Positions 1 through 64,000 of a stretch of 64,000 nt of DNA are shown in pieces (positions within the stretch are counted from its first letter, which is position 1; every line of letters begins with the position of its first letter). The notes beneath the pieces were generated by a model. That model was not told the origin of the DNA. It did not search any database and saw nothing but the letters and a program-made list of their open reading frames with translations. The stretch covers positions 682,001 to 746,000 of the forward strand of contig NZ_CP053840.1 of assembly GCF_013201665.1 (NCBI RefSeq), given 5' to 3'. The position numbers were made by a program, and so were the translations under genes. Source of the stretch: Arcobacter venerupis. GTDB lineage: Bacteria; Campylobacterota; Campylobacteria; Campylobacterales; Arcobacteraceae.

Positions 1-1
1 A

Positions 2-1324
2 TTAACTCTTTTATATGTTGAAGATGATGATGTAATTAGAACAGAATTGTCACAATTATTAACAAATTTTTTTTCTATGGTGCATGTTGCAAAAAATGGG
101 AAAGAGGGCTTAAGAACTTATCTTGAAAATCAAGACCATATTGATTTAATATTAACAGATGTTAACATGCCTGAATTAAATGGTATAGAGATGATAAAAA
201 AAGTTCGAGATTTCGATACTAAAATACCTGTAATTTTTGCAACAGCATACTCAGATAGTGAATTTTTAGTTGAAGCAATTAAATTAAGAGTTCAAGAGTA
301 TATTGTAAAACCAATCGATGTTCGATATTTAATCTCATTAATGAATGATGTTGCTAGTAATCTTTATCAAGATTTTTTATTAACACAACAACAAAATGAA
401 CTTGAACAATATAAAGAGATTATAGATTTAAATAATATTGTTATAAAAATGGATACACATTTAAATATTACTTATGTAAATGAACATTTTTGTCAAATAT
501 CAGGATTTTTACAAGAAGACTTGATTGGAAAAGAGTTTAAATATTTAAAATACCATGATATGGGAAATGATATTTATACAAACTTATATGCAAATATTTT
601 AAATAATAAACCTTGGCAAGGAAAACTTAAAAATATAAAAAAAGATGGTAGCTCTTTTACTACAGACGCATATGTTATCCCAACTCTTGATGAAACAGGA
701 GAAATGACAGGTGCAATTTCTATTCAAAAAGATATAACCGAAGAACTTAATAAAAAAAGAGAAATTCAATTGGCTTTAATGCGAGAGAAAAGTGACTTTT
801 TTATTAAAAGTAAAGAGGGAAATTTAGAACAAAACCAAGTAATTAATGAGTTAAAACATAAACTAGGAAAAGTTCAAATAGAGTTAGAACAATCATTAAA
901 AAATATAGATAGATATATTTATAATAATGAAAAATATAGATTAGAAAATAAAAACCTAAAAACTGAGTTAGGATTATACAAAAAGAATTCAAATACAAAT
1001 ACTGCCTTTAAATTTTCAAAAGAGAATAGTGATTTAAGATTAGAAAATAAAAAACTAAAAGATAAATTAACTCAACTTGGATTAGATGATGAAAAAATAA
1101 TTTCTCAGCAAAGAGTTAATTATGAGATTAAAATTACTGAATTAGAAGATCAAATTAATGAATTACAAGAAAAAATAGATTCTATTCAAACTGATGATGT
1201 TTTATTGCAAAAATTAGAATATTGGAAAGAAAAAGCAAAAAAAGAAACATCAAGAATTGAAAATCTTGAAAAACAAATTATTGCACATGGTGATACTACA
1301 TTTATGAATAAGATATTTAATTAG
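2..1324 (+). CDS. Receiver-PAS response regulator with C-terminal coiled coil (5' partial)
   Basis: The reading frame is open to the left edge and already reads LTLLYVEDDD at base 2, which is the acidic pocket of a receiver domain. The true start therefore lies outside the window and the internal TTG at 47 is not the start. The phospho-acceptor Asp is in LILTDVNMPELNG and the conserved Lys is in YIVKPID. A PAS domain follows (ITYVNEHFCQISGF, then a PAC-like stretch ending in SIQKDITEEL). The last roughly 170 residues are a Lys/Glu-rich coiled coil. No DNA-binding or enzymatic output is visible, so it probably acts through protein contacts. The receiver-PAS part resembles the gene at 29649-30458, which lacks the coiled coil. 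Confidence 0.85.
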   Translation, partial: LTLLYVEDDDVIRTELSQLLTNFFSMVHVAKNGKEGLRTYLENQDHIDLILTDVNMPELNGIEMIKKVRDFDTKIPVIFATAYSDSEFLVEAIKLRVQEYIVKPIDVRYLISLMNDVASNLYQDFLLTQQQNELEQYKEIIDLNNIVIKMDTHLNITYVNEHFCQISGFLQEDLIGKEFKYLKYHDMGNDIYTNLYANILNNKPWQGKLKNIKKDGSSFTTDAYVIPTLDETGEMTGAISIQKDITEELNKKREIQLALMREKSDFFIKSKEGNLEQNQVINELKHKLGKVQIELEQSLKNIDRYIYNNEKYRLENKNLKTELGLYKKNSNTNTAFKFSKENSDLRLENKKLKDKLTQLGLDDEKIISQQRVNYEIKITELEDQINELQEKIDSIQTDDVLLQKLEYWKEKAKKETSRIENLEKQIIAHGDTTFMNKIFN

Positions 1325-1355
1325 ATGTGAATAAATAAATCAAGAAGATCTTGAT

Positions 1356-1889
1356 TTATTCTTCAATTTTAATAGATATGATTTTTACATCTTCCAAAGG
1401 TTTATTACCTTCATATCTACTTGTTGTTGGAACACTTTCGATTTTCTTAACTACATCAAAACCTTCTTTAACATAACCAAAAATTGTATGTCTTCCATTT
1501 AACCAATATGTTGGAACTGTTGTAATAAAAAATTGACTTCCATTAGTATTTGGACCTGCGTTCGCCATTGCAAGAATTCCTGCCTTATCAAATACTGCAT
1601 TTGGAGCAAATTCATCTGCAAATTTTCCACCCCAAATTGACTCACCACCAGCACCAGTTCCTGTTGGATCTCCACCTTGAATCATAAAGTCTTTTATAAC
1701 TCTATGAAAAATAAGACCATTGTAATAACCATTTTTTGAATGTGTTACAAAGTTTTCTACAGCTTTTGGAGCTAAATCAGCTCTTAACTCTATTTTTATA
1801 TTTCCTTTTGAAGTTTCAATCGTTGCAATAGGATTTGAAGCTTGCAAAAGTAAAACAAATGAAAAAAGAATAAAGAATATTTTTTTCAT
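1356..1889 (-). CDS. Periplasmic peptidyl-prolyl cis-trans isomerase, cyclophilin type
   Basis: This protein catalyses proline cis-trans isomerisation during protein folding, probably in the periplasm. It has a short Sec signal peptide ([17 protein letters not shown]). The cyclophilin core motifs are [19 protein letters not shown] and [15 protein letters not shown], which contain the catalytic Arg and the binding-pocket residues. The ATG at 1889 is preferred because GAGGG sits six bases upstream. A TTG two codons earlier, at 1895, is the alternative. The length of about 177 aa is normal for secreted bacterial cyclophilins. It stands alone between two oppositely oriented genes. Confidence 0.9.
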
Positions 1890-2034
1890 GAACAACCCTC
1901 TACATAGTAAATTTAATAAATAGTATCTTATTTTATATTTAAAGAAACATAAAAGAATTTTTTTTAGTTGAATTTAAATAAAAAGTGTTAAAATTCAGAA
2001 AATTGTTATAAAATGCTCTCAAAAAGGAAAAATT

Positions 2035-2397
2035 ATGGAAATGCCAAGTATTCCCCAACCAACATTTTATATATTTAAGTGTGAACAATCATCACCTCCT
2101 GGAATGCCAAAACCATCATGTGTAAATGAGAATACGAGAGATTTATTCAATTATACCGCACAAAGTTTAATGAAAGCAGGGATTATGGGACCTGTTCAAA
2201 TTGTAAGAACTTCATGTTTAGGAAGATGTCAAATGGGACCTTTAATGTTAGTGGAACCTGGACATCATATGTATGCTTCTGTGTCTAAGGAAAAAATAGA
2301 TAAAATCATAGAAGAACATATATTAGGTGGAAACCCTGTTGAGGAGTATTTAATATCTTCTCAATTCTGGGGTGAACCTGTTAATTTAGTACAATAA
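2035..2397 (+). CDS. Thioredoxin-like [2Fe-2S] ferredoxin family protein
   Basis: This is a 120-residue protein of the (2Fe-2S) ferredoxin family with a thioredoxin fold, as in NuoE-like and Shethna-type ferredoxins. The visible candidate cluster ligands are Cys17 in FKCEQ, Cys29 in KPSCVNEN, and the pair in TSCLGRCQMGP. The C-terminal half (PGHHMYASVSKEKIDKIIEEH) matches the usual tail of this family. It is the first gene of a run with panD and ebfC, with only 15 bases to panD. The electron partner is unknown. A role as a carrier rather than as an enzyme is inferred from size. Confidence 0.75.
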   Translation: MEMPSIPQPTFYIFKCEQSSPPGMPKPSCVNENTRDLFNYTAQSLMKAGIMGPVQIVRTSCLGRCQMGPLMLVEPGHHMYASVSKEKIDKIIEEHILGGNPVEEYLISSQFWGEPVNLVQ

Positions 2398-2412
2398 TAA
2401 AGGAATTAATAT

Positions 2413-2796
2413 ATGACATTTGATATGCTTTATAGTAAAATTCATAGAGCAACTGTTACAGATGCAAATTTGAATTACGTTGGCTCAATCACTATAGATG
2501 AAGATTTAATGAAAGCTTCAGCTCTTAGAGTAGGACAAAAAGTTGAAATCGTAAATGTAAACAATGGTGAAAGATTTGCTACATATGTTATTAAAGGAAA
2601 AGCAGGTTCTAAAGATATGTGTCTTAATGGAGCAGCTGCTAGAAAAGTTGAAATAGGTGATAAAATTATTGTTATTTCATATGCTTCATATAGCGAAGCT
2701 GAACTTGAAAATTATAAACCAATTGTAGTTTTAGTTGATGATAAAAATAATATAGAATTAATCACAAATGAATTAGTAGGAAGTGATCATGTTTGA
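2413..2796 (+). CDS. panD: Aspartate 1-decarboxylase
   Basis: PanD converts L-aspartate to beta-alanine for pantothenate and coenzyme A synthesis in the cytoplasm. The proenzyme self-cleaves between Gly24 and Ser25 to form the pyruvoyl cofactor, and the site is present as YVGSIT. The N-terminal [16 protein letters not shown] and the motif [20 protein letters not shown] are typical. The length of 127 aa matches the family. The 3' end overlaps the next gene (ebfC), which suggests translational coupling. Confidence 0.96.
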
Positions 2797-3109
2797 GGGG
2801 ATTGATTTAAAAAACCTAAATTTAGGTGATATGTTAAACCAATTTCAAGATATGGCAAAAAATGCTAAAGATGAAAATGCTTCAAGAATTTTTACATCAA
2901 AAGCTGGTGGTGGAATGATTGAAATTTCTATTAATGGAAATTCTGAAGTAATAGATTTAAAGATAGATGATTCATTACTTGAAGATAAAGATTCCTTACA
3001 AATTTTATTAATTTCATGTATGAACGATGTTATAAAACAAAGTGATGAAAACAAAAAAATGTTGGCTATGAATATGATGGGTGGACTAGGTTCTTTTGGA
3101 CAAAAATAA
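2789..3109 (+). CDS. Nucleoid-associated protein, YbaB/EbfC family
   Basis: This is a small DNA-binding protein of about 106 residues that forms a tweezer-like dimer in characterised homologues. The glycine-rich segment [12 protein letters not shown] followed by [11 protein letters not shown], and the C-terminal NMMGGLG, are family hallmarks. The ATG at 2789 is chosen because AGGAAG lies five bases upstream. A GTG two codons earlier, at 2783, is possible. The start overlaps the panD stop and the gene is followed four bases later by the prenyltransferase gene, so panD-ebfC-ispA probably form one transcript. Confidence 0.88.
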
Positions 3110-3113
3110 CTCT

Positions 3114-3974
3114 ATGGAAAAATTACTATCTTTATTTGAAGAATATTTATTAAATAATCTTCCTAACTCAAAAACTTTTCATCCTCATTTTGAAGATGCC
3201 TTATCTGATATGTTAAAAGCAGGTGGAAAGAGATTTCGTCCTATGCTTTTATTATCTGTTGTAAAATCAAATAAAAGCTTATTAATTCCTAACTCTTTAC
3301 CTATTGCCTTAGGTTTAGAATTTTTACATACATATTCACTTGTACATGATGACCTTCCTGCAATGGATAATGCTGATTTAAGAAGAGGTTTTCAAACTCT
3401 GCATAAAAAATATGATGAAGTAACAGCTATTTTAGTTGGGGATGCTTTAAATACACATGCTTTTAATCTATTAGCAAATGCTTCTTTATCAAATGATATT
3501 AAAATTGAATTAGTTAAATGTTTAAGTTCGAATGGTGGAATTGATGGTATGATAATTGGTCAAGCTATTGATTGTTTCTTTGAAAATCAAAAATTAGAGT
3601 TAAATCAACTTGAATTTTTGCATATTCATAAAACGGCAAAATTGATAGCTGCAAGTTTAAAAATGGGTGCAATTATTTGTGAATACGATTTAAACACTCA
3701 AGAAAAATTATATAATTTTGGTATTGATTTAGGATTATTATTTCAAATACAAGACGATATTATAGATGAAACTTGCACTTCACAAGAAGCTGGGAAAACT
3801 ACACAAAATGATACAAGTAAAAACTCTTTTGTAAATTTATTAGGACTAACTGGGGCTATTAAAAGCGCAGATGAATTAGCTTTAAAATGTGCAAATATTC
3901 TTAATACATTTGATGAAAATCTAAAACTATCTTTAGAAGAGTTACTTCTAAAATATATTAATAGACATAAATAA
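3114..3974 (+). CDS. ispA: Polyprenyl diphosphate synthase (farnesyl/geranylgeranyl type)
   Basis: The enzyme condenses isopentenyl diphosphate with allylic diphosphates to give farnesyl or geranylgeranyl diphosphate for quinone and undecaprenyl synthesis. The first Asp-rich motif is DDLPAMDNADLRRG and the second is FQIQDDIIDE, the magnesium-diphosphate binding sites. GGKRFRPML is the isopentenyl diphosphate-binding motif. The size (about 286 aa) fits short-chain IspA. The ATG at 3114 is preferred. The frame extends to a TTG at 3096 inside ebfC, and neither has a strong ribosome-binding site. Exact chain length cannot be read from sequence alone. Confidence 0.9.
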   Translation: MEKLLSLFEEYLLNNLPNSKTFHPHFEDALSDMLKAGGKRFRPMLLLSVVKSNKSLLIPNSLPIALGLEFLHTYSLVHDDLPAMDNADLRRGFQTLHKKYDEVTAILVGDALNTHAFNLLANASLSNDIKIELVKCLSSNGGIDGMIIGQAIDCFFENQKLELNQLEFLHIHKTAKLIAASLKMGAIICEYDLNTQEKLYNFGIDLGLLFQIQDDIIDETCTSQEAGKTTQNDTSKNSFVNLLGLTGAIKSADELALKCANILNTFDENLKLSLEELLLKYINRHK

Positions 3975-4009
3975 AATTCTAAACTCTTAGTCAAATTAAC
4001 TCAAACCTC

Positions 4010-4038
4010 TTGACAAAATTTGTTTATTTTAATAAAAT
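4010..4038 (+). promoter_or_regulatory. Sigma-70 type promoter of groES-groEL
   Basis: TTGACA at 4010-4015 and TAAAAT at 4033-4038 are separated by 17 bases. This near-consensus promoter ends directly against the CIRCE operator, so the predicted start site near 4045 falls within the operator. Confidence 0.85.
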
Positions 4039-4065
4039 TTAGCACTTAGAATTTAAGAGTGCTAA
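4039..4065 (+). promoter_or_regulatory. CIRCE operator (HrcA binding site)
   Basis: The inverted repeat TTAGCACTT-N9-GAGTGCTAA differs from the canonical CIRCE sequence by a single base in the left arm. HrcA repressor binding here would block transcription start and relieve repression on heat shock. The site lies 45 bases upstream of groES. Confidence 0.95.
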
Positions 4066-4110
4066 ATGTCTAAGTTTTAAAAGAAATACAATTATAATAA
4101 AGGAAATACC

Positions 4111-6005
<1,895 letters not shown>

Positions 6006-6030
6006 TTTTTTATAAAATTATGTTGTGATT

Positions 6031-6064
6031 AAAAAGGACAAGGGGTTTCTCTAGTCCTTTTTTT
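6031..6064 (+). terminator. Rho-independent terminator after groEL
   Basis: The stem AAAAAGGAC (6031-6039) pairs with GTCCTTTTT (6054-6062) and runs into a T-rich tract. It lies 25 bases beyond the groEL stop codon. Confidence 0.85.
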
Positions 6065-6136
6065 ATTTCTTGATTAATAAATAAGTTGATTTAGGATGAA
6101 ATTACTTATGTGTAAAGAGAGAATTTGTATATTATC

Positions 6137-6310
6137 AAAAAAAAATGGGTTCTAGAAACTCTTAGACCAGAACCCATTTAAATATTATTTTTTAGTAAAT
6201 AGACTCATATTTACTAAAGCTTACTTGAAAGTAAACTTATAACTAAATTAATGTTTAACAACCGTAAAAAGGTAAAAGTTTGTCATTCGCACCTCCAAAT
6301 TGTTTTAAGA
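6137..6310 (-). ncRNA. Candidate stand-alone small RNA with internal short ORF
   Basis: This 355-base gap between groEL and the histidine kinase holds an apparent independent - strand transcript. A -10 box TATAAT lies at 6322-6317. Downstream come GGAGG (6296-6292), a 12-codon ORF, and three consecutive hairpins. Hairpin 1 (6238-6217) has AAGTTTACTT arms with one G-U pair. Hairpin 2 (6218-6191) has perfect 11-base TTTAGTAAATA arms. Hairpin 3 (6179-6143) has perfect AAATGGGTTCT arms followed by nine T, an intrinsic terminator. The predicted transcript is about 170 nt and ends before the convergent groEL terminator, so it does not lead into another gene. The family is not recognised. Confidence 0.6.
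6248..6286 (-). CDS. 12-residue peptide ORF inside the candidate small RNA
   Basis: This ORF encodes MTNFYLFTVVKH and stops with TAA. It has a perfect GGAGG ribosome-binding site five bases before the ATG, the best-looking initiation signal in the surrounding region. The peptide is aromatic and hydrophobic. It could be a leader peptide, a small membrane-active peptide or a chance ORF in a regulatory RNA. There is no downstream structural gene in the same direction for it to attenuate. Confidence 0.45.
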   Translation of the reverse strand: MTNFYLFTVVKH

Positions 6311-6360
6311 TATGTAATTATAACATCTTTTTAGATTAAAACAAACTGAATCTAGAAAAA

Positions 6361-7740
6361 TTATTTATTCTTAAAAGATAATATAATTGTAGTTCCAAAA
6401 TTCTCTTTACTTTTAATTGTGACATCTGCTTTGTGTATATCAATAATTTTTTTAACAATTGACATTCCAAGACCAGTTCCACCTGAGTTTTTATTTCTAC
6501 TTTTATCTGTTCTATAAAATTTTTCAAATATTTTATTCTGTTCTTTTTTTTCAATCCCTATTCCAAAATCTTGAATACTAATATTAAATAATTCATCTTT
6601 CTTATAAGACTTTACTAATATTTCTGAATTTTCATGACTAAATTGAATTGCATTTTTTAAAATATTTTTAATTGCAATTTTTAAAAGATTAGAATAACCC
6701 CTTATTTCAATAGTATCAATTAGATTAAATTTAATTTTGATTTGATGAAGTTTTGCAAAATTTTTAACTTCATTTATTGATTCATCTATAATTTCATCAA
6801 AATATGTAAGTGTTTGCATATCATTAGAAATTAGATCTTTTTCATTTTTTGCTAAAAAAAGTAAATCATTTATAGTTTGTTCAATTACAATAACTTCTTC
6901 AAGGGATGTATTTAAGGTTTGTTTATATTCCTCTAAACTTCTATCTTTTCGTAAGGCAATTTCCATTTCACCTTTTATAATAGTAAGGGGCGTTTTTAAT
7001 TCATGAGAAGCATCGGAACTAAATTGAGAAATTCTTTCAAAAGAAGATTCTAATCTTTCAAGAAGATTGTTTATTTCATTTATTAATTGGTTTATTTCAT
7101 CTTGATTATTTGAGCTTTTTAATCTAGCTGTTAAATCAATTGCTGTTATGCTTTTTAATTCTTCTAATACTTTTTCTATTGGTGAAAAAGATTTATATAT
7201 TAAAAAATTACCTCCAATAACTGCAAATATTAAAACAATAGGAACAATAAAAAATAAAATATAAAGTAAATTTTCTAATGTTGTCCAAAGCATATCTTTA
7301 GTTGTAGCAATTTCAACTATAATTTTTAAAGAAGCATTAAAATTTATTTTTATTCTACTAACTAAATAAATATCTTGCTCTTGAAAATTAATAACACCAT
7401 CTTTTAAAGAATCTAAATATGTATTGTCACTATGTAAATCATTTGGGAAATTTGATGTTTGTATTATTTTTGTATTATCTTTATTATCTAATATTCTAAT
7501 ATATAAAGGTTCAAAATTGTATTCTTTTTCTTCATCTAATTCATTATCTACAATGTTATTTTTTTCTTTTAAATCATCCACAATATCAAGAAGTATTACT
7601 TTTAAAGTAGCTTGATATCTGTCTAAAGTAGAAATTTCCAAAGCTTTGTAAATAGAAAAAGAAAAAATTACAAGAACGATTACTTGTATAAAAAAACTAT
7701 AAATAAGAAGTTTTTTCTTTATTGATAAATTAGTTGTCAC
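6361..7740 (-). CDS. Membrane sensor histidine kinase
   Basis: This is a 459-aa two-component sensor. The N-terminal membrane segment (about residues 8-30) and a second one (about 158-182) bracket a periplasmic domain of about 125 residues. A HAMP region follows. The phospho-acceptor is His246 in SSDASHELKTPLT. The ATP-binding N box (AIKNILKNAIQFSHEN) and G boxes (DFGIGI, GGTGLGMSIVKKI) are intact. It overlaps the upstream response regulator gene by 11 bases and is the last gene of the nine-gene - strand run. The ligand is unknown, and the operon context suggests it senses a condition linked to the redox and transport genes upstream. Confidence 0.93.
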   Translation of the reverse strand: MTTNLSIKKKLLIYSFFIQVIVLVIFSFSIYKALEISTLDRYQATLKVILLDIVDDLKEKNNIVDNELDEEKEYNFEPLYIRILDNKDNTKIIQTSNFPNDLHSDNTYLDSLKDGVINFQEQDIYLVSRIKINFNASLKIIVEIATTKDMLWTTLENLLYILFFIVPIVLIFAVIGGNFLIYKSFSPIEKVLEELKSITAIDLTARLKSSNNQDEINQLINEINNLLERLESSFERISQFSSDASHELKTPLTIIKGEMEIALRKDRSLEEYKQTLNTSLEEVIVIEQTINDLLFLAKNEKDLISNDMQTLTYFDEIIDESINEVKNFAKLHQIKIKFNLIDTIEIRGYSNLLKIAIKNILKNAIQFSHENSEILVKSYKKDELFNISIQDFGIGIEKKEQNKIFEKFYRTDKSRNKNSGGTGLGMSIVKKIIDIHKADVTIKSKENFGTTIILSFKNK

Positions 7741-8398
7741 TTATTCTAAATCCAATCCCACGTACAGTTTTAATTAGTTTTAAATCAAAATTTTTATCAA
7801 TTTTATTTCTTAATCTGTAAATATAAACATTTACAATATTACTCATATTTGAATCTTCAAAAGATGATAGAGCTGAATTTATTGCAGTTTCACTTAAAAC
7901 TCTATTTTTGTTTTTTATAAGATATTCTAAAAGTGTGAACTCTTTTGATGTAAGAACTATATTTTCATTTGCTCTTTTGGCTGTTTTATTTAATAAATCA
8001 AGTTCTAAATCAGCTATTGTAATTTTTGTTTGAATTGAGCTTTTCACTCTCAATTGCACTCTTATTCTTGCTAATAATTCAGCAAAAGAGAAAGGTTTAG
8101 CTAAATAATCATTTGCACCAATATCTAAACCTTTGATTTTATCTTCAATTGAATCTTTTGCAGTTAACATAATGATTGGAGTTTGATTATTTGAACTTCT
8201 TAAACTCTTGCAAACTTCAATTCCATCTTTAACTGGAAGCATAATATCAAGTAAGATTAAATCATACTCATTTACACTTGCTAAATATAAACCTTCATCT
8301 CCATTTGTTGCAGAATCAACTACATAACACTCTTCAATTAAGCCTTTTTTTAAAAAGTTAATTATTTTTAGGTCGTCTTCTATTATTAATATTTTCAT
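7730..8398 (-). CDS. OmpR/PhoB-family response regulator
   Basis: This 222-aa DNA-binding regulator has the receiver acidic pocket IIEDD, phospho-acceptor Asp in YDLILLDIMLP and conserved Lys in YLAKPFSFAEL. The C-terminal winged helix includes LTSKEFTLLEYLIKNKNRVLS and RLRNKIDKNFDLKLIKTVRGIGFRI. It partners with the overlapping downstream kinase. Because both sit at the 3' end of the long operon they may regulate it, which is an inference. Confidence 0.94.
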   Translation of the reverse strand: MKILIIEDDLKIINFLKKGLIEECYVVDSATNGDEGLYLASVNEYDLILLDIMLPVKDGIEVCKSLRSSNNQTPIIMLTAKDSIEDKIKGLDIGANDYLAKPFSFAELLARIRVQLRVKSSIQTKITIADLELDLLNKTAKRANENIVLTSKEFTLLEYLIKNKNRVLSETAINSALSSFEDSNMSNIVNVYIYRLRNKIDKNFDLKLIKTVRGIGFRISDN

Positions 8399-8401
8399 AA
8401 A

Positions 8402-9130
8402 TTATTCTACAATTTTTGTTATTAATTTTACTATTGTTATTTCTGCATTTGCCTTATATCTAAAATTAATTCCCCAAGTTCCAATTCCTTTATTTACATA
8501 AATTGCTGTATTTTGTTTATAAAAAAGTCCTGCTAAAAAAGGTTGAACAAGTTTTACTAAATAATGGAAAGGATAAATCTGTCCACCATGTGTATGTCCA
8601 CATAAAAAAAGTGTTGAGTTTGAGTTTAGGGCAATTTTGTAATCTTTTGGTTGATGTGCTAAAAAAATTGAGGGTTCATTTTTTAAGTAGTTTTCTATTT
8701 GTTTTTCTTCTCTTTTGATTTTAAAAAACTTAGAAAATCTATCTGGAAGTCCAGCTAAAAAAATTGTTTCATTTTTATAGATAAACTCTTTGCAATTATT
8801 ATCCATAAAAATGAAATTAAAAAGCTCTTTTTTTAAATCTTCTAAACCATAAAAGAGGTCATGATTTCCACTTATATAATAAACAACTCCTTTTAATTCA
8901 TTTAAAATCTGAAGTTTTTCTTTTATAAACTTTACTTTTGTATCAATTATATCGCCAGTTATTACCACAAAATCAAAAATCAAATTATTACACAAAAATA
9001 CAAGTTCTTTAAGTTGGGAAATAGTTGTTTTTTTATTTATATGTAAATCGCTTAAATGCAAGATTTTTAAATCATTTAGTTTTTCATTTTTTACAAATAT
9101 TTCAACTGTTTGAAAATTAGAAAGAGTCAT
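8402..9130 (-). CDS. Calcineurin-like metallophosphoesterase
   Basis: This 242-aa protein has the dinuclear metal motifs in order: LHLSDLHINK (DxH), VITGDIID (GDxxD), ISGNHDLFYG (GNHD) and LCGHTHGGQIYPFH (GHTHGG). It is closest in layout to YaeI/YkuE-type phosphodiesterases, but the usual N-terminal membrane anchor is absent. The substrate cannot be deduced. It overlaps the upstream gene by four bases and is followed three bases later by the response regulator. Confidence 0.88.
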   Translation of the reverse strand: MTLSNFQTVEIFVKNEKLNDLKILHLSDLHINKKTTISQLKELVFLCNNLIFDFVVITGDIIDTKVKFIKEKLQILNELKGVVYYISGNHDLFYGLEDLKKELFNFIFMDNNCKEFIYKNETIFLAGLPDRFSKFFKIKREEKQIENYLKNEPSIFLAHQPKDYKIALNSNSTLFLCGHTHGGQIYPFHYLVKLVQPFLAGLFYKQNTAIYVNKGIGTWGINFRYKANAEITIVKLITKIVE

Positions 9131-9582
9131 TTTAGAACCCTTTCTAACTCTTCTTTTGAAGAGATATATTTTATATCTTTTACGATTCCATCTTTTATTA
9201 AATAAACTGTTATTTTGCCCTCTTGTTCTAAAAATCTTTTGCTATTTTCATTATAAATTAATAGCACATTATATTTATAATCTCTAAGTTCTGGAATTGT
9301 AAATAGTTTTACAATAATTTGTGAAGTTTTTGAAATATTATTTATAAAAATAGCATGTTTGTTTTCTAAAAAATCGCTATTTTTTGCAGATAAAAAATCA
9401 TTTACTAACTTTGCATCTTCTTTTTGAAAGGCAATAATAATCATTGAAATTTCACTATTTATTGTATAAATTCTATCAAATTGATTTGGTAGTGAAAAAG
9501 TACTTATTTTATCATCTATTTTTAAAGTTGCTGCCTTTGCAAAAAAACAAAGTAGGGTTAATAAAATAAGTTTTCTTTTCAT
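9127..9582 (-). CDS. Secreted thioredoxin-fold protein without redox cysteines
   Basis: This 151-aa protein has a signal peptide (KRKLILLTLLCFFAKA). The mature part begins LKIDDKISTFSLPNQFDRIYTI, which resembles the opening of AhpC/TSA-type peroxiredoxins and thioredoxins. The region where the catalytic Cys would sit reads IIIAFQKEDAK, and no Cys remains in the mature chain. A binding or structural role is more likely than redox catalysis. It abuts the YceI gene directly. Family assignment rests on weak similarity. Confidence 0.55.
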   Translation of the reverse strand: MKRKLILLTLLCFFAKAATLKIDDKISTFSLPNQFDRIYTINSEISMIIIAFQKEDAKLVNDFLSAKNSDFLENKHAIFINNISKTSQIIVKLFTIPELRDYKYNVLLIYNENSKRFLEQEGKITVYLIKDGIVKDIKYISSKEELERVLK

Positions 9583-10107
9583 CTATCTAACTTCTAAATT
9601 GATATTATAAGAAATATCAATTTGATTTCTAACTGTTAAAAACATCATTTTTGGTGGTTCCATTGAAAAATCTGTAAGATTAAATGAGAAATTTCCTTTA
9701 AGAGAAATTAGATTATTAGCTTGAGTTATAGATACTTTTGCTTTTAGATTTTTTGAAATACCATTTAAAGTTAAAACACCTTGTAATTCATAATCATTCC
9801 CAACTTTTGTAATACTTCTAATATCGCAAGAAATAGTTTTATATTTCTCAATATTTAGCAGTTTATACATATGTTCATCTCTAGTTTTTTCATCACTAAT
9901 TAAAGATAAAGTATCAAAATAGATTTTGCCTTTGATTGATTCTATTGAATCATTCATTGTTAAATCAGCTCTAACATCTTTTGTAGATGGATTTATTTGA
10001 CTATCTCCAAAAACTTCTGTGTGAGCAATTATCTCACCATTTTGAACACTAAGATTACTTGCATTTGCAAATAAAACTAAACTTAAAATTATTAATAACT
10101 TAAACAT
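9583..10107 (-). CDS. YceI-family periplasmic lipid-binding protein
   Basis: This 174-aa protein has a Sec signal peptide ending near ANA. Strand motifs of the YceI lipocalin-like fold are visible: STKDVRADLTMNDSIESIKGKIYF, KYKTISCDIRSI, and ELQGVLTLNGISKNLKAKV (the positions of typical YceI motifs). YceI proteins bind polyisoprenoids or quinone-like lipids and often sit beside cytochrome b561-like proteins. Here the neighbour is an oxidase-like membrane protein, consistent with a quinone-linked role, which is inferred. Confidence 0.82.
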   Translation of the reverse strand: MFKLLIILSLVLFANASNLSVQNGEIIAHTEVFGDSQINPSTKDVRADLTMNDSIESIKGKIYFDTLSLISDEKTRDEHMYKLLNIEKYKTISCDIRSITKVGNDYELQGVLTLNGISKNLKAKVSITQANNLISLKGNFSFNLTDFSMEPPKMMFLTVRNQIDISYNINLEVR

Positions 10108-11068
10108 ATTCTATCTCCTTGTTATTTGGTTTATATTCGCCAATCATTATTTTAAGTATTACTACTAATAAAACAATTGGAACAAATAAAATTAGATTTG
10201 CCAAAGCTACAAAAAGCCCAGCACCAGAAGCCATCCAACCAATAAAAATCATATAAAATGTAATAGTTCTAAAATCTTTTTTTATAATTGTTTGTAAAAT
10301 TACTACATTGTAATAAGATATTACAACTGGATAAATCATTGATAAAATATATCCCTCCCTTAAAAAATAAAATAAATATGAAAGTGCAAATAAAGTTATG
10401 ATTAATAGGCTTTTTTGATTTTTATCAAATTTGAAATATAAAGCTGAAAAAACTCCGATTATATGGAAAAGTGCAATTTGAAAGGTAAACCCATCTCTCC
10501 AAATAGAAAGAGTAACATCTCTAGAAAGTGATTCGAAAAGTGTAGAATCTAAAAATACCCATAAAATCATCATTAATAATGGAAATTCCATATTAGAATT
10601 TTGAGTAAACTTTTCTTTTGGTAAAAATCTTGAAGCAACTAAAGTAATAGTTGTTAATATAATTGCAATAATTCCTCTTTCATTAACTTCATAATTAAAC
10701 AATAAAGTTCCAGTTACATAAGAAAGACAAAGTGCTAATCCTAACTCTAATAGTGTTGTTTTTTTGATTTCATTTATAATTAAAGGAGCTAATGAACCAA
10801 CTGCAATTCCTAAAATAAATAGTGTTAAAAAATTGAAATTTGGATATAAGAAACTCATTAATAATTGGATTATTAAAAACAAAGAAATTCTATTTTTAAA
10901 ATCAATTTTTATATATGAAACTAATAATGAACCAATTATTCCTCCAATTGGAAGAGGTGCAATTGAAAATAAATTCGAAGAAAAATATTCAACAATTCCA
11001 GTTTGAGCAATAAGTAAATAATAACAAAGTTCACTTGCTATAAAAAATATTAAAATTAATCTTTGCAT
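10100..11068 (-). CDS. Multi-pass membrane protein of unknown function
   Basis: This 322-aa, highly hydrophobic protein has about ten predicted membrane spans. The short polar loops (for example SLSRDVTLSIWRDGF and KKDFRTITF) carry few motifs. The overall pattern resembles half of a major-facilitator transporter, but no signature was recognised. It overlaps the oxidase-like gene upstream by 13 bases and yceI downstream by eight, so it is made with them and may form part of the same membrane assembly. Confidence 0.7.
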   Translation of the reverse strand: MQRLILIFFIASELCYYLLIAQTGIVEYFSSNLFSIAPLPIGGIIGSLLVSYIKIDFKNRISLFLIIQLLMSFLYPNFNFLTLFILGIAVGSLAPLIINEIKKTTLLELGLALCLSYVTGTLLFNYEVNERGIIAIILTTITLVASRFLPKEKFTQNSNMEFPLLMMILWVFLDSTLFESLSRDVTLSIWRDGFTFQIALFHIIGVFSALYFKFDKNQKSLLIITLFALSYLFYFLREGYILSMIYPVVISYYNVVILQTIIKKDFRTITFYMIFIGWMASGAGLFVALANLILFVPIVLLVVILKIMIGEYKPNNKEIEYV

Positions 11069-12630
11069 AGGGTCTCCTTTTCATAAAAATAGATTAAATA
11101 CGTAAATACAAAAGTCAAATCAAATAGACAAATTGCTAAGGCTTCAAAACCTAGCTTTCCACTTGCATATAAAGCAAAGAACATGGCACTTGCAAATACT
11201 CTAATAATTACACTTAGGTTTGTTAAAACTATTTGACTTGACGGATTTTTTAAAGCCATAAAATGAATAACACCCGTCATGCAAACAAAAGTAAATACAA
11301 CATATTCATAAACTCCATTAAAGCTAAACCCAATTAGAGGATAAATGAAACTAGCAAGTAGTATTAAAAATATCCCACCAACTCCATCACTTAAGATTCC
11401 TGCAATATTGTAAAGTTCAAGTTTTGAATATATATTTTTTATTTTGATAAAAGCAAAAATAAACGCCAATGCAAATAATCCAAAAACTGTTCGTAAAACC
11501 CATAGATTCTCAGTTGGGATATGTATAAATCCAGCTTCAGTAAAACCAGAAATTGATAAAACTGTAAATATTCCTAAAAGTGCAAATAAGTAAAAATCTA
11601 AATAGATAGCTTTTTGAAGCTCTTTAATATAAGTTATAAACATAGAAATAACCATAAAAAATACAGCAATTCCCATTGCCACATGAGCGTGAGCTACAAT
11701 TAAATCATTTCTATGAAAAAGCCATCTAATTTCAGGAATAAAGATAATATTCCCCTCAACATCCACAAATAAAAAGGCTAAGATAGAAATAAATAAAGCC
11801 TTTTTTGCATGGGGCAAGATGTCACTATCTTTAAACCATCTATATAAAAGTGGAACATATAAAAGTGTTAAGTATTGTAAAAACCACTCTTCATTATATG
11901 TTAGTGGTCCTAGAATAATTCTGTGTAATACAGAAGCAAAATAGAAAACAGTTGGAATAATCCAAAGCATATTCCATCTAGCTTTAAATTCACCAATATT
12001 TAGTAGTTTAATTATCAAATAATAAATTGGAAGTAAAGCTAAACTCATTCCTAAAGTATTGTCTCCATGAGGTCCAGATACAGTACTCTCAACTTGTCCA
12101 ATAATTGGATTCATTAAAATCAATAAAGTAATAGGCGCAATAATCACAACTCTTAAACATACTTTTATCCATAATGGAAGAGTGTTTTTATAAAGTCTAA
12201 TAAATTTGTATAAAGCAATAATATAAAATATACCACTCATTGCAAGTAAGAAATTTAACTCATATGCAAAATCATAAAAAGCCAAACCTCTGCTTTTTCC
12301 AAGTAATAAAGAAACCACCATAAATATAAGAAATATGAACCAAACAATTGTATAAATATTTAAATATCTTAATCCCTCTTTATCAAATCCAACTTCTTTG
12401 TTTATTAGTAAAAAAGGCAGATACGAAAGCATTAAAGGTACAAAACCATAAAGCATCAAAGAAATATGAATTGATCTCATATTTACTGGATTTAAAGTCT
12501 CTGAATTTATACTAAAACCCAGAAGATTTATAGAATAAATTATTCCAAATAAAAGTCCAAGTGCAAAAAATGCAATAGAAATTTTAAAGGTTCTTATTAT
12601 AAAGTTATCAAAATTATTTAAGTTTTCCAT
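11056..12630 (-). CDS. Divergent heme-copper oxidase subunit I-like protein
   Basis: This 524-aa protein has about 12 to 14 membrane spans. Residues in the positions of heme and copper ligands in cbb3/NorB-type subunit I are recognisable: His55 in RSIHISLMLYGF (low-spin heme), His188 in SGPHGDNTLGM (first CuB His), and His314/His316 in IVAHAHVAMG (heme ligands). The place where canonical enzymes have the CuB His-His pair reads ILGPLTYNEEW (residues 239-249), so two of three CuB ligands appear absent. No subunit II or cytochrome subunit lies nearby. It is probably not an oxygen reductase; a heme-binding or quinone-linked role is inferred. Confidence 0.7.
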   Translation of the reverse strand: MENLNNFDNFIIRTFKISIAFFALGLLFGIIYSINLLGFSINSETLNPVNMRSIHISLMLYGFVPLMLSYLPFLLINKEVGFDKEGLRYLNIYTIVWFIFLIFMVVSLLLGKSRGLAFYDFAYELNFLLAMSGIFYIIALYKFIRLYKNTLPLWIKVCLRVVIIAPITLLILMNPIIGQVESTVSGPHGDNTLGMSLALLPIYYLIIKLLNIGEFKARWNMLWIIPTVFYFASVLHRIILGPLTYNEEWFLQYLTLLYVPLLYRWFKDSDILPHAKKALFISILAFLFVDVEGNIIFIPEIRWLFHRNDLIVAHAHVAMGIAVFFMVISMFITYIKELQKAIYLDFYLFALLGIFTVLSISGFTEAGFIHIPTENLWVLRTVFGLFALAFIFAFIKIKNIYSKLELYNIAGILSDGVGGIFLILLASFIYPLIGFSFNGVYEYVVFTFVCMTGVIHFMALKNPSSQIVLTNLSVIIRVFASAMFFALYASGKLGFEALAICLFDLTFVFTYLIYFYEKETLCKD

Positions 12631-13237
12631 CTTTTACCTCGTAAGTTATATCTGCTTTTAAAGCTAAGTTTTTATCATGTGTTGCCACGATTATTGTTGT
12701 TCCTTTTTTTGCTAAAATTGAAAAAAGCTCAAAAACATTTAATGAGTTTTTTGAATCTAAGTTTCCAGTTGGTTCATCTGCAAAAATTACCTTTGGATTA
12801 TTTATTAAAGCTCTTGCAATTGCAACTCTTTGTCTTTGTCCTCCTGAGATTTCATTTGGATATTTGTCTATTAGATTTTCAATTCCTAAACTTTTTAATA
12901 AATCTAAAATCTCTTTTTTTGAAGCTTTTTCATTAGCAAGATTTATATTTTCTTTTACGCTTAAATAATTGATTAAATAATGAAATTGAAAAATAAAACC
13001 AATATTGTTTTTTCTAAAATCATCTATATTTTTTATATCTTTATAGTTTATGTTTTCATAAACAATATCACCACTAGTTGGTTTTAAAAGCGTTGATAAA
13101 ACAGATAAAAGCGTAGATTTTCCACTTCCACTCTCTCCTATGATTGCTACAAATTCACCTTTTTTTATCTCTAAATTGATATTGTCTAAGGCTAAATCTT
13201 TATTATAATAGTGAGTTAAATTTCTGATTTTTATCAT
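12614..13237 (-). CDS. ABC transporter ATPase, LolD/MacB type
   Basis: This 207-aa ATPase has Walker A GESGSGKST, Q-loop GFIFQFHYLI, signature SGGQRQRVAIARAL, Walker B KVIFADEPTGNLDS and H-loop VATHD. The size and the DEPTGNLDS sequence are typical of the LolD/MacB/FtsE branch, whose partners are FtsX-like permeases. The permease is the overlapping upstream gene. It overlaps the oxidase-like gene downstream by 17 bases. Confidence 0.93.
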   Translation of the reverse strand: MIKIRNLTHYYNKDLALDNINLEIKKGEFVAIIGESGSGKSTLLSVLSTLLKPTSGDIVYENINYKDIKNIDDFRKNNIGFIFQFHYLINYLSVKENINLANEKASKKEILDLLKSLGIENLIDKYPNEISGGQRQRVAIARALINNPKVIFADEPTGNLDSKNSLNVFELFSILAKKGTTIIVATHDKNLALKADITYEVKDGKLK

Positions 13238-14316
13238 ATTTTATTTCCTTGGATTAACTCAACTGGATCTGTTTTTGCTGCATTTAAAGCTGGAATTATT
13301 GAGCCAAAAATAGCCATAAAAATAGAAGTAATAAAGATATAAAATGCCAACTCATTTGAAATTTCACCATTTACATAACCTTGTAAACTTGAAGCACTTT
13401 TTATAAAATATAAAACTATATTTGAAAGAATAAAAGCACTAATAAAACTAAAAACTCCCAAAATAAAACTCTCAATCATTATTGAATAAACGATTTTTGA
13501 AGTACTAATTCCTAAAGCTCTTTTGATTCCAAATTCACTTTTTCTTTGATTTATTGTGATACTCATTAAACTTACAATTCCCAATAATCCCATAGAAAAA
13601 GCAATAAAGGAAATAACATTTGATGAGGTTTTTATGATTTTAAATTGATTATAGTTATCCACAAAATTTTGAGTTGATTTAGCATCTATTTGTTCATCTA
13701 AAGCTTTTATATTTTTTATTATCTCATCTACATTTGAGTTTAGTGTTGTATTTACCATAATCATTGAAGCTGATTTATTAAAAATCTCTCCTGCATCATT
13801 AATTGTTAAAACAACTCCACCATTTTCAAAACCAATTTCACTTTTAAAAACACCAGAAATTTTAAAACTTTTGTTTGCAATTTGAATTTCATTTTTATTT
13901 AGTAATTGTTCAAAAATAGATTTCCCAACTATTACTTCACCTTTAGATGGATAATTCCCTTCTATTAATTTGTAATTTTTGAATCTATTATCGCTCGCTC
14001 CATATATGGCAACAATTGGCAGTTTTTCAACTGGACTTGCTCCAACAATTAAGGCCGATGATTCTTTTACGTCTTTGATTTGATTTATTCTTTCTATTAA
14101 ATTTATATTTACATTTGAAAAAAATGTATCAGAAATTTTTGCTTGAGTAATAATAATATCTCCATCACTTTTTAGCATTGATGAATACATTGTTATTATT
14201 CCATTTGAAATAGAACTAATTAAAAAAATTGATATTATTGAAAAAATTAGACTTAGATAAATAAGTATAGTTTTTAATTTATTAGCCATTAAAGCTTTAA
14301 ATGCAAATGCAATCAA
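13234..14316 (-). CDS. ABC transporter permease, FtsX/MacB-like
   Basis: This protein of about 360 aa has one N-terminal span, a large periplasmic domain of about 200 residues and three C-terminal spans, the MacB/LolC layout. The C-terminal MSITINQRKSEFGIKRALG and SIIPALNAAKTDPVELIQG are FtsX-domain hallmarks. The TTG at 14316 is preferred: AAAAGGATAA lies just upstream and the resulting start, (M)IAFAFKALMANKLKT, matches the usual FtsX opening. The frame extends to another TTG at 14376. It is the first gene of the - strand operon. Substrate is unknown; mechanotransmission or export from the membrane is typical of the family. Confidence 0.88.
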   Translation of the reverse strand: MIAFAFKALMANKLKTILIYLSLIFSIISIFLISSISNGIITMYSSMLKSDGDIIITQAKISDTFFSNVNINLIERINQIKDVKESSALIVGASPVEKLPIVAIYGASDNRFKNYKLIEGNYPSKGEVIVGKSIFEQLLNKNEIQIANKSFKISGVFKSEIGFENGGVVLTINDAGEIFNKSASMIMVNTTLNSNVDEIIKNIKALDEQIDAKSTQNFVDNYNQFKIIKTSSNVISFIAFSMGLLGIVSLMSITINQRKSEFGIKRALGISTSKIVYSIMIESFILGVFSFISAFILSNIVLYFIKSASSLQGYVNGEISNELAFYIFITSIFMAIFGSIIPALNAAKTDPVELIQGNKI

Positions 14317-14431
14317 GATTATCCTTTTATATTTTTGAAAGTTTAATCTTTGAATATGAATTAACAATGAATTCAATATGAACTTTTCGTCATAATTGGA
14401 TAGAATAACGAAAAAGAATGATTGGTAGAAA

Positions 14432-15205
14432 ATGAAAAAAGAGTTAATAGAAATAATAAAAGAAGCTGGAAAGATTTTAAAAAAGGGATTTTACTCAAAC
14501 AAAGATATTACTTTTAAAGCAAAAAAAGATTTAGTAACAGAGTTTGATGTGGCAGTTGAAACATATTTAAAAAAGAAATTCTCAAAAAAATTCAAAAAGT
14601 TTAATATAATCGCAGAAGAATCAGATAATGCAAATATAGAGTTTAATAATTCAATAATAATTGACCCAATAGATGGAACAACAAACTTTGTAAATGGAGT
14701 TCCTCATACTGCAATTTCTGTAGGAGTTTATAAAAATAAAAAGCCATATTTAGCAGTTGTATATAACCCAATTTTAGATGAATTATACACAGCAAAAATA
14801 GGAAAGGGTGCTTTTTTAAATGGTAAAAGATTAAAAGTAAGCCCTGAAGATAACTTTCAAAAATCACTTCTTGCAACTGGTTTTCCATATACAAGTGGAA
14901 CAGATGAAAATGATTTAAATGATGTGGTAAAAAAAATAAAAGACGTACTTCCTTTATGTCAAGATTTAAGAAGATTAGGTTCAGCTGCACTTGATTTATG
15001 TTACGTGGCAAAGGGAGTTTATGAGGGATATTATGAAATGAATTTAAAAGCTTGGGATGTAAGTGCAGGAATTTTAATACTTACAGAAGCAGGTGGAAAA
15101 ATTTCAAATATAAGTGGAGAAGAATATACTTTATTTGAAGATAAATATCTTGTTGCAACAAATGGTAAAATTCATAATGAGCTTGTGAAAAATTTGAATT
15201 TGTAA
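14432..15205 (+). CDS. Inositol monophosphatase family protein
   Basis: This 257-aa magnesium-dependent phosphatase belongs to the SuhB/CysQ/IMPase superfamily. Metal-binding motifs are IIAEESDN, IIDPIDGTTNFVNG and the C-terminal LKAWDVSAGILILTEAGG. It would dephosphorylate inositol or similar sugar phosphates in the cytoplasm. It is transcribed divergently from the ABC permease and stands upstream of glmS. The exact substrate cannot be assigned. Confidence 0.92.
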   Translation: MKKELIEIIKEAGKILKKGFYSNKDITFKAKKDLVTEFDVAVETYLKKKFSKKFKKFNIIAEESDNANIEFNNSIIIDPIDGTTNFVNGVPHTAISVGVYKNKKPYLAVVYNPILDELYTAKIGKGAFLNGKRLKVSPEDNFQKSLLATGFPYTSGTDENDLNDVVKKIKDVLPLCQDLRRLGSAALDLCYVAKGVYEGYYEMNLKAWDVSAGILILTEAGGKISNISGEEYTLFEDKYLVATNGKIHNELVKNLNL

Positions 15206-15286
15206 AATAACAGAAGAGTTACGAAAAGTACATATTTAGTAACTATTAAATATAATATATATAATAAATTTAAAAAGGTTTTTTTA

Positions 15287-17089
15287 ATGTGTGGAATAGT
15301 TGGATATATAGGTAAAAAAAATACTACAAAAATATTATTAGATGGTTTAAAAGAGTTAGAGTATAGAGGTTATGATAGTGCTGGAATTGCAGTTCTTAAA
15401 GATAATAAAATTGATGTTTTTAAAGCTTTAGGAAAACTTGTAAATCTTGAAGAAAAAGTTAATGCAACTGCATCTACTAATTATGAGCTAGGAATTGGTC
15501 ATACACGATGGGCAACACATGGAAAACCAACAGAATTAAACGCACATCCACATTTAGGTGAATATTCTTATGTGGTTCATAATGGAATTATTGAAAACTA
15601 TAAAGAGTTAAAAGAAGAACTAACCGCAAAAGGTCATAAGTTTGTATCTCAAACAGATACAGAAGTTATAGTTCACCTATTTGAAAATTACTACAATAAA
15701 TTAAATGATGCAAATCAATCTTTTAAAAATACAATTTCAAGATTAGAGGGTGCTTTTTCTATTTTATTAATCACAAAAGCTGAACCAACAAAAATATTTT
15801 TCTTTAAACATGGAAGCCCATTAATAGTTGCAAAGGGAAATGAAAAAGAGGAAGTTTTATTTTCATCATCTGATGCTCCTTTAATTGGCTTAGCTTCAAG
15901 TGTAGTTTATTTAGAAGATGGAATGGGTGGAGTTGCAAGTGCAAATGAAATAGAATTTTTTAATGATAATTACTCTTGGTCAAGTCTTCCTACTTCAAAA
16001 CAGTTTGCTCAAAAAGATGGATATAGATTTTTTATGGAAAAAGAGATTTATGAGCAAAGTAGTGTTGTTAGTGATTGTATGCTTGGAAGAATTAAAGATA
16101 ATGAAATTTTATTTGATGAAATTGAAGCTTCAATAATTGAGGGAATCAATGAAATAAAAATCTGTGCTTGTGGAACTTCATATCATGCAGGATTAACAGC
16201 TTCATATTTGTTTGAAAGACTTTCAAAAGTTAAGTGTAATGTTGAAATCGCAAGTGAGTTTAGATACAAAGATCCCCTTTTAACAAAAGATACTCTTTTT
16301 ATCGTAATTTCTCAAAGTGGAGAAACTGCTGATACTTTAGAAGCTTTAAAAATGGCAAAAGCAGCAGGTCTTAAAACTTTAGTTGTTTGCAACGTTGATA
16401 ACTCTTCAATGACAAGAGTAGCAGATGCTACAATTCTTACGCGTGCTGGAATTGAAAAAGGTGTTGCTTCAACAAAAGCATTCTCAACTCAAACAGTTGT
16501 TTTATGGATGTTAGCTTTATACTTTGCAAAAGCTAAAAATGTAATTTCAAATGAGCTTTTAGAAAATGAATTACATACTTTAAGAGAAGTGCCAAAAACC
16601 CTTTGTATTAGTGACAAAATCCATGAAAAAATGAAAAGATTATCAAAAAGATATTTACATGGACATGGATTTTTCTTCATAGGTAGGGATGTGTTTTTCC
16701 CACTTGCTTTAGAGGGTGCTTTAAAATTAAAAGAGATTTCATATTTACACGCTGAGGGTTATCCAGCAGGTGAAATGAAACACGGACCAATCGCCCTAGC
16801 TGATCCAGAACTTTTCACAATAGCACTAATGCCAAAAAATTTATTATATGATAAAATCAAATCAAATGTTGAAGAGTTAAGTGCACGTGATAGTACTATT
16901 TGTGCAATATCTCCACTTGATTTTGAATTAGCAGATGATTTTATAAAAATCAATAAAACAGACCATTATATGTTAGAATTTTTTGAGATGTTAATAGTTT
17001 TACAACTTTTTTCAATGGAAATTTCAATAAGACTTGGAAATGATGTTGATATGCCAAGGAATCTTGCAAAATCAGTAACGGTAGAATAG
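15287..17089 (+). CDS. glmS: Glutamine-fructose-6-phosphate aminotransferase
   Basis: GlmS makes glucosamine 6-phosphate from fructose 6-phosphate and glutamine, the first step of UDP-GlcNAc synthesis. The start MCGIVGYIG supplies the nucleophilic Cys after Met removal. The glutaminase domain includes EYRGYDSAGIA and GHTRWATHG. Two SIS sugar-isomerase domains follow (ACGTSYHAGL, SQSGETADT, then the second domain), ending with DVDMPRNLAKSVTVE. It is 600 aa, full length. The stop overlaps the next gene's GTG by one base. No glmS ribozyme is expected in this group and none was seen upstream. Confidence 0.98.
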   Translation: MCGIVGYIGKKNTTKILLDGLKELEYRGYDSAGIAVLKDNKIDVFKALGKLVNLEEKVNATASTNYELGIGHTRWATHGKPTELNAHPHLGEYSYVVHNGIIENYKELKEELTAKGHKFVSQTDTEVIVHLFENYYNKLNDANQSFKNTISRLEGAFSILLITKAEPTKIFFFKHGSPLIVAKGNEKEEVLFSSSDAPLIGLASSVVYLEDGMGGVASANEIEFFNDNYSWSSLPTSKQFAQKDGYRFFMEKEIYEQSSVVSDCMLGRIKDNEILFDEIEASIIEGINEIKICACGTSYHAGLTASYLFERLSKVKCNVEIASEFRYKDPLLTKDTLFIVISQSGETADTLEALKMAKAAGLKTLVVCNVDNSSMTRVADATILTRAGIEKGVASTKAFSTQTVVLWMLALYFAKAKNVISNELLENELHTLREVPKTLCISDKIHEKMKRLSKRYLHGHGFFFIGRDVFFPLALEGALKLKEISYLHAEGYPAGEMKHGPIALADPELFTIALMPKNLLYDKIKSNVEELSARDSTICAISPLDFELADDFIKINKTDHYMLEFFEMLIVLQLFSMEISIRLGNDVDMPRNLAKSVTVE

Positions 17090-18861
17090 TGAAAAAGTAT
17101 TTAGCATATATATTATTAATATTTTTATGCTATTTACTTTATGTAAATGAGGACTCAAAATATATTGTTGCAGGTGTTGGTATTTTTATCATCGGAATGC
17201 ATTTTATGGAAGATGGGTTTAAACTTTTTAGTGGTGGAATCCTTGAAAAGATTATCTCTAAAAGTACAGATAATATCCCTAAATCTATTGGATTAGGAGT
17301 AGTTTCCACTGCAATACTTCAAAGTTCATCTTTAATTTCTATCATTGTAATCTCTTTTTTATCAGCAAAACTAATAAGTTTATCAGGAGCAATAGGAGTT
17401 GTTTTTGGCTCAAACGTTGGAACAACTGCAACTGCTTGGATAGTTTCTTCTTTTGGTATGAAAATAGATATTGCAGCTTTTGCTTTACCAATGATAATTT
17501 TTGGTGTGATTTTTAGATTCTTCAAACAAAAAAATGTTCAAGGAATTGGAAATATTTTTTTAGGTTTAGGATTTGTCTTTTTAGGTATTGGATACATGAA
17601 AGATGGATTTGAAGATTTAAAACAAGGAATTGACTTAGCGCAGTTTTCAGTTGAGGGATATTATGGAATTTTGATTTATATAGTTGTTGGTATCATAGCT
17701 ACAGTTATTATTCAATCAAGTAGCGCAACCTTGGCTTTAACAATTACAGCTCTTGCAGCTGGTCAAATAATTTATATAAATGCAATTGCAATTGCAGTTG
17801 GAGCTAATATTGGTACAACAATAACTGCTGTTATGGCTGCAATGGTTTCAAATGCAAACAGCAAAAGAATGGCTCTTTCTCTACTTATATTTAATAGTAT
17901 TACCGCTTTTATAATTGTAGTTATAATGTATCCTTTTATTGACTTTATTGATTATTTAGCTAAATTATTAGGTATAAGTAATGATGATTATTCTATGAAA
18001 TTATCACTTTTTCATACAGTATTTAATATTCTAGGATTGATGATATTTTCATTTTTTATTCCAAAATTAGTAACTTTTTTGAAAAAACTATTTGTTGAAG
18101 ATACCGAAGTTTATATTCAAAAAACTAAATATTTAGATTTAGAAGTTGTTGCTGTTCCCTTTGCTGCATTAAAAGCTACAAGAAAAGAGACAATTCATTT
18201 ATATGATAATTCAAGTGAAGTTTTAAGCCACGCTATTATGTTACATCGTCATAGATATTTGGGAAAAACAGATATATCTTTAATTGTAAAAGAATCAACT
18301 GATTTAATTGAATTAGATATTGAAGATTTTTATCAAACAAGGATTAAATCACTTTATAGTGATATAATTGATTATTCAACTTATTTTATAAATAATCTTA
18401 ATGATGAAGAAAAAATCTATTTATATGATTTAAGAACAGCATGTAGAGATATAGCGGAAGCTGTAAAAAATACACAAGAGTTACAAGAAAATATAAGTAA
18501 ATATCTTTTAAGTAATAATAATTATATAAAAGATGAATATAACTACATTCGAGAAGCGATAGCAAAAACTATTAATACTATTAATGAGATAAAAAATAGT
18601 AAAGATGAAATTGATGTTCTTGCTAAAGCTGAACTGTTAAAAGAGTATCTAAAAAGCTTAGATGTAATTGCTACAGGACGAATAGATATATTAATTAGAG
18701 AGAAAAGAATTGATAAGAAAATGGCAACTACTTTACTAAATGATAGTGCCCATGCAAATAATGTAATCAATAAGTTGATAAATGTCGCTAAAGTGTTATG
18801 GATAGAAGATTTAACTATTAAACAATTAGGAGAAGATTATGAAGCTGGAAAAGATTTATGA
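17089..18861 (+). CDS. Na+/Pi cotransporter family protein with PhoU-like domain
   Basis: This 590-aa protein has an N-terminal transport module containing the family's repeated QSSS motif, here as AILQSSSLISI and IIQSSSATLALT. Each is followed by a Gly-rich span (GSNVGTTATA, GANIGTTITA). The last 230 residues or so are soluble and helical, as in the PhoU-like domain of NptA/YjbB proteins. It would import or export phosphate with sodium. The GTG start at 17089 overlaps the glmS stop. The end overlaps a small charged ORF by 23 bases. Confidence 0.9.
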   Translation: MKKYLAYILLIFLCYLLYVNEDSKYIVAGVGIFIIGMHFMEDGFKLFSGGILEKIISKSTDNIPKSIGLGVVSTAILQSSSLISIIVISFLSAKLISLSGAIGVVFGSNVGTTATAWIVSSFGMKIDIAAFALPMIIFGVIFRFFKQKNVQGIGNIFLGLGFVFLGIGYMKDGFEDLKQGIDLAQFSVEGYYGILIYIVVGIIATVIIQSSSATLALTITALAAGQIIYINAIAIAVGANIGTTITAVMAAMVSNANSKRMALSLLIFNSITAFIIVVIMYPFIDFIDYLAKLLGISNDDYSMKLSLFHTVFNILGLMIFSFFIPKLVTFLKKLFVEDTEVYIQKTKYLDLEVVAVPFAALKATRKETIHLYDNSSEVLSHAIMLHRHRYLGKTDISLIVKESTDLIELDIEDFYQTRIKSLYSDIIDYSTYFINNLNDEEKIYLYDLRTACRDIAEAVKNTQELQENISKYLLSNNNYIKDEYNYIREAIAKTINTINEIKNSKDEIDVLAKAELLKEYLKSLDVIATGRIDILIREKRIDKKMATTLLNDSAHANNVINKLINVAKVLWIEDLTIKQLGEDYEAGKDL

Positions 18862-19069
18862 AAAAGCCAAAAGTTACTTGTCATTAATAGATGATGAAGA
18901 TATAAAAAAGAAAAAAGTAAAAAAACTTCAAGAAAAAATTGAAGATAAAATCACAAAACTAGAAAAGAAAATTAAAGATTCAAAGCAAGAAGATGAGAAA
19001 ATTAAACTAAAAGAAGAGAAAGTCTTGCTTAAAAAGTTTAGAGAACAATTAAAAGAAAAAAACAAATAA
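18839..19069 (+). CDS. Small highly charged coiled-coil protein
   Basis: This 76-residue protein is about half Lys and Glu, with heptad-like hydrophobic spacing and no membrane span or Cys. Its start overlaps the end of the phosphate transporter gene by 23 bases, which suggests coupled translation. No family was recognised. It ends ten bases before the convergent rarD gene. An adaptor or RNA-binding role is possible but not supported. Confidence 0.6.
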   Translation: MKLEKIYEKAKSYLSLIDDEDIKKKKVKKLQEKIEDKITKLEKKIKDSKQEDEKIKLKEEKVLLKKFREQLKEKNK

Positions 19070-19078
19070 CTACTTTTT

Positions 19079-19981
19079 TTAGTTCTTATCTATTTGTTTT
19101 TTAGCTTTTTGTTTTGTATTAATTGAATCTAGTGAAAAGATTACTAAAGCTAACCATATAAGGCAAAAAGTGATTAGTTTATCAACTTTGAGTTCTTCAT
19201 TATAAATAAATATTGCCAATAAAAAAGAACAAAACGGTCCTATGTACTGAAAAAATCCTAATGTTGATAATTTCATTCTAGTTGCTGCTCCATTAAACAA
19301 AAGCAATGGAATAATTGTAATTAATCCTCCCAAACAAAGCATTAAATCTATATATTCAGTAGTATGTAAAAAAGAAATTTTATTATTAATATATAGATAA
19401 TAAATACCAATAATTGCAAAAGGTAATAATATTAATGTTTCAGTAAAAAGTCCCACAATTGAGCCCACATTTACTTTTTTTCTTATCATTCCATAAAAGG
19501 CAAAACTCAAAGCAAGACCGATTGAAACAAGAGGAATGTTTCCTAATGTAATTACTTGATAAAGAACTGCAAAAAAAGCGATAAATACGGCTGCATATTG
19601 ATATTTTGTCATTCTTTCTTTGAAAAAAACATAACCTAAAAATATACTAACCAATGGATTAATAAAATAACCAAGTGAGGTTTCTATAATTTTATTATTC
19701 CCAACTGCCCAAATGAAAATTAGCCAATTTAATGAAATAAAAAAAGTTGACAGGGCTAAATATCTTAATTTTTTTACATTTTTTATTAGTTCTTTAAAAA
19801 TTTCAATCTGTTTTGTAATAAAAAGTAGTGGAATTAAAATTAAAAATGACCAAAAAACTCTATGTATTAAAACTTCTAAAGGCTCAACACTTGCTACTTG
19901 TTTGAAATATATAGGAGCAATTGCACCCCAAATTAAAAAGGCAAATACAGCATACAATTGCCCTAGTTTTTCATTATTCAA
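19079..19981 (-). CDS. rarD: EamA/RarD family transporter
   Basis: This 300-aa drug/metabolite superfamily transporter has about ten spans. The opening GQLYAVFAFLIWGAIAPIYFK and the following EVLIHRVFWSFLILIPL match RarD proteins, as does LGFFQYIGPFCSFLLA near the C-terminus. Substrate is unknown. RarD was originally linked to chloramphenicol sensitivity, and many relatives export amino acids or other metabolites. It is convergent with the small charged ORF. Confidence 0.88.
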   Translation of the reverse strand: MNNEKLGQLYAVFAFLIWGAIAPIYFKQVASVEPLEVLIHRVFWSFLILIPLLFITKQIEIFKELIKNVKKLRYLALSTFFISLNWLIFIWAVGNNKIIETSLGYFINPLVSIFLGYVFFKERMTKYQYAAVFIAFFAVLYQVITLGNIPLVSIGLALSFAFYGMIRKKVNVGSIVGLFTETLILLPFAIIGIYYLYINNKISFLHTTEYIDLMLCLGGLITIIPLLLFNGAATRMKLSTLGFFQYIGPFCSFLLAIFIYNEELKVDKLITFCLIWLALVIFSLDSINTKQKAKKQIDKN

Positions 19982-20177
19982 AATAAAACCCTTTATATAT
20001 AATTATAATTTATTCTATTCTATCAAATAATTAATTTTATATATAGAATAATATTGCCATTGATAAAAAGTAAATAACAGCAATTTTTAGCTAACATTAG
20101 AGACTTTTTGTCTTTATGGCAAATTGAATTCTTTAAATTTTTATTTTAAATTTCTTAATAAACTTAGAAAACAAAAA

Positions 20178-20257
20178 ATGGAAAACAAAAGATGGAAAAC
20201 AACTCAAGCATCGCTTGTGGAAAACAAAGGATGGAAAACAAAAATGGAAAAACAAAC
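20178..20257 (+). repeat. Five-fold short repeat at the metK translation start
   Basis: Five copies of a unit close to wTGGAAAACAA lie at about 20178, 20192, 20217, 20231 and 20244. The last copy contains the metK start codon. A small hairpin (CAAGC-ATC-GCTTG, 20205-20217) lies between copies two and three. The repeats make the upstream region open in frame, which explains an apparent 40-residue N-terminal extension of MetK. Confidence 0.6.
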
Positions 20258-21458
20258 ACAATACTTATTTACAAGTGAAGTTGTAAGCCCTGGACACCCA
20301 GATAAATGCGCAGATATAATAGCTGACTCTATCGTAGACAAATTAATAATTGCAGACAAAGATAGTAGAGTAGCTTCAGAGGTTTTTGTTGCAGGGAAAC
20401 ATGTTGTAATTGGTGGTGAAGTAAAATCATCAGCTCAATTATCAAATAAAGATTATGAAAAAATAGTAAAAGATGCATTAGCAAAAATTGGTTACGATGG
20501 AAAATCAGCTTTCACAAAAGAGCAATGTTTACATCCAGATGATGTGCAAGTTCAAGTTTTATTAAATCAACAATCACCTGATATTAATCAAGGTGTTGAC
20601 CAAATTGATGGAGAAATAGGAGCTGGAGATCAAGGAATCATGTTTGGTTTTGCTTCAAGTGAAACAGCAGATTATATGCCAGCAGCTATAACATATGCAA
20701 GAATGTTATGTGATAAAGTTTATAATTATGCTTTAAAACATAATCAAAAATTAGGTGTTGATATTAAAACACAAGTTACAGTTGATTATGGGACAAAAGC
20801 TAATTTTGAAAATTGCAATCCACAAAAAATTCATACAATTGTTGTAAGTGCACCTTCAGTTGAGGGAATGCCAATTGAAGAAGTAAGAGAATTAATCCAA
20901 GGATTAATTGATGATTCAGGACTTCCTACAAATATGTATGATAAAAATTCAACAATTATTCATATTAATCCAACAGGAAGATATGTAAATCACTCTTCTT
21001 TACATGATAGTGGATTAACAGGAAGAAAATTAATTGTTGACTCATTTGGTGGATATTCACCAATTGGTGGAGGAGCACAAAGTTCTAAAGATTATACAAA
21101 AGTTGATAGATCTGGACTTTATGCTGCACGTTGGATTGCAAAACATATAGTTGCATCTGGACTCGCAAAAAAAGCAGTTGTGCAAATTTCTTATGCAATT
21201 GGAGTTGCACGACCAACATCAGTGTCTGTTGATACAATGGGTTCTTATACAAAATTTGATGATGATAAATTATCACAATTTGTAATGGATACTTTCCCAT
21301 TAACACCAAGATGGATTACACAAAAATTTGCCTTAGACAAACCAAGTGAAAAAACATTTTTATATGCAGATGTAGCCGCACGTGGTCAAGTTGGACAAAG
21401 TGATTACCCTTGGGAAAAACTTGACGAATTAGATAAATTTGAAAATATTCAAAATTAA
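20244..21458 (+). CDS. metK: S-adenosylmethionine synthetase
   Basis: MetK makes S-adenosylmethionine from methionine and ATP in the cytoplasm. It would supply the radical SAM enzymes and methyltransferases encoded in this window. The signature motifs are EVVSPGHPDKCADIIADSI, GAGDQGIMFGFAS and GGYSPIGGGAQSSKDYTKVDRSGLYAARW (visible around residues 270-300). The ATG at 20244 is chosen because the family begins a few residues before YLFTSEVVSPGHPD. The longer frame back to 20124 is made of repeat-derived residues. At about 404 aa it is slightly longer than E. coli MetK. Confidence 0.95.
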   Translation: MEKQTQYLFTSEVVSPGHPDKCADIIADSIVDKLIIADKDSRVASEVFVAGKHVVIGGEVKSSAQLSNKDYEKIVKDALAKIGYDGKSAFTKEQCLHPDDVQVQVLLNQQSPDINQGVDQIDGEIGAGDQGIMFGFASSETADYMPAAITYARMLCDKVYNYALKHNQKLGVDIKTQVTVDYGTKANFENCNPQKIHTIVVSAPSVEGMPIEEVRELIQGLIDDSGLPTNMYDKNSTIIHINPTGRYVNHSSLHDSGLTGRKLIVDSFGGYSPIGGGAQSSKDYTKVDRSGLYAARWIAKHIVASGLAKKAVVQISYAIGVARPTSVSVDTMGSYTKFDDDKLSQFVMDTFPLTPRWITQKFALDKPSEKTFLYADVAARGQVGQSDYPWEKLDELDKFENIQN

Positions 21459-21471
21459 TTAAAGGATTATT

Positions 21472-22338
21472 ATGGATTTAAGAAACCTATTTAGCAAAAT
21501 ATCTTTTGATACAAAATCAAAAGAACAACCAACAAAAAAAGATGCACCAAGTCACTGGATTAAATGTCCTGAGTGTAGTGCATTAATGTTTTTTAAAGAG
21601 GTTGAAGCTCAAAATAATATTTGTCCAAAGTGTAATTTTCACATGAGAATTGGAGCAAAAAGAAGAATTGAAATTTTGACTGATAAAGATAGTTTTGTTG
21701 AATATGATGCTGAATTAAAACCAAATGATCCTTTAAAATTTGTTGATAAAACTTCATACAAAAAAAGAGTAGAAGAAGCACTTAAGAATACAGGGAAAAC
21801 ATCTTCTGTTGTAAGTGGTGAATGTACTATAAATGAAATACCAGTTCAATTAGTAGTTTTTGATTTTGCTTATATGGGTGGAAGTTTAGGTTCGGTTGAG
21901 GGTGAAAAAATAGTGAGAGCTGTAAATAGAGCAATCGAAAAACATCAAGGGCTGATTATTATTTCAGCTTCTGGTGGTGCTAGAATGCAAGAATCTACCT
22001 TTGCTTTAATGCAAATGGCAAAAACTTCAGCAGCACTTAAAAAATTAGATCATGCAAAACTTCCATTTATCTCTATTTTAACTGATCCAACAATGGGTGG
22101 AGTTTCAGCTTCTTTCGCATTTTTAGGTGACATTATTATGGCAGAACCAGGTGCTTTAGTTGGATTTGCAGGTCAAAGAGTTATTAAACAGACAATTGGA
22201 GCTGATTTACCAGCTGGCTTCCAAAGAGCGGAGTTCTTACTTAAAAATGGTTCTATTGATATGGTTGTTAATAGAGCTTCTATGAAACAAACCTTAACGG
22301 ATTTATTAAGTATGTTTTCGAAAGAAAAGATTAGTTAA
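21472..22338 (+). CDS. accD: Acetyl-CoA carboxylase carboxyltransferase subunit beta
   Basis: AccD is the beta half of the carboxyltransferase that forms malonyl-CoA for fatty acid synthesis. The N-terminal zinc ribbon is WIKCPECSALMFF with CPKCNFHMRIG. The crotonase-like core includes IISASGGARMQES and LTDPTMGGVSASFAFLGD. It is 288 aa, full length. It follows metK by 13 bases and precedes thiE by about six, so the genes are probably co-transcribed. Confidence 0.97.
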   Translation: MDLRNLFSKISFDTKSKEQPTKKDAPSHWIKCPECSALMFFKEVEAQNNICPKCNFHMRIGAKRRIEILTDKDSFVEYDAELKPNDPLKFVDKTSYKKRVEEALKNTGKTSSVVSGECTINEIPVQLVVFDFAYMGGSLGSVEGEKIVRAVNRAIEKHQGLIIISASGGARMQESTFALMQMAKTSAALKKLDHAKLPFISILTDPTMGGVSASFAFLGDIIMAEPGALVGFAGQRVIKQTIGADLPAGFQRAEFLLKNGSIDMVVNRASMKQTLTDLLSMFSKEKIS

Positions 22339-22344
22339 TAGTTG

Positions 22345-22956
22345 ATGACATCATCAAATTTTGAAAAAGCTTTGGGTTTTAAACTCGAAGCTTTTAACCT
22401 TTTATATGTTTTATGTGATTATGAAACACTACTGAAAAAAAACATCTCACTTGAAAATTTTGTAGAATTGTGTAAAAAAAATGATGTAAAAATAGTTCAA
22501 TATAGAGATAAAATTTCATCTTTGCAAGAGCAAAAAATAAATCTTTTATATCTGAAATCACATCTTAATATTCCAATAATTATAAATGATAAAATAGATT
22601 TAATTGAATATGCAGATGGTTTACATCTAGGACAAGAAGATTTTTTTAAGATTCATAAGGATAAAAAACTAGCAGTAAAATTAATTAGATTAAAAATAAA
22701 AGACAAATTACTTGGACTTTCAACTCACAATGAAATAGAAATTTTAGAGGCTAATGAATTAGGCATAGATATGATTGGACTTGGTGCTTATAAAAATACA
22801 AGTACAAAAGATGTATCTACAATTTTAGGTTCTAAAATTTCATATTTAGCAAAAATATCAAAACATCCAGTTTGTGCTATTGGTGGAGTAAAAAAAGAAG
22901 ATCTTATAGAAAATATTAGATTTAATGTAGTAGGAAGTGGATTTTATGAAGATTAA
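22345..22956 (+). CDS. thiE: Thiamine phosphate synthase family protein
   Basis: This TIM-barrel protein of about 203 aa joins hydroxymethylpyrimidine diphosphate and thiazole phosphate. Motifs present are VKIVQYRDK, IIINDKIDLIEYADGLHLGQED, LLGLSTHNEIE and VCAIGGVKKEDL, which match ThiE. It carries an N-terminal extension of about 20 residues. The ATG at 22345 is preferred over a TTG one codon earlier. The gene overlaps rlmH. Some relatives are TenI-like regulators, so the catalytic assignment is likely rather than certain. Confidence 0.82.
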   Translation: MTSSNFEKALGFKLEAFNLLYVLCDYETLLKKNISLENFVELCKKNDVKIVQYRDKISSLQEQKINLLYLKSHLNIPIIINDKIDLIEYADGLHLGQEDFFKIHKDKKLAVKLIRLKIKDKLLGLSTHNEIEILEANELGIDMIGLGAYKNTSTKDVSTILGSKISYLAKISKHPVCAIGGVKKEDLIENIRFNVVGSGFYED

Positions 22957-23401
22957 TATTTATTCAATAATTAAACCCTCAAAAGATGAGTTTGATACGC
23001 TAATAAAAGAATTTATAAAAATGTCTTCAAAATATGCAAAGGTTGAAGTTTTTTATATATTTAATAAAAATATAGCAAAAGCTCAAACTATTGGAGAAAA
23101 AGAGGCTCAACAATCTTATAGTGAAACCTATGAGCCTTTACTTAAAGGTTATAATATTGCCCTTGATGTTCTTGGTAAAAAAGTTGATACTTATGCTTTT
23201 TCAGCACTACTTGAAGATAAAAATGAAGTAAACTTTTTTATAGGTGGTGCTTATGGTTTTCAAAGGGATTTTTTGACTAAATGTGATATGACAATCTCTT
23301 TGAGTGATTTAACAATGGCTCATAAAGTTGCCAATGTAGTTTTAACTGAACAGATATTTAGAGCCTTAAGTATTCAAAATAATCATCCATATCATAAGTA
23401 A
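22946..23401 (+). CDS. rlmH: 23S rRNA (pseudouridine-1915-N3)-methyltransferase
   Basis: RlmH is a SPOUT-fold methyltransferase that modifies helix 69 of 23S rRNA. The SAM-binding knot is seen in FFIGGAYGFQRDF and the C-terminal ISLSDLTMAHKVANVVLTEQIFRALSIQNNHPYHK region (positions about 117-151), including the HPYH ending typical of RlmH. The ATG at 22946 is preferred. The frame opens at a GTG at 22937. It overlaps thiE by 11 bases. Confidence 0.95.
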   Translation: MKINIYSIIKPSKDEFDTLIKEFIKMSSKYAKVEVFYIFNKNIAKAQTIGEKEAQQSYSETYEPLLKGYNIALDVLGKKVDTYAFSALLEDKNEVNFFIGGAYGFQRDFLTKCDMTISLSDLTMAHKVANVVLTEQIFRALSIQNNHPYHK

Positions 23402-23464
23402 TTTATAAACATTTTTGTATAATGGAAAAATAATAAAGAGTTCGTATAATAAAAAGGATAGAAA

Positions 23465-24478
23465 ATGGGTTTTAAGAAATATTTTATTTTCTCAATAATT
23501 TTAATTGTTGCCATATTTGGTTACGTGTATAGTTTAGACTTAGGTGAATATACTGTTTCAGTATTTGATTATACACTTGCCTTGCCAGTTGCAGCGTGGT
23601 TAATAGTTCCAATAACTTTACTTGCATTGGCAACTTATGTACATATTTTATGGTATGGGATACTTAAGTATTTTATACAAAGAGCTATATCAAAAGATTA
23701 TGAGACAATAATTAAAAGTATAAAATCAAACTTACTTGAAAAAGATGATACTTTTAAATTTAAAACAGTTGAGTTTAAAAACTTATTTTCAATTCTTGCT
23801 CAATTAAAATTAGAGGTACAAGCTAATAGATTTTCTTGTATTGATGAGGAATTAAATAAAATTGTTGCAAGTATTCAAGATATAAAAGATGGAAAATTTG
23901 TAAGTGATAAAGTAATTAAATTAACTGAAACAACTAAATTAGCTAATTTAAATATGCTAAATAAAGTTAATGAACAAATTGATTTTGCAGTTGATGTTCT
24001 TAAAAAACCAGAAAATTTTTCTACTAATGTTATAACACAATCTTTTGAAAATGTATTAGCTGAAAAAAGTATGACAACGATAAAAAAACTTTATAAAAAT
24101 ATTAAATTAGATAAAGAAATGTCTATGAAACTTTTTGAAAAAGATGTTGAAAACAATGAGTTTGGATTTACATCTGAAGAGATATTAAAAATTGTTAAAG
24201 ATTTAGATTATGATAAAAATGATTATTTAATGCTAGCAAAAAAATATGAAACAATTTTAAAACCAGATCAAATTATTGAACTATTTGAAAAACTATCATC
24301 TGAAATAGAAGATGCAATTCCTGCTTATTTACACGTTTTATTTGAATATGAAATGATTGATAAAGCAAGAGATCTTTTAGTAAATTCAAAAAATGATGAA
24401 TACACTGCTTTTAAAGCTTTATTAGATTTAAAAGAAGCAGGGAAATATTATAACTTAGAAGCGATATCTTACAAATAA
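23465..24478 (+). CDS. Membrane-anchored helical protein of unknown function
   Basis: This 337-aa protein has two N-terminal spans (about residues 5-25 and 40-65) forming a hairpin. A largely helical soluble domain of about 270 residues follows, rich in Lys, Glu and Leu. No enzymatic motif was recognised. It resembles conserved hypothetical proteins with a LapA-like anchor. A good TATAAT lies at 23445-23450. Its stop overlaps the dus start (TAATG), so it is linked to tRNA modification by transcription only. Confidence 0.75.
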   Translation: MGFKKYFIFSIILIVAIFGYVYSLDLGEYTVSVFDYTLALPVAAWLIVPITLLALATYVHILWYGILKYFIQRAISKDYETIIKSIKSNLLEKDDTFKFKTVEFKNLFSILAQLKLEVQANRFSCIDEELNKIVASIQDIKDGKFVSDKVIKLTETTKLANLNMLNKVNEQIDFAVDVLKKPENFSTNVITQSFENVLAEKSMTTIKKLYKNIKLDKEMSMKLFEKDVENNEFGFTSEEILKIVKDLDYDKNDYLMLAKKYETILKPDQIIELFEKLSSEIEDAIPAYLHVLFEYEMIDKARDLLVNSKNDEYTAFKALLDLKEAGKYYNLEAISYK

Positions 24479-25410
24479 TGAATAAAAAACTTGATTTTAG
24501 CCGACCCCTTGTGGTGTTGGCACCACTTGCTGGATATACTGACTTACCTTTTCGTTCAGTTGTTAAAAAATTTGGAGCGGATTTAACTATTTCTGAGATG
24601 ATTTCATCAAATGCTTTAGTTTATAAATCAGAACGAACTCTTAAAATGATAGAAAAATCTCCAACTGAAGATCCATATTTTGTTCAAATTGCTGGAAATA
24701 AAATGGAACTAATCAGAGATGCAGTTTTAATTTTAAATGAAATAGATGGAATAGATGGAATTGATTTAAACTGTGGATGCCCTGCACCAAAGGTTTTTAA
24801 TCATGGTTCTGGTTCAAATCTTTTAGGAGATTTAAAAAAACTTGAAGAGATGCTCTCAACTGTAAAAAAATATTCAAATAAACAATATACAAGTGCAAAA
24901 GTAAGACTTGGTGTTAATGAAAAAATTCCAGTAGAAATTGGAAAAGCTGTTGAAGCTTGTGGAGTTGATTTTGTATCTGTTCATGGAAGAACAAGAGCAG
25001 GAAAGTATAAAGCTCCTGTTGATTATGATGCAATTAAAGCGATGAAAGAAGCTATCTCTATTCCTGTTATTGCTAATGGTGATATTAAAGATTATGATAA
25101 AGCAAAAGAAGTTTTAGAGTATACAAAAGCTGATGGTGTAATGATTGGTCGAGGTGCAATTGGAAAACCTTGGGTTTTTTATCAATTAAAACATGGAATT
25201 GAAGATATTTCAAATGAGATGAAAAAAGAGATTATTCTAGAACATTTTGATGCGATGCTTAAATTTCATGGACCACATGGTGCTATTATGTTTAGAAAAT
25301 TACTACACTCTTACTCAAAAGGGTATACAGGCGCAAATGAATTTAGAGATATTGTTAATAAAATCTCTGATATTAGTGTTATGCGAGATATGATAGAAAA
25401 CTTTTTTTAA
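24478..25410 (+). CDS. dusB: tRNA-dihydrouridine synthase
   Basis: This 310-aa flavoprotein reduces uridine in the tRNA D-loop. Family motifs are LAPLAGYTDLPFR, GIDLNCGCPAPKV (catalytic Cys), VSVHGRTRAGKY, VIANGDIKD and DGVMIGRGAIGKPWVF. The arrangement fits DusB, the common bacterial type. The start overlaps the stop of the upstream membrane gene by one base. Confidence 0.93.
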   Translation: MNKKLDFSRPLVVLAPLAGYTDLPFRSVVKKFGADLTISEMISSNALVYKSERTLKMIEKSPTEDPYFVQIAGNKMELIRDAVLILNEIDGIDGIDLNCGCPAPKVFNHGSGSNLLGDLKKLEEMLSTVKKYSNKQYTSAKVRLGVNEKIPVEIGKAVEACGVDFVSVHGRTRAGKYKAPVDYDAIKAMKEAISIPVIANGDIKDYDKAKEVLEYTKADGVMIGRGAIGKPWVFYQLKHGIEDISNEMKKEIILEHFDAMLKFHGPHGAIMFRKLLHSYSKGYTGANEFRDIVNKISDISVMRDMIENFF

Positions 25411-25503
25411 ACTTTTTTAATATGATTCAAAAGTTATTTAGATAGAATATTGCACTTTATAAAAAATAAAGAAAATTATATATAGTTTTAATAAAGGAAA
25501 TAT

Positions 25504-26322
25504 TTGACTAAATACTATTTTGAATTAACTCTAAAACCAGAAAGTAATTTTGAACTTTTTGTAGATTTATTAAATGCAATTACAACTGATGCTATTGAAG
25601 AACTAGATGAGACTTTAATAATTAGAAGTGAAGAAGAACTAACTGATTTAATATTTGGTATTGAAGAGTTTGCAAAAGCACTAAATGAAAAATGTGAAAT
25701 CACTTATGAAAAAAAAGAGAATATTGATTGGATAAAAGAGTATCAGCAATCTGTAAAAGCAGTTGAAGTAGGTAACTTTTTTATAAGACCGTCTTGGGTA
25801 GAGAAAAAAGATGGGAAAATTGATATTATAATTAATCCTGCATTATCTTTTGGTTCAGGTCATCATGAAACTACATCTTCTTGTATTGAAGCTATTGATG
25901 AGTTTGTAACTTCTAATCAAACAGTTTTAGATGTTGGAACAGGAAGTGGAATTCTTGCAATTGCAGCTGCAAAAAAAGATTGTATAGTTGACATTTGTGA
26001 TACGGATGAAGTTTGTGTAATTGATACAAAAGCTAATTTTGAATTAAATGATGTAAAATTTAATGACTCATGGGTAGGCTCTACGAATAAAACAACTAAA
26101 AAATATGATGTAGTAATTGCAAATATTGTTGCAGATGTTCTTGTAATGATAGCCTCAGATTTAAAGAAATGTTTAAATGAAGATGGTATATTGATAATTT
26201 CAGGTATTTTGGATAAACATATTAACAGAGTATTAAGTAAATTTAATGATTTAGAACAAATCAAACTTATTCATAAAAATGAGTGGATGAGTGTTGTATT
26301 TAAAAAAAATAAGGAGTTTTAG
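25504..26322 (+). CDS. prmA: Ribosomal protein L11 methyltransferase
   Basis: PrmA trimethylates ribosomal protein L11. Motif I of the SAM-binding fold is VLDVGTGSGILAIAAAK, preceded by the family motif ALSFGSGHHETTS, and followed by VVIANIVADVL. It is 272 aa, close to the usual length. The start is a TTG at 25504 with AAGGAAAT just upstream. ftsH begins two bases after its stop, so both share the promoter region at 25411-25503. Confidence 0.94.
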   Translation: MTKYYFELTLKPESNFELFVDLLNAITTDAIEELDETLIIRSEEELTDLIFGIEEFAKALNEKCEITYEKKENIDWIKEYQQSVKAVEVGNFFIRPSWVEKKDGKIDIIINPALSFGSGHHETTSSCIEAIDEFVTSNQTVLDVGTGSGILAIAAAKKDCIVDICDTDEVCVIDTKANFELNDVKFNDSWVGSTNKTTKKYDVVIANIVADVLVMIASDLKKCLNEDGILIISGILDKHINRVLSKFNDLEQIKLIHKNEWMSVVFKKNKEF

Positions 26323-26324
26323 TT

Positions 26325-28370
26325 ATGGCAAAAAAACAACAAAACAACAATTCAAATAATAACAATAACAGCAATGGCAATAATAATGGGAATGGTAATA
26401 ATTTTTTCAATAATAATCCATTATTAATTTTTGTAATTTTTTCTATAGTTACAATATTTGTTTTTAAAGCAATTTTCCCTGAAAATCAAATGGGAGCAGA
26501 TGCTACTAATTCAAATATTCAAGCCTTTGGACAAACATCTAATAAAACAATTGCATATTCAGATTTAAAAGCTTTAATTAGCTCAGGAAAAATAGATTAT
26601 GTAGGTATTGGAAATACACAAATTAAAGCTATCTCAAAAGCAGGAACAGGTTCTGTTACTACATATACTGCAAGAAGAGTAGTTCCTGATAACACTTTAA
26701 TTCCAGAATTAGAGAAAAATAATATCTCTTATGGTGGAATAAATGAAGAAAATATCCTTTCAGATATTTTATTTGGATGGGTTTTACCTATATTTATTTT
26801 CTTTGCTATTTGGATGTTTATTGCAAAAAGAATGCAAAAATCTATGGGTGGAGGTTCAGGAGGAATTCTTGGAATTGGATCATCTAAAAAAATGATTAAT
26901 TCTGAAAAACCAAATGTAACTTTTGATGATATGGCTGGAAATAAAGAGGCGAAGGAAGAAGTTCAAGAAATTGTTGATTTCTTAAAATCACCAGATAGAT
27001 ATGTAAGACTTGGAGCTCAAATTCCAAAAGGTGTTTTATTAGTTGGACCTCCAGGTACAGGTAAAACTCTTTTAGCAAAAGCAGTTGCAGGTGAAGCAAA
27101 TGTTGAATTTTTATCAGTTTCTGGTTCTGCATTTATTGAAATGTTTGTTGGAGTTGGAGCTAGTAGAGTTAGAGATTTATTCGAACAAGCAAAAAAAGTT
27201 GCACCTGCTATTATTTTTATTGATGAAATTGATGCAATTGGTAAAAGTAGAGCCTCTGGTGGTCCAATGGGTGGAAATGATGAGAGAGAACAAACTTTAA
27301 ATCAGTTATTAGCTGAAATGGATGGGTTCTCAACTGAATATGCTCCTGTAATCGTATTAGCAGCAACTAATAGACCAGAAGTTTTAGATCCAGCACTTTT
27401 AAGACCAGGAAGATTTGATAGACAAGTTTTAGTTGATAAACCTGATTATGAGGGTAGAGTTGAAATTTTAAATGTACATATTAAAGGTGTAAAACTTGGA
27501 AAAAATGTAGATTTAAAAGAGATTGCAAAAATGACAGCAGGCCTTGCAGGTGCAGATTTAGCAAATATTATAAATGAAGCTGCATTACTTGCTGGTCGTG
27601 CTTCTAAAGATCAAGTTGATCCAAGTGATTTTAAAGAAGCAGTTGAGCGACAAATAGCTGGTTTAGAGAAAAAATCAAAAAGAATTTCTCCAAAAGAGAG
27701 AAAAATCGTAGCATATCACGAATCAGGGCATGCATTAATTGCTGAGATTACAAAAGGTGCAAATAAAGTAAATAAAGTTTCAATTGTTCCAAGAGGACTA
27801 GCTGCTTTAGGATATACACTTAATACTCCTGAAGAGAATAAATATTTAATGCAAAAACATGAGCTAATTGCTGAAGTTGATGTATTACTTGGCGGAAGAG
27901 CTGCTGAAGAGGTATTTATTGGTGAGATTTCAACAGGTGCTGGAAATGACCTTGAAAGAGCAACTGGAATTATTAAATCAATGGCTACTGTTTACGGTAT
28001 GAGTGAAATTGCTGGATTGATGGTTCTTGAAAAAAGATCTAATCAATTCTTAGGTGGACAAACTCAAAAAGATTTCTCTGATGCAATGGCTAAAGATTTA
28101 GATGATCATACTAAAAATCTATTAAATGAAAGATATGAAATTGTCTTACAAAAACTAAGAGAAAATAGTGTTGCAATTGAAGAAATGACTGCTGAGTTAT
28201 TAGAAATTGAAGTAATTTCAGGTGAAAGAGTTAGAGAAATTATCACATTAAATGGTGGAACAGTATTTATTGATGGTGATTTACATAGTGATGCCATTGC
28301 TGAAATAAAAGAAGAAACTATAATTGAAGATAATTCAACAAATAGTGACGAAACAACTGAAAATAAATAA
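26325..28370 (+). CDS. ftsH: ATP-dependent zinc metalloprotease FtsH
   Basis: FtsH is a membrane-bound AAA+ protease that degrades misfolded membrane proteins and short-lived regulators. There are two N-terminal spans (about residues 34-50 and 145-165), Walker A GPPGTGKT, Walker B IIFIDEIDAIG, the second region of homology AATNRPEVLDPALLRPGRFDR and the zinc site HESGHA. It is 681 aa. The first 32 residues are an unusual Asn-rich stretch encoded by AAY-type triplets. It is followed by a strong terminator at 28390. Confidence 0.97.
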   Translation: MAKKQQNNNSNNNNNSNGNNNGNGNNFFNNNPLLIFVIFSIVTIFVFKAIFPENQMGADATNSNIQAFGQTSNKTIAYSDLKALISSGKIDYVGIGNTQIKAISKAGTGSVTTYTARRVVPDNTLIPELEKNNISYGGINEENILSDILFGWVLPIFIFFAIWMFIAKRMQKSMGGGSGGILGIGSSKKMINSEKPNVTFDDMAGNKEAKEEVQEIVDFLKSPDRYVRLGAQIPKGVLLVGPPGTGKTLLAKAVAGEANVEFLSVSGSAFIEMFVGVGASRVRDLFEQAKKVAPAIIFIDEIDAIGKSRASGGPMGGNDEREQTLNQLLAEMDGFSTEYAPVIVLAATNRPEVLDPALLRPGRFDRQVLVDKPDYEGRVEILNVHIKGVKLGKNVDLKEIAKMTAGLAGADLANIINEAALLAGRASKDQVDPSDFKEAVERQIAGLEKKSKRISPKERKIVAYHESGHALIAEITKGANKVNKVSIVPRGLAALGYTLNTPEENKYLMQKHELIAEVDVLLGGRAAEEVFIGEISTGAGNDLERATGIIKSMATVYGMSEIAGLMVLEKRSNQFLGGQTQKDFSDAMAKDLDDHTKNLLNERYEIVLQKLRENSVAIEEMTAELLEIEVISGERVREIITLNGGTVFIDGDLHSDAIAEIKEETIIEDNSTNSDETTENK

Positions 28371-28389
28371 GTTTTCAATCTACTTTTTA

Positions 28390-28425
28390 GGGTAAAAAAC
28401 TTTTTAGTTTTTTACCCCACTTTTT
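28390..28425 (+). terminator. Rho-independent terminator after ftsH
   Basis: GGGTAAAAAACT (28390-28401) pairs perfectly with AGTTTTTTACCC (28406-28417) around a four-T loop. The T-rich stretch CACTTTTT follows. Confidence 0.9.
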
Positions 28426-28501
28426 AACATTTTTAATCAAATATTATTTTTTATTAATTTAAGTTATAATTGAAGAATAATTATTACAATATAGGAATAC
28501 A

Positions 28502-28564
28502 ATGAACACTTTTTTTTACATATTATTTAATTTAAATACAAATTTGAAAAGGAGTATCTCATAA
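28502..28564 (+). CDS. Possible 20-residue ORF coupled to the sensor gene
   Basis: ATG at 28502 follows AGGAATAC, and the frame encodes 20 residues beginning MNTFFYILFNLN. Its stop codon overlaps the start of the next gene as TAATG. It could couple translation, act as a leader peptide or be a chance ORF. The downstream gene also has its own AAAAGGAG site within this ORF. Confidence 0.3.
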   Translation: MNTFFYILFNLNTNLKRSIS

Positions 28565-29652
28565 TGTCAAAAATATTTAGAAGAGTTTTCCTCTTAAATT
28601 TTTTAATTTTATTTGTTGCTTTATTATCATATTCACAATTAACAAATTTATTTTTTCAAAAAGATTTTTTTTATTTAGTAATTATTTTAACTTTATCTTC
28701 AATAATAATCTCTTATTTAGTTTCAAAGATAATTATTTTACCAATAGTTTTAAATTTAAAAAACTCAAAAGAAGAGTTTGAAAAATTCAACAACGATATG
28801 AAAAATCAAAGTCATCAGAAATCTTTTGAATTAGAATTAGTAAATTCAGCTTTGCAAGAAAAAGCAAAAGAACAAAAAGAATTAGCTGAAACATTACAAG
28901 AAAAATTAACTTTTGAAATTATAAATAGAGAAAAAAAAGAGCAATTATTAATTCATCAATCAAGATTAGCTGGAATTGGGAAAATTTCAATTAATATGCT
29001 CAATGAGTGTGAAGAATCGATTTCAAGTGTGAATTTTATTCTACAAAATATTAATACAATTCATAAACAAATTGATTTTAAAAATGAGTTAGTAAATAAA
29101 TCAATGGAACAACTTCATAGGGTAATTAATGAAATGCAGATGAAAAATGAAGAATTGAAAAATTTTATTAAACCAAATGAAGAAAAAAAAGAGTTTCATT
29201 TAGACGAAATAGTTATGAAATCTTTAGAAATGCTTGAAGAGACTTTTATGAATCATCATATTAAAATTGATTATAACTTTAGTAAATCAATTACTTTATA
29301 TGGTTTTCCAACTGAATTCTCTCAAGTAATTTTTAATATTCTTCAAAATGCAAAAGATGCTCTAATTGAAAAAGATGTTCTTGTTAAAAAAGTTTTTATT
29401 AGTATTAAAAAAGATAATGATTTTGCAAGTGTTACAATAGTAGATAATGCAGGAGGAATTGCAAAAAATATAATTGAGGATATATTTGAGCCATACTTTA
29501 CAACTAAATCATATAGAAAAGCTTCTGGTTTAGGGCTTTTTATCTCTAAAATTATAATTGAAGAAAATATGCAAGGAAAATTAGATTTTGAGAATGCAAG
29601 TGAGGGCGCTAAGTTTACGATTAAAATACCATTTTTTGAAGAAAACAAATGA
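28564..29652 (+). CDS. Degenerate membrane histidine kinase lacking the acceptor His
   Basis: This 362-aa protein has two N-terminal spans (about residues 8-30 and 37-63), a coiled coil and a kinase module. The ATP-binding domain looks intact: NILQNAKDALIEK (N box), VDNAGGI (G1), EPYFTTKS and ASGLGLFISKII (G2). The dimerisation helix aligns with that of the kinase at 30477-33053, but where that protein has AHQWRQPLN this one has LNECEESIS, placing Asn147 at the phospho-acceptor position. It overlaps the receiver-PAS gene by four bases. A regulatory pseudokinase role is inferred. Confidence 0.82.
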   Translation: MSKIFRRVFLLNFLILFVALLSYSQLTNLFFQKDFFYLVIILTLSSIIISYLVSKIIILPIVLNLKNSKEEFEKFNNDMKNQSHQKSFELELVNSALQEKAKEQKELAETLQEKLTFEIINREKKEQLLIHQSRLAGIGKISINMLNECEESISSVNFILQNINTIHKQIDFKNELVNKSMEQLHRVINEMQMKNEELKNFIKPNEEKKEFHLDEIVMKSLEMLEETFMNHHIKIDYNFSKSITLYGFPTEFSQVIFNILQNAKDALIEKDVLVKKVFISIKKDNDFASVTIVDNAGGIAKNIIEDIFEPYFTTKSYRKASGLGLFISKIIIEENMQGKLDFENASEGAKFTIKIPFFEENK

Positions 29653-30458
29653 AAGCAAAAAAAGATTTCTTTGAAAATTTAAAAAAATTATCTCTTTTAT
29701 ATGTTGAAGATGATGACAGTACAAGAGAAGAATTGGAATTTTTTTTAAAGAATAAAGTAAAAGAACTTTACGTAGCAAAAAATGGACAAGAGGGTTTTGA
29801 TTTTTTTGAAAAGTACAAACCTGATTTAATTATTACAGATATTCAAATGCCAGTAATGAATGGTATAAAAATGGTTAAATTAATAAAAGAAACTAATCAA
29901 ACGATTCCTATAGTAATAATTACAGCTTTTAATGACTCAGAGTATTTATTAGAAGCTATAAAACTAAATGTAACAAACTATCTAACAAAACCCTTGAATC
30001 TTTTCTCTTTAAGTGAAGTATTATCAACTATCTCAAAAAATATAAATCTTGAAATACAAAATAATAAGATTTATAATACATTAGAACAATATAAAAATAT
30101 TCTTGACGAAAATGTAATAATATTAAAAGCAGATATTTATGGAATAATAACTTATGTAAATGAAGCTTTTGAAAGAATCTTTGGATATAAAAAAGATGAA
30201 TTAATTGGTAAAACTTACTTTTTTCTAGAACAAAATAATTTAGCAAAAGATGAAGAATCTAAAAAATTAGATAAAATTTTTAGTGAAAATATTTGGAAAG
30301 GTAATATCTTAAATTTTAAAAAGAATGGTGAATTTTTATATTGTGATATAACTATGTATCCTTTAACAAATAATGCAGGAAATATTGTTGAATATATGGG
30401 AATTTATTCTAATGTTACTGAAATTGAGAATTCTAATTCTAGGCTTGAAGATAAATAA
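29649..30458 (+). CDS. Receiver-PAS response regulator
   Basis: This 269-aa protein starts with a receiver domain (LLYVEDDDSTREE; phospho-acceptor in LIITDIQMPVMNG; Lys in YLTKPLNLF). A PAS-PAC domain follows (ITYVNEAFERIFGYKKDELIGK, residues about 160-181). No output domain is present. It sits between a degenerate kinase and a full kinase, overlapping the former and 18 bases before the latter. It may relay phosphate or scaffold the pair. Confidence 0.88.
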   Translation: MKAKKDFFENLKKLSLLYVEDDDSTREELEFFLKNKVKELYVAKNGQEGFDFFEKYKPDLIITDIQMPVMNGIKMVKLIKETNQTIPIVIITAFNDSEYLLEAIKLNVTNYLTKPLNLFSLSEVLSTISKNINLEIQNNKIYNTLEQYKNILDENVIILKADIYGIITYVNEAFERIFGYKKDELIGKTYFFLEQNNLAKDEESKKLDKIFSENIWKGNILNFKKNGEFLYCDITMYPLTNNAGNIVEYMGIYSNVTEIENSNSRLEDK

Positions 30459-30476
30459 TATAAGGATGTTAATTAA

Positions 30477-33053
30477 ATGAGAAATTTAAGTATTAGAATT
30501 AAATTAATAATTATTTTTATTTTAATAAAAATAATTCCACTACTACTTATAGCTTATATAGCTTATGAGGGAGTTCTAAAATTAGATACTTATCTAGTAA
30601 AAAGTACAAAATTCTTATTTAATCAAAGTAAAGAAATTATAATTAATACAGCTAATGCTTCAACTGAAGATAGCATAAAAAATCTTGATAAAAAATCACA
30701 AGAATCTTTGGAAAAAGTAACCTATGAAATTGCAAATCATGTTGCAGATTTTTTATATGAAAGAGACAAAGACATACTTTTTTTATCTAAGTTAAATTTA
30801 AATCAAAATATTTTACAAAGTTTTTATGATTCTAAGAAAAAAAGTATTACTACCCATGGAGAATATTATTATGATGATGCTACAAATAGTTATAAAACTA
30901 ATGAAAATATAAAACCAGAGCAAAGAACTCATAAAACAGCAAATCTTGTTGATAATAAAAGAGAGTTTAATTATATTGATCCAATAAATTTTTCAGAAAA
31001 AGAGATACCAATTTATAAAGAGATAACATTTTTTGATTTAGATGGTAATGAAAAATATAAAATATCTTCAATTAATGAGAAAAAGTTAAATATTTCAAAT
31101 AAGAAAAATACTTATGTGAGTTCTGAAACTTATTTTAATGATATCTCAAAATTAAAAAATGGTGAAATTTATGTTTCAGATGTTATTGGTGAATATGTAG
31201 GTACAAAATCAATTGGAACTTTTACAAAAGAGAAAGCGAAAAAAGCAGGAATTGAATTTGAACCAGAAAAATATGCATATGCTGGATTGGAAAATCCCTT
31301 AGGAAAGAAATTTGATGGAATTATTAGATTTGTAACGCCAGTGTTTGATAATGGGAATAAAATAGGTTATGTTTCTATTGCTTTAGATCATCGACATATT
31401 AGAGAATTTACAGATACTTCTAATCCGACTGAAAAACAAGTAAAACAAAATATTTCTGATGCAACCTTTGGTAATTATGCTTTTATGTGGGATTATGAAG
31501 GTAAAAGTATTTCTCATCCAAGGGATTATTCTATCATTGGATATGATAAAAATACTGGAAAAAAAGTTATGCCATGGTTAAGTACTGATATTGCAGAAAA
31601 ATATTATGCTTCAAATCAAGAGATAAATGATTTCCTAAAAGATTATCCAGTATTTGAAAATCAAAGTTTAACAAAAAAACCAAATCTTAAACAATTAAAA
31701 GAAGATGGGAATGTTGGTTTAGATTGTAGATACTTAAATTTTGCACCTCAATGTGAAGGATGGATGCAAGTAACTCAAAATGGTGGATATGGTTCATTTA
31801 TTATAAATTGGAGTGGAGTTTGGAAATTAACAACTGCTGCTGCAATTCCATACTATACCGGAAAATATTCAAATAGTAAAAGAGGTTTTGGAATTGTAAC
31901 AATTGGTGCAAGTGTTGATGATTTTCATGCTGCAGCTAATGAAACTAAAAAGAATGTAGCTTCAATACTAAAAAACCAAACAAATAATATGGAAGAAATA
32001 GTAAATTATAATCAATCTGAAATTGAAGTATTTATAAAAGGATTAATTAATGAATTAACTATGGTTACATTTGCCATGATAATTTTAATTATAGTTGTGG
32101 CTTTATTAATGTCTGGATATTTAAGTAGAAAAATCGAAAATATTTTAATTGGGACAAAAAGATTTTCTAATAATGAATTAGATTATAGAATTAAAGTTAA
32201 TTCAAAAGATGAAATAGGCCAATTAGAAAACTCTTTTAATGAAATGGCAGCAAAAATTGAAGAACTAATTAAAGAAGAAAAAGAGATAAATGAAACTTTA
32301 GAAAAAAGAGTTTTAGAAGAAACATTAAAACAAAAAGAGCAAGAACAGCTTTTAATTCAGCAAACAAGACTTGCTGCAATGGGTGAAATGATAGGAAATA
32401 TCGCACATCAGTGGAGACAACCTTTAAATGCCTTAGGATTAGTTTTCCAAAATCTTAAATTCTCTTATGAAATTGGAGAATTAAATGATGAAGTGATTGA
32501 TAGAACTGTAGGTAAAGCTAATATTCTTACTAATAATATGTCAAAAACAATAGATGATTTTAGAAATTTTTTCAGACCAAATAAAGAGAAAGAGTATTTC
32601 GATATAAATAAAGGTATCTTAGATGCAATTAATTTAGTTGAATCAACTTTTGAACACCATAGTATAAAACTGGAGAAATATTTTAAAGAAGATAAAATCG
32701 AAGTTTTAGGTTTTCCAAATGAATTTTCACAAGCTATATTAAATATAATTTCTAATGCAAAAGATGCACTTGTAGAAAATAAAATAGAAAATCCAATTGT
32801 AAAAATTGAAACTAAAATCCAAGATGAATTTGTTTTTATTTCTATAAAAGATAATGCTTGTGGAATAAAAGATGAGATAATAAATAAAATATTTGAGCCA
32901 TATTTTACAACTAAACATGAAGTTCAAGGAACAGGAATTGGTCTTTATATGTCTAAAATTATTATAGAAAAAAATATGAATGGTCAAATCATTGTTGAAA
33001 ATACTCATGAAGGTGCAAATTTTATTATAAAATTATCTTTGAAAGAAGAATAA
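30477..33053 (+). CDS. Cache-domain sensor histidine kinase
   Basis: This 858-aa sensor has an N-terminal span, a very large periplasmic region of about 500 residues with a Cache-like pattern, a second span near residues 525-545, HAMP, and the kinase core. The acceptor is His644 in IAHQWRQPLN. The ATP-binding boxes are NIISNAKDALVE, KDNACGI and GTGIGLYMSKII. The periplasmic part includes LDCRYLNFAPQCEGWMQVTQ, whose two Cys may form a disulfide. It is the only complete kinase of this three-gene cluster. A terminator hairpin begins at its stop codon. Confidence 0.92.
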   Translation: MRNLSIRIKLIIIFILIKIIPLLLIAYIAYEGVLKLDTYLVKSTKFLFNQSKEIIINTANASTEDSIKNLDKKSQESLEKVTYEIANHVADFLYERDKDILFLSKLNLNQNILQSFYDSKKKSITTHGEYYYDDATNSYKTNENIKPEQRTHKTANLVDNKREFNYIDPINFSEKEIPIYKEITFFDLDGNEKYKISSINEKKLNISNKKNTYVSSETYFNDISKLKNGEIYVSDVIGEYVGTKSIGTFTKEKAKKAGIEFEPEKYAYAGLENPLGKKFDGIIRFVTPVFDNGNKIGYVSIALDHRHIREFTDTSNPTEKQVKQNISDATFGNYAFMWDYEGKSISHPRDYSIIGYDKNTGKKVMPWLSTDIAEKYYASNQEINDFLKDYPVFENQSLTKKPNLKQLKEDGNVGLDCRYLNFAPQCEGWMQVTQNGGYGSFIINWSGVWKLTTAAAIPYYTGKYSNSKRGFGIVTIGASVDDFHAAANETKKNVASILKNQTNNMEEIVNYNQSEIEVFIKGLINELTMVTFAMIILIIVVALLMSGYLSRKIENILIGTKRFSNNELDYRIKVNSKDEIGQLENSFNEMAAKIEELIKEEKEINETLEKRVLEETLKQKEQEQLLIQQTRLAAMGEMIGNIAHQWRQPLNALGLVFQNLKFSYEIGELNDEVIDRTVGKANILTNNMSKTIDDFRNFFRPNKEKEYFDINKGILDAINLVESTFEHHSIKLEKYFKEDKIEVLGFPNEFSQAILNIISNAKDALVENKIENPIVKIETKIQDEFVFISIKDNACGIKDEIINKIFEPYFTTKHEVQGTGIGLYMSKIIIEKNMNGQIIVENTHEGANFIIKLSLKEE

Positions 33054-33081
33054 AATAGAGTTTTTTTCAAAACTCTATTTT
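33052..33081 (+). terminator. Rho-independent terminator after the Cache kinase
   Basis: AAAATAGAGTTTT (33052-33064) pairs with AAAACTCTATTTT (33069-33081) around a TTTC loop. The left arm overlaps the kinase stop codon. Confidence 0.85.
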
Positions 33082-33086
33082 CTCTA

Positions 33087-33115
33087 TTGACAAATGAAAA
33101 TTTATTAATTATACT
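33087..33115 (+). promoter_or_regulatory. Promoter of the leuA leader
   Basis: Consensus TTGACA at 33087-33092 and TATACT at 33110-33115 are separated by exactly 17 bases. The predicted start is near 33122, giving a leader of about 200 nt before leuA. Confidence 0.8.
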
Positions 33116-33147
33116 TAAGCACTTTAAAACAAAACAAGGAGAGATAT

Positions 33148-33225
33148 ATGAAAATATTTAATTTTTATAATAACCATTTCATCAAAAGTGTAAACTCTCT
33201 TCTGCTTCTTTCTTTTTCTCTCTAA
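33148..33225 (+). CDS. Leucine-rich leader peptide upstream of leuA
   Basis: This 25-codon ORF has a strong AAGGAGAG site five bases before the ATG. Its C-terminus reads NSLLLLSFSL, with five Leu in the last eight residues, and it is placed on the leuA transcript. A perfect inverted repeat (TAATTATAAA arms, 33223-33244) starts at its stop codon. A short hairpin (AAAAC-TCA-GTTTT) followed by a T-rich tract lies near 33270. This is the classical layout of amino-acid attenuation: ribosome stalling at Leu codons when leucine is scarce would alter downstream folding. The function is inferred from position and composition. Confidence 0.7.
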   Translation: MKIFNFYNNHFIKSVNSLLLLSFSL

Positions 33226-33295
33226 TTATAAATTTTTATAATTACAAATCACAACAAAATAATCAAAACTCAGTTTTTCTTTTTTTATTTAAAAA
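33223..33295 (+). promoter_or_regulatory. Candidate attenuator region of leuA
   Basis: It contains the ten-base inverted repeat at 33223-33244 that overlaps the leader stop codon. Downstream is a weak stem with a T-rich stretch before leuA. The stems are A/T only and short, so attenuation by this exact structure is uncertain. Confidence 0.4.
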
Positions 33296-33328
33296 AAGAT
33301 ATAATAAATAACATTTTAAAAGGTTAAT

Positions 33329-34885
33329 ATGATGGATAAAAATAAAATTATAGTATTTGATACAACATTAAGAGATGGTGAACAAAGCCCTGGCTGTTCT
33401 ATGAACACTGAAGAAAAAATTAAAATAGCTTTACAATTAGAAAAATTAGGCGTAGATGTAATAGAAGCTGGATTTGCAGCAGCAAGCCCTGGAGATTTTG
33501 ATGCAGTTAGCAGAATTGCAGAAATAGTTAAAAATTCAAGTATCTGTTCACTTGCAAGAGCAATTGATAATGATATTAAACAAGCTGGATTAGCTGTTAG
33601 ACATGCTCAAAAACATAGAATTCATACATTTATTGCAACTTCACCAATACATATGAAATATAAATTAAAAATGAGTGAAGAAGAAGTAATTAAAAGAGCA
33701 ATTCATGCAGTTGAATATGCAAGAACTTTTGTTGACGATGTTGAGTTTTCATTAGAAGATGCAGGAAGAAGCGAAATACCTTTTATGAAAGAAGTTATGG
33801 ATGCAGTTATTGGAGCAGGTGCTAGAACAATAAATTTACCTGATACTGTTGGATATAGATTACCAACAGAATTAGGTGCAATGGTTAAAGAGTTAAGTGC
33901 ATTTGCAGGTGACAGAGCAATTATTTCAGTTCATAACCACAATGATTTAGGATTAGCAACTGCAAATACTTTAGCAGCTGTTTTAAATGGTGCTAGACAA
34001 ATAGAAGTTACAATTAATGGCTTAGGCGAGAGAGCTGGAAATTCAGCTTTAGAAGAAGCTGTAATGGCAATTAAAACACGAAAAGACGCTTTTGGTGATT
34101 TATATACAACTATTAATACACCTGAAATTTATGCAACTTCAAGATTAGTTGCAACCGTAACAGGTGTTGAGCCACAACAAAATAAAGCAATTGTTGGTAA
34201 AAATGCATTTTCTCATGAGAGTGGAATTCACCAAGATGGCGTTTTAAAACACCAAGAGACTTATGAAATTATGAAACCTGAAGATGTTGGAGTATTTAAA
34301 GATTCTACATTAATTTTAGGAAAACATTCAGGTCGAGCAGCATTTAGGGATAAAATTATTCATTTAGGATTTGATAAAGTAAGTGATGAAGAATTAAATG
34401 CTGCATTTGAAAAATTCAAAAATTTAGCTGATAAGAAAAAAGATGTTACTGATGATGATATTAGAATGTTAATTACTGATGAATCATTAAACCAAGATAA
34501 AACTTTTGAATTAGTTGGATTACAAATTTCTGATTGTACAGAAGGTGTTCCCACAGCAGCTGTTGCCATTAAGTATAAAGATACGATAATTAGAGATGCT
34601 GCAATTGGTGATGGAACTATGGATGCTATTTTTAAAACTATTGATAGATTAACAGGTTACAATGGGGAACTAAAAGATTACAAAGTAACTTCAGTAACAG
34701 AAGGGAAAGATGCTCTTGCAAAAGTTACTACAAGAGTTTCATTTGATCAAACGAGTCCTTCATTTGTTGGACATGGATTAAGTATTGATACAATGCTTGC
34801 AACTGCTAAGGCATATTTAGGAGCATTAAACTCTTACCTTTCTCAAAAAGAAAGATTGTCTAAAAACAGTGAACATCAAATCTAG
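33329..34885 (+). CDS. leuA: 2-isopropylmalate synthase
   Basis: LeuA condenses acetyl-CoA with 2-oxoisovalerate in the first committed step of leucine synthesis. The catalytic motifs are [28 protein letters not shown] and [14 protein letters not shown]. The last roughly 130 residues form the leucine-binding regulatory domain. It is 518 aa, full length. Control is likely dual: allosteric inhibition by leucine and attenuation through the leader peptide upstream. It is followed by a long terminator hairpin. Confidence 0.96.
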
Positions 34886-34887
34886 TA

Positions 34888-34918
34888 AAATGTAAAGTAG
34901 TTTAACTACTTTACATTT
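34888..34918 (+). terminator. Terminator hairpin after leuA
   Basis: Perfect 15-base arms (AAATGTAAAGTAGTT and its complement) are separated by one base. It begins two bases after the leuA stop and ends seven bases before the next gene's ATG, so it could also affect that gene's translation. Confidence 0.8.
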
Positions 34919-34925
34919 GTCTCCT

Positions 34926-36488
34926 ATGACTAAATTTATAATTGCCTTAGCATATAAACTAGAAACATCAATAAAATATAAAAGATTTAAAGAATTTACA
35001 TATAACTTATTAGAAAACAACTCTTACCCTTATAAAAAACATTTTGATACAGCAATGATTTTTTTAGTACTTAGTACTATTGGAATTTTGATATTTGAAG
35101 TTAATCATAAAAATTTAAGAATACTAAATGATTATGAACTTTTCGCAGTTATTATTTTTGTAATTGAGTATATAGGTCGATTATGGATTAGTTCTGATAT
35201 GCATAAAATAATTTTAGATGATTATGAAAAATATCAGCTATTAAATAAAAAATATAAAATCACCAAATCAATAAAAAAAATAATTTCAAAGAAAGTAGAT
35301 TTTATACTCTCTCCAATGGCGATAGTTGATTTATTAGCTATTTTGCCTTATTACAGACCTTTAAGACTTTTAAGAATTCTTCTGATTTTTCGATTATTTA
35401 AAATTTTAAGATATGCAAACTCATTAAAAGAATTTTTACAAGTATTTAAAGAGAGAAAATTTGAACTATTTACTTTAGGACTTTTATATATAACAGTTGT
35501 ATTCTTTTCTTCAACAGTTATTTTTTTATATGAAGGACCAGAGGGTGTAAATCCAAATATTGTTGATTTTTTTGATGCAGTTTATTGGTCAATTATTACA
35601 ATCTCAACAGTTGGTTATGGTGATGTAACTCCAATAACCATAGAGGGTAAACTTGTAACTTTGGTTCTTGTAGTTTCTAGTTTTTTAGTTATTGCTTTTG
35701 GTACATCAATTATCACAACTGGTTTATCTGATAGAATGGAAATTATAAAAGAAAATAGAGTTCAATCTGAAACTTCAAAAATGCAAGATTTTGTTATAGT
35801 TTGTGGTTTTGGAATGATGGGACGATATTTTTGTGAAGAGTTATTAAGTATTGGAAAAAAATTTATAATAATTGATAATGACAAAGAGATTGTAAATAGT
35901 GCAAAAAGTTTAAATTATCTTGCAATTCATTCTGATGCTACAAATATGCAAACACTGGAAATGATGGGGATAAATAAAGGCGCAAATTCTGTTGTAGCAC
36001 TGACAAATGATGATGCTGTTAATCTATCCATTGTTTTAAGTGCAAGGGCAATAAATGAAAATATTAAAATAATTTCAAGGGTAAATAATGGTAATTCTAG
36101 AAAAAAATTTGATATTGCAGGAGTTAATCAAACAATAATATTTAATGATGTAGCAGCCTTTGTTGCATCAGAATATTTAGGTCAGCCTGTTGCTTTTGAA
36201 GCAATAGATGGAATTTTATTAAATAAAGATTTTGATGTTATTATTGATGAAGTTGAAATATTAGATAACTCAAAAATTTTAGGAAAAGATATAAATTTAG
36301 TTGATTTTAAAAATTATAATTTGACACTTTTAGGCATCATAAATTTATCTAATATGAATAATTTTATTTTTAATCCTACAAATATTAACTATACAGTTCA
36401 AAAAGATGATATTTTAATTATTATTGGTTTTAAAGCTTCTATCTCACAATTGAAATCAGATTTAATTAATTTGGATTTTAGGGTTTAA
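34926..36488 (+). CDS. Voltage-gated-like potassium channel with RCK domains
   Basis: This protein of about 520 aa has a six-span ion-channel N-terminus. The selectivity filter is in ISTVGYGDVTP, and the Arg-rich segment (RPLRLLRILLIFRLFKILRYA) resembles an S4 helix. A TrkA-N/RCK NAD-binding domain follows (FVIVCGFGMMGRYFCEEL) with a TrkA-C domain after it. It controls K+ flux across the inner membrane. The ATG at 34926 is preferred over a TTG at 34917 inside the terminator. The next gene encodes another RCK protein two bases later. Confidence 0.9.
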   Translation: MTKFIIALAYKLETSIKYKRFKEFTYNLLENNSYPYKKHFDTAMIFLVLSTIGILIFEVNHKNLRILNDYELFAVIIFVIEYIGRLWISSDMHKIILDDYEKYQLLNKKYKITKSIKKIISKKVDFILSPMAIVDLLAILPYYRPLRLLRILLIFRLFKILRYANSLKEFLQVFKERKFELFTLGLLYITVVFFSSTVIFLYEGPEGVNPNIVDFFDAVYWSIITISTVGYGDVTPITIEGKLVTLVLVVSSFLVIAFGTSIITTGLSDRMEIIKENRVQSETSKMQDFVIVCGFGMMGRYFCEELLSIGKKFIIIDNDKEIVNSAKSLNYLAIHSDATNMQTLEMMGINKGANSVVALTNDDAVNLSIVLSARAINENIKIISRVNNGNSRKKFDIAGVNQTIIFNDVAAFVASEYLGQPVAFEAIDGILLNKDFDVIIDEVEILDNSKILGKDINLVDFKNYNLTLLGIINLSNMNNFIFNPTNINYTVQKDDILIIIGFKASISQLKSDLINLDFRV

Positions 36489-36489
36489 T

Positions 36490-37185
36490 ATGTCAAAAGT
36501 AATAATTTATGGATATAGTAATCTAGGAAGCAAAATTGCAAATAGTTTAAAAAAATCTAAATTTGAAATAATAATAGTTGATTATGATGAAGATAATTAT
36601 AATAAAGCTATTTTGGATGGTTTTAATGCTTTTAATAAAGAGTTATTATTAGATGAAGAGTTATTAGAAATCGGAATTGAAAATAATGTTAAAGCTTTTT
36701 ATTGTGTAAGTGATTCTTCAAATAATAACTTTTTTGTTACACTTTCAGCCAGAAATTTGAATAAAAATATTAAAATAATATCTAAAGCAAATAGTAAACA
36801 AGATAGTAAAAAAATGCTCTTAGCTGGGGCAACAAAGATTATTAATCCTTATGAAATTGGTGCATTAAGGATGTTTAGACTATTAGAAAAACCAATTATT
36901 TCACACGTTTTAGATGAAATCCTTTTTGGAGATTCTTTATTAAATATTGAAGAATTTACAATAATTGAAGGTTCACACTTAGATGGTAAATATCTAAATG
37001 ATTTTGATTTTGCAAAAGAATTTAATATTATAATAATTGGACTAACAGATAAAGAATTAAGTAATGAGTTTATATTTAACTCATATTTTAAAAATCATAA
37101 AATTGATATTGGAGATACTTTAGTCGCAATTGGACATAGAGAGAATTTAGATAAATTTAATAAATATATAAAGGATGCAAACTAA
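36490..37185 (+). CDS. TrkA-like RCK protein
   Basis: This 231-aa soluble protein has a Rossmann opening VIIYGYSNLGSKIANSLKKS followed by a TrkA-C-like C-terminal domain (SHLDGKYLNDFDFAKEFNIIIIGL). The usual GxGxxG is GYSNLG, so nucleotide binding may be altered. It is co-transcribed with the channel gene just upstream and probably assembles with it as an extra regulatory ring. The ligand is unknown. Confidence 0.85.
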   Translation: MSKVIIYGYSNLGSKIANSLKKSKFEIIIVDYDEDNYNKAILDGFNAFNKELLLDEELLEIGIENNVKAFYCVSDSSNNNFFVTLSARNLNKNIKIISKANSKQDSKKMLLAGATKIINPYEIGALRMFRLLEKPIISHVLDEILFGDSLLNIEEFTIIEGSHLDGKYLNDFDFAKEFNIIIIGLTDKELSNEFIFNSYFKNHKIDIGDTLVAIGHRENLDKFNKYIKDAN

Positions 37186-37417
37186 TTTATGATGTAGTAT
37201 TACTATTTTTATTACCAAAATATTTAGTAAATGAGGTTATAAAATTAGTTATTCATTCACTTCATACAACAACATGAAAAAGTATAGCATTTGCTTTCTT
37301 TCTTATATGAAAGGTATCTCTTTATCAAAAGAGGATATATTCAAAGAAAAAGCATATTAAGTAAAATAAATAAAGATGAGCCAAGTAAATGTGTTGGTGA
37401 TGAATTGGAGGATGATT

Positions 37418-37747
37418 TTGATACAAGTAGCGAATCTAGAACAGTTGCAAAATAGTATAAATACTGGAAAACCTACGTTAGTTTATTTTTCAGGTGAAAA
37501 TTGTTCTGTTTGTAAGGTTTTAAAGCCTAAAATCGAGCAAGAAATACAAAAAGCCTTACCAAAGTTTGAACTTTTTGAAGTAAAAACAGATTTAGATAGG
37601 GAGTTAACAGCTAATTTTATGATATTTTCAATTCCAACAACTTTGATATTTTTCGATTCTAAAGAGTTCAAAAGATATGGAAGAAATATGAGTGTCCCTT
37701 TGTTTATAGAAGAGCTAAAAAGACCATATGAATTAATGAGTGAGTAA
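37418..37747 (+). CDS. Thioredoxin family protein
   Basis: This is a small thioredoxin-fold protein of about 109 aa with active site SGENCSVCKVLKP (CxxC) and the cis-Pro loop FSIPTTLIFF. Cytoplasmic location is inferred from the lack of a signal peptide. The TTG at 37418 is preferred because GGAGG lies six bases upstream. The ATG at 37412 is directly against GGAGG and the frame opens as far back as 37376. It precedes a heme-binding protein gene by two bases. Confidence 0.85.
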   Translation: MIQVANLEQLQNSINTGKPTLVYFSGENCSVCKVLKPKIEQEIQKALPKFELFEVKTDLDRELTANFMIFSIPTTLIFFDSKEFKRYGRNMSVPLFIEELKRPYELMSE

Positions 37748-37749
37748 AA

Positions 37750-38172
37750 ATGAAAAGAACTTTATTAATATTTTTAATTATATTTGTAGTGATGCAGTTT
37801 ATTCGTCCACAAAGAGAAAATATCGCAACGCAAAAGAATTTAGAAATTAAAGCAGATGCAAAAGTAATGGAAATCTTTCAAAAAGCTTGTTATGATTGTC
37901 ATTCAAATACAACAATTTGGCCATGGTATTCTCAAATTGCTCCTTTTTCTTGGGCTGTTTCAAATCATGTTACACAAGGGAAAAAAGCCTTGAATTTTTC
38001 TACTTGGGAAAATTATTCAGCAGAAGATAAAGAGAAAAAAATGAAAGAGATATATAGAACAGTTTATATAGCAATGCCTTTACAAAGTTATATAATGGCA
38101 CATAAAGAGGCAGATTTAACAAAAGAAGAGAGAACTTTTATTAGAAATTGGACAGGAGTTAGGTCTAAGTGA
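37750..38172 (+). CDS. Heme-binding domain protein (periplasmic, CxxCH)
   Basis: This 140-aa protein has an N-terminal membrane anchor (residues 3-18) and a single c-type heme site, CYDCH, at residues 47-51. The stretch SNTTIWPWYSQIAPFSW that follows is typical of the haem_bd family. It is likely an anchored periplasmic electron carrier or sensor. Its stop overlaps the GTG of the MutS gene. Confidence 0.87.
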   Translation: MKRTLLIFLIIFVVMQFIRPQRENIATQKNLEIKADAKVMEIFQKACYDCHSNTTIWPWYSQIAPFSWAVSNHVTQGKKALNFSTWENYSAEDKEKKMKEIYRTVYIAMPLQSYIMAHKEADLTKEERTFIRNWTGVRSK

Positions 38173-41123
38173 GAGAGCAAGTAGCAGAACTTTTAGCCAA
38201 TAAAAAAGATTTATTAACAGTTACCTATTTTAAACTTCAAAAACTGTTTGAAAAAAAGTATGGAGCAAATACTGTAGTTCTTATGGAAATAGGAACTTTT
38301 TTTGAAGTTTATGAAGTAAATAATGATGAAGAAAAAATAGGAAAAGCAAAAGAGATAGCAGAACTTTTAAATATTCAGCTAACAAGAAAAAATAAAGCTA
38401 TTTTAGAAAACTCAAAAGAAAATCCAATAATGGCTGGAGTTCCAGCAATTTCACTTGAAAAACATCTTGCACGAATTATTGCTGAGCAAAAATACACAGT
38501 TGTTTTAATCAAACAAAAGGGAATTCCACCCAATGTTACAAGATATTTAGACACAGTTGTAAGTCCTGGAACAAATTTTGATTTTGTACTTGACCAAGAT
38601 GAAAATAATATAACTTCACTTTTGATTGACCAAATAAGAGGAATTTATTTAGTTGGTTATAGTGCTATTGATGTAACAACTGGAAAATGTTATTACAACG
38701 AAGTTCATGGAACTAGCGAAGATAAATTTTTTGCACTTGATGAAGTATTTAATTATATGAATATGCACAAAACAAATGAAATAATCGTAAGTTTTGCAGA
38801 TAAAAATATCAACCAAAAAGAGGTTATTGACTATTTAGAACTCTCTTTAAAAACTTTTCATATAGGACATTTTAGACCAAAAATCTCTTATCAAAATGAG
38901 TTATTTAAAAATGTGTTTAATATAGAATCGCTTTTAACTTCAATTGAACATCTTGACATGGAAAGAGTTCCTTTAAGTACTGAATCCCTTGCAGTTTTAA
39001 TTGATTTTGTAATAGGGCATGATTCGAATATCATTCAAAAACTCTCACATCCACAAAAACTTGATGTTAGCAGATATATTTATCTTGGAAACAATGCCTT
39101 AGAACAATTAAATGTAATCGAAACAACCCACAACCCAAGTTTAATAAAACTAATAAACAACACTTCAACAGCAATGGGAAAAAGACTTTTAAAAGAGCGA
39201 CTTACACATCCTGTAAAAGATAGTAAAGAGATTTTACGAAGACTTGCCCTTTCAAAAGAGTTGTATGATTATCACGCTCCAATAGAAAATGAGTTAGCAA
39301 ATATTTATGATATTGAAAGATTAACACGAAGAATAAAACTTAATCGTCTTCATCCTTTTGAGCTAAATTATTTATATGATTCACTATTAAGTATCAAAGA
39401 AGTTGTGACTTTTATGGAAAATTATAAGTTTATAACGCCACCTTGTAGCAGTGCTGATTTAACGCTTTTTATTCAATCAATTGATTCAACTTTTGATTTA
39501 AGTATAAGTGGAAAATATATGCTAAAAGATGTTGAAGTAAATATGATAAGTGAGGGAATAAATACTCAAATTGATGAATTAAATGTTCAAAATGAGATTT
39601 TATATTCAAAACTAGAGATTTTACAAAAACATATTTTATCTTACATAAAATCTGATGATTCAAATTTTGTGGGAATAAATAGACTTGATAAAGAGGGCTT
39701 TTTTATAACTCTTACCAAAAATAGATTTAATTCAATCAAAGAAGAGTTATTAAATTCCCACTTGATAGTTGATGATGAATTATATTTATTCAAAGATTTT
39801 GCAGTTAGAATTCAAACAAACTCTGTAAAAATATTTTGTAAATTAACAGAAGACATTTCAGATAAATATGTGCATAATTTACGAAAGATAATTGAATTAA
39901 ATAAACTTGTATTTAAAGAAAAAATCCTTGAATTTGAGAAAAAATTTGCAAATTTACTTGAAGAGTTAGTGCAATTTATTGCAGAAGTTGACTTGACAGT
40001 TTCAAATATTAAAACAGCAAAAAAATATAATTACTCTTGTCCCAAAATTGTAAAAACAAAAGATAATGAAAACTTTATTGAGTTAATTGATTTACGACAT
40101 CCAATTATTGAAGCAAATGAAGAGCAGGGGATTTATGTACCAAATGACATTATTTTAGGAGAGTTATCTCTAGCTTCAAAAGAGTATAAAGATAATGTGA
40201 TTATCAAAAACTCAAATCCTATAAATATATATGATAATAAAATGCATGGAGTTTTACTTTATGGGATTAACTCTTCAGGTAAATCTTCACTAATGAAAGC
40301 TATTGGAATTTCAGTTATTATGGCACAAGCTGGATTTTATGTGCCTTGTAAATCTATGAGATTTTCAATTTTTGATGCTGTATATACTAGAATTTCAGGA
40401 GCTGATAATATTGCAAAAGGATTATCTTCATTTGCTGTTGAAATGTTGGAGTTAAAAAATATCTTTAATCGAGCTAGTAAAAACTCACTTATTTTAGGTG
40501 ATGAAATCTCACATAGTACAGAAACAATGAGTGGATTAAGTATAGTTGCTAGTTCTATATTAAAGCTTTCAAAACTAGAAGCTATTTTTGTTTTTGCTAC
40601 CCACTTACATCAGCTTCCTGAAATTGAAGAGATACAAAAACTAAAAAATATAATAGCTCTTCATCTCTCAGTTATGTACAAAGATGACGAAGATAAGTTG
40701 ATTTTTGATAGAAAATTAGCCTATGGAAGTGGCTCATCAATGTATGGTTTAGAATATGCAAAATCACTTCACATGGATAAAGAGTTTTTATCTGTAGCAA
40801 ATGAAATAAGAAAAAAATTAACAGATGATTACTCTTCAATTGAAAGATTATCTCAGCGAAAAACATCAAAATATAATAACAATGTTTTTGCCTCAACTTG
40901 TGTAATTTGTGGAAAATCTTGTGATGATGTTCATCATATAAAAGAGCAAGCAAGGGCGAATAAAGATGGATTTATAGGACATATAAATGCAAATCATAAA
41001 TATAATCTAGTTCCTCTTTGTAAAGAACACCATAAAATGGTACATGATGGAACTATTAATGTAAATGGATTTGTAGCAACTTCAAAGGGTTTAGAGTTGC
41101 ATTATACTATGCTTGAAAAGTAG
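38169..41123 (+). CDS. MutS family ATPase with C-terminal HNH nuclease (MutS7 type)
   Basis: This 984-aa protein combines a mismatch-recognition N-terminus with Phe44-x-Glu46 in GTFFEVYEV, core and clamp domains, an ABC-type ATPase and a C-terminal HNH domain. In the ATPase, Walker A GINSSGKSS is at residues 699-707 and the Walker B region is LILGDEISHSTETMSG. The HNH domain (about residues 911-984) shows CVICGKSC, VHHIKEQ and NLVPLCKEHHKMVHDG. This fusion matches the MutS7 lineage known from Campylobacterota, some giant viruses and octocoral mitochondria. It may recognise mismatches and nick DNA without MutL. The GTG start overlaps the previous stop. Its end overlaps the convergent araC gene by 17 bases. 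Confidence 0.9.
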   Translation: MREQVAELLANKKDLLTVTYFKLQKLFEKKYGANTVVLMEIGTFFEVYEVNNDEEKIGKAKEIAELLNIQLTRKNKAILENSKENPIMAGVPAISLEKHLARIIAEQKYTVVLIKQKGIPPNVTRYLDTVVSPGTNFDFVLDQDENNITSLLIDQIRGIYLVGYSAIDVTTGKCYYNEVHGTSEDKFFALDEVFNYMNMHKTNEIIVSFADKNINQKEVIDYLELSLKTFHIGHFRPKISYQNELFKNVFNIESLLTSIEHLDMERVPLSTESLAVLIDFVIGHDSNIIQKLSHPQKLDVSRYIYLGNNALEQLNVIETTHNPSLIKLINNTSTAMGKRLLKERLTHPVKDSKEILRRLALSKELYDYHAPIENELANIYDIERLTRRIKLNRLHPFELNYLYDSLLSIKEVVTFMENYKFITPPCSSADLTLFIQSIDSTFDLSISGKYMLKDVEVNMISEGINTQIDELNVQNEILYSKLEILQKHILSYIKSDDSNFVGINRLDKEGFFITLTKNRFNSIKEELLNSHLIVDDELYLFKDFAVRIQTNSVKIFCKLTEDISDKYVHNLRKIIELNKLVFKEKILEFEKKFANLLEELVQFIAEVDLTVSNIKTAKKYNYSCPKIVKTKDNENFIELIDLRHPIIEANEEQGIYVPNDIILGELSLASKEYKDNVIIKNSNPINIYDNKMHGVLLYGINSSGKSSLMKAIGISVIMAQAGFYVPCKSMRFSIFDAVYTRISGADNIAKGLSSFAVEMLELKNIFNRASKNSLILGDEISHSTETMSGLSIVASSILKLSKLEAIFVFATHLHQLPEIEEIQKLKNIIALHLSVMYKDDEDKLIFDRKLAYGSGSSMYGLEYAKSLHMDKEFLSVANEIRKKLTDDYSSIERLSQRKTSKYNNNVFASTCVICGKSCDDVHHIKEQARANKDGFIGHINANHKYNLVPLCKEHHKMVHDGTINVNGFVATSKGLELHYTMLEK

Positions 41124-41955
41124 AATTTTTAATTTCAGTTATATTACATAATCCTTTAAATTGAGGATAATTATTAATATTTCCAATAAAATTTTTTGGA
41201 GTTGATTGTGTAAAAAATTTGAATTCTCTTATTAAATGAGATTGATCAGAAAATTTATGCTCTAAAGCTAATTCACAGTATTCGATATTAAATTGCCTAA
41301 ATTTCATATATTCTAAAACAGAATAAAATCTTCCTAATCTACTTATATTTTGTGGCGTTAATCCTGTGTAGTTTTTTACTTTTCTTTCAATTTGTCTAAT
41401 TGATAGGCTTTGAGAGTTAAAAAATCCATCCAAATTTCCATTTTTATAAAGTTGATTTATACTTAAAATTATTTCATCAGAATAAAATTTTAATTTATCG
41501 AATAAAGCTAAAAAAAAGTTGTTTAGAAGTAAATATATAGCATTTTTATCCTCTTTGACTTCATTGATTTTATCTAAGATAGATTTATCAAAACCTAATG
41601 ATAATTCATCAAAAGTGTAGATTCTATTTTCCAATTCATTAACAGGTAAATTAAAAAGTTTATAAAAAATACTTGGATTTAGTTGTATGTCAATTAAAAA
41701 AATATCATCGCTTATCACATCATAATGAGCATTTACAACAGGAGGAATAACATAAATTCCTGTTTTTATTGTACTATTGTCGTAAATAGTTAAGTCCATA
41801 TTCCCTCGAAGTACAAAAGTAATAGTTGCACAACCATCGGGTAATATATTTCTTGTGTATGATAATTTTCCATTACCAGAACCTTCTAAAAACCAAAAGA
41901 CTTTTATCCAATCTTTTAGTTTTTCATTAGGTATGTACATCTTAGATGTGAACAT
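41107..41955 (-). CDS. AraC-family regulator of QHNDH locus 1
   Basis: This 282-aa protein has a C-terminal double helix-turn-helix (SIRQIERKVKNYTGLTPQNISRLGRFY and the second helix in FSDQSHLIREFKFFTQSTPKNF). The N-terminal domain of about 170 residues (DGCATITFVLRGNMDLTIYD) is a likely ligand-binding cupin. It is closely similar to the regulator at 47436-48236. It lies 12 bases downstream of the outer-membrane barrel gene on the same strand and divergent from qhpA1. By analogy with QhpR it may activate qhp genes in response to amines; this is inferred from position and similarity. Confidence 0.85.
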   Translation of the reverse strand: MFTSKMYIPNEKLKDWIKVFWFLEGSGNGKLSYTRNILPDGCATITFVLRGNMDLTIYDNSTIKTGIYVIPPVVNAHYDVISDDIFLIDIQLNPSIFYKLFNLPVNELENRIYTFDELSLGFDKSILDKINEVKEDKNAIYLLLNNFFLALFDKLKFYSDEIILSINQLYKNGNLDGFFNSQSLSIRQIERKVKNYTGLTPQNISRLGRFYSVLEYMKFRQFNIEYCELALEHKFSDQSHLIREFKFFTQSTPKNFIGNINNYPQFKGLCNITEIKNSTFQA

Positions 41956-41967
41956 TTATAATCCTAT

Positions 41968-42642
41968 TTAAAATGAATAAGTGATTTTGGCGTAAAGATT
42001 GTCTTGATCAAGACTTGAACTATCATCTGAATAAAACTCACTATATAGTAGCTCTAAATTCAAAGAACCTTTACTTAAATCAAATGCTTTAGAAATACCA
42101 ACTACAAAATTATCGCCCATATCTTCAAAAGAACCAGCACTTCCATTTAATGTAATAATATCAAAATCATAAGAAGTAAAGCCCTCATAATAGTCTAATT
42201 TTTCACCATCATTTTCTACATAAGTTCCTAAAATATATTTTCCTCCAATAGAAAATTTATCAATAGGATAAACAATTTTTAATTCAGCCTCATCTAAATT
42301 TGCTATATCTTTTGAATCAGGATATAAAAATCTTGTATACGTTAATGTTGTTTGAAATCCAAAAAAATCTTTGCTATATCCTGCATATAAATCTATTTCT
42401 CTATCACCATCTGCACCTTCAAACTCTATATTTGATGTCCAAATACCTGTAAAAAATCCATTATATAAAACTGTTCCTTCTAAAAATAATGCAGCTTTAT
42501 CATTTGTTTGAGTTAATCCTCTTACTAAATAGTTACTAGCTCCTGTTATGTTTACAACTGTATCTATATCATTTGCTTTAACACATGAAATAGTTGACAT
42601 AATAAGTGCAGAACTAATAAGTATTGATTTCATTTTTTTCAT
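41968..42642 (-). CDS. Outer-membrane beta-barrel protein (TIGR02001-like)
   Basis: This 224-aa protein has a signal peptide (SILISSALIMSTISCVKA). The mature part opens DTVVNITGASNYLVRGLTQT, typical of the TIGR02001 family, followed by alternating amphipathic strands. It ends in AKITYSF, with the terminal Phe used for outer-membrane insertion. A -10-like TATACT lies at 42674-42669 on the - strand. It forms an apparent two-gene unit with the AraC gene, divergent from qhpA1, so it may admit amine substrates. That role is a guess from context. Confidence 0.8.
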   Translation of the reverse strand: MKKMKSILISSALIMSTISCVKANDIDTVVNITGASNYLVRGLTQTNDKAALFLEGTVLYNGFFTGIWTSNIEFEGADGDREIDLYAGYSKDFFGFQTTLTYTRFLYPDSKDIANLDEAELKIVYPIDKFSIGGKYILGTYVENDGEKLDYYEGFTSYDFDIITLNGSAGSFEDMGDNFVVGISKAFDLSKGSLNLELLYSEFYSDDSSSLDQDNLYAKITYSF

Positions 42643-42758
42643 TTTATTCCTTCTTTTTAGATAAACAAAGTATATCTATCATATAAAAGTTTTTAAAGAT
42701 ACTAAATGTTTAAAAAGAACTCAATAAATATGCTAAATAATAGAGTTTAGTCATATTA

Positions 42759-42777
42759 TGTCGTATTTTTACAATAA
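42759..42777 (+). promoter_or_regulatory. Third copy of the qhp operator-like motif
   Basis: TGTCGTATTTTTACAATAA matches 16 of 19 positions of the core at 48330-48348 and 14 of 19 of the core at 42858-42876. It lies 99 bases upstream of the latter, between the divergent barrel gene and qhpA1. It could be a distal AraC-type site for either direction. Confidence 0.4.
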
Positions 42778-42840
42778 AAGAATAATTATGACTAAAATTT
42801 ATTCAAAATAATTAATTATTATATAAATATATATATTGAA

Positions 42841-42900
42841 TATAAAATATACAGAAATGTCGTTTTCTTTCTATACTTTATTTTTTCTTATTTCTATAAT
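42841..42900 (+). promoter_or_regulatory. Promoter/operator of qhp locus 1
   Basis: A 36-base block (42841-42876) begins TATAAAATATACAGA, contains TGTCGTTTT and ends CTATAC. It is 32/36 identical to the block at 48313-48348. TATAAT at 42895-42900 is the -10 box, with the same 37-base offset from TGTCG as in locus 2. The -35 position is a poor TATACT within the block, as expected for an activator-dependent promoter. This intergenic region (42643-42943) holds no gene besides these sites. Confidence 0.75.
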
Positions 42901-42943
42901 TCGTTTATCAATTTGGTTGATAAAAAGAAATAAAGGAGATAAA

Positions 42944-44524
42944 TTGAAGACTAAAAGTTTAAATTCAGTGCTAAAAATTAGTATTGGTCTTTTGGTAGGA
43001 ACAGTAGGTTTAAATGCATCAAATCTAGATGCAAAAACAATAATTGACACAAAATGTATTGCCTGTCATACTCCAACTGCCAAAGGTTTAAGTAGAATTT
43101 CTGAGCAAAGAAAAACACCTGAAGCTTGGTTTATGACTGTAGATAGAATGCAAAAAGATCATGGTTTAGTTTTAACAAAAGAACAAGAACAAAGTGTTGT
43201 GAAATACCTAGCTGATACTCAAGGATTAAATTATGAAGAGAGTGAAGCATTTAGATATATTTTAGAAAAAACACCAAATTATCAAGAAGATTTTAAAGAC
43301 TCTTTATTTGTTGAAATGTGTGCAAGATGTCATAGTGGTGCGAGAGTTGGACTACAAAGAAGACCTAGTTCTGAATGGGATAATTTAGTAAATTTCCATT
43401 TAGGAAAATTTCCAACTTTGGAATATCAAGCCTTAGCAAGGGATAGAGATTGGTTTGATATAGCTCAAAAACAAATTGTTCCATATTTAGCTTCAAACTA
43501 TGGAAATGACAAAAAATTTGACTTAAAACCAATAGCCTTTGAAGGAACTTGGAATTTATTTGGTCATAAATTAGGTTCAGGTGATTTTAGTGCAACAATG
43601 AAACTAACTAAAACTTCAAAAGATAATTATTCTTTAACTTTAAATGGAAATTTTGTTGATGGACGAGAGTTAAAAGCAACTGGAAGTGCAATAGTTTATA
43701 GTGGATATGAATTTAGAGCAAAACTTGATGTTGATGGGCTTGTATATAATCAAATATTTGCAGTTAATCCAGATACTAATGAATTAAGTGGAAGTATGTT
43801 TGAAACATTACATCCTGAAGAGTATGCTTTTGTAAATGGGGCAAAAATATCAAATACACAAACTACAATTTTAGGAATTTCTCCTCTTTCTGTAAAAGCT
43901 GGAACTTCTGAAATTATTACTATTGTTGGAACTAATTTGAATAAAAATATCAAATTATCTGATGGTTTAAAAATCAATAAAATAATCGAACAATCAGCAA
44001 ATAAAATTGTATTAGAGGTAAAAGCAAGTTCTAAATATGATGTTAAACAAATTGATTTAAATATTAACTCTAAAATATTTGAAAATAAATTAACTGTTTA
44101 TAAAAAAATTGATACTTTGAAAGTAATGCCAAGTTATGCAATCTCAAGAGTTGGTGATGGTGGAGGTTTTATGCCAAAACAACATGCAATTTTTGAAGCC
44201 TATGGATTATTAGCTGGAATGGATGGCAAAATTGGAACAACTGATGATATAAACATCGGAAAAGTAGATGCAAAATGGAGTATTGAACCCTTTGATGAAA
44301 GAGCAAAAGAAGATGAAGATGTTAAATATGTAGGAACAATAGATGCCTTTAGTGGAAGATTCATTCCTTCATTTGCAGGGCCAAATCCAAAAAGAAAATT
44401 CCAAACAAACAATGCTGGAAATATAAAAGTAGTTGCAAGTTATAAAGATGGAGCTGAAACTTTTAAAGCAGATACTCATATGATGGTAACAGTTCAAAAA
44501 TGGGTAAATCCTCCAATTAATTAG
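42944..44524 (+). CDS. qhpA: QHNDH alpha subunit, diheme cytochrome c (copy 1)
   Basis: This is the large subunit of quinohemoprotein amine dehydrogenase. It carries two c-type hemes that pass electrons from the quinone subunit to a periplasmic acceptor. A signal peptide ends near residue 25-30. The heme sites are C38IACH and C126ARCH in the N-terminal 140 residues, followed by beta-sandwich domains. The TTG at 42944 is the start: AAAGGAG lies just upstream, the signal peptide follows directly, and the apparent upstream ATG at 42836 lies before the promoter. Length is about 526 aa. It has the same layout as the copy at 48432. Confidence 0.93.
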   Translation: MKTKSLNSVLKISIGLLVGTVGLNASNLDAKTIIDTKCIACHTPTAKGLSRISEQRKTPEAWFMTVDRMQKDHGLVLTKEQEQSVVKYLADTQGLNYEESEAFRYILEKTPNYQEDFKDSLFVEMCARCHSGARVGLQRRPSSEWDNLVNFHLGKFPTLEYQALARDRDWFDIAQKQIVPYLASNYGNDKKFDLKPIAFEGTWNLFGHKLGSGDFSATMKLTKTSKDNYSLTLNGNFVDGRELKATGSAIVYSGYEFRAKLDVDGLVYNQIFAVNPDTNELSGSMFETLHPEEYAFVNGAKISNTQTTILGISPLSVKAGTSEIITIVGTNLNKNIKLSDGLKINKIIEQSANKIVLEVKASSKYDVKQIDLNINSKIFENKLTVYKKIDTLKVMPSYAISRVGDGGGFMPKQHAIFEAYGLLAGMDGKIGTTDDINIGKVDAKWSIEPFDERAKEDEDVKYVGTIDAFSGRFIPSFAGPNPKRKFQTNNAGNIKVVASYKDGAETFKADTHMMVTVQKWVNPPIN

Positions 44525-44533
44525 GAGTTAATT

Positions 44534-45934
44534 ATGAGTAATAATGAATTAAAAATAAATAAACAAAACTACAGAATTGTTAGAAACAGTAGTGAAAATT
44601 TACTTTTTCATGTTCCTACAACTTCACTTTTTGAACTTGATGAAACAAATGAAAAATTAATAAATAGATTAAATAGTGAAATAGTTAAAATAACTGATTT
44701 TTCAAAAGAAGAGTTAATTGAACTTGAAAAACTAAATATTATTGGAAAAGAAGAGAAACAAAAATATATAGAAGTTAAAAATTTTCCAGCAACAACTTTA
44801 ATTTTGAATGTGGCATCAGGCTGCAATCTAAGTTGTACTTATTGTTATAAAGCAGATTTAGAAACATTAAGTAATAGTGGAAATATGACTTTTGAAACAG
44901 CTTCAAAAGCAATAGAACATTTATATGAAGGTGCGCCTAATCAAAAAATTTATAATGTAACTTTTTTTGGAGGAGAACCTTTAAGTAATTTTAAATTAAT
45001 TCAAGATGTAACTTCTTATGCAGTTGAGTTTTTCAAAGAAAAAAAAGCGATGGTAGATTTTACTATTACAACAAATGGAACATTATTGACAAAAGAGATT
45101 ATAACTTTTTTACAAGAAAATAAATTTGGTGTAACGATAAGTATAGATGGTCCCAAAGAGATTCACAATAAAACAAGACTTACAAACGCAGGAACTGGAA
45201 GTTATGATGCAGTAAGAAAAAAAGTAGAACTACTTTTAAGTATGTATTCAGACAGACCAATTGGTGCAAGAGTAACACTAACTAGAGGTGTAACTCAAAT
45301 TGAAGAGATTTGGAATCATCTATTTAATGATTTAAAATTTGCAGAAGTTGGTTTTGCACCTGCAACTGCAAGTGATAATGCAATATTTAATTTAAGTGAG
45401 CATGAGCTTATAAAAGTTTTTAATGAGTTTAAATTAATGGGTGAAAAATATATAGATTCAGCACTACAAGGTGAATTTAATGGCTTTTCAAATATTCATA
45501 GATTACTAGGTGACATTCATGCAGGAAGAAAGAAAAAACTTCCTTGTGGTGCGGGAGTTGGATTATTATCTGTAAGCCATGAAGGTAGTTTTGATTTATG
45601 CCATAGATTTACAGGAAGCGATTTTGGTAATTTTGGAAATGTAAAAATAGGGCTTGATAAACCAAAATTATCAAACTTTATAGAAAAAAGATTAAATACA
45701 AAAGATGGAGATTGTTCAACTTGTCATATTAGAAATCTTTGTGCAGGTGGATGTTACCATGAAAGTTATATTAGATACAACGATCCTACAAAAGCAGTTT
45801 TACACTACTGCGATATTATGAGAGATTGGATTGATTTTGGATTATATGCCTATGCAAAAATCAGAAATAATAATCCAGAGTTTTTTAGTTTATATTTTAA
45901 AGAAGAAAAAGGAGACGTAAATGGGCTTATTTAA
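44534..45934 (+). CDS. qhpD: Radical SAM enzyme for QHNDH gamma subunit cross-linking (copy 1)
   Basis: QhpD installs the three Cys-to-Asp/Glu thioether bridges in the gamma subunit before export. The SAM-cluster motif is C97NLSC101TYC104 in [15 protein letters not shown]. The C-terminal SPASM-like region carries further Cys: [19 protein letters not shown], and [19 protein letters not shown]. It is 466 aa. An N-terminal domain of about 80 residues probably binds the leader peptide. It lies between qhpA1 and qhpC1, overlapping the latter by 14 bases. A second copy is at 50043-51416. Confidence 0.93.
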
Positions 45935-46244
45935 ACCTTTAAATCCAAAAGCAGATTTGTTAAATAAATCTATAAAAGAAGGACGGGAAAAAGAAGTTGT
46001 TGCAATGTCGAGCATTGTTGGATGTACCTCTACATTTGATCCAGGTTGGGAAGTAGATGCTTTTGGTGGAGTTGCAGGTCTTTGTCAACCAATGGAGTCA
46101 GATTTATATGGATGTTCTGATCCTTGTTGGTGGCCAACACAAGTTCCTGATACTATGAATAATCCAGGTTGGAGTTCAAAAGCACCTGCAAGTTCAAAAG
46201 ATTGGAGAGAACTAAATTCAGTTTTCCCAATAACTGATAAATAA
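45921..46244 (+). CDS. qhpC: QHNDH gamma subunit precursor with CTQ site (copy 1)
   Basis: This 107-aa precursor is the catalytic subunit. Taking Met29 as mature residue 1, every cross-link residue of known gamma subunits falls in register: Cys7-Glu16, Cys27-Asp33 and Cys41-Asp49 thioethers, and Cys37-Trp43 forming cysteine tryptophylquinone. The key segments are [13 protein letters not shown] and [16 protein letters not shown]. The first 28 residues (starting [14 protein letters not shown]) form the leader removed by QhpE. There is no Sec signal, consistent with dedicated export by QhpF. AAAGGAGACG precedes the ATG. The numbering is recalled from characterised enzymes. Confidence 0.94.
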
Positions 46245-46255
46245 GAGGTTTTAAA

Positions 46256-47389
46256 ATGAAAAAAGTTTCAATATTAACATCATTAGTTTTAAGTATATTT
46301 ATTAGTGGTTGTAGTTTAACTCAACCAACAACTCCCACTAATGATACTCAGAAAAAACTAGAAAAAAATAGAGATTATTTAGCAACAGTAAGTAGAAAAA
46401 ATGAGTTACATATAGTTGATTCAACTACAAATAAAGTTTTAAAAACTTGTAAATTACAAGGTGATTATATGAGTGGAGGAATGATGATTTCTCCTGATGG
46501 AACTAAAGCTTATGTTTTACAAGATACTTGGGGTGCAATATATGGATATGATTTAAATAGTTGTGAAAATTTCTTTAGAGCAAAATTATCTTATGATAAT
46601 GTACGAGCAATGTCGATTTTTTCATTTACATTAAGTACAGATGGAAAAAAACTCTATACTATTTCTAATCCCACACAAATGCTAAATGATAGATATAAAG
46701 TTTTAGATCCTGTATTTAAAACATTTAGCACGGCTGATGGATTGGAAGCAAAACCAGTTGATAGTTTTAAAGCGCCAAGACAAATAACAGTTATGGCAAC
46801 CGCTGATGATGGAACATTATATGCTTCTGGTTCAAATATTTATAAAATCGACCCAGAAAAAAAAGAGTTTACAATAGCTGCAAAATTAAGAAATTGGGAT
46901 AAGGTAAATTACTCTTCAGCTGATGTTTTAGCAATGTGGCCAATAGGAAATGTATCAAAAGAATTTTTACTTATGTACACAGCTGCAAAATTTCCAAATG
47001 ATAAAATGGATATGAATGAAGCCCAACTTGTTTGGGGAGCAACAAGAGTTGATTTAAAAACAAATGAGATAGTTCAAGAAGATTTTGCTCCACTTGAAAG
47101 TGTAATGTTTACAGGTATGACTCATCCAAAAGATACAAATCTTTTATATGGAGTTTTAACAGATTTAACAAAATTTGATAGAAAAAATCAAAAAGTTTTA
47201 AAAAGAGTATATTTAGACCACTCTTATTATTGTATAAATTTTGCAACTGATGCTTCTAAAATCTATTTAGGTGGAACATTTAACGATATTGCAGTTTATA
47301 ATCCAGATACTTTGGAAAAAATTGAAACTATTAAATTACCTGAGGGTGATGTTGGTGCTGGAACTCTACAAGTATTTAGAATTAAGTAA
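46256..47389 (+). CDS. qhpB: QHNDH beta subunit, beta-propeller, lipoprotein-like (copy 1)
   Basis: This 377-aa protein is the seven-bladed beta-propeller subunit that forms part of the active-site wall. Repeated propeller motifs are DYLATVSRKNELHIVDSTT, MISPDGTKAYVL and IYLGGTFNDIAVYNPDTLEK. Unlike copy 2 its signal sequence ends in a lipobox, IFISGC with Cys19, followed by a flexible SLTQPTTPTND linker, predicting a lipid-anchored subunit. It follows qhpC1 by 11 bases and ends locus 1. A bidirectional terminator follows. Confidence 0.92.
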   Translation: MKKVSILTSLVLSIFISGCSLTQPTTPTNDTQKKLEKNRDYLATVSRKNELHIVDSTTNKVLKTCKLQGDYMSGGMMISPDGTKAYVLQDTWGAIYGYDLNSCENFFRAKLSYDNVRAMSIFSFTLSTDGKKLYTISNPTQMLNDRYKVLDPVFKTFSTADGLEAKPVDSFKAPRQITVMATADDGTLYASGSNIYKIDPEKKEFTIAAKLRNWDKVNYSSADVLAMWPIGNVSKEFLLMYTAAKFPNDKMDMNEAQLVWGATRVDLKTNEIVQEDFAPLESVMFTGMTHPKDTNLLYGVLTDLTKFDRKNQKVLKRVYLDHSYYCINFATDASKIYLGGTFNDIAVYNPDTLEKIETIKLPEGDVGAGTLQVFRIK

Positions 47390-47399
47390 GTAAAAATTT

Positions 47400-47426
47400 A
47401 TTCTCTCTTAAAATATAAGAGAGAAT
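47400..47426 (+). terminator. Bidirectional terminator between qhpB1 and the second araC gene
   Basis: ATTCTCTCTTA (47400-47410) pairs perfectly with TAAGAGAGAAT (47416-47426) around a five-base loop. T-rich sequence lies on the exit side in both directions, and the flanking genes converge. Confidence 0.85.
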
Positions 47427-47435
47427 ATTTTATAT

Positions 47436-48236
47436 CTAAGAGAAGATATTACATCTATATTGAAGAAAATTATCAGAATTTTCTAAAAATTGTTTAGGTG
47501 TAAATCCCGTAAAAAATTTGAATTCTTTTATAAAAGATGATTGATCATAAAAGTTGTTTTCCGTTGCAATATTTCCAAAATCTAGAAGATTTTTATTGAT
47601 TTTTATAGTTTTTAATGTATTGTAAAATCTATTTATTCTTTGAATATCTTTTGGTGTTACTCCTGTAAATTCTTTAACTTTTCTTTGAACTTGTCTTATT
47701 GATAATCTATTTTGTTGATAAAAAGTATCTAAATTACAATTTTTTGTTAGTTGGTATATATTCATTAAAATAGAATCTTCATTAATATTGCTGAAAATTT
47801 TAAAGAAGTAATTATTTAGATAGTTAACAGTGCTATGAATATTCTCTTTTAAATCATGTAAAATTTCAAGTATTGATAAATCAAAATCTAAAGATAGTTC
47901 ATTTATTTCATAAATTCTATCTTCCAATTGGGAAACAGGAATTCCAAATAGCTTATAAAAAACTCCTGGATATAAAGAAATATCAATATAGTATATATTT
48001 TCATTAAATTTTAGAATTTGCTTGTTCATTGTTGGTGGACAAACATATATCCCTGTTTTACTTGAAGTAATTGAATTTGAAGTATCAATTACAAATAGTA
48101 AACATACATTATCATATGGAATAACTATTTTCTCTTGAATGTTATTAAAATTTATTTTTTGATAGTTAACAATCCAATATGATTTTATCCATTTTTGTAA
48201 TTCTATATGTGGTTCGAATGTTTTAAAACTAAACAA
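47436..48236 (-). CDS. qhpR: AraC-family regulator of QHNDH locus 2
   Basis: This 266-aa protein has a C-terminal AraC DNA-binding domain (SIRQVQRKVKEFTGVTPKDIQRINRFY; YDQSSFIKEFKFFTGFTPKQF). The N-terminal half resembles the regulator at 41107, including a shared TGIYVCPPTMN/TGIYVIPPVVN segment. The start is a TTG at 48236 preceded by AAAAGGAT. It is divergent from qhpA2, the place expected for QhpR, the AraC-type activator of qhp operons. A ligand such as a primary amine is inferred. Confidence 0.85.
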   Translation of the reverse strand: MFSFKTFEPHIELQKWIKSYWIVNYQKINFNNIQEKIVIPYDNVCLLFVIDTSNSITSSKTGIYVCPPTMNKQILKFNENIYYIDISLYPGVFYKLFGIPVSQLEDRIYEINELSLDFDLSILEILHDLKENIHSTVNYLNNYFFKIFSNINEDSILMNIYQLTKNCNLDTFYQQNRLSIRQVQRKVKEFTGVTPKDIQRINRFYNTLKTIKINKNLLDFGNIATENNFYDQSSFIKEFKFFTGFTPKQFLENSDNFLQYRCNIFS

Positions 48237-48312
48237 TATTTAATCCTTTTTAATTAATTGAATTCTAACATTTATTACTTAATATAGTAATTAATAAAAC
48301 AAAATAATTGTA

Positions 48313-48372
48313 TATAAAATATACAGATTTGTCGTTTTTTTACTATACAAATAAAACTTATGAATCTATAAT
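48313..48372 (+). promoter_or_regulatory. Promoter/operator of qhp locus 2
   Basis: The block at 48313-48348 matches the locus 1 block at 32 of 36 positions without gaps. TATAAT at 48367-48372 is again 37 bases from TGTCG and is followed by TCG in both loci. The -35 position (TATACA, 48344-48349) is poor and lies at the block edge. Confidence 0.75.
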
Positions 48373-48431
48373 TCGACAGACACTTACAAGAAACTAAATA
48401 GTGTAAGAAAATTTTATATGAGGAGCAAATC

Positions 48432-50033
48432 TTGAACTATAAAAGATTATCTAAAATTGGACTTGGAGCTTTATTATCTTCATTACCATTGTTTGCAATT
48501 GATGCACAAATAGGAAAAGAGATTATAAATAGTAAATGTACTGCCTGTCACGTGGGCAATTTAGACGATGGTTTAAGCAGAATATCTGACCAAAGAAAAA
48601 CACCTGAGGGTTGGTATATGACTGTTAAAAGAATGCAAAGGGAACATGGTTTATCAATTACAAGAGATGAAGAAACAAATGTAATTAAATATCTTTCTGA
48701 TTATCAAGGTTTAACACCAGATGAAATAAAACCTTACTCTTATGTATTAGATAAAACACCAAATGTTCAAGAAGAAGGTAAAGATGACCTTTTAACTGAA
48801 ATGTGTGTTAGATGTCACTCTGAAGCTAGAATTGGACTTCAAAGAAGAACTGCAAATGAATGGAATAGTTTAGTAAATTATCATGTTGCACAATTCCCTT
48901 CTTTTGAGGTTCAAGCACAAGCAAGAGATAGAGATTGGTTTGGTGTAGCTCAAAATGAAGTAGTTCCATATTTAGAAGAAAATTTTGGAAAAGATAAAGC
49001 AAAATTTGACAAATACAAAAAATCTGTAAAAAATTATGAATTACCTAAAAAATGGATTACATATGGACATACTCCAATACTTGGTGATTTTACAGCTGTT
49101 TTAACACTAATAAAAAGTACAGATGAATCTTATGCAATGCTTATGGATTATAAATATGCTTCAGGACAAGAGTACAAAGCAAGAGGAATAGCTGTTATTT
49201 ATGGGGAAAGTGAACTAAGAGCTTCTTTTACAGTAAATGGGGTTAAATATAGACAAATTTTACATATAAATCCAAAAACAAATAGTTTTGAAGGAAGAAT
49301 GTTTGAATCACTTCATCCTGAAAATGGTTCAACTTTAGTAGGAAAAGCAAAAGACTCAAAAGAGACAACTTTATTAGCAGTTTATCCAAAAGCTGTAAAA
49401 GCTGGAGAAAAAGCTACTCTTTCAATAGTTGGTACAAATTTATCTGGAAATGTTAAATTACCAAGTACTTTAAAAGTTTTAAGCACTATTAAACATACAG
49501 ATAATGAAATTGTATTAGATGTTATTGCAAATAAAAATGTAAAAACTTTTGATGGAAGTACTTCAATTGGAGCAAAAATATTTAAAAATAGTTTAGCTGT
49601 ATATGATAAAGTTGATTATATAAAAGTGACTCCTGATTATGCAATTTCAAGAATTGGTGGAGATGAAGGTAAAGATAAAATTTTAAAAGAGTATGCAACT
49701 TTTGAAGCAATTGGATATTTAAATGGAAAAGATGGGAAAAAAGGAACAGATGATGATGTTGAATTAGGTGTAATACCTGCAACTTGGCATTTAGAAGCCT
49801 TTGATGAACAAGCTGTTGAAGATAAAGATTTAGATTATGTTGGTCAAATAGATGAAAAAACAGGGAAATTTACACCAAATATATCTGGACCTAATGAAAA
49901 AAGAAAATTGATGACAAATAATGCAGGAAATATAAGTGTGGTTGCAACATATAAAGATGGTAATGTTGAGTTAAGTGAAAAATCTCATATGATTGTAACA
50001 GTTCCTAAATTTGTAAATCCACCAATTAACTAA
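48432..50033 (+). CDS. qhpA: QHNDH alpha subunit, diheme cytochrome c (copy 2)
   Basis: This 533-aa paralogue of the 42944 protein has a signal peptide ending near FAIDA. The heme sites are C36TACH and C125VRCH, and the same beta-sandwich domains follow (for example TLLAVYPKAVKAGEKATLSIVG). The start is a TTG at 48432 with GAGGAGCAAA upstream, the same start codon as copy 1. It would accept electrons from the CTQ of the gamma subunit in the periplasm. It is the first gene of the seven-gene locus 2. Confidence 0.94.
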   Translation: MNYKRLSKIGLGALLSSLPLFAIDAQIGKEIINSKCTACHVGNLDDGLSRISDQRKTPEGWYMTVKRMQREHGLSITRDEETNVIKYLSDYQGLTPDEIKPYSYVLDKTPNVQEEGKDDLLTEMCVRCHSEARIGLQRRTANEWNSLVNYHVAQFPSFEVQAQARDRDWFGVAQNEVVPYLEENFGKDKAKFDKYKKSVKNYELPKKWITYGHTPILGDFTAVLTLIKSTDESYAMLMDYKYASGQEYKARGIAVIYGESELRASFTVNGVKYRQILHINPKTNSFEGRMFESLHPENGSTLVGKAKDSKETTLLAVYPKAVKAGEKATLSIVGTNLSGNVKLPSTLKVLSTIKHTDNEIVLDVIANKNVKTFDGSTSIGAKIFKNSLAVYDKVDYIKVTPDYAISRIGGDEGKDKILKEYATFEAIGYLNGKDGKKGTDDDVELGVIPATWHLEAFDEQAVEDKDLDYVGQIDEKTGKFTPNISGPNEKRKLMTNNAGNISVVATYKDGNVELSEKSHMIVTVPKFVNPPIN

Positions 50034-50042
50034 GAGTCTATT

Positions 50043-51416
50043 ATGAGTATTAATAATTATAGTTTAATAAAAACTAATTATCACATTTTAAATGTTGATT
50101 CAAAAGAGTTTCTATTTCATATTCCAACTTCATCGGTATTTGAACTCTCACCTGAGAGTTCAAAACTGTTGAAACAAATAGAAAATAATGAAGAGATTTT
50201 TAAATATGACCAAGAAATAGTTGAAGAGTTTAAAGAGTTAAATATTTTAGGTGGGAAATTTTTCGCAAAAGTAGAAGATACAAAAATCGAAAAATTCCCT
50301 GCAAAAGCTTTGATTTTAAATGTGACATCTGGATGTAATCTTAGTTGTACATATTGTTATAAAGCAGATTTAACTTCTTTAAAAAATGGTGGACAAATGA
50401 CATTTGAAATAGCAAAAAGTGCTATTGATATGTTTTATAAAGAATCACCACATTTAAAAGAGTATTCAATTACTTTTTTTGGTGGAGAACCTATTAGTAA
50501 TTTGCCTTTAATAAAAGAAATTATTGCTTATGCAAATGAGTTTTTTGAAAGTAAAGATTTAAAAATCGGTTATTCAATGACAACGAATGCAACACTACTA
50601 ACTGAAGAGATAATTCATTATCTTCATGATAGTAGAGTTGATTTAACAGTTAGTATTGATGGACCAGAAGCTTTACATAATAAAACAAGAGTTTATGAAA
50701 ATGGAAAAGGAAGTTACGAAAAAGTTGTTAAAAATGTAGCTAAATTACTCTCTATTTATAAAAATAGAACAGTTGGCGCAAGGGTAACTCTTACAAAAGG
50801 AGTAACGGATATTCCAACAATTTGGAATCATTTAAGACATGATTTAAATTTTAAAGAAGTAGGTTTTGCACCAGTTACTTCAGGAGATAGTGATTTTTAC
50901 AATTTATCAGATAATGATTTAGCAAAGGTTTTCTCTGGATTTAAAGAGCTAGGTGAAGATTATATAAAAGAGGCTATTAAAGGCAATTTTAATGGTTTTT
51001 CAAATTTACATAGAACTGTAATTGATATTCATGAGGGAAGAAAGAAAAAATTACCTTGTGGAGCAGGAGTTGGATTACTTTCTGTTTCATACAAAGGTGA
51101 TATTGATTTATGCCATAGATTTACAGGTTCTGATTATCCATCATTTGGAAACATCGAAAAAGGACTTGATAAATTAGCTTTAGGTACTTTTTTAGAAAAA
51201 AGAGCAAATGAAAAAGATACAAATTGCCAAACTTGTAGAATTAGAAATTTATGTGCTGGTGGTTGTTATCATGAGAGTTATATAAAGTATGGAACACCAG
51301 AAAAATCAGTATTACACTATTGTGATGATATGAGAAACTGGATTGATTTTGCAGTAGAAGCATATATTAGAATTCAAGCTGGGAATCCAGAATTCTTTAC
51401 AAAATATTTTAAATAA
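50043..51416 (+). CDS. qhpD: Radical SAM enzyme for QHNDH gamma subunit cross-linking (copy 2)
   Basis: This 457-aa paralogue of the enzyme at 44534 has the SAM cluster C98NLSC102TYC105. The auxiliary-cluster Cys lie in [19 protein letters not shown] and [19 protein letters not shown]. The divergence is greatest in the N-terminal 80 residues, the likely leader-binding part, suggesting each QhpD is tuned to its own gamma precursor. It follows qhpA2 by nine bases and precedes qhpC2 by ten. Confidence 0.93.
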   Translation: MSINNYSLIKTNYHILNVDSKEFLFHIPTSSVFELSPESSKLLKQIENNEEIFKYDQEIVEEFKELNILGGKFFAKVEDTKIEKFPAKALILNVTSGCNLSCTYCYKADLTSLKNGGQMTFEIAKSAIDMFYKESPHLKEYSITFFGGEPISNLPLIKEIIAYANEFFESKDLKIGYSMTTNATLLTEEIIHYLHDSRVDLTVSIDGPEALHNKTRVYENGKGSYEKVVKNVAKLLSIYKNRTVGARVTLTKGVTDIPTIWNHLRHDLNFKEVGFAPVTSGDSDFYNLSDNDLAKVFSGFKELGEDYIKEAIKGNFNGFSNLHRTVIDIHEGRKKKLPCGAGVGLLSVSYKGDIDLCHRFTGSDYPSFGNIEKGLDKLALGTFLEKRANEKDTNCQTCRIRNLCAGGCYHESYIKYGTPEKSVLHYCDDMRNWIDFAVEAYIRIQAGNPEFFTKYFK

Positions 51417-51426
51417 AGGAATAAAA

Positions 51427-51747
51427 ATGAAACATTTAAAACCAATAACACCAAAAGCAAAGCTTTTTGATGATGCAATAAAAGAAGGAACTACTGATGA
51501 AGTTATTGCAATGTCAAGTATTGTAGGTTGCGTAACTACATTTGACCCAGGATGGGAAGTTGATAGCGATGGAGGAGTTGCAAGTTTATGTCAACCTTTA
51601 GAGGCAGATTTATACGGTTGTTCGGATCCTTGTTGGTGGCCAACCCAAGTTCCAGATACATCTTCTAGTTATAAAAAATGGGCTGATAAAGCTCCATCAT
51701 CAAAAGATAGTTGGCGAGAACTAGATAATGTATATCCAAAAATATAA
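51427..51747 (+). CDS. qhpC: QHNDH gamma subunit precursor with CTQ site (copy 2)
   Basis: This 106-aa precursor again has a 28-residue leader (MKHLKPITPKAKLFDD onward, ending EVIA). In mature numbering Cys7, Glu16, Cys27, Asp33, Cys37, Cys41, Trp43 and Asp49 are all present (segments [13 protein letters not shown] and [16 protein letters not shown]). It differs from copy 1 mainly in the leader, in the loop around residues 19-25 and in the C-terminal tail after PDT. Location after modification and export is the periplasm. Confidence 0.94.
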   Translation: MKHLKPITPKAKLFDDAIKEGTTDEVIAMSSIVGCVTTFDPGWEVDSDGGVASLCQPLEADLYGCSDPCWWPTQVPDTSSSYKKWADKAPSSKDSWRELDNVYPKI

Positions 51748-51764
51748 GTAAAAAGGTTGATAAT

Positions 51765-52898
51765 ATGTTAAATAAGAAATTTATAAAAAGTGGTTTAGGA
51801 TTGTTAAGCTTTTCACTAATTTTATCTTCAAGTTTAAGTACAAATCTTAATGCAGCAAATGTTGAATTAAAATCAAATCATAATTATTTGGTTACTGTTA
51901 CAAGACCAAATAATATAGTTTTAGTAGATTTAGAAAAAAATGAAATGATAAATGAGTGTAAAATAGATGAAGCATTTTCTCCCGGAGCAATAGTATTATC
52001 TCCAAATAATAAAGTTGCATTTGTTTTAGGTGAATATGGTGAAGAAATTGGTGGATATGAAATAGAAACTTGTAAAAAAGTATTTCATACTTCTTTAACT
52101 CAAGGAAATATTAGAGCAAAATCTTTATTTGGTTTATCAGTTAATGAAGATGGAACAAAAGTTTATGCAATTTATAATAGAACAGAAATGCTAAATGATA
52201 GATATAAAGTTTTACCTCCATATTTTTCAGTTTACAATGTAGCTGATGGAATTGGTGCAAAACCAGTTAAAAGTTTTGAGATGCCAAGACAAACAACAGT
52301 TGTTTCAACTGGAAAAGATGGAACAGTTTATGTGGTTGGTTCTGATTTATATAAAGTAAATCCAAATAGTGGTGATATAAAAGTTGCAAAAAAAATAGTT
52401 AAATGGGGGAAAGAGGGGTTTAGTGATTTAGATTCTGCTGCAAACTATATAATAGGTCAACAAACAGGAGATTTAACAGCTTTATATGCAACAGTGAAAT
52501 ATGATAATCCAAAAAATCCATCTGATGAAGAAGGAACTACATATTGGGGAATTACAAGTGTTGATTTAAATACAGGAGAAATAATTCAACAAGAAATTTC
52601 AGAATATGAAACTTTGATGTTTACAGCAATTAGAAGTCCAAAAGATCAAAATATCTTATATGGGGTTTTAAATGATTTAACAAAATTTGATTTAAAAGAG
52701 CAAAAAGTGTTAAAAAGAGTTGTTACAGACCATACATATTATAGTGTTGTTCCATCAATGGATGGAGAAAAATTATATCTTGGTGGTTGTTTAAATGATA
52801 TTTCTGTTTATGATGCAAATACATTGGAAAAACTAGGTAATATCAAATTAACAGGCGATATGGGTTCAGCTGCTCTTCAAGTGTTTAAAACTAAATAG
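51765..52898 (+). CDS. qhpB: QHNDH beta subunit, beta-propeller (copy 2)
   Basis: This 377-aa propeller subunit has an ordinary Sec signal peptide (GLGLLSFSLILSSSLSTNLNA), with cleavage predicted near residue 31 and no lipobox. Propeller motifs include NYLVTVTRPNNIVLVDLEK, LSPNNKVAFVLG and LYLGGCLNDISVYDANTLEK. It shares MLNDRYKVL with copy 1. Its stop overlaps the qhpF GTG by one base. Confidence 0.92.
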   Translation: MLNKKFIKSGLGLLSFSLILSSSLSTNLNAANVELKSNHNYLVTVTRPNNIVLVDLEKNEMINECKIDEAFSPGAIVLSPNNKVAFVLGEYGEEIGGYEIETCKKVFHTSLTQGNIRAKSLFGLSVNEDGTKVYAIYNRTEMLNDRYKVLPPYFSVYNVADGIGAKPVKSFEMPRQTTVVSTGKDGTVYVVGSDLYKVNPNSGDIKVAKKIVKWGKEGFSDLDSAANYIIGQQTGDLTALYATVKYDNPKNPSDEEGTTYWGITSVDLNTGEIIQQEISEYETLMFTAIRSPKDQNILYGVLNDLTKFDLKEQKVLKRVVTDHTYYSVVPSMDGEKLYLGGCLNDISVYDANTLEKLGNIKLTGDMGSAALQVFKTK

Positions 52899-54550
52899 TG
52901 ATTAAAAGCAATATGTTTAAAAATACAATTTATCCTCTCTTAAAAGAAAATAAGAGAGGATTTATTATTATCTTCTTTTTTTCGATTCTTGTATCTTTAG
53001 GTGCAGTTTTACAGCCATTTATTATGCAACATATAATCGATGATGCAATATTAGCTTCAAATTTAAATCAATTAGTTATATTAGTAACAATTTCATTTTT
53101 TTTGACAATTTTTAGTATGGTTATTAGTAGTGTAAATGAAATATATTACACTTCAAACTCTATGAATATTTTATTTAAATTTAGAAAAATTGTGTTTAAT
53201 AAACTCTTTTTGCATAATAAAAGTTTTATGACAAAATACCATTCAGCTGATTTAATGTCGAGAGTTCAAGGTGATATTAGTGAACTTCAAAGATTTTATA
53301 CTGATTCATTGTTTGCAATATTTTCAACTATCATTAGTCTTGTATTTATCTCATTTATTATCTATTCATATAATATAAAACTAATGATACTTATTTTAAT
53401 TTTTTTGCCAATAGAATTTTTTTGCTTAAAGCCCCTTTATCCATATATGCATGACAGTACAAAAAATATAAGAGAGAGTACTTCAAATATTGGTAAATTT
53501 TTTATTGAGAGTTTTAGATATATTTTAGTTCTAAAAAATCTTGGTGCAAAACAAATGACAATTTCAAAACTTGATGTTATTCAAGAGGATTACAAAAAAG
53601 TTGTAATCAAAAACAAAAAATTAAATCTAATTTTCACACAAGTTCCAGCACTTATTTCCTTACTTGGAAAAACAATTATTATCTCTTATGGAGGATATTT
53701 AACTATTACAAATGAGTTAAAACTTGGTGAATTAATGGCCTTTTTAACATATTTTGGAATGATATTAGCTCCTGTACATACAATTTTAGGAGTTATGAAT
53801 AATCTTCCAAAAGTAAAAGTGAGTCTAAATAGAGTTTTAGAAATATTACCAAAAGATGAAAAAACAGAGATGTTAAAAACAGTTAATTATGATATTAGTA
53901 TAAAAGATTTGAGTTTTTCATATGGCAATAATCAAATATTTAATAAGTTAAATTTAAAGATAAAAGAGAATAGCAAAATTGCAATTATAGGTAAAAATGG
54001 AGCAGGAAAAAGTACCTTTGGAGATTTACTTTGTGGTTTACAAAGTGCACAAAATGGAACTATATTATTAGGAAATGAAGAAATAGGAAAAAATGATTAT
54101 TCAAACTTCTCAAACTATATTGTAAAACTAGAGCAAACGCCGATAATCTTTGATGATACTTTAAAAGGAAACCTACTTTTAGCAAAAATAGATGCAAGTG
54201 ATGAAGAACTTATATCTGCTCTAAAATTAACAGGCATGAATTCTTGGTTTGAAAATTTAAAAGATGCACTTGATACAAATATTTATGAATCAGGTGATAA
54301 TATTTCTGGTGGACAAAAACAAAGAATTGCACTATCTAGAATAATTTTATTAAAACCAAAAGTGATAATACTCGATGAATTCACCTCTTCAATAGATGAA
54401 AAAGATACTCTTTGGTTTTATGAAAATATCACAAAACTTTTTCCAAATTCAACTATTATTGCTATTACTCATCATCTTAATATGTTAAATAATTTTGAAA
54501 AAGTTTATTTATTGGAAAATCAAGATTTAAAAGAGTATCAAAATGCCTAA
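52898..54550 (+). CDS. qhpF: ABC exporter of the QHNDH maturation system
   Basis: This 550-aa fused ABC exporter has six spans in the first 300 residues. Its ATPase shows Walker A GKNGAGKST (from about residue 365), signature SGGQKQRIALSR, Walker B KVIILDEF and H-loop AITHH. In characterised qhp systems QhpF moves the cross-linked gamma subunit to the periplasm. It starts with GTG at 52898 overlapping qhpB2, and overlaps qhpE by eight bases. No counterpart exists in locus 1. Confidence 0.9.
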   Translation: MIKSNMFKNTIYPLLKENKRGFIIIFFFSILVSLGAVLQPFIMQHIIDDAILASNLNQLVILVTISFFLTIFSMVISSVNEIYYTSNSMNILFKFRKIVFNKLFLHNKSFMTKYHSADLMSRVQGDISELQRFYTDSLFAIFSTIISLVFISFIIYSYNIKLMILILIFLPIEFFCLKPLYPYMHDSTKNIRESTSNIGKFFIESFRYILVLKNLGAKQMTISKLDVIQEDYKKVVIKNKKLNLIFTQVPALISLLGKTIIISYGGYLTITNELKLGELMAFLTYFGMILAPVHTILGVMNNLPKVKVSLNRVLEILPKDEKTEMLKTVNYDISIKDLSFSYGNNQIFNKLNLKIKENSKIAIIGKNGAGKSTFGDLLCGLQSAQNGTILLGNEEIGKNDYSNFSNYIVKLEQTPIIFDDTLKGNLLLAKIDASDEELISALKLTGMNSWFENLKDALDTNIYESGDNISGGQKQRIALSRIILLKPKVIILDEFTSSIDEKDTLWFYENITKLFPNSTIIAITHHLNMLNNFEKVYLLENQDLKEYQNA

Positions 54551-55184
54551 GGATATTTTTGTAGCTTTAATAGATAGTGGTTGCAGCTTTGAAACCTATG
54601 AAAAGCTTGCAATAAAAGTTGAAAATAATAAAATTATCACAACAACTCAAAATGAAATTAAATACAAACATGGAGATGTTATAGGTGAAATAATATCTTC
54701 TAATGAAAATATAAAACTATATGATATTCAAGTATTTGATGAAAATCTAAGAACAACACCCTCTCATATAATTGGAGCTTTAACTTATCTTTTGGATAAA
54801 AAAGTAGATGTTATAAATATGAGTTTAGGACTTAAAACAAACTATAAAGAGATTGAAGATTTATGTAAAAAACTAAATTCAAAAGGTGTAATAATTATCT
54901 CCTCTTTCCCAAGAAGTGGATCTGATTTTGTATTTCCAGCTTCTTATGATGAGGTAATCAGTGTAACTTCTGATGGAAAGTGCCAAGAGAATGAAATTAG
55001 TTGTATAGATTTAGAAAAATCACTTTTTGGAGCGAATCCTTTTTCAAAGGTTGAGGGTGTTGGAGGTTCAAGTGTTGCCGTTGCAATATTTACAAAATAT
55101 TTTTGTGAGAAATTGCAAAAAGATTTAAGTAAAGAAGAGATTTTAACTGAAATAAAAAAAGGTTGTAAAAATGAATCAAAATAA
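54543..55184 (+). CDS. qhpE: Subtilisin-like leader protease of the QHNDH system
   Basis: This 213-aa cytoplasmic subtilase has a recognisable catalytic triad: Asp11 (ALIDSGC), His43 (KHGDVIG) and Ser177 (GGSSVAVA). QhpE cleaves the 28-residue leader from the cross-linked gamma subunit. The usual oxyanion-hole Asn (AAGN in subtilisin) aligns with ISSFPRSGS, so Asn appears absent. It lacks signal and prodomain sequences. It overlaps qhpF and qhpG. Confidence 0.88.
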   Translation: MPKDIFVALIDSGCSFETYEKLAIKVENNKIITTTQNEIKYKHGDVIGEIISSNENIKLYDIQVFDENLRTTPSHIIGALTYLLDKKVDVINMSLGLKTNYKEIEDLCKKLNSKGVIIISSFPRSGSDFVFPASYDEVISVTSDGKCQENEISCIDLEKSLFGANPFSKVEGVGGSSVAVAIFTKYFCEKLQKDLSKEEILTEIKKGCKNESK

Positions 55185-56496
55185 AACAATATTAGTTTTA
55201 GGAGCTGGAATTGCAGGAGTTACAACAGCAATTGGCCTTAAAAAACTTGGATTTAATGTAAAGATTTTTTATAAACCAAGACCTTTTATAGCTTATGAGG
55301 GATTTAGTGAAAAAACAAAAGATGGATTAATCTCTAGTTCTTGCCTAAAAGCATCTTTACTTTTAAAAGAGCAATCAATGAGAAATTCAAACTGGGCAAG
55401 TAATTCAAAAAATGTAAATTATGAATATGTAGTTTGCCGTGCCAATTTAGATGAAGCTTTACTTAAAGATGCAAAAGATAATAGTATTGAATTAATAGAA
55501 TCAAGAGTAATAGGTGCAGTTGATTGTAGTGAAGAAAAACCAAAAATTACCTATAAAATAGATGAAAAAAAAATAGAAATAAGTGCTGATTTTGTAGTTG
55601 ATGCTAGAGGAAGATTTACTCCTTTCAAAGATGAATATCTCTCTGGCCCAAAAAGTTTTTCACTTCTTCAAGAGTTAGAGATGGATAATTTATCACAAAA
55701 TAGAACTTCTATTGATTCAACAAAAGATGGTTGGATTTGGCAAGCTTATGTTGGAAATAAAAAAGGTTATATCCAATTTACTTGTGATGAAGAGTTAGCA
55801 GTAAAAATAAATGATTTTGATGAATTATTAAAAATATTAAAAGAGCAAAAAGCAGAATTTTGGAGTTTACAAAATGCAAAACCAGTTGATAAAATTGTAA
55901 AAAGAGATTCATTTAGTAAAATCCATAAAGAGATAATCAACACTAAAATGATTCTAATAGGAGATAGTGCATCAAGTATTGACCCACTTTCAGGAAATGG
56001 AGCTTTTCAAGCTATGAGTATGTCAAGTATTGCTCCTTATGTAATTAATACAATTATAAATAAAAGTGAAATCGAACAAAAAGTAGCAATTGATTTTTAT
56101 AAAAGTAGGGTGCAATTTATTTTTGATAAATTCTCAAAAGTAGGCAAAGAGTTTTATTCATTAGAAAAAAGATACACAAGTGATTTTTGGCAAAAAAGAC
56201 AAAACTGGCCAAATGAAAAAACAAGTGACTCTAAAAAATTGCCAAGAATAGAGGAAAAAGCAGTTGTTACAGAATCTTATATATTTGCACAAGATGTAAT
56301 CATAACAAAAGATAATCCAATGGGTGTTTGGTGTTATGGAAAAATTGAAGTTGTTGACTTAGCTAAATATTGTCTTGGAAATAAACTGGAAAAATCACTG
56401 GAATATTTTGATGAGTTTTGTAAAAAGAACAGTCTTTCAATGGGATTATATAATTCTTTAAAAAGATGGTGTATAGAGCAGGAAATTTTAGTTTAA
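55171..56496 (+). CDS. qhpG: FAD-dependent monooxygenase of CTQ biogenesis
   Basis: This 441-aa flavoprotein has the FAD-binding GAGIAGVTTAIGLKKLG at residues 11-27 and the second flavin motif LIGDSASSIDPLSGNGA. This layout matches tryptophan-halogenase-like and PHBH-type monooxygenases. QhpG hydroxylates the target Trp on the gamma subunit to begin quinone formation. The start overlaps qhpE by 14 bases. It is the last gene of locus 2, followed by a hairpin. Confidence 0.9.
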   Translation: MNQNKTILVLGAGIAGVTTAIGLKKLGFNVKIFYKPRPFIAYEGFSEKTKDGLISSSCLKASLLLKEQSMRNSNWASNSKNVNYEYVVCRANLDEALLKDAKDNSIELIESRVIGAVDCSEEKPKITYKIDEKKIEISADFVVDARGRFTPFKDEYLSGPKSFSLLQELEMDNLSQNRTSIDSTKDGWIWQAYVGNKKGYIQFTCDEELAVKINDFDELLKILKEQKAEFWSLQNAKPVDKIVKRDSFSKIHKEIINTKMILIGDSASSIDPLSGNGAFQAMSMSSIAPYVINTIINKSEIEQKVAIDFYKSRVQFIFDKFSKVGKEFYSLEKRYTSDFWQKRQNWPNEKTSDSKKLPRIEEKAVVTESYIFAQDVIITKDNPMGVWCYGKIEVVDLAKYCLGNKLEKSLEYFDEFCKKNSLSMGLYNSLKRWCIEQEILV

Positions 56497-56519
56497 AACC
56501 TGCATTTTATATGCAGGTT
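56497..56519 (+). terminator. Terminator hairpin after qhpG
   Basis: AACCTGCAT (56497-56505) pairs with ATGCAGGTT (56511-56519) around a TTTAT loop, between the convergent qhpG and diguanylate cyclase genes. The T tract is weak. Confidence 0.65.
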
Positions 56520-56525
56520 AAAACT

Positions 56526-58382
56526 TTAATAATTATCTTTGTCTGTATCTTTTAATAAATCTTTAGTAAATCTTATAACTTTATTTCTTCCAGTCTCTTT
56601 AGCTTTATAAAGGCATAAATCAGCATATTTTATACATTTCCAGATTTGATCTGTATCTGTTGGGAAGAAAGCATAACCAATACTTACAGTTTTACTAAAT
56701 GATTCATTATTGAATGTATAGACAAGTTTTGCAAACTCTTGATTAATTTTTGTTGCAAGTTCTTTTGCACTTTCAATTGTTGGATTTTTCATTATAATTA
56801 AGAACTCTTCCCCACCAAATCTAATGATAAATTCATTTTCAGTAATAGAAGCTTTCATTGTTGATGAAAGTTTTTGTAAAATTGCATCTCCTGCATCATG
56901 TCCATATGTATCATTAACCATTTTAAAATAGTCAATATCTAAGAACATTACAGCATATGTTATACCTTGTGCTAATTCATGAGGCATTTTTTTATCAATA
57001 AATTCATCTAAATATTTTCTATTATAAAGACCTGTTAATCCATCAACTAAGTTTCTTTCTCGTAGAACATCCATTAACATTCTACTTTCTAAAATAGGTT
57101 TAGTCTCTTCAAGATATTTTTTTATTATTCCAATTTGATATTTGATGTGTTTAAGACACTCTTCATTATCACATAAAATATGAATAGTTACACTTTTTTG
57201 TTCACTTATTAAAAAGGGAATACAAATATAATCTGTACAATTTTTACAAGTTGCAACTCTACATATTTCTGGGAAATTTTCTGATAAAACAATTGTATCT
57301 GTTCTTTCTGCTCGACATTGTTCTTTTACATTTCTTAAAATATTACAACAAGGTTTTGAATCTTTTGTAGAATAGATTATGGTTCTTTCATCTTTTATTA
57401 AATCATTTTCAAAAATATAAAAAGATTTTATTAATAATTTATCTTTTAAAACTTGTATTAATCTATAATAAATATCATCTTTTGTTAAGTCTGTTTCTAT
57501 AGTTTTTTTGTAATTATAAATTTCAGAAATATCTTCTATTATCTCTTGAGCTGTTAGTAATTTATCATTATTAACATTTGAATTTCTATTATGAACAAAC
57601 GAAGTTAAATTCTTTTCAATTCCTGTTAATACAGTTTCAAGTTTTTCTATAATTTCATTTAACCATAAAGAAGCCTCTTTATCCTCTTTCAAAACACCTT
57701 CTTTTGCACGAACTGAATAATCACCATCATGAACTTGTTTTAAAACTTCAGTAATAGCATCAAAAGAACTTGTATAAGGTTTGATTTTTTTACTAATATA
57801 AATCAAAATAAAAATTAAGAAAAGAGAGATTATTGCAATAACATTTAATAAAATAGCAATACTTGAAATTCTATCATCTTGAATATCAAATTTTAAAGAT
57901 ATAGCTCCTAAAACTTCCCCTTCTTTTGCATCATGGCAAGATAAACAATTTGGTTTATCAAGTGATGATGCTGTGTAAGGTATTGTAATTCTTAATGAGG
58001 CATCTCTTAATGATTCATTTATAATTACTTTTTCTTTTCCTGTTCTTAGAACTTCTTCATCAATTGAATCTTTAGGAATTTCATTACCAATATTTGATGT
58101 GCCAAATTGATTGCTAACAGTTTTTGATCTAATTATCCATAAATCGTTTACTTCTTTTAATTGTGCAATACTATCTAAAAATATATCTCTTTGATTCATA
58201 TTTCCATTAATCATGTGAGATGTAAGAGATTTTTTGACTATATCAGCAGTTAAATAAGCTCTTTTTTTAGCGCTATCATAACCAGTTTGTCTAGAGCCTA
58301 AAGCAACTAATGCTACTATTACAATGGTTAATATAGTAACCATTGTAAAAATTATAATAGTTATTTTTTTGTTAGAGTTCAT
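56526..58382 (-). CDS. Heme-binding membrane diguanylate cyclase
   Basis: This protein of about 618 aa has a periplasmic region between two spans that resembles DUF3365/Tll0287 sensors. It contains a c-type heme site, CLSCH, in SSLDKPNCLSCHDAKEG. After a HAMP-like segment comes a cytoplasmic Cys-rich domain with CC, C, C, CKNC and C spacings (PCCNILRNVKEQCRAER, ICRVATCKNCTDYICIPF). The C-terminal GGDEF domain has an intact FGGEEF and makes cyclic di-GMP. The ATG at 58382 is preferred because AAAGG lies seven bases upstream. An ATG seven codons earlier is the alternative. Confidence 0.88.
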   Translation of the reverse strand: MNSNKKITIIIFTMVTILTIVIVALVALGSRQTGYDSAKKRAYLTADIVKKSLTSHMINGNMNQRDIFLDSIAQLKEVNDLWIIRSKTVSNQFGTSNIGNEIPKDSIDEEVLRTGKEKVIINESLRDASLRITIPYTASSLDKPNCLSCHDAKEGEVLGAISLKFDIQDDRISSIAILLNVIAIISLFLIFILIYISKKIKPYTSSFDAITEVLKQVHDGDYSVRAKEGVLKEDKEASLWLNEIIEKLETVLTGIEKNLTSFVHNRNSNVNNDKLLTAQEIIEDISEIYNYKKTIETDLTKDDIYYRLIQVLKDKLLIKSFYIFENDLIKDERTIIYSTKDSKPCCNILRNVKEQCRAERTDTIVLSENFPEICRVATCKNCTDYICIPFLISEQKSVTIHILCDNEECLKHIKYQIGIIKKYLEETKPILESRMLMDVLRERNLVDGLTGLYNRKYLDEFIDKKMPHELAQGITYAVMFLDIDYFKMVNDTYGHDAGDAILQKLSSTMKASITENEFIIRFGGEEFLIIMKNPTIESAKELATKINQEFAKLVYTFNNESFSKTVSIGYAFFPTDTDQIWKCIKYADLCLYKAKETGRNKVIRFTKDLLKDTDKDNY

Positions 58383-58524
58383 CAAATAGCCTTTATAAAT
58401 CATTTAAATTATAATATCATAAAATAATTTTTATGTATAGAGTTTTTAAAATAAATTTATAAATTTTAAATGCTATAAATAGCCATAAAATAAGACTTGA
58501 AGAATATAATTATCTTTAAATAAT

Positions 58525-58674
58525 TTATAATTTTTTTGATTTTATAATATTTCTTGTCATTAATAAAATAAAAAATAAAGCAATAAATAGATTTATATAA
58601 AAGCCTTGCATATTTCCATCTTGAAAAAAGGTATATGCTAAGGCTAAAAATACGAGAGAGATTACAAGGCACAT
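58525..58674 (-). CDS. 49-residue membrane protein downstream of hisA
   Basis: This small ORF begins seven bases after the hisA stop on the same strand and encodes MCLVISLVFLALAYTFFQDG followed by a second hydrophobic stretch (INLFIALFFILLMT) and a basic tail (RNIIKSKKL). Two membrane spans with positive-inside ends look like a real small protein. No Shine-Dalgarno is obvious, so it may depend on coupling to hisA. Function is unknown. The rest of the 277-base gap up to the cyclase gene shows nothing else clear. Confidence 0.5.
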   Translation of the reverse strand: MCLVISLVFLALAYTFFQDGNMQGFYINLFIALFFILLMTRNIIKSKKL

Positions 58675-58680
58675 TTATTA

Positions 58681-59394
58681 TTAGTTTTCTAGAACTTTAA
58701 ATGCTTCTTCTAAATCAAGTGTTCCTTCGTAAAAGGCTTTCCCAACAATTACACCCGCAATATTTCCATTTGCTTTACAATTTATGATGTCATTTATATC
58801 TTTAACCCCACCACTTGCGATTGTGTCAACATTTGAAGCAAGAGCAATTGATTCAGTAAATTCAACATTTACACCACAAAGCATTCCATCTTTACTTATA
58901 TCTGTACAAATAATTGCAAGAACACCTGCATTTGCAAACTCTTGAGCTAAATCAGTTGCTTTCATAGTTGAAACTTCTGCCCAACCCTCAACGGCTACCA
59001 TTCCATTCATAGCATCAATTCCAACAGCGATTGGATACTTTGCAGCCATATCTTTTACAAATTGTGGATTTTTAACAGCAATTGAACCTAAAATTAATCT
59101 ATCAACTCCAAGTTCAACATACATTTTGATAGTCTCTTCATCTCTAATTCCACCACCAAGTTCGATTTTAAGATTACAGTTTTCTCTGATTTTTTTTATT
59201 TGCTCTAAGTTTGCTGGTTTTCCTGCAAATGCACCATTTAAATCAACAATATGAACCCATTTTGAACCTAACTCTTCAAATCTTTTAGCAACTTGCCATG
59301 GTTCATCTGAATAGATTTTTGCACTATTCATCAATCCTTTACTTAGTCTTACAGCTTTTCCATCTTTTAAATCAATCGCTGGTAAAATATCCAT
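58681..59394 (-). CDS. hisA: Phosphoribosylformimino-5-aminoimidazole carboxamide ribotide isomerase
   Basis: HisA is the TIM-barrel isomerase of step four in histidine synthesis. The motifs are [14 protein letters not shown] with the catalytic Asp, [28 protein letters not shown] with the second catalytic Asp, and [10 protein letters not shown]. It is 237 aa, full length. It lies downstream of the epimerase and hisH genes on the same strand. Confidence 0.96.
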
Positions 59395-59407
59395 ATATTA
59401 ATCCTCG

Positions 59408-60259
59408 TTATTTACATAAATTTTCTATTGTCTCTTCAATGGTTTTAAATTTAAATTCAAAACCTAAATCTAATAATTTTTTAGGAACTGCACTTTGTCC
59501 ATCGGTTAAAACCCGTGCTCCCTCACTAAAAATAAGATTTAAAACAAATTCTGGAACTGGAAGTATAGTAGGTCTTTTTAGTGTTTTTCCTAAAGCAGAA
59601 GTTAACCCTTGATTTGTTGTGGGAACAGGAGCTGTAAGATTAAATAGATTATCAAACTCGTTTTCAATCACAAATTTATAGGCATTTATTAAATCATCTA
59701 TATGAATATATGAAAATGCTTGTTTCCCACTTCCAATAACTCCACCAAGGCCTAGTTTAAATGGTGTAATCATTTTTTGTAAAGCTCCACCATCTTTACC
59801 CATAACAATTCCAAATCTAAAAATAGATACTTTAGTCGTTTCATTTTTTGCTTTTAAAGCTTCTTTTTCCCAATCTTGGCATAAAGATGAAAGAAAATCA
59901 TTTGAAAAAGAGCCGTTTTCATCATAAGTAGTTTTATTGTCATAAATACCAACAGCAGAAGTAGAAATAAGAAGTTTTGGTTTATTTTGTACACTATTAA
60001 TTGCATTTACAATTTTTGATGTTGTATCAATTCTACTTGAATAAAGAAGTTTTTTGTAAGATTCACTCCATCTATTTATGATGTTTGCGCCAGCTAGATT
60101 AATTACAATTTCACTTGAATTTAAAGTCTCTTCAAGTTTTGATTTATTATTTAAAATTTCCCTTGAAATAGGAATGATTTTATATCCTAAATCAGAAAAA
60201 TATTTTGTTAAACTTGTCCCTACAAATCCACTAGCACCAGTAATTGCAATAGTTTTCAT
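59408..60259 (-). CDS. TIGR01777-type NAD(P)-binding epimerase
   Basis: This 283-aa extended short-chain dehydrogenase has the Rossmann motif ITGASGFVGTSLTKYF and SAVGIYDNKT in place of the usual YxxxK region. The C-terminal DUF1731 part (LPVPEFVLNLIFSEGARVLTDGQSAVP) identifies the YfcH/TIGR01777 family. Its substrate is not known. It is inserted between hisH and hisA in a probable transcript. Confidence 0.9.
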   Translation of the reverse strand: MKTIAITGASGFVGTSLTKYFSDLGYKIIPISREILNNKSKLEETLNSSEIVINLAGANIINRWSESYKKLLYSSRIDTTSKIVNAINSVQNKPKLLISTSAVGIYDNKTTYDENGSFSNDFLSSLCQDWEKEALKAKNETTKVSIFRFGIVMGKDGGALQKMITPFKLGLGGVIGSGKQAFSYIHIDDLINAYKFVIENEFDNLFNLTAPVPTTNQGLTSALGKTLKRPTILPVPEFVLNLIFSEGARVLTDGQSAVPKKLLDLGFEFKFKTIEETIENLCK

Positions 60260-60272
60260 GCCTCATCCTTTA

Positions 60273-60878
60273 TTATAAATTTATAAAGTTCTTTAAAATT
60301 CTAAGTCCATTATCATGAGATTTTTCAGGGTGTGGTTGGAAACCATAAATATTATCTTTGTTTACAGCACTTGTAAATTCATAACCATAAGTTGTTGTTC
60401 CTATGATATTTTTTTCACTTGTAACTGCATGAAAAGAGTGAACAAAATATAAATAAGGATTATGTAAACCCTCAAATAAAGGATGTTCTTTATTTACAAT
60501 TGTATTCCAACCCATGTGAGGAATTTTGAAATCTTCATGCATTTTTGACTTATCAAATTTTATAACTTCGCCATCAATCAGACCTAAACCATCTGTATGT
60601 CCAAACTCTTGAGAACTTTCAAATAAAAGTTGCATTCCAAGGCAAATACCAATCATTGGTTTTCCACTTTTTGCAAACTCATAAACAGCTTCATTCATAC
60701 CTGTTTTGATTAAATGCTCCATTGCATCTTTATAAGCTCCAACACCTGGAAGTATAACTCTATTAAAATTTTTTAAATCTTCAGGATTTTTAACTATAGT
60801 TGCTTTTGCATCTATTAATTTACAAGCATTGTAAACACTTGCTAAATTTCCCATGTTGTAATCAATAATTCCTATCAC
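60273..60878 (-). CDS. hisH: Imidazole glycerol phosphate synthase subunit HisH
   Basis: HisH is the glutaminase that feeds ammonia to HisF. The nucleophilic Cys is in GICLGMQLLFES and the His/Glu pair in FQPHPEKS. It opens IGIIDYNMGNLASV. It is 201 aa. The start is GTG at 60878 with AAAGGAAC six bases upstream. hisF is not in the window. The 5' leader contains several inverted repeats. Confidence 0.95.
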   Translation of the reverse strand: MIGIIDYNMGNLASVYNACKLIDAKATIVKNPEDLKNFNRVILPGVGAYKDAMEHLIKTGMNEAVYEFAKSGKPMIGICLGMQLLFESSQEFGHTDGLGLIDGEVIKFDKSKMHEDFKIPHMGWNTIVNKEHPLFEGLHNPYLYFVHSFHAVTSEKNIIGTTTYGYEFTSAVNKDNIYGFQPHPEKSHDNGLRILKNFINL

Positions 60879-60993
60879 TGTGTTCCTTTAAATTGATTTC
60901 CTAATTGAAAGGAAACCTTTTCTTTTTCACTTCTTTTAAAAGAAGTGAACTCTAAAGAGGATAATTAATTATCCTTAAATATTGAATATTATA
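60879..60993 (-). promoter_or_regulatory. hisH promoter and structured leader
   Basis: TATAAT lies at 60993-60988 just past the comF stop. The leader then contains a perfect palindrome AGGATAATTAATTATCCT (60958-60975), a perfect 24-base palindrome with TTCACTTCTTTT arms (60926-60949), and a weaker GGTTTCC/GGAAATC stem. None has a T tract on the exit side, so simple termination is unlikely. Confidence 0.5.
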
Positions 60994-61566
60994 CTAAAGT
61001 TTTGCATCAGCTAGGGTTAAAGAAAATATCACTTGATTATTTTTTTTCTCAAGAGCCTTTTTGGCTTCCCTAATTGTAGCACCTGTTGTAATTATATCAT
61101 CACATAAAATTGTCATTTCATTAGAGATATTTGTAAGTTTAAATCGTCTTGGATTTTTTTGTCTAAATTCCAAATCTTTTCCCGCATATTTGACTATATT
61201 TGAAGCTTTTAAACAGTTATATTTTGGAGTTATAAATTGTGATTTTAAATGTTTTGTTAGTATTGCTGTATGTGAAAAATCATGTCGTGTGTGGTCATCA
61301 ATGGGAATTGCAATAACTTGGTTTGGAAAAATGAAATTTTGAGCAAATTTAGCAAAAGATAGTTTTGCTAGGATATTAAAAACTCTATCTCCATGAAAAT
61401 AGTATTTTGATGAGATTAAATCTTCAAGTTCTGAAAGAGTATAAAAAGAGTAGTTGAAAAATCCATCTTCAATCTCTCTTTTGTGGAAAGATGGAATTAA
61501 AAGATTATTTTGACAATCTTTACAAATAATTTCAAATGATAAGTTTTTACAAGTTAGACATTGCAT
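60994..61566 (-). CDS. comF: ComF-family phosphoribosyltransferase-like protein
   Basis: This 190-aa protein has an N-terminal zinc-binding CLTCKNLSFEIICKDC motif and a C-terminal phosphoribosyltransferase signature, TILCDDIITTGATIREAKKAL. ComF proteins take part in DNA uptake in naturally competent bacteria. It ends one base before the hisH -10 box. Confidence 0.9.
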   Translation of the reverse strand: MQCLTCKNLSFEIICKDCQNNLLIPSFHKREIEDGFFNYSFYTLSELEDLISSKYYFHGDRVFNILAKLSFAKFAQNFIFPNQVIAIPIDDHTRHDFSHTAILTKHLKSQFITPKYNCLKASNIVKYAGKDLEFRQKNPRRFKLTNISNEMTILCDDIITTGATIREAKKALEKKNNQVIFSLTLADAKL

Positions 61567-61682
61567 GAAATATTTTAACTAAAATTCTATTGAAAAAATA
61601 TAATTTTCTACAAAGAATGAATGGTAAATTATTCTTTACTTAAATTATGTTACTATTCTAAAAATTTAAAAGAGGAAGTTTT

Positions 61683-63944
61683 ATGTTTAATTTTAGAACA
61701 TTAAAATCAAAATTCTTGATTTATATAATATCAACACTTTTATTAGTATTTATTGTTGTAACTACGATTTTATCAAATATTATCTCAACTCAATCAACTA
61801 ATAATTCAGAAGAAAACTTTAAAAATAAAGCAGAACTTATTACAATTGCTTTTAATAGTTTAGATAATAATTTAAATGAAGTTATGAAAGGTTATATTAA
61901 TGTAGTAAAAAGTTATTTACCAAATGATTATTCAATAGATGAAAATAAAACAGTAAAAGTAGGTCAAATAGATGCTCCGTCTTTCTATAATGGAAATGTA
62001 TTATTAAATAATAATTTTGACCCTTTAGAAAAATATACACAAACAACTGGTGTAATTGCAACAGTTTTTGCAAGAATGGGAGATGATTTTGTAAGGGTAA
62101 CAACAACTCTTAAAAAAGAGGATGGAAGTCGTGCCTTTGGAACAATGTTAGGTCAAAATTCACCTGCTTTAAAATCAATGTTAGATGGTAAAACTTTTTA
62201 TGGAAAAGTAAAATTATTTGGAAAAGATTATTATGTAGTTTATGAGCCAATTATTGAAAATGCTAAAGTAATTGGTATCCTTTTTATTGGATATGACTTT
62301 AGTACAGTTTTAAATTCTCTAAAAAATGATATTAGAGCAATAAAAGTTAATGAAAATGGATACGCATTTATGATGGATTATAAAGGTAATTTATTAATTC
62401 ATCCCTCAATAGAAGGTAAAAATATCTTTAATGAAAAAGATAGAGAAGGTAATTATACTTTTCAAGATATGATAAAAGGAGAAGATAGATTTATTTCCTA
62501 CACAAGTTCAGATGGGGTTGATAAATTAGCATATGTAAAACATTTAAATTTTTTTAATGCTATTTTAGTAGTTAGTGATGCCCAAGAAGACGTTTATTCT
62601 TTTAGCAGAAAGTCAACTATTTATATTTCTATTGCATTTGTAATCACACTAATAATAATATCAATCTTATTACTTATAGTTACTTCAAAGATTGTAGAAA
62701 AACCTCTTGAAAATTTGAGTCATGGACTTTTGGATTTTTTCAAATATTTAAATAAAGAAAATAGCAGTGTAAAACTTTTAGAAATAAAAGGGGAAGATGA
62801 ATTTGCACAAATGTCAGAAGAAATAAATAAAAATATAAATAGAACAACTATATTTATAAAAGAAGATATGGAATTAATAGAAGATGTTAAAAAAATTGTA
62901 AATAGTGTAAAAAATGGGGATTTGACAAAGAGAGTTCAAGTTACTACTAATAATAAAAGTTTAGAAGAATTGAAAAATATTTTTAATGAAATGTTAGAAG
63001 TTACAAGCAAAAATGTATGTCAAAATGTAAATCAGTTAAAAGATGTACTTTTACAATTTAAAAATCTTAATTTTACACAAAGAATAAAAAACGATTCAGG
63101 ATTAGTTTCTGTTGGTTTAAATGAATTGGCAGAAATTATTAATCAAATGCTTGTTGAAAATAAATCAATAGGACTTAAATTAGATGATAGTTCAAAACAA
63201 TTACTTGATAATATGAATAAATTAAATAATTCAACAAATGAAGCAGCTGCAAGTTTAGAAGAAACATCTGCTGCATTAGAAGAAATTACTGGAAATATAA
63301 GACATAATTCTGAGAATATATCAAAAATGTCAAGGCTATCTCAAAATGTATTAAGCTCTGCAAATGATGGTCATAAACTTGCAAATGAAACTACAATATC
63401 AATGGATGAAATTAATGAAGAAGTAAAAGCTATTAGTGAAGCGATAGTTTCAATTGATAATATTGCATTTCAGACAAATATACTTTCATTAAATGCAGCA
63501 GTAGAAGCAGCAACCGCAGGAGAAGCTGGAAAAGGATTCGCAGTTGTTGCACAAGAAGTACGAAATCTAGCAAATAGAAGTAGCGATGTTGCAAAAGAGA
63601 TTAAATCTATAGTTGAAAATGCAAGTCATAAAGCTAATAATGGAAAAGAAATTGCTGGAAAAATGATTGAGGGATATGTTTTACTAAATAGCAATATTTC
63701 TCAAACAATTAATCTAATCGCAGATATTGAAGTTGCATCAAAAGAACAGTTAAAAGGAATTGAACAAATAAATAATGTTGTAAATATCTTAGATAAACAA
63801 ACTCAACAAAATGCATCAATCGCCACACAAACAAATAGTATTGCAGTTGAGACTGATGATATTTCAAAAACAGTATTAAAAAATGCAGATGAGAAAGATT
63901 TTATAGGAAAAGCGCAGGTTACCTCAAGTACTTATGAGATGTAG
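61683..63944 (+). CDS. Methyl-accepting chemotaxis protein with Cache sensor
   Basis: This 753-aa chemoreceptor has an N-terminal span (about residues 13-32) and a periplasmic sCache/dCache-like domain of about 280 residues ([38 protein letters not shown]). A second span follows near 315-338, then HAMP-like repeats and the MCP signalling tip [31 protein letters not shown] (about residues 597-627). AGAGGAAG precedes the ATG. The C-terminus (SSTYEM) has no CheR-tethering pentapeptide. Confidence 0.93.
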
Positions 63945-64000
63945 TTTCATGCTTTGTATTTAAGCTTAATTCTAAGATATTAGGTTATTATTTTTAATAA

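Follow-up and report, generated by a model that had tools for sequence, protein, structure and literature searches.

INTRODUCTION

By analogy, the closest precedent for the operon described here is the BcnA–LcoA pair of Burkholderia, a YceI lipocalin with a cytochrome b561 whose role in defence against lipid peroxides or lipid peroxyl radicals is experimentally supported and for which re-reduction of the lipocalin-bound quinone has been proposed (PMC9113575). According to the same paper, an isoprenoid, for example octaprenylphosphate or ubiquinone-8, is bound in most YceI lipocalins of solved structure. For haem-copper oxidases (HCOs), PMC3413370 gives as a signature a sextet of histidines, three of them on CuB/FeB. 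It also describes the putative NO dismutase (NOD), an altered qNOR of Methylomirabilis in which one coordinating His is changed to Asn and the others are kept.

RESULTS AND DISCUSSION

A conserved nine-gene operon

The window, a 64,000-nt stretch of the Arcobacter venerupis genome (contig NZ_CP053840.1), contains a minus-strand run of nine genes extending from 14316 to 6361, preceded by a repeat box:

13234..14316, minus strand: ABC permease of 360 aa with a MacB periplasmic core and FtsX domains, read from the TTG at 14316
12614..13237, minus strand: ABC ATPase of LolD/MacB type in which the Walker A and B motifs, the signature and the H-loop are all found
11056..12630, minus strand: haem-copper-oxidase-fold protein, 524 aa; 12 canonical and 4 further C-terminal helices
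10100..11068, minus strand: polytopic membrane protein of predicted MFS fold (model pLDDT 91.9)
9583..10107, minus strand: periplasmic YceI lipocalin of a divergent operon type (Pfam YceI, 65 bits)
9127..9582, minus strand: 151-aa protein, its N-terminus resembling a signal peptide and the part beyond residue 12 free of cysteine
8402..9130, minus strand: calcineurin-like metallophosphoesterase, YaeI/LpxG-like (Metallophos, 53.6 bits)
7730..8398, minus strand: OmpR-type response regulator, CopR/HprR-like (TIGR01387, 255.9 bits, cut-off 279.2)
6361..7740, minus strand: histidine kinase, CopS-like, no cysteine (TIGR01386, 244.5 bits, cut-off 292.55)
14356..14382, minus strand: TTCAT-N6-TTCAT-N6-TTCAT box with a period of 11 bp, a putative site for the regulator ahead of the operon

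As in BcnA–LcoA, the YceI gene lies beside a di-haem inner-membrane protein, di-haem here by its predicted ligands, and re-reduction of a lipocalin-bound quinone is proposed for both. Unlike that pair, the operon has a haem protein of 12+4-helix HCO fold (COX1) in place of a cytochrome b561 and a function that is predicted; it also carries genes for ABC and MFS proteins, for a phosphodiesterase and, in certain lineages, for a two-component system. With MacB and LolCDE the operon shares a permease with MacB core and FtsX domain and a LolD-like ATPase; unlike MacB it encodes the ATPase on a separate gene, it has no adaptor gene, and its scores lie below the curated cut-offs. The preliminary description had stated that the combination matches no named pathway, and none was found in the literature searched.

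Of the eight junctions between the nine genes, six are overlaps, one is an abutment and one a gap of 3 nt; in gene order from permease to histidine kinase they are overlaps of 4, 17, 13 and 8 nt, the abutment, an overlap of 4 nt, the gap and an overlap of 11 nt. Reading frames and junctions are therefore as claimed for an overlapping or abutting nine-gene operon with a single 3-base gap. Across 102 distinct Campylobacterota loci (after collapsing 17 that were fetched twice) the median gaps between neighbouring genes in the same order were −4, −17, −13, −8, +1, −4, +4 and −11 nt, as calculated from longest-ORF starts, a choice biased toward overlap. Gaps of ≤20 nt were found in 87/88, 91/91, 77/81, 66/77, 33/33, 29/30, 25/30 and 32/32 neighbouring pairs, where the statistics omit same-locus pairs that are non-adjacent through rearrangement or ORF picking (3/91, 3/94, 14/95, 13/90, 34/67, 10/40, 2/32 and 0/32). 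Promoter-like sites in the region were not commoner than in shuffles in a scan for the sigma-70 consensus only (52 versus 63.1 ± 8.4). The earlier proposal of one transcript is supported: the genes constitute one conserved cluster, very probably transcribed as a single unit.

Far from being unlinked in close relatives, an outcome the preliminary description had named as contrary to its proposal, all nine genes were found in identical order in 16 of 16 neighbourhoods read from the 18 genomes (of 31 in the genus) that carry the oxidase-like gene. In one of these neighbourhoods (L082) the MFS gene is split in two pieces. Within Campylobacterota, the permease (presence threshold E ≤ 1e-30), oxidase-like and MFS-fold genes occur in an identical set of 60 of the 397 genomes sampled, and the other 337 are without the system; the three genes are inherited all-or-none across these genomes. 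The oxidase-like family is present in 18 of 68 sampled genera. A five-gene core (MacB/FtsX permease, ABC ATPase, oxidase-like, MFS-fold and YceI) is complete in 84 of the 102 distinct loci, and the oxidase-like protein is usually clustered with the YceI lipocalin and a phosphodiesterase. A plasmid-borne gene was also considered and rejected, as there was no plasmid match at E ≤ 0.1.

An oxidase fold without the TM7 histidine pair

The COX1 family matches 23 of 26 members of the 524-aa protein family (E ≤ 0.1), and the predicted model (pLDDT 85.8) indicates the 12-helix HCO fold: residues 5–396 superimpose on cNOR (4xyd; Z 26.5, rmsd 3.8, 362 aligned) and on cbb3 (9g6b; Z 25.2, rmsd 4.0, 367 aligned). 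Profile alignment gave E 2.4e-5 (probability 75.5) for cNOR versus 1.2e-4 (55.2) for ccoN, and hhalign gave no significant match to an HCO-like family of 545–570 aa (E 0.21). The C-terminal helices (403–514) are barely covered by structural matches, nearly all of which stop near residue 400, and one caa3 match spans 1–524 at an rmsd of 18.6; we therefore make no claim of a new fold for this part. D415, H456, R477 and D504 in these helices are found in 101 of 101 family sequences.

H55, H314 and H316 fall into columns that are His in 12/12 NOR and 8/8 ccoN sequences in three MAFFT modes, and within the family they are kept in 100/101 (one gap), 101/101 and 101/101 sequences, respectively. By alignment, H55 and H316 appear to be the low-spin haem ligands and H314 the proximal ligand of a second haem, and the protein would accordingly be a di-haem protein. 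D120 is kept family-wide as an acid in a Glu column (Glu in 11/12 NOR and 7/8 ccoN), which we take to be the calcium-site Glu. The ligands were mapped from sequence and profile alignments together with the succession of helices in the model. The protein thus resembles CcoN (cbb3) and NorB (cNOR) in its fold, in the aligned H55, H306, H314 and H316 and in D120 at the Glu position. Unlike them it carries further C-terminal helices, has no cytochrome c subunit in its operon and lacks the TM7 CuB/FeB His pair: among 101 family sequences no column between residues 212 and 300 contains ≥50% His, and an HH occurs in just one. In place of the first CuB/FeB His the alignment has D190, two residues from H188; both are invariant, as are Y245 and E248. 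Changed non-haem metal ligands on an HCO fold also characterize NOD (PMC3413370), but the 524-aa protein has lost the TM7 pair.

CXXCH is absent from every operon protein, and hence the operon supplies no cytochrome c donor of its own. A working oxidase was rejected because the TM7 CuB pair is missing and none of the operon genes encodes a cytochrome c. The ‘divergent oxidase subunit’ initially proposed was not confirmed as an oxidase subunit in its catalytic sense.

A divergent quinol-using reductase of NO or another nitrogen oxide with a non-canonical metal site would fit the better structural and profile matches to cNOR, and the invariant H188, D190, Y245 and E248 could bind a metal differently. 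However, the FeB His pair is gone and the operon is without cytochrome c; there is neither a NorC partner in the operon, CXXCH being absent from its proteins, nor a qNOR-type fusion, the protein having 524 aa versus 744 aa in the qNOR-like protein of genome G003. Some operon genomes also carry a cNOR- or qNOR-like protein and others neither. PF02239, which is the family of NirS and not NirS alone, occurs in 9/18 genus genomes with the operon and 7/13 without and is absent from the organism's own genome; a place in a denitrification chain was rejected since, across the genus, the presence of PF02239 does not follow that of the operon. We regard such a reductase as improbable.

We also considered a haem-based redox or gas sensor, or a regulatory subunit, that controls the ABC transporter and is not an enzyme. 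Loss of CuB would be expected to free the sixth coordination position of the second haem, the oxidase-like gene is always accompanied by the permease in the 397 genomes, and MacB/FtsX-type ABC proteins act as mechanical couplers. However, family searches found no signalling domain in the 524-aa protein, and a substrate pathway would account no less well for the extreme conservation of the pocket and the C-terminal helices and for the association with YceI and phosphodiesterases. We regard such a sensor or regulatory role as rather unlikely. A lipid or quinone trafficking machine with the oxidase fold as redox-inactive scaffold or channel would agree with a gene set dominated by transporters, a lipocalin and phosphodiesterases, but a pure scaffold would not need the three axial haem His and D120 that are kept family-wide, and we consider it distinctly unlikely.

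Transporters, lipocalin and phosphodiesterase

The permease matches FtsX (58.7 bits) and MacB_PCD (53.4 bits; both in the 380-aa frame), and the ATPase matches ABC_tran (131 bits) and LolD (205.1 bits, below the cut-off of 307.75). Members of the 10100–11068 protein family have no Pfam family in common and no sequence family match; the MFS fold is predicted from the model, which superimposes on EfpA (8ufd) with Z 25.3 and rmsd 3.1 over 298 aligned residues.

The YceI profile of the operon matches E. coli YceI (1y0g) at 4.7e-14, and YceI lies inside the stretch read in most of the 102 distinct loci. It was also found in 37 of 37 genomes examined, with the operon present or absent; with additional YceI genes this widespread, YceI by itself does not identify the system. 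The 151-aa protein had been described as a cysteine-free thioredoxin fold. None of the 71 distinct family sequences contains a CXXC motif, as expected from that description, but the fold was not confirmed: there was no family above cut-off, no relevant Pfam match and no PDB match. Members of its family are present in 116 of the 397 genomes, some of them without the operon, versus 60 with the operon, and the protein was rejected as a diagnostic part because its family is commoner than the operon. In the stretches read, 13 extra-operon copies had no shared set of adjoining partners.

The metallophosphoesterase scores 86.3 bits for YaeI and 77.3 bits for LpxG, below the cut-offs of 188 and 350, and its metal-site motifs are conserved in 25 sequences. 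The phosphodiesterase partner is either calcineurin-like or of MBL fold, with both together in none of the 102 distinct loci; the phosphoesterase is exchangeable and not a fixed part. On the HCO tree this swap takes no more than two changes of state, for which a sign test cannot reach significance, and while it is suggestive of a shared reaction we rejected it as strong proof of one.

Proposed function

The operon is probably a membrane redox or repair system and not a respiratory oxidase. ‘Envelope redox or quinone-lipid handling’, as first suggested, is also the best reading here and has a published analogue in a YceI lipocalin with a cytochrome b561 (PMC9113575). As a tentative possibility we propose a quinol-driven, copper-free di-haem inner-membrane module serving a YceI-carried quinone or lipid. 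Menaquinol would reduce haem b of the 524-aa protein, and the electron would move on to the second haem and not to O2 reduction at a haem-copper centre. The second haem might then re-reduce an oxidised isoprenoid quinone or a lipid (hydro)peroxide carried by periplasmic YceI, the ABC and MFS proteins could serve to extract or flip whichever lipophilic compound is substrate or product, and the phosphodiesterase may trim a lipid phosphodiester. The link to lipids would come from family resemblance of the YceI, LolD/MacB, LpxG/YaeI and MBL proteins, where NCBIfam scores are below curated cut-offs or the family is generic.

A more specific version, which we consider speculative and unlikely, is that invariant Arg237 replaces the TM7 His pair and lines, with H188/D190, a polar pocket of peroxidase type above the second haem. 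The protein would then use quinol to reduce lipid hydroperoxides or a YceI-carried quinone, and would represent a third functional branch of the superfamily beside O2 and NO reduction. Arg237 is placed at or near the site by the cNOR profile alignment and model helix order, whereas the ccoN profile and MAFFT put the HH elsewhere or in a gap. A family keeping the haem ligands without the TM7 pair would show the HCO fold working minus its metal centre. Such a family would also connect the respiratory quinol pool with the repair of envelope lipids, by a route that the literature searched did not contain. The gene set is compact, all-or-none and probably self-regulated, and can be deleted and assayed.

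Two-component system and repeat box

The regulator scores 236 for HprR, below the cut-off of 353; kinase and regulator are both under the curated cut-offs and were not assigned to CopRS/CusRS or HprRS. A CopRS-like system next to an MFS-fold protein might also suggest assembly of cbb3 oxidase or delivery of metal or haem to it, on the model of CcoA, a copper importer of the MFS. However, kinase and regulator score below the heavy-metal cut-offs, a full-score COX1 match is present in 31 of 31 genomes tested, and the ccoN-type HFTDW motif is found in 29 of these, among them each of the seven that lack the operon; cbb3 can therefore do without it. We consider this role very improbable.

Response regulator and kinase genes occur in 32 of the 102 distinct loci, mainly in Arcobacteraceae, and the sensor is outside the conserved core. 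In all 30 distinct loci with two-component genes plus permease and readable upstream region, the TTCAT box was found 62–73 nt before the start with a score of 14–15 of 15. A repeat with up to one mismatch arises in 12 of 100 window shuffles, so a single site proves little and conservation carries the argument. Since the repeat is present in 30/30 loci and its exact form occurs once in the organism's own 3.2-Mb genome, regulation is probably dedicated, with the operon controlling itself via the box. In Arcobacteraceae and a few others the two-component system would sense the need for the preferred quinol-driven module and activate its own operon through the TTCAT repeats. That the system comes ‘with its own sensor’ is thus supported where the box is found, but does not extend to the core.

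Two one-mismatch sites elsewhere in the genome, one near a type-I-secretion-like ABC/adaptor pair and one near a TonB-receptor-like gene, make no case for a regulon beyond the operon. A longer TTG frame of the permease reaches 14376 and enters the repeat box; the start at 14316 (about 360 aa) is that of most relatives.

Organization and linkage of the operon

The preliminary description had proposed a nine-gene operon, and all nine open reading frames are present as claimed:

14316 to 6361, minus strand: permease (MacB/FtsX), ABC ATPase, oxidase-like protein, MFS-fold protein, YceI, 151-aa protein, phosphoesterase, response regulator (RR) and histidine kinase (HK), in this order
11056 to 12630, minus strand: the 524-aa oxidase-like protein

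Successive junctions measure -4, -17, -13, -8, 0, -4, +3 and -11 nt. Position 14316 is the most likely start of the permease, because most relatives are ~360 aa long and an AAAGGA site lies before it. Strong internal promoters had been named as one of the observations that would speak against the operon; promoter-like sites within the operon showed no excess (52 versus 63.1 in shuffles).

Neighbourhoods were read for 40 loci from genome searches and then for 40 + 80 with HMMs; 119 of the 120 loci carried an oxidase-like frame (L149 was dropped) and 17 duplicates were collapsed, leaving 102 distinct loci. All five core genes (permease to YceI) lie within the stretch in 84 of these, and one to four are absent from it in the remaining 18, absences that are partly artefacts of contig edges for some stretches and of ORF picking for some genes (for example the permease and YceI of genome G242, absent in locus L070, were recovered by other searches). 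Some Sulfurovum-like loci place the MFS–YceI pair ahead of the permease. Of 397 sampled genomes of the phylum, 60 carry the oxidase-like gene, and these represent 18 of 68 genera; within the genus it is present in 18 of 31 genomes. The MFS-fold gene and the permease (E<=1e-30) likewise occur in 60 of 397 each, and the three sets are identical when the lists are compared by eye. Linkage and co-inheritance are directly supported by these counts.

Fold and ligands of the oxidase-like protein

As a single sequence the protein scored 17.5 bits with Pfam COX1, below the cut-off of 34.8; 23 of 26 family members matched COX1 at E<=0.1 (best 5.6e-12). The fold is supported directly by a structure model (pLDDT 85.8), in which residues 5–396 match cNOR with Z 26.5 and cbb3 with Z 25.2; the top Foldseek match is cbb3 (E 3.3e-5). 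Additional C-terminal helices span residues 403–432, 441–461, 463–489 and 495–514.

Ligands were aligned with 12 NO reductase (NOR) and 8 ccoN sequences of related genomes in three MAFFT modes. H55, H306, H314 and H316 fall on His in 20/20 sequences in all three modes, and D120 falls on Glu in 11 of 12 NOR and 7 of 8 ccoN. Because they align on His of NOR and ccoN, H55 and H316 are the predicted low-spin haem ligands and H314 the predicted proximal ligand of the second haem. Across the family (101 distinct sequences) position 55 holds His in 100 and a gap in the remaining one. Residues H188, D190, R237, Y245, E248, H306, H314, H316, H456, R477 and D504 are invariant, the invariance of H188, D190 and E248 being partly selected for in loci from the pattern scan; the His residues, D190, R237 and E248 are equally conserved in 39 sequences from whole-genome protein searches alone.

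In the 101 sequences His does not reach half of any column between residues 212 and 300, and an HH pair occurs in only one; on these alignments the family has therefore lost the CuB/FeB ligand pair of TM7. The position of the first CuB/FeB ligand corresponds to D190, near H188. In a profile alignment with cNOR (probability 75.5) the HH pair falls on H236-R237, a position that agrees with the haem-copper oxidase (HCO) helix order (end of TM7). Neither the profile alignment with ccoN (probability 55.2) nor the MAFFT alignments reproduce this position: there the pair comes to lie elsewhere or opposite a gap. Because of this disagreement, we put forward as a proposal that Arg replaces the TM7 HH pair.

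A separate family of 545–570-aa HCO-like proteins (L203–L206, four genomes) carries the TM10 motif LHN(T/S)QW...H(F/V)H.

Partner proteins

No sequence family was found for the 322-aa protein, which has a confident MFS fold in its model. The operon YceI is of a divergent type; at least one YceI gene occurs in 37/37 genomes checked, including seven without the operon. The A. venerupis genome carries two YceI genes of equal score and length (G000:C1:166047-166532 and 168466-168951), likely a recent duplication. The family of the 151-aa protein, for which no Pfam assignment was obtained, occurs in 116 of 397 genomes; CXXC is absent in 71/71 distinct sequences, eight of them with at least one Cys beyond residue 25. 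A paralogue near the chromosome end of the same genome (L219:9291-9746) adjoins purN-like and ruvC-like genes (named by eye).

The phosphoesterase is YaeI/LpxG-like, with scores below cut-offs; loci of other lineages contain an MBL-fold hydrolase (Lactamase_B_2). With 375-aa paralogues left out, the 102 distinct loci hold the phosphoesterase in 54 cases, the MBL enzyme in 30, neither in 18 and both in none. We then counted genome-wide in 37 selected genomes (30 with and 7 without the operon; >=186 bits for phosphoesterase, >=233 bits for MBL). The operon genomes carried the short phosphoesterase (18), the MBL enzyme (11) or neither (one, G392), and never both; G231, G342 and G390 contain remoter MBL relatives (<=128 bits), and G259 has one in addition. 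Neither enzyme occurs in the seven genomes without the operon, six of which have only a 368–388-aa phosphoesterase paralogue. This exchange pattern is suggestive and no statistical proof, because two changes on the tree suffice. In G033 a different contig holds the short phosphoesterase together with a YceI.

A conserved box upstream of the permease

Of the 102 distinct loci, 32 contain linked RR and HK genes, each scoring above 300 bits. All 30 of these that have the permease carry TTCAT-N6-TTCAT-N6-TTCAT 62–73 nt before its start (14–15 of 15 matches), direct support for a conserved box; single-base shuffles of the same upstream stretches reached 13 matches at most. Among 65 distinct loci without the pair, seven score 13–14 at 61–71 nt, 13 being within the shuffle range:

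L075: contig ends ahead of the two-component genes
L057, and further L096, L098 and L103: scores in this range
L054 and L112: of these, L054 is a Sulfurospirillum locus that keeps a truncated kinase

The 3.2-Mb genome that holds the window has a single exact copy of the box and two further one-mismatch sites. As a candidate regulator site, the box fits the 11-bp direct-repeat type of OmpR-type regulators and would fit a dedicated, self-controlling circuit.

Possible function

None of the operon genes encodes a cytochrome c, so quinol would be the likely electron donor. According to PMC9113575, YceI lipocalins hold isoprenoids including ubiquinone-8, Burkholderia mutants of BcnA (a YceI lipocalin) and of LcoA (a cytochrome b561) show raised lipid peroxidation, and re-reduction of lipocalin-bound quinone has been proposed for this pair. 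The same logic may apply to the operon by analogy, with an HCO-fold haem protein where Burkholderia has a cytochrome b561. Directly supported here are the modelled fold, the aligned ligands, the gene linkage, the co-inheritance and the conserved box; haem binding, the electron path, the substrate, the direction of ABC and MFS transport and the sensed signal are what we infer. The individual parts are of known kinds. Neither the gene combination nor a copper-less, family-wide conserved HCO branch was found in the titles and abstract openings listed for open-licence PMC articles, for two queries the top 12 of 241 and 10 of 39, and subscription literature may hold them; passages of a 2026 Sulfurospirillum genome paper (PMC13209400) do not mention the operon.

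Occurrence and decay

A genome-collection scan with two peptide patterns gave 106 loci, 80 of which were inspected; their titles are Campylobacterota, with a few generic ones ('bacterium', 'Proteobacteria bacterium'), and the scan relied on the motif GPHGDNTL, is blind to relatives that lack it and so sets no bound on phylum range. The closest named relatives of the oxidase-like gene among the matches listed, from which the A. venerupis genome is possibly left out, are Aliarcobacter MAGs; no plasmid match for this gene was found. Signs of decay are seen in G393 (L072), where the match to the oxidase-like gene is split into three pieces, in G084, where the MFS gene is in two, and in the Sulfurospirillum loci L054 and L055, where the kinase is a truncated remnant. 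One Sulfurospirillum MAG (UBA1314) holds three oxidase-like copies on separate contigs (L109–L111), which probably reflect mixed strains.
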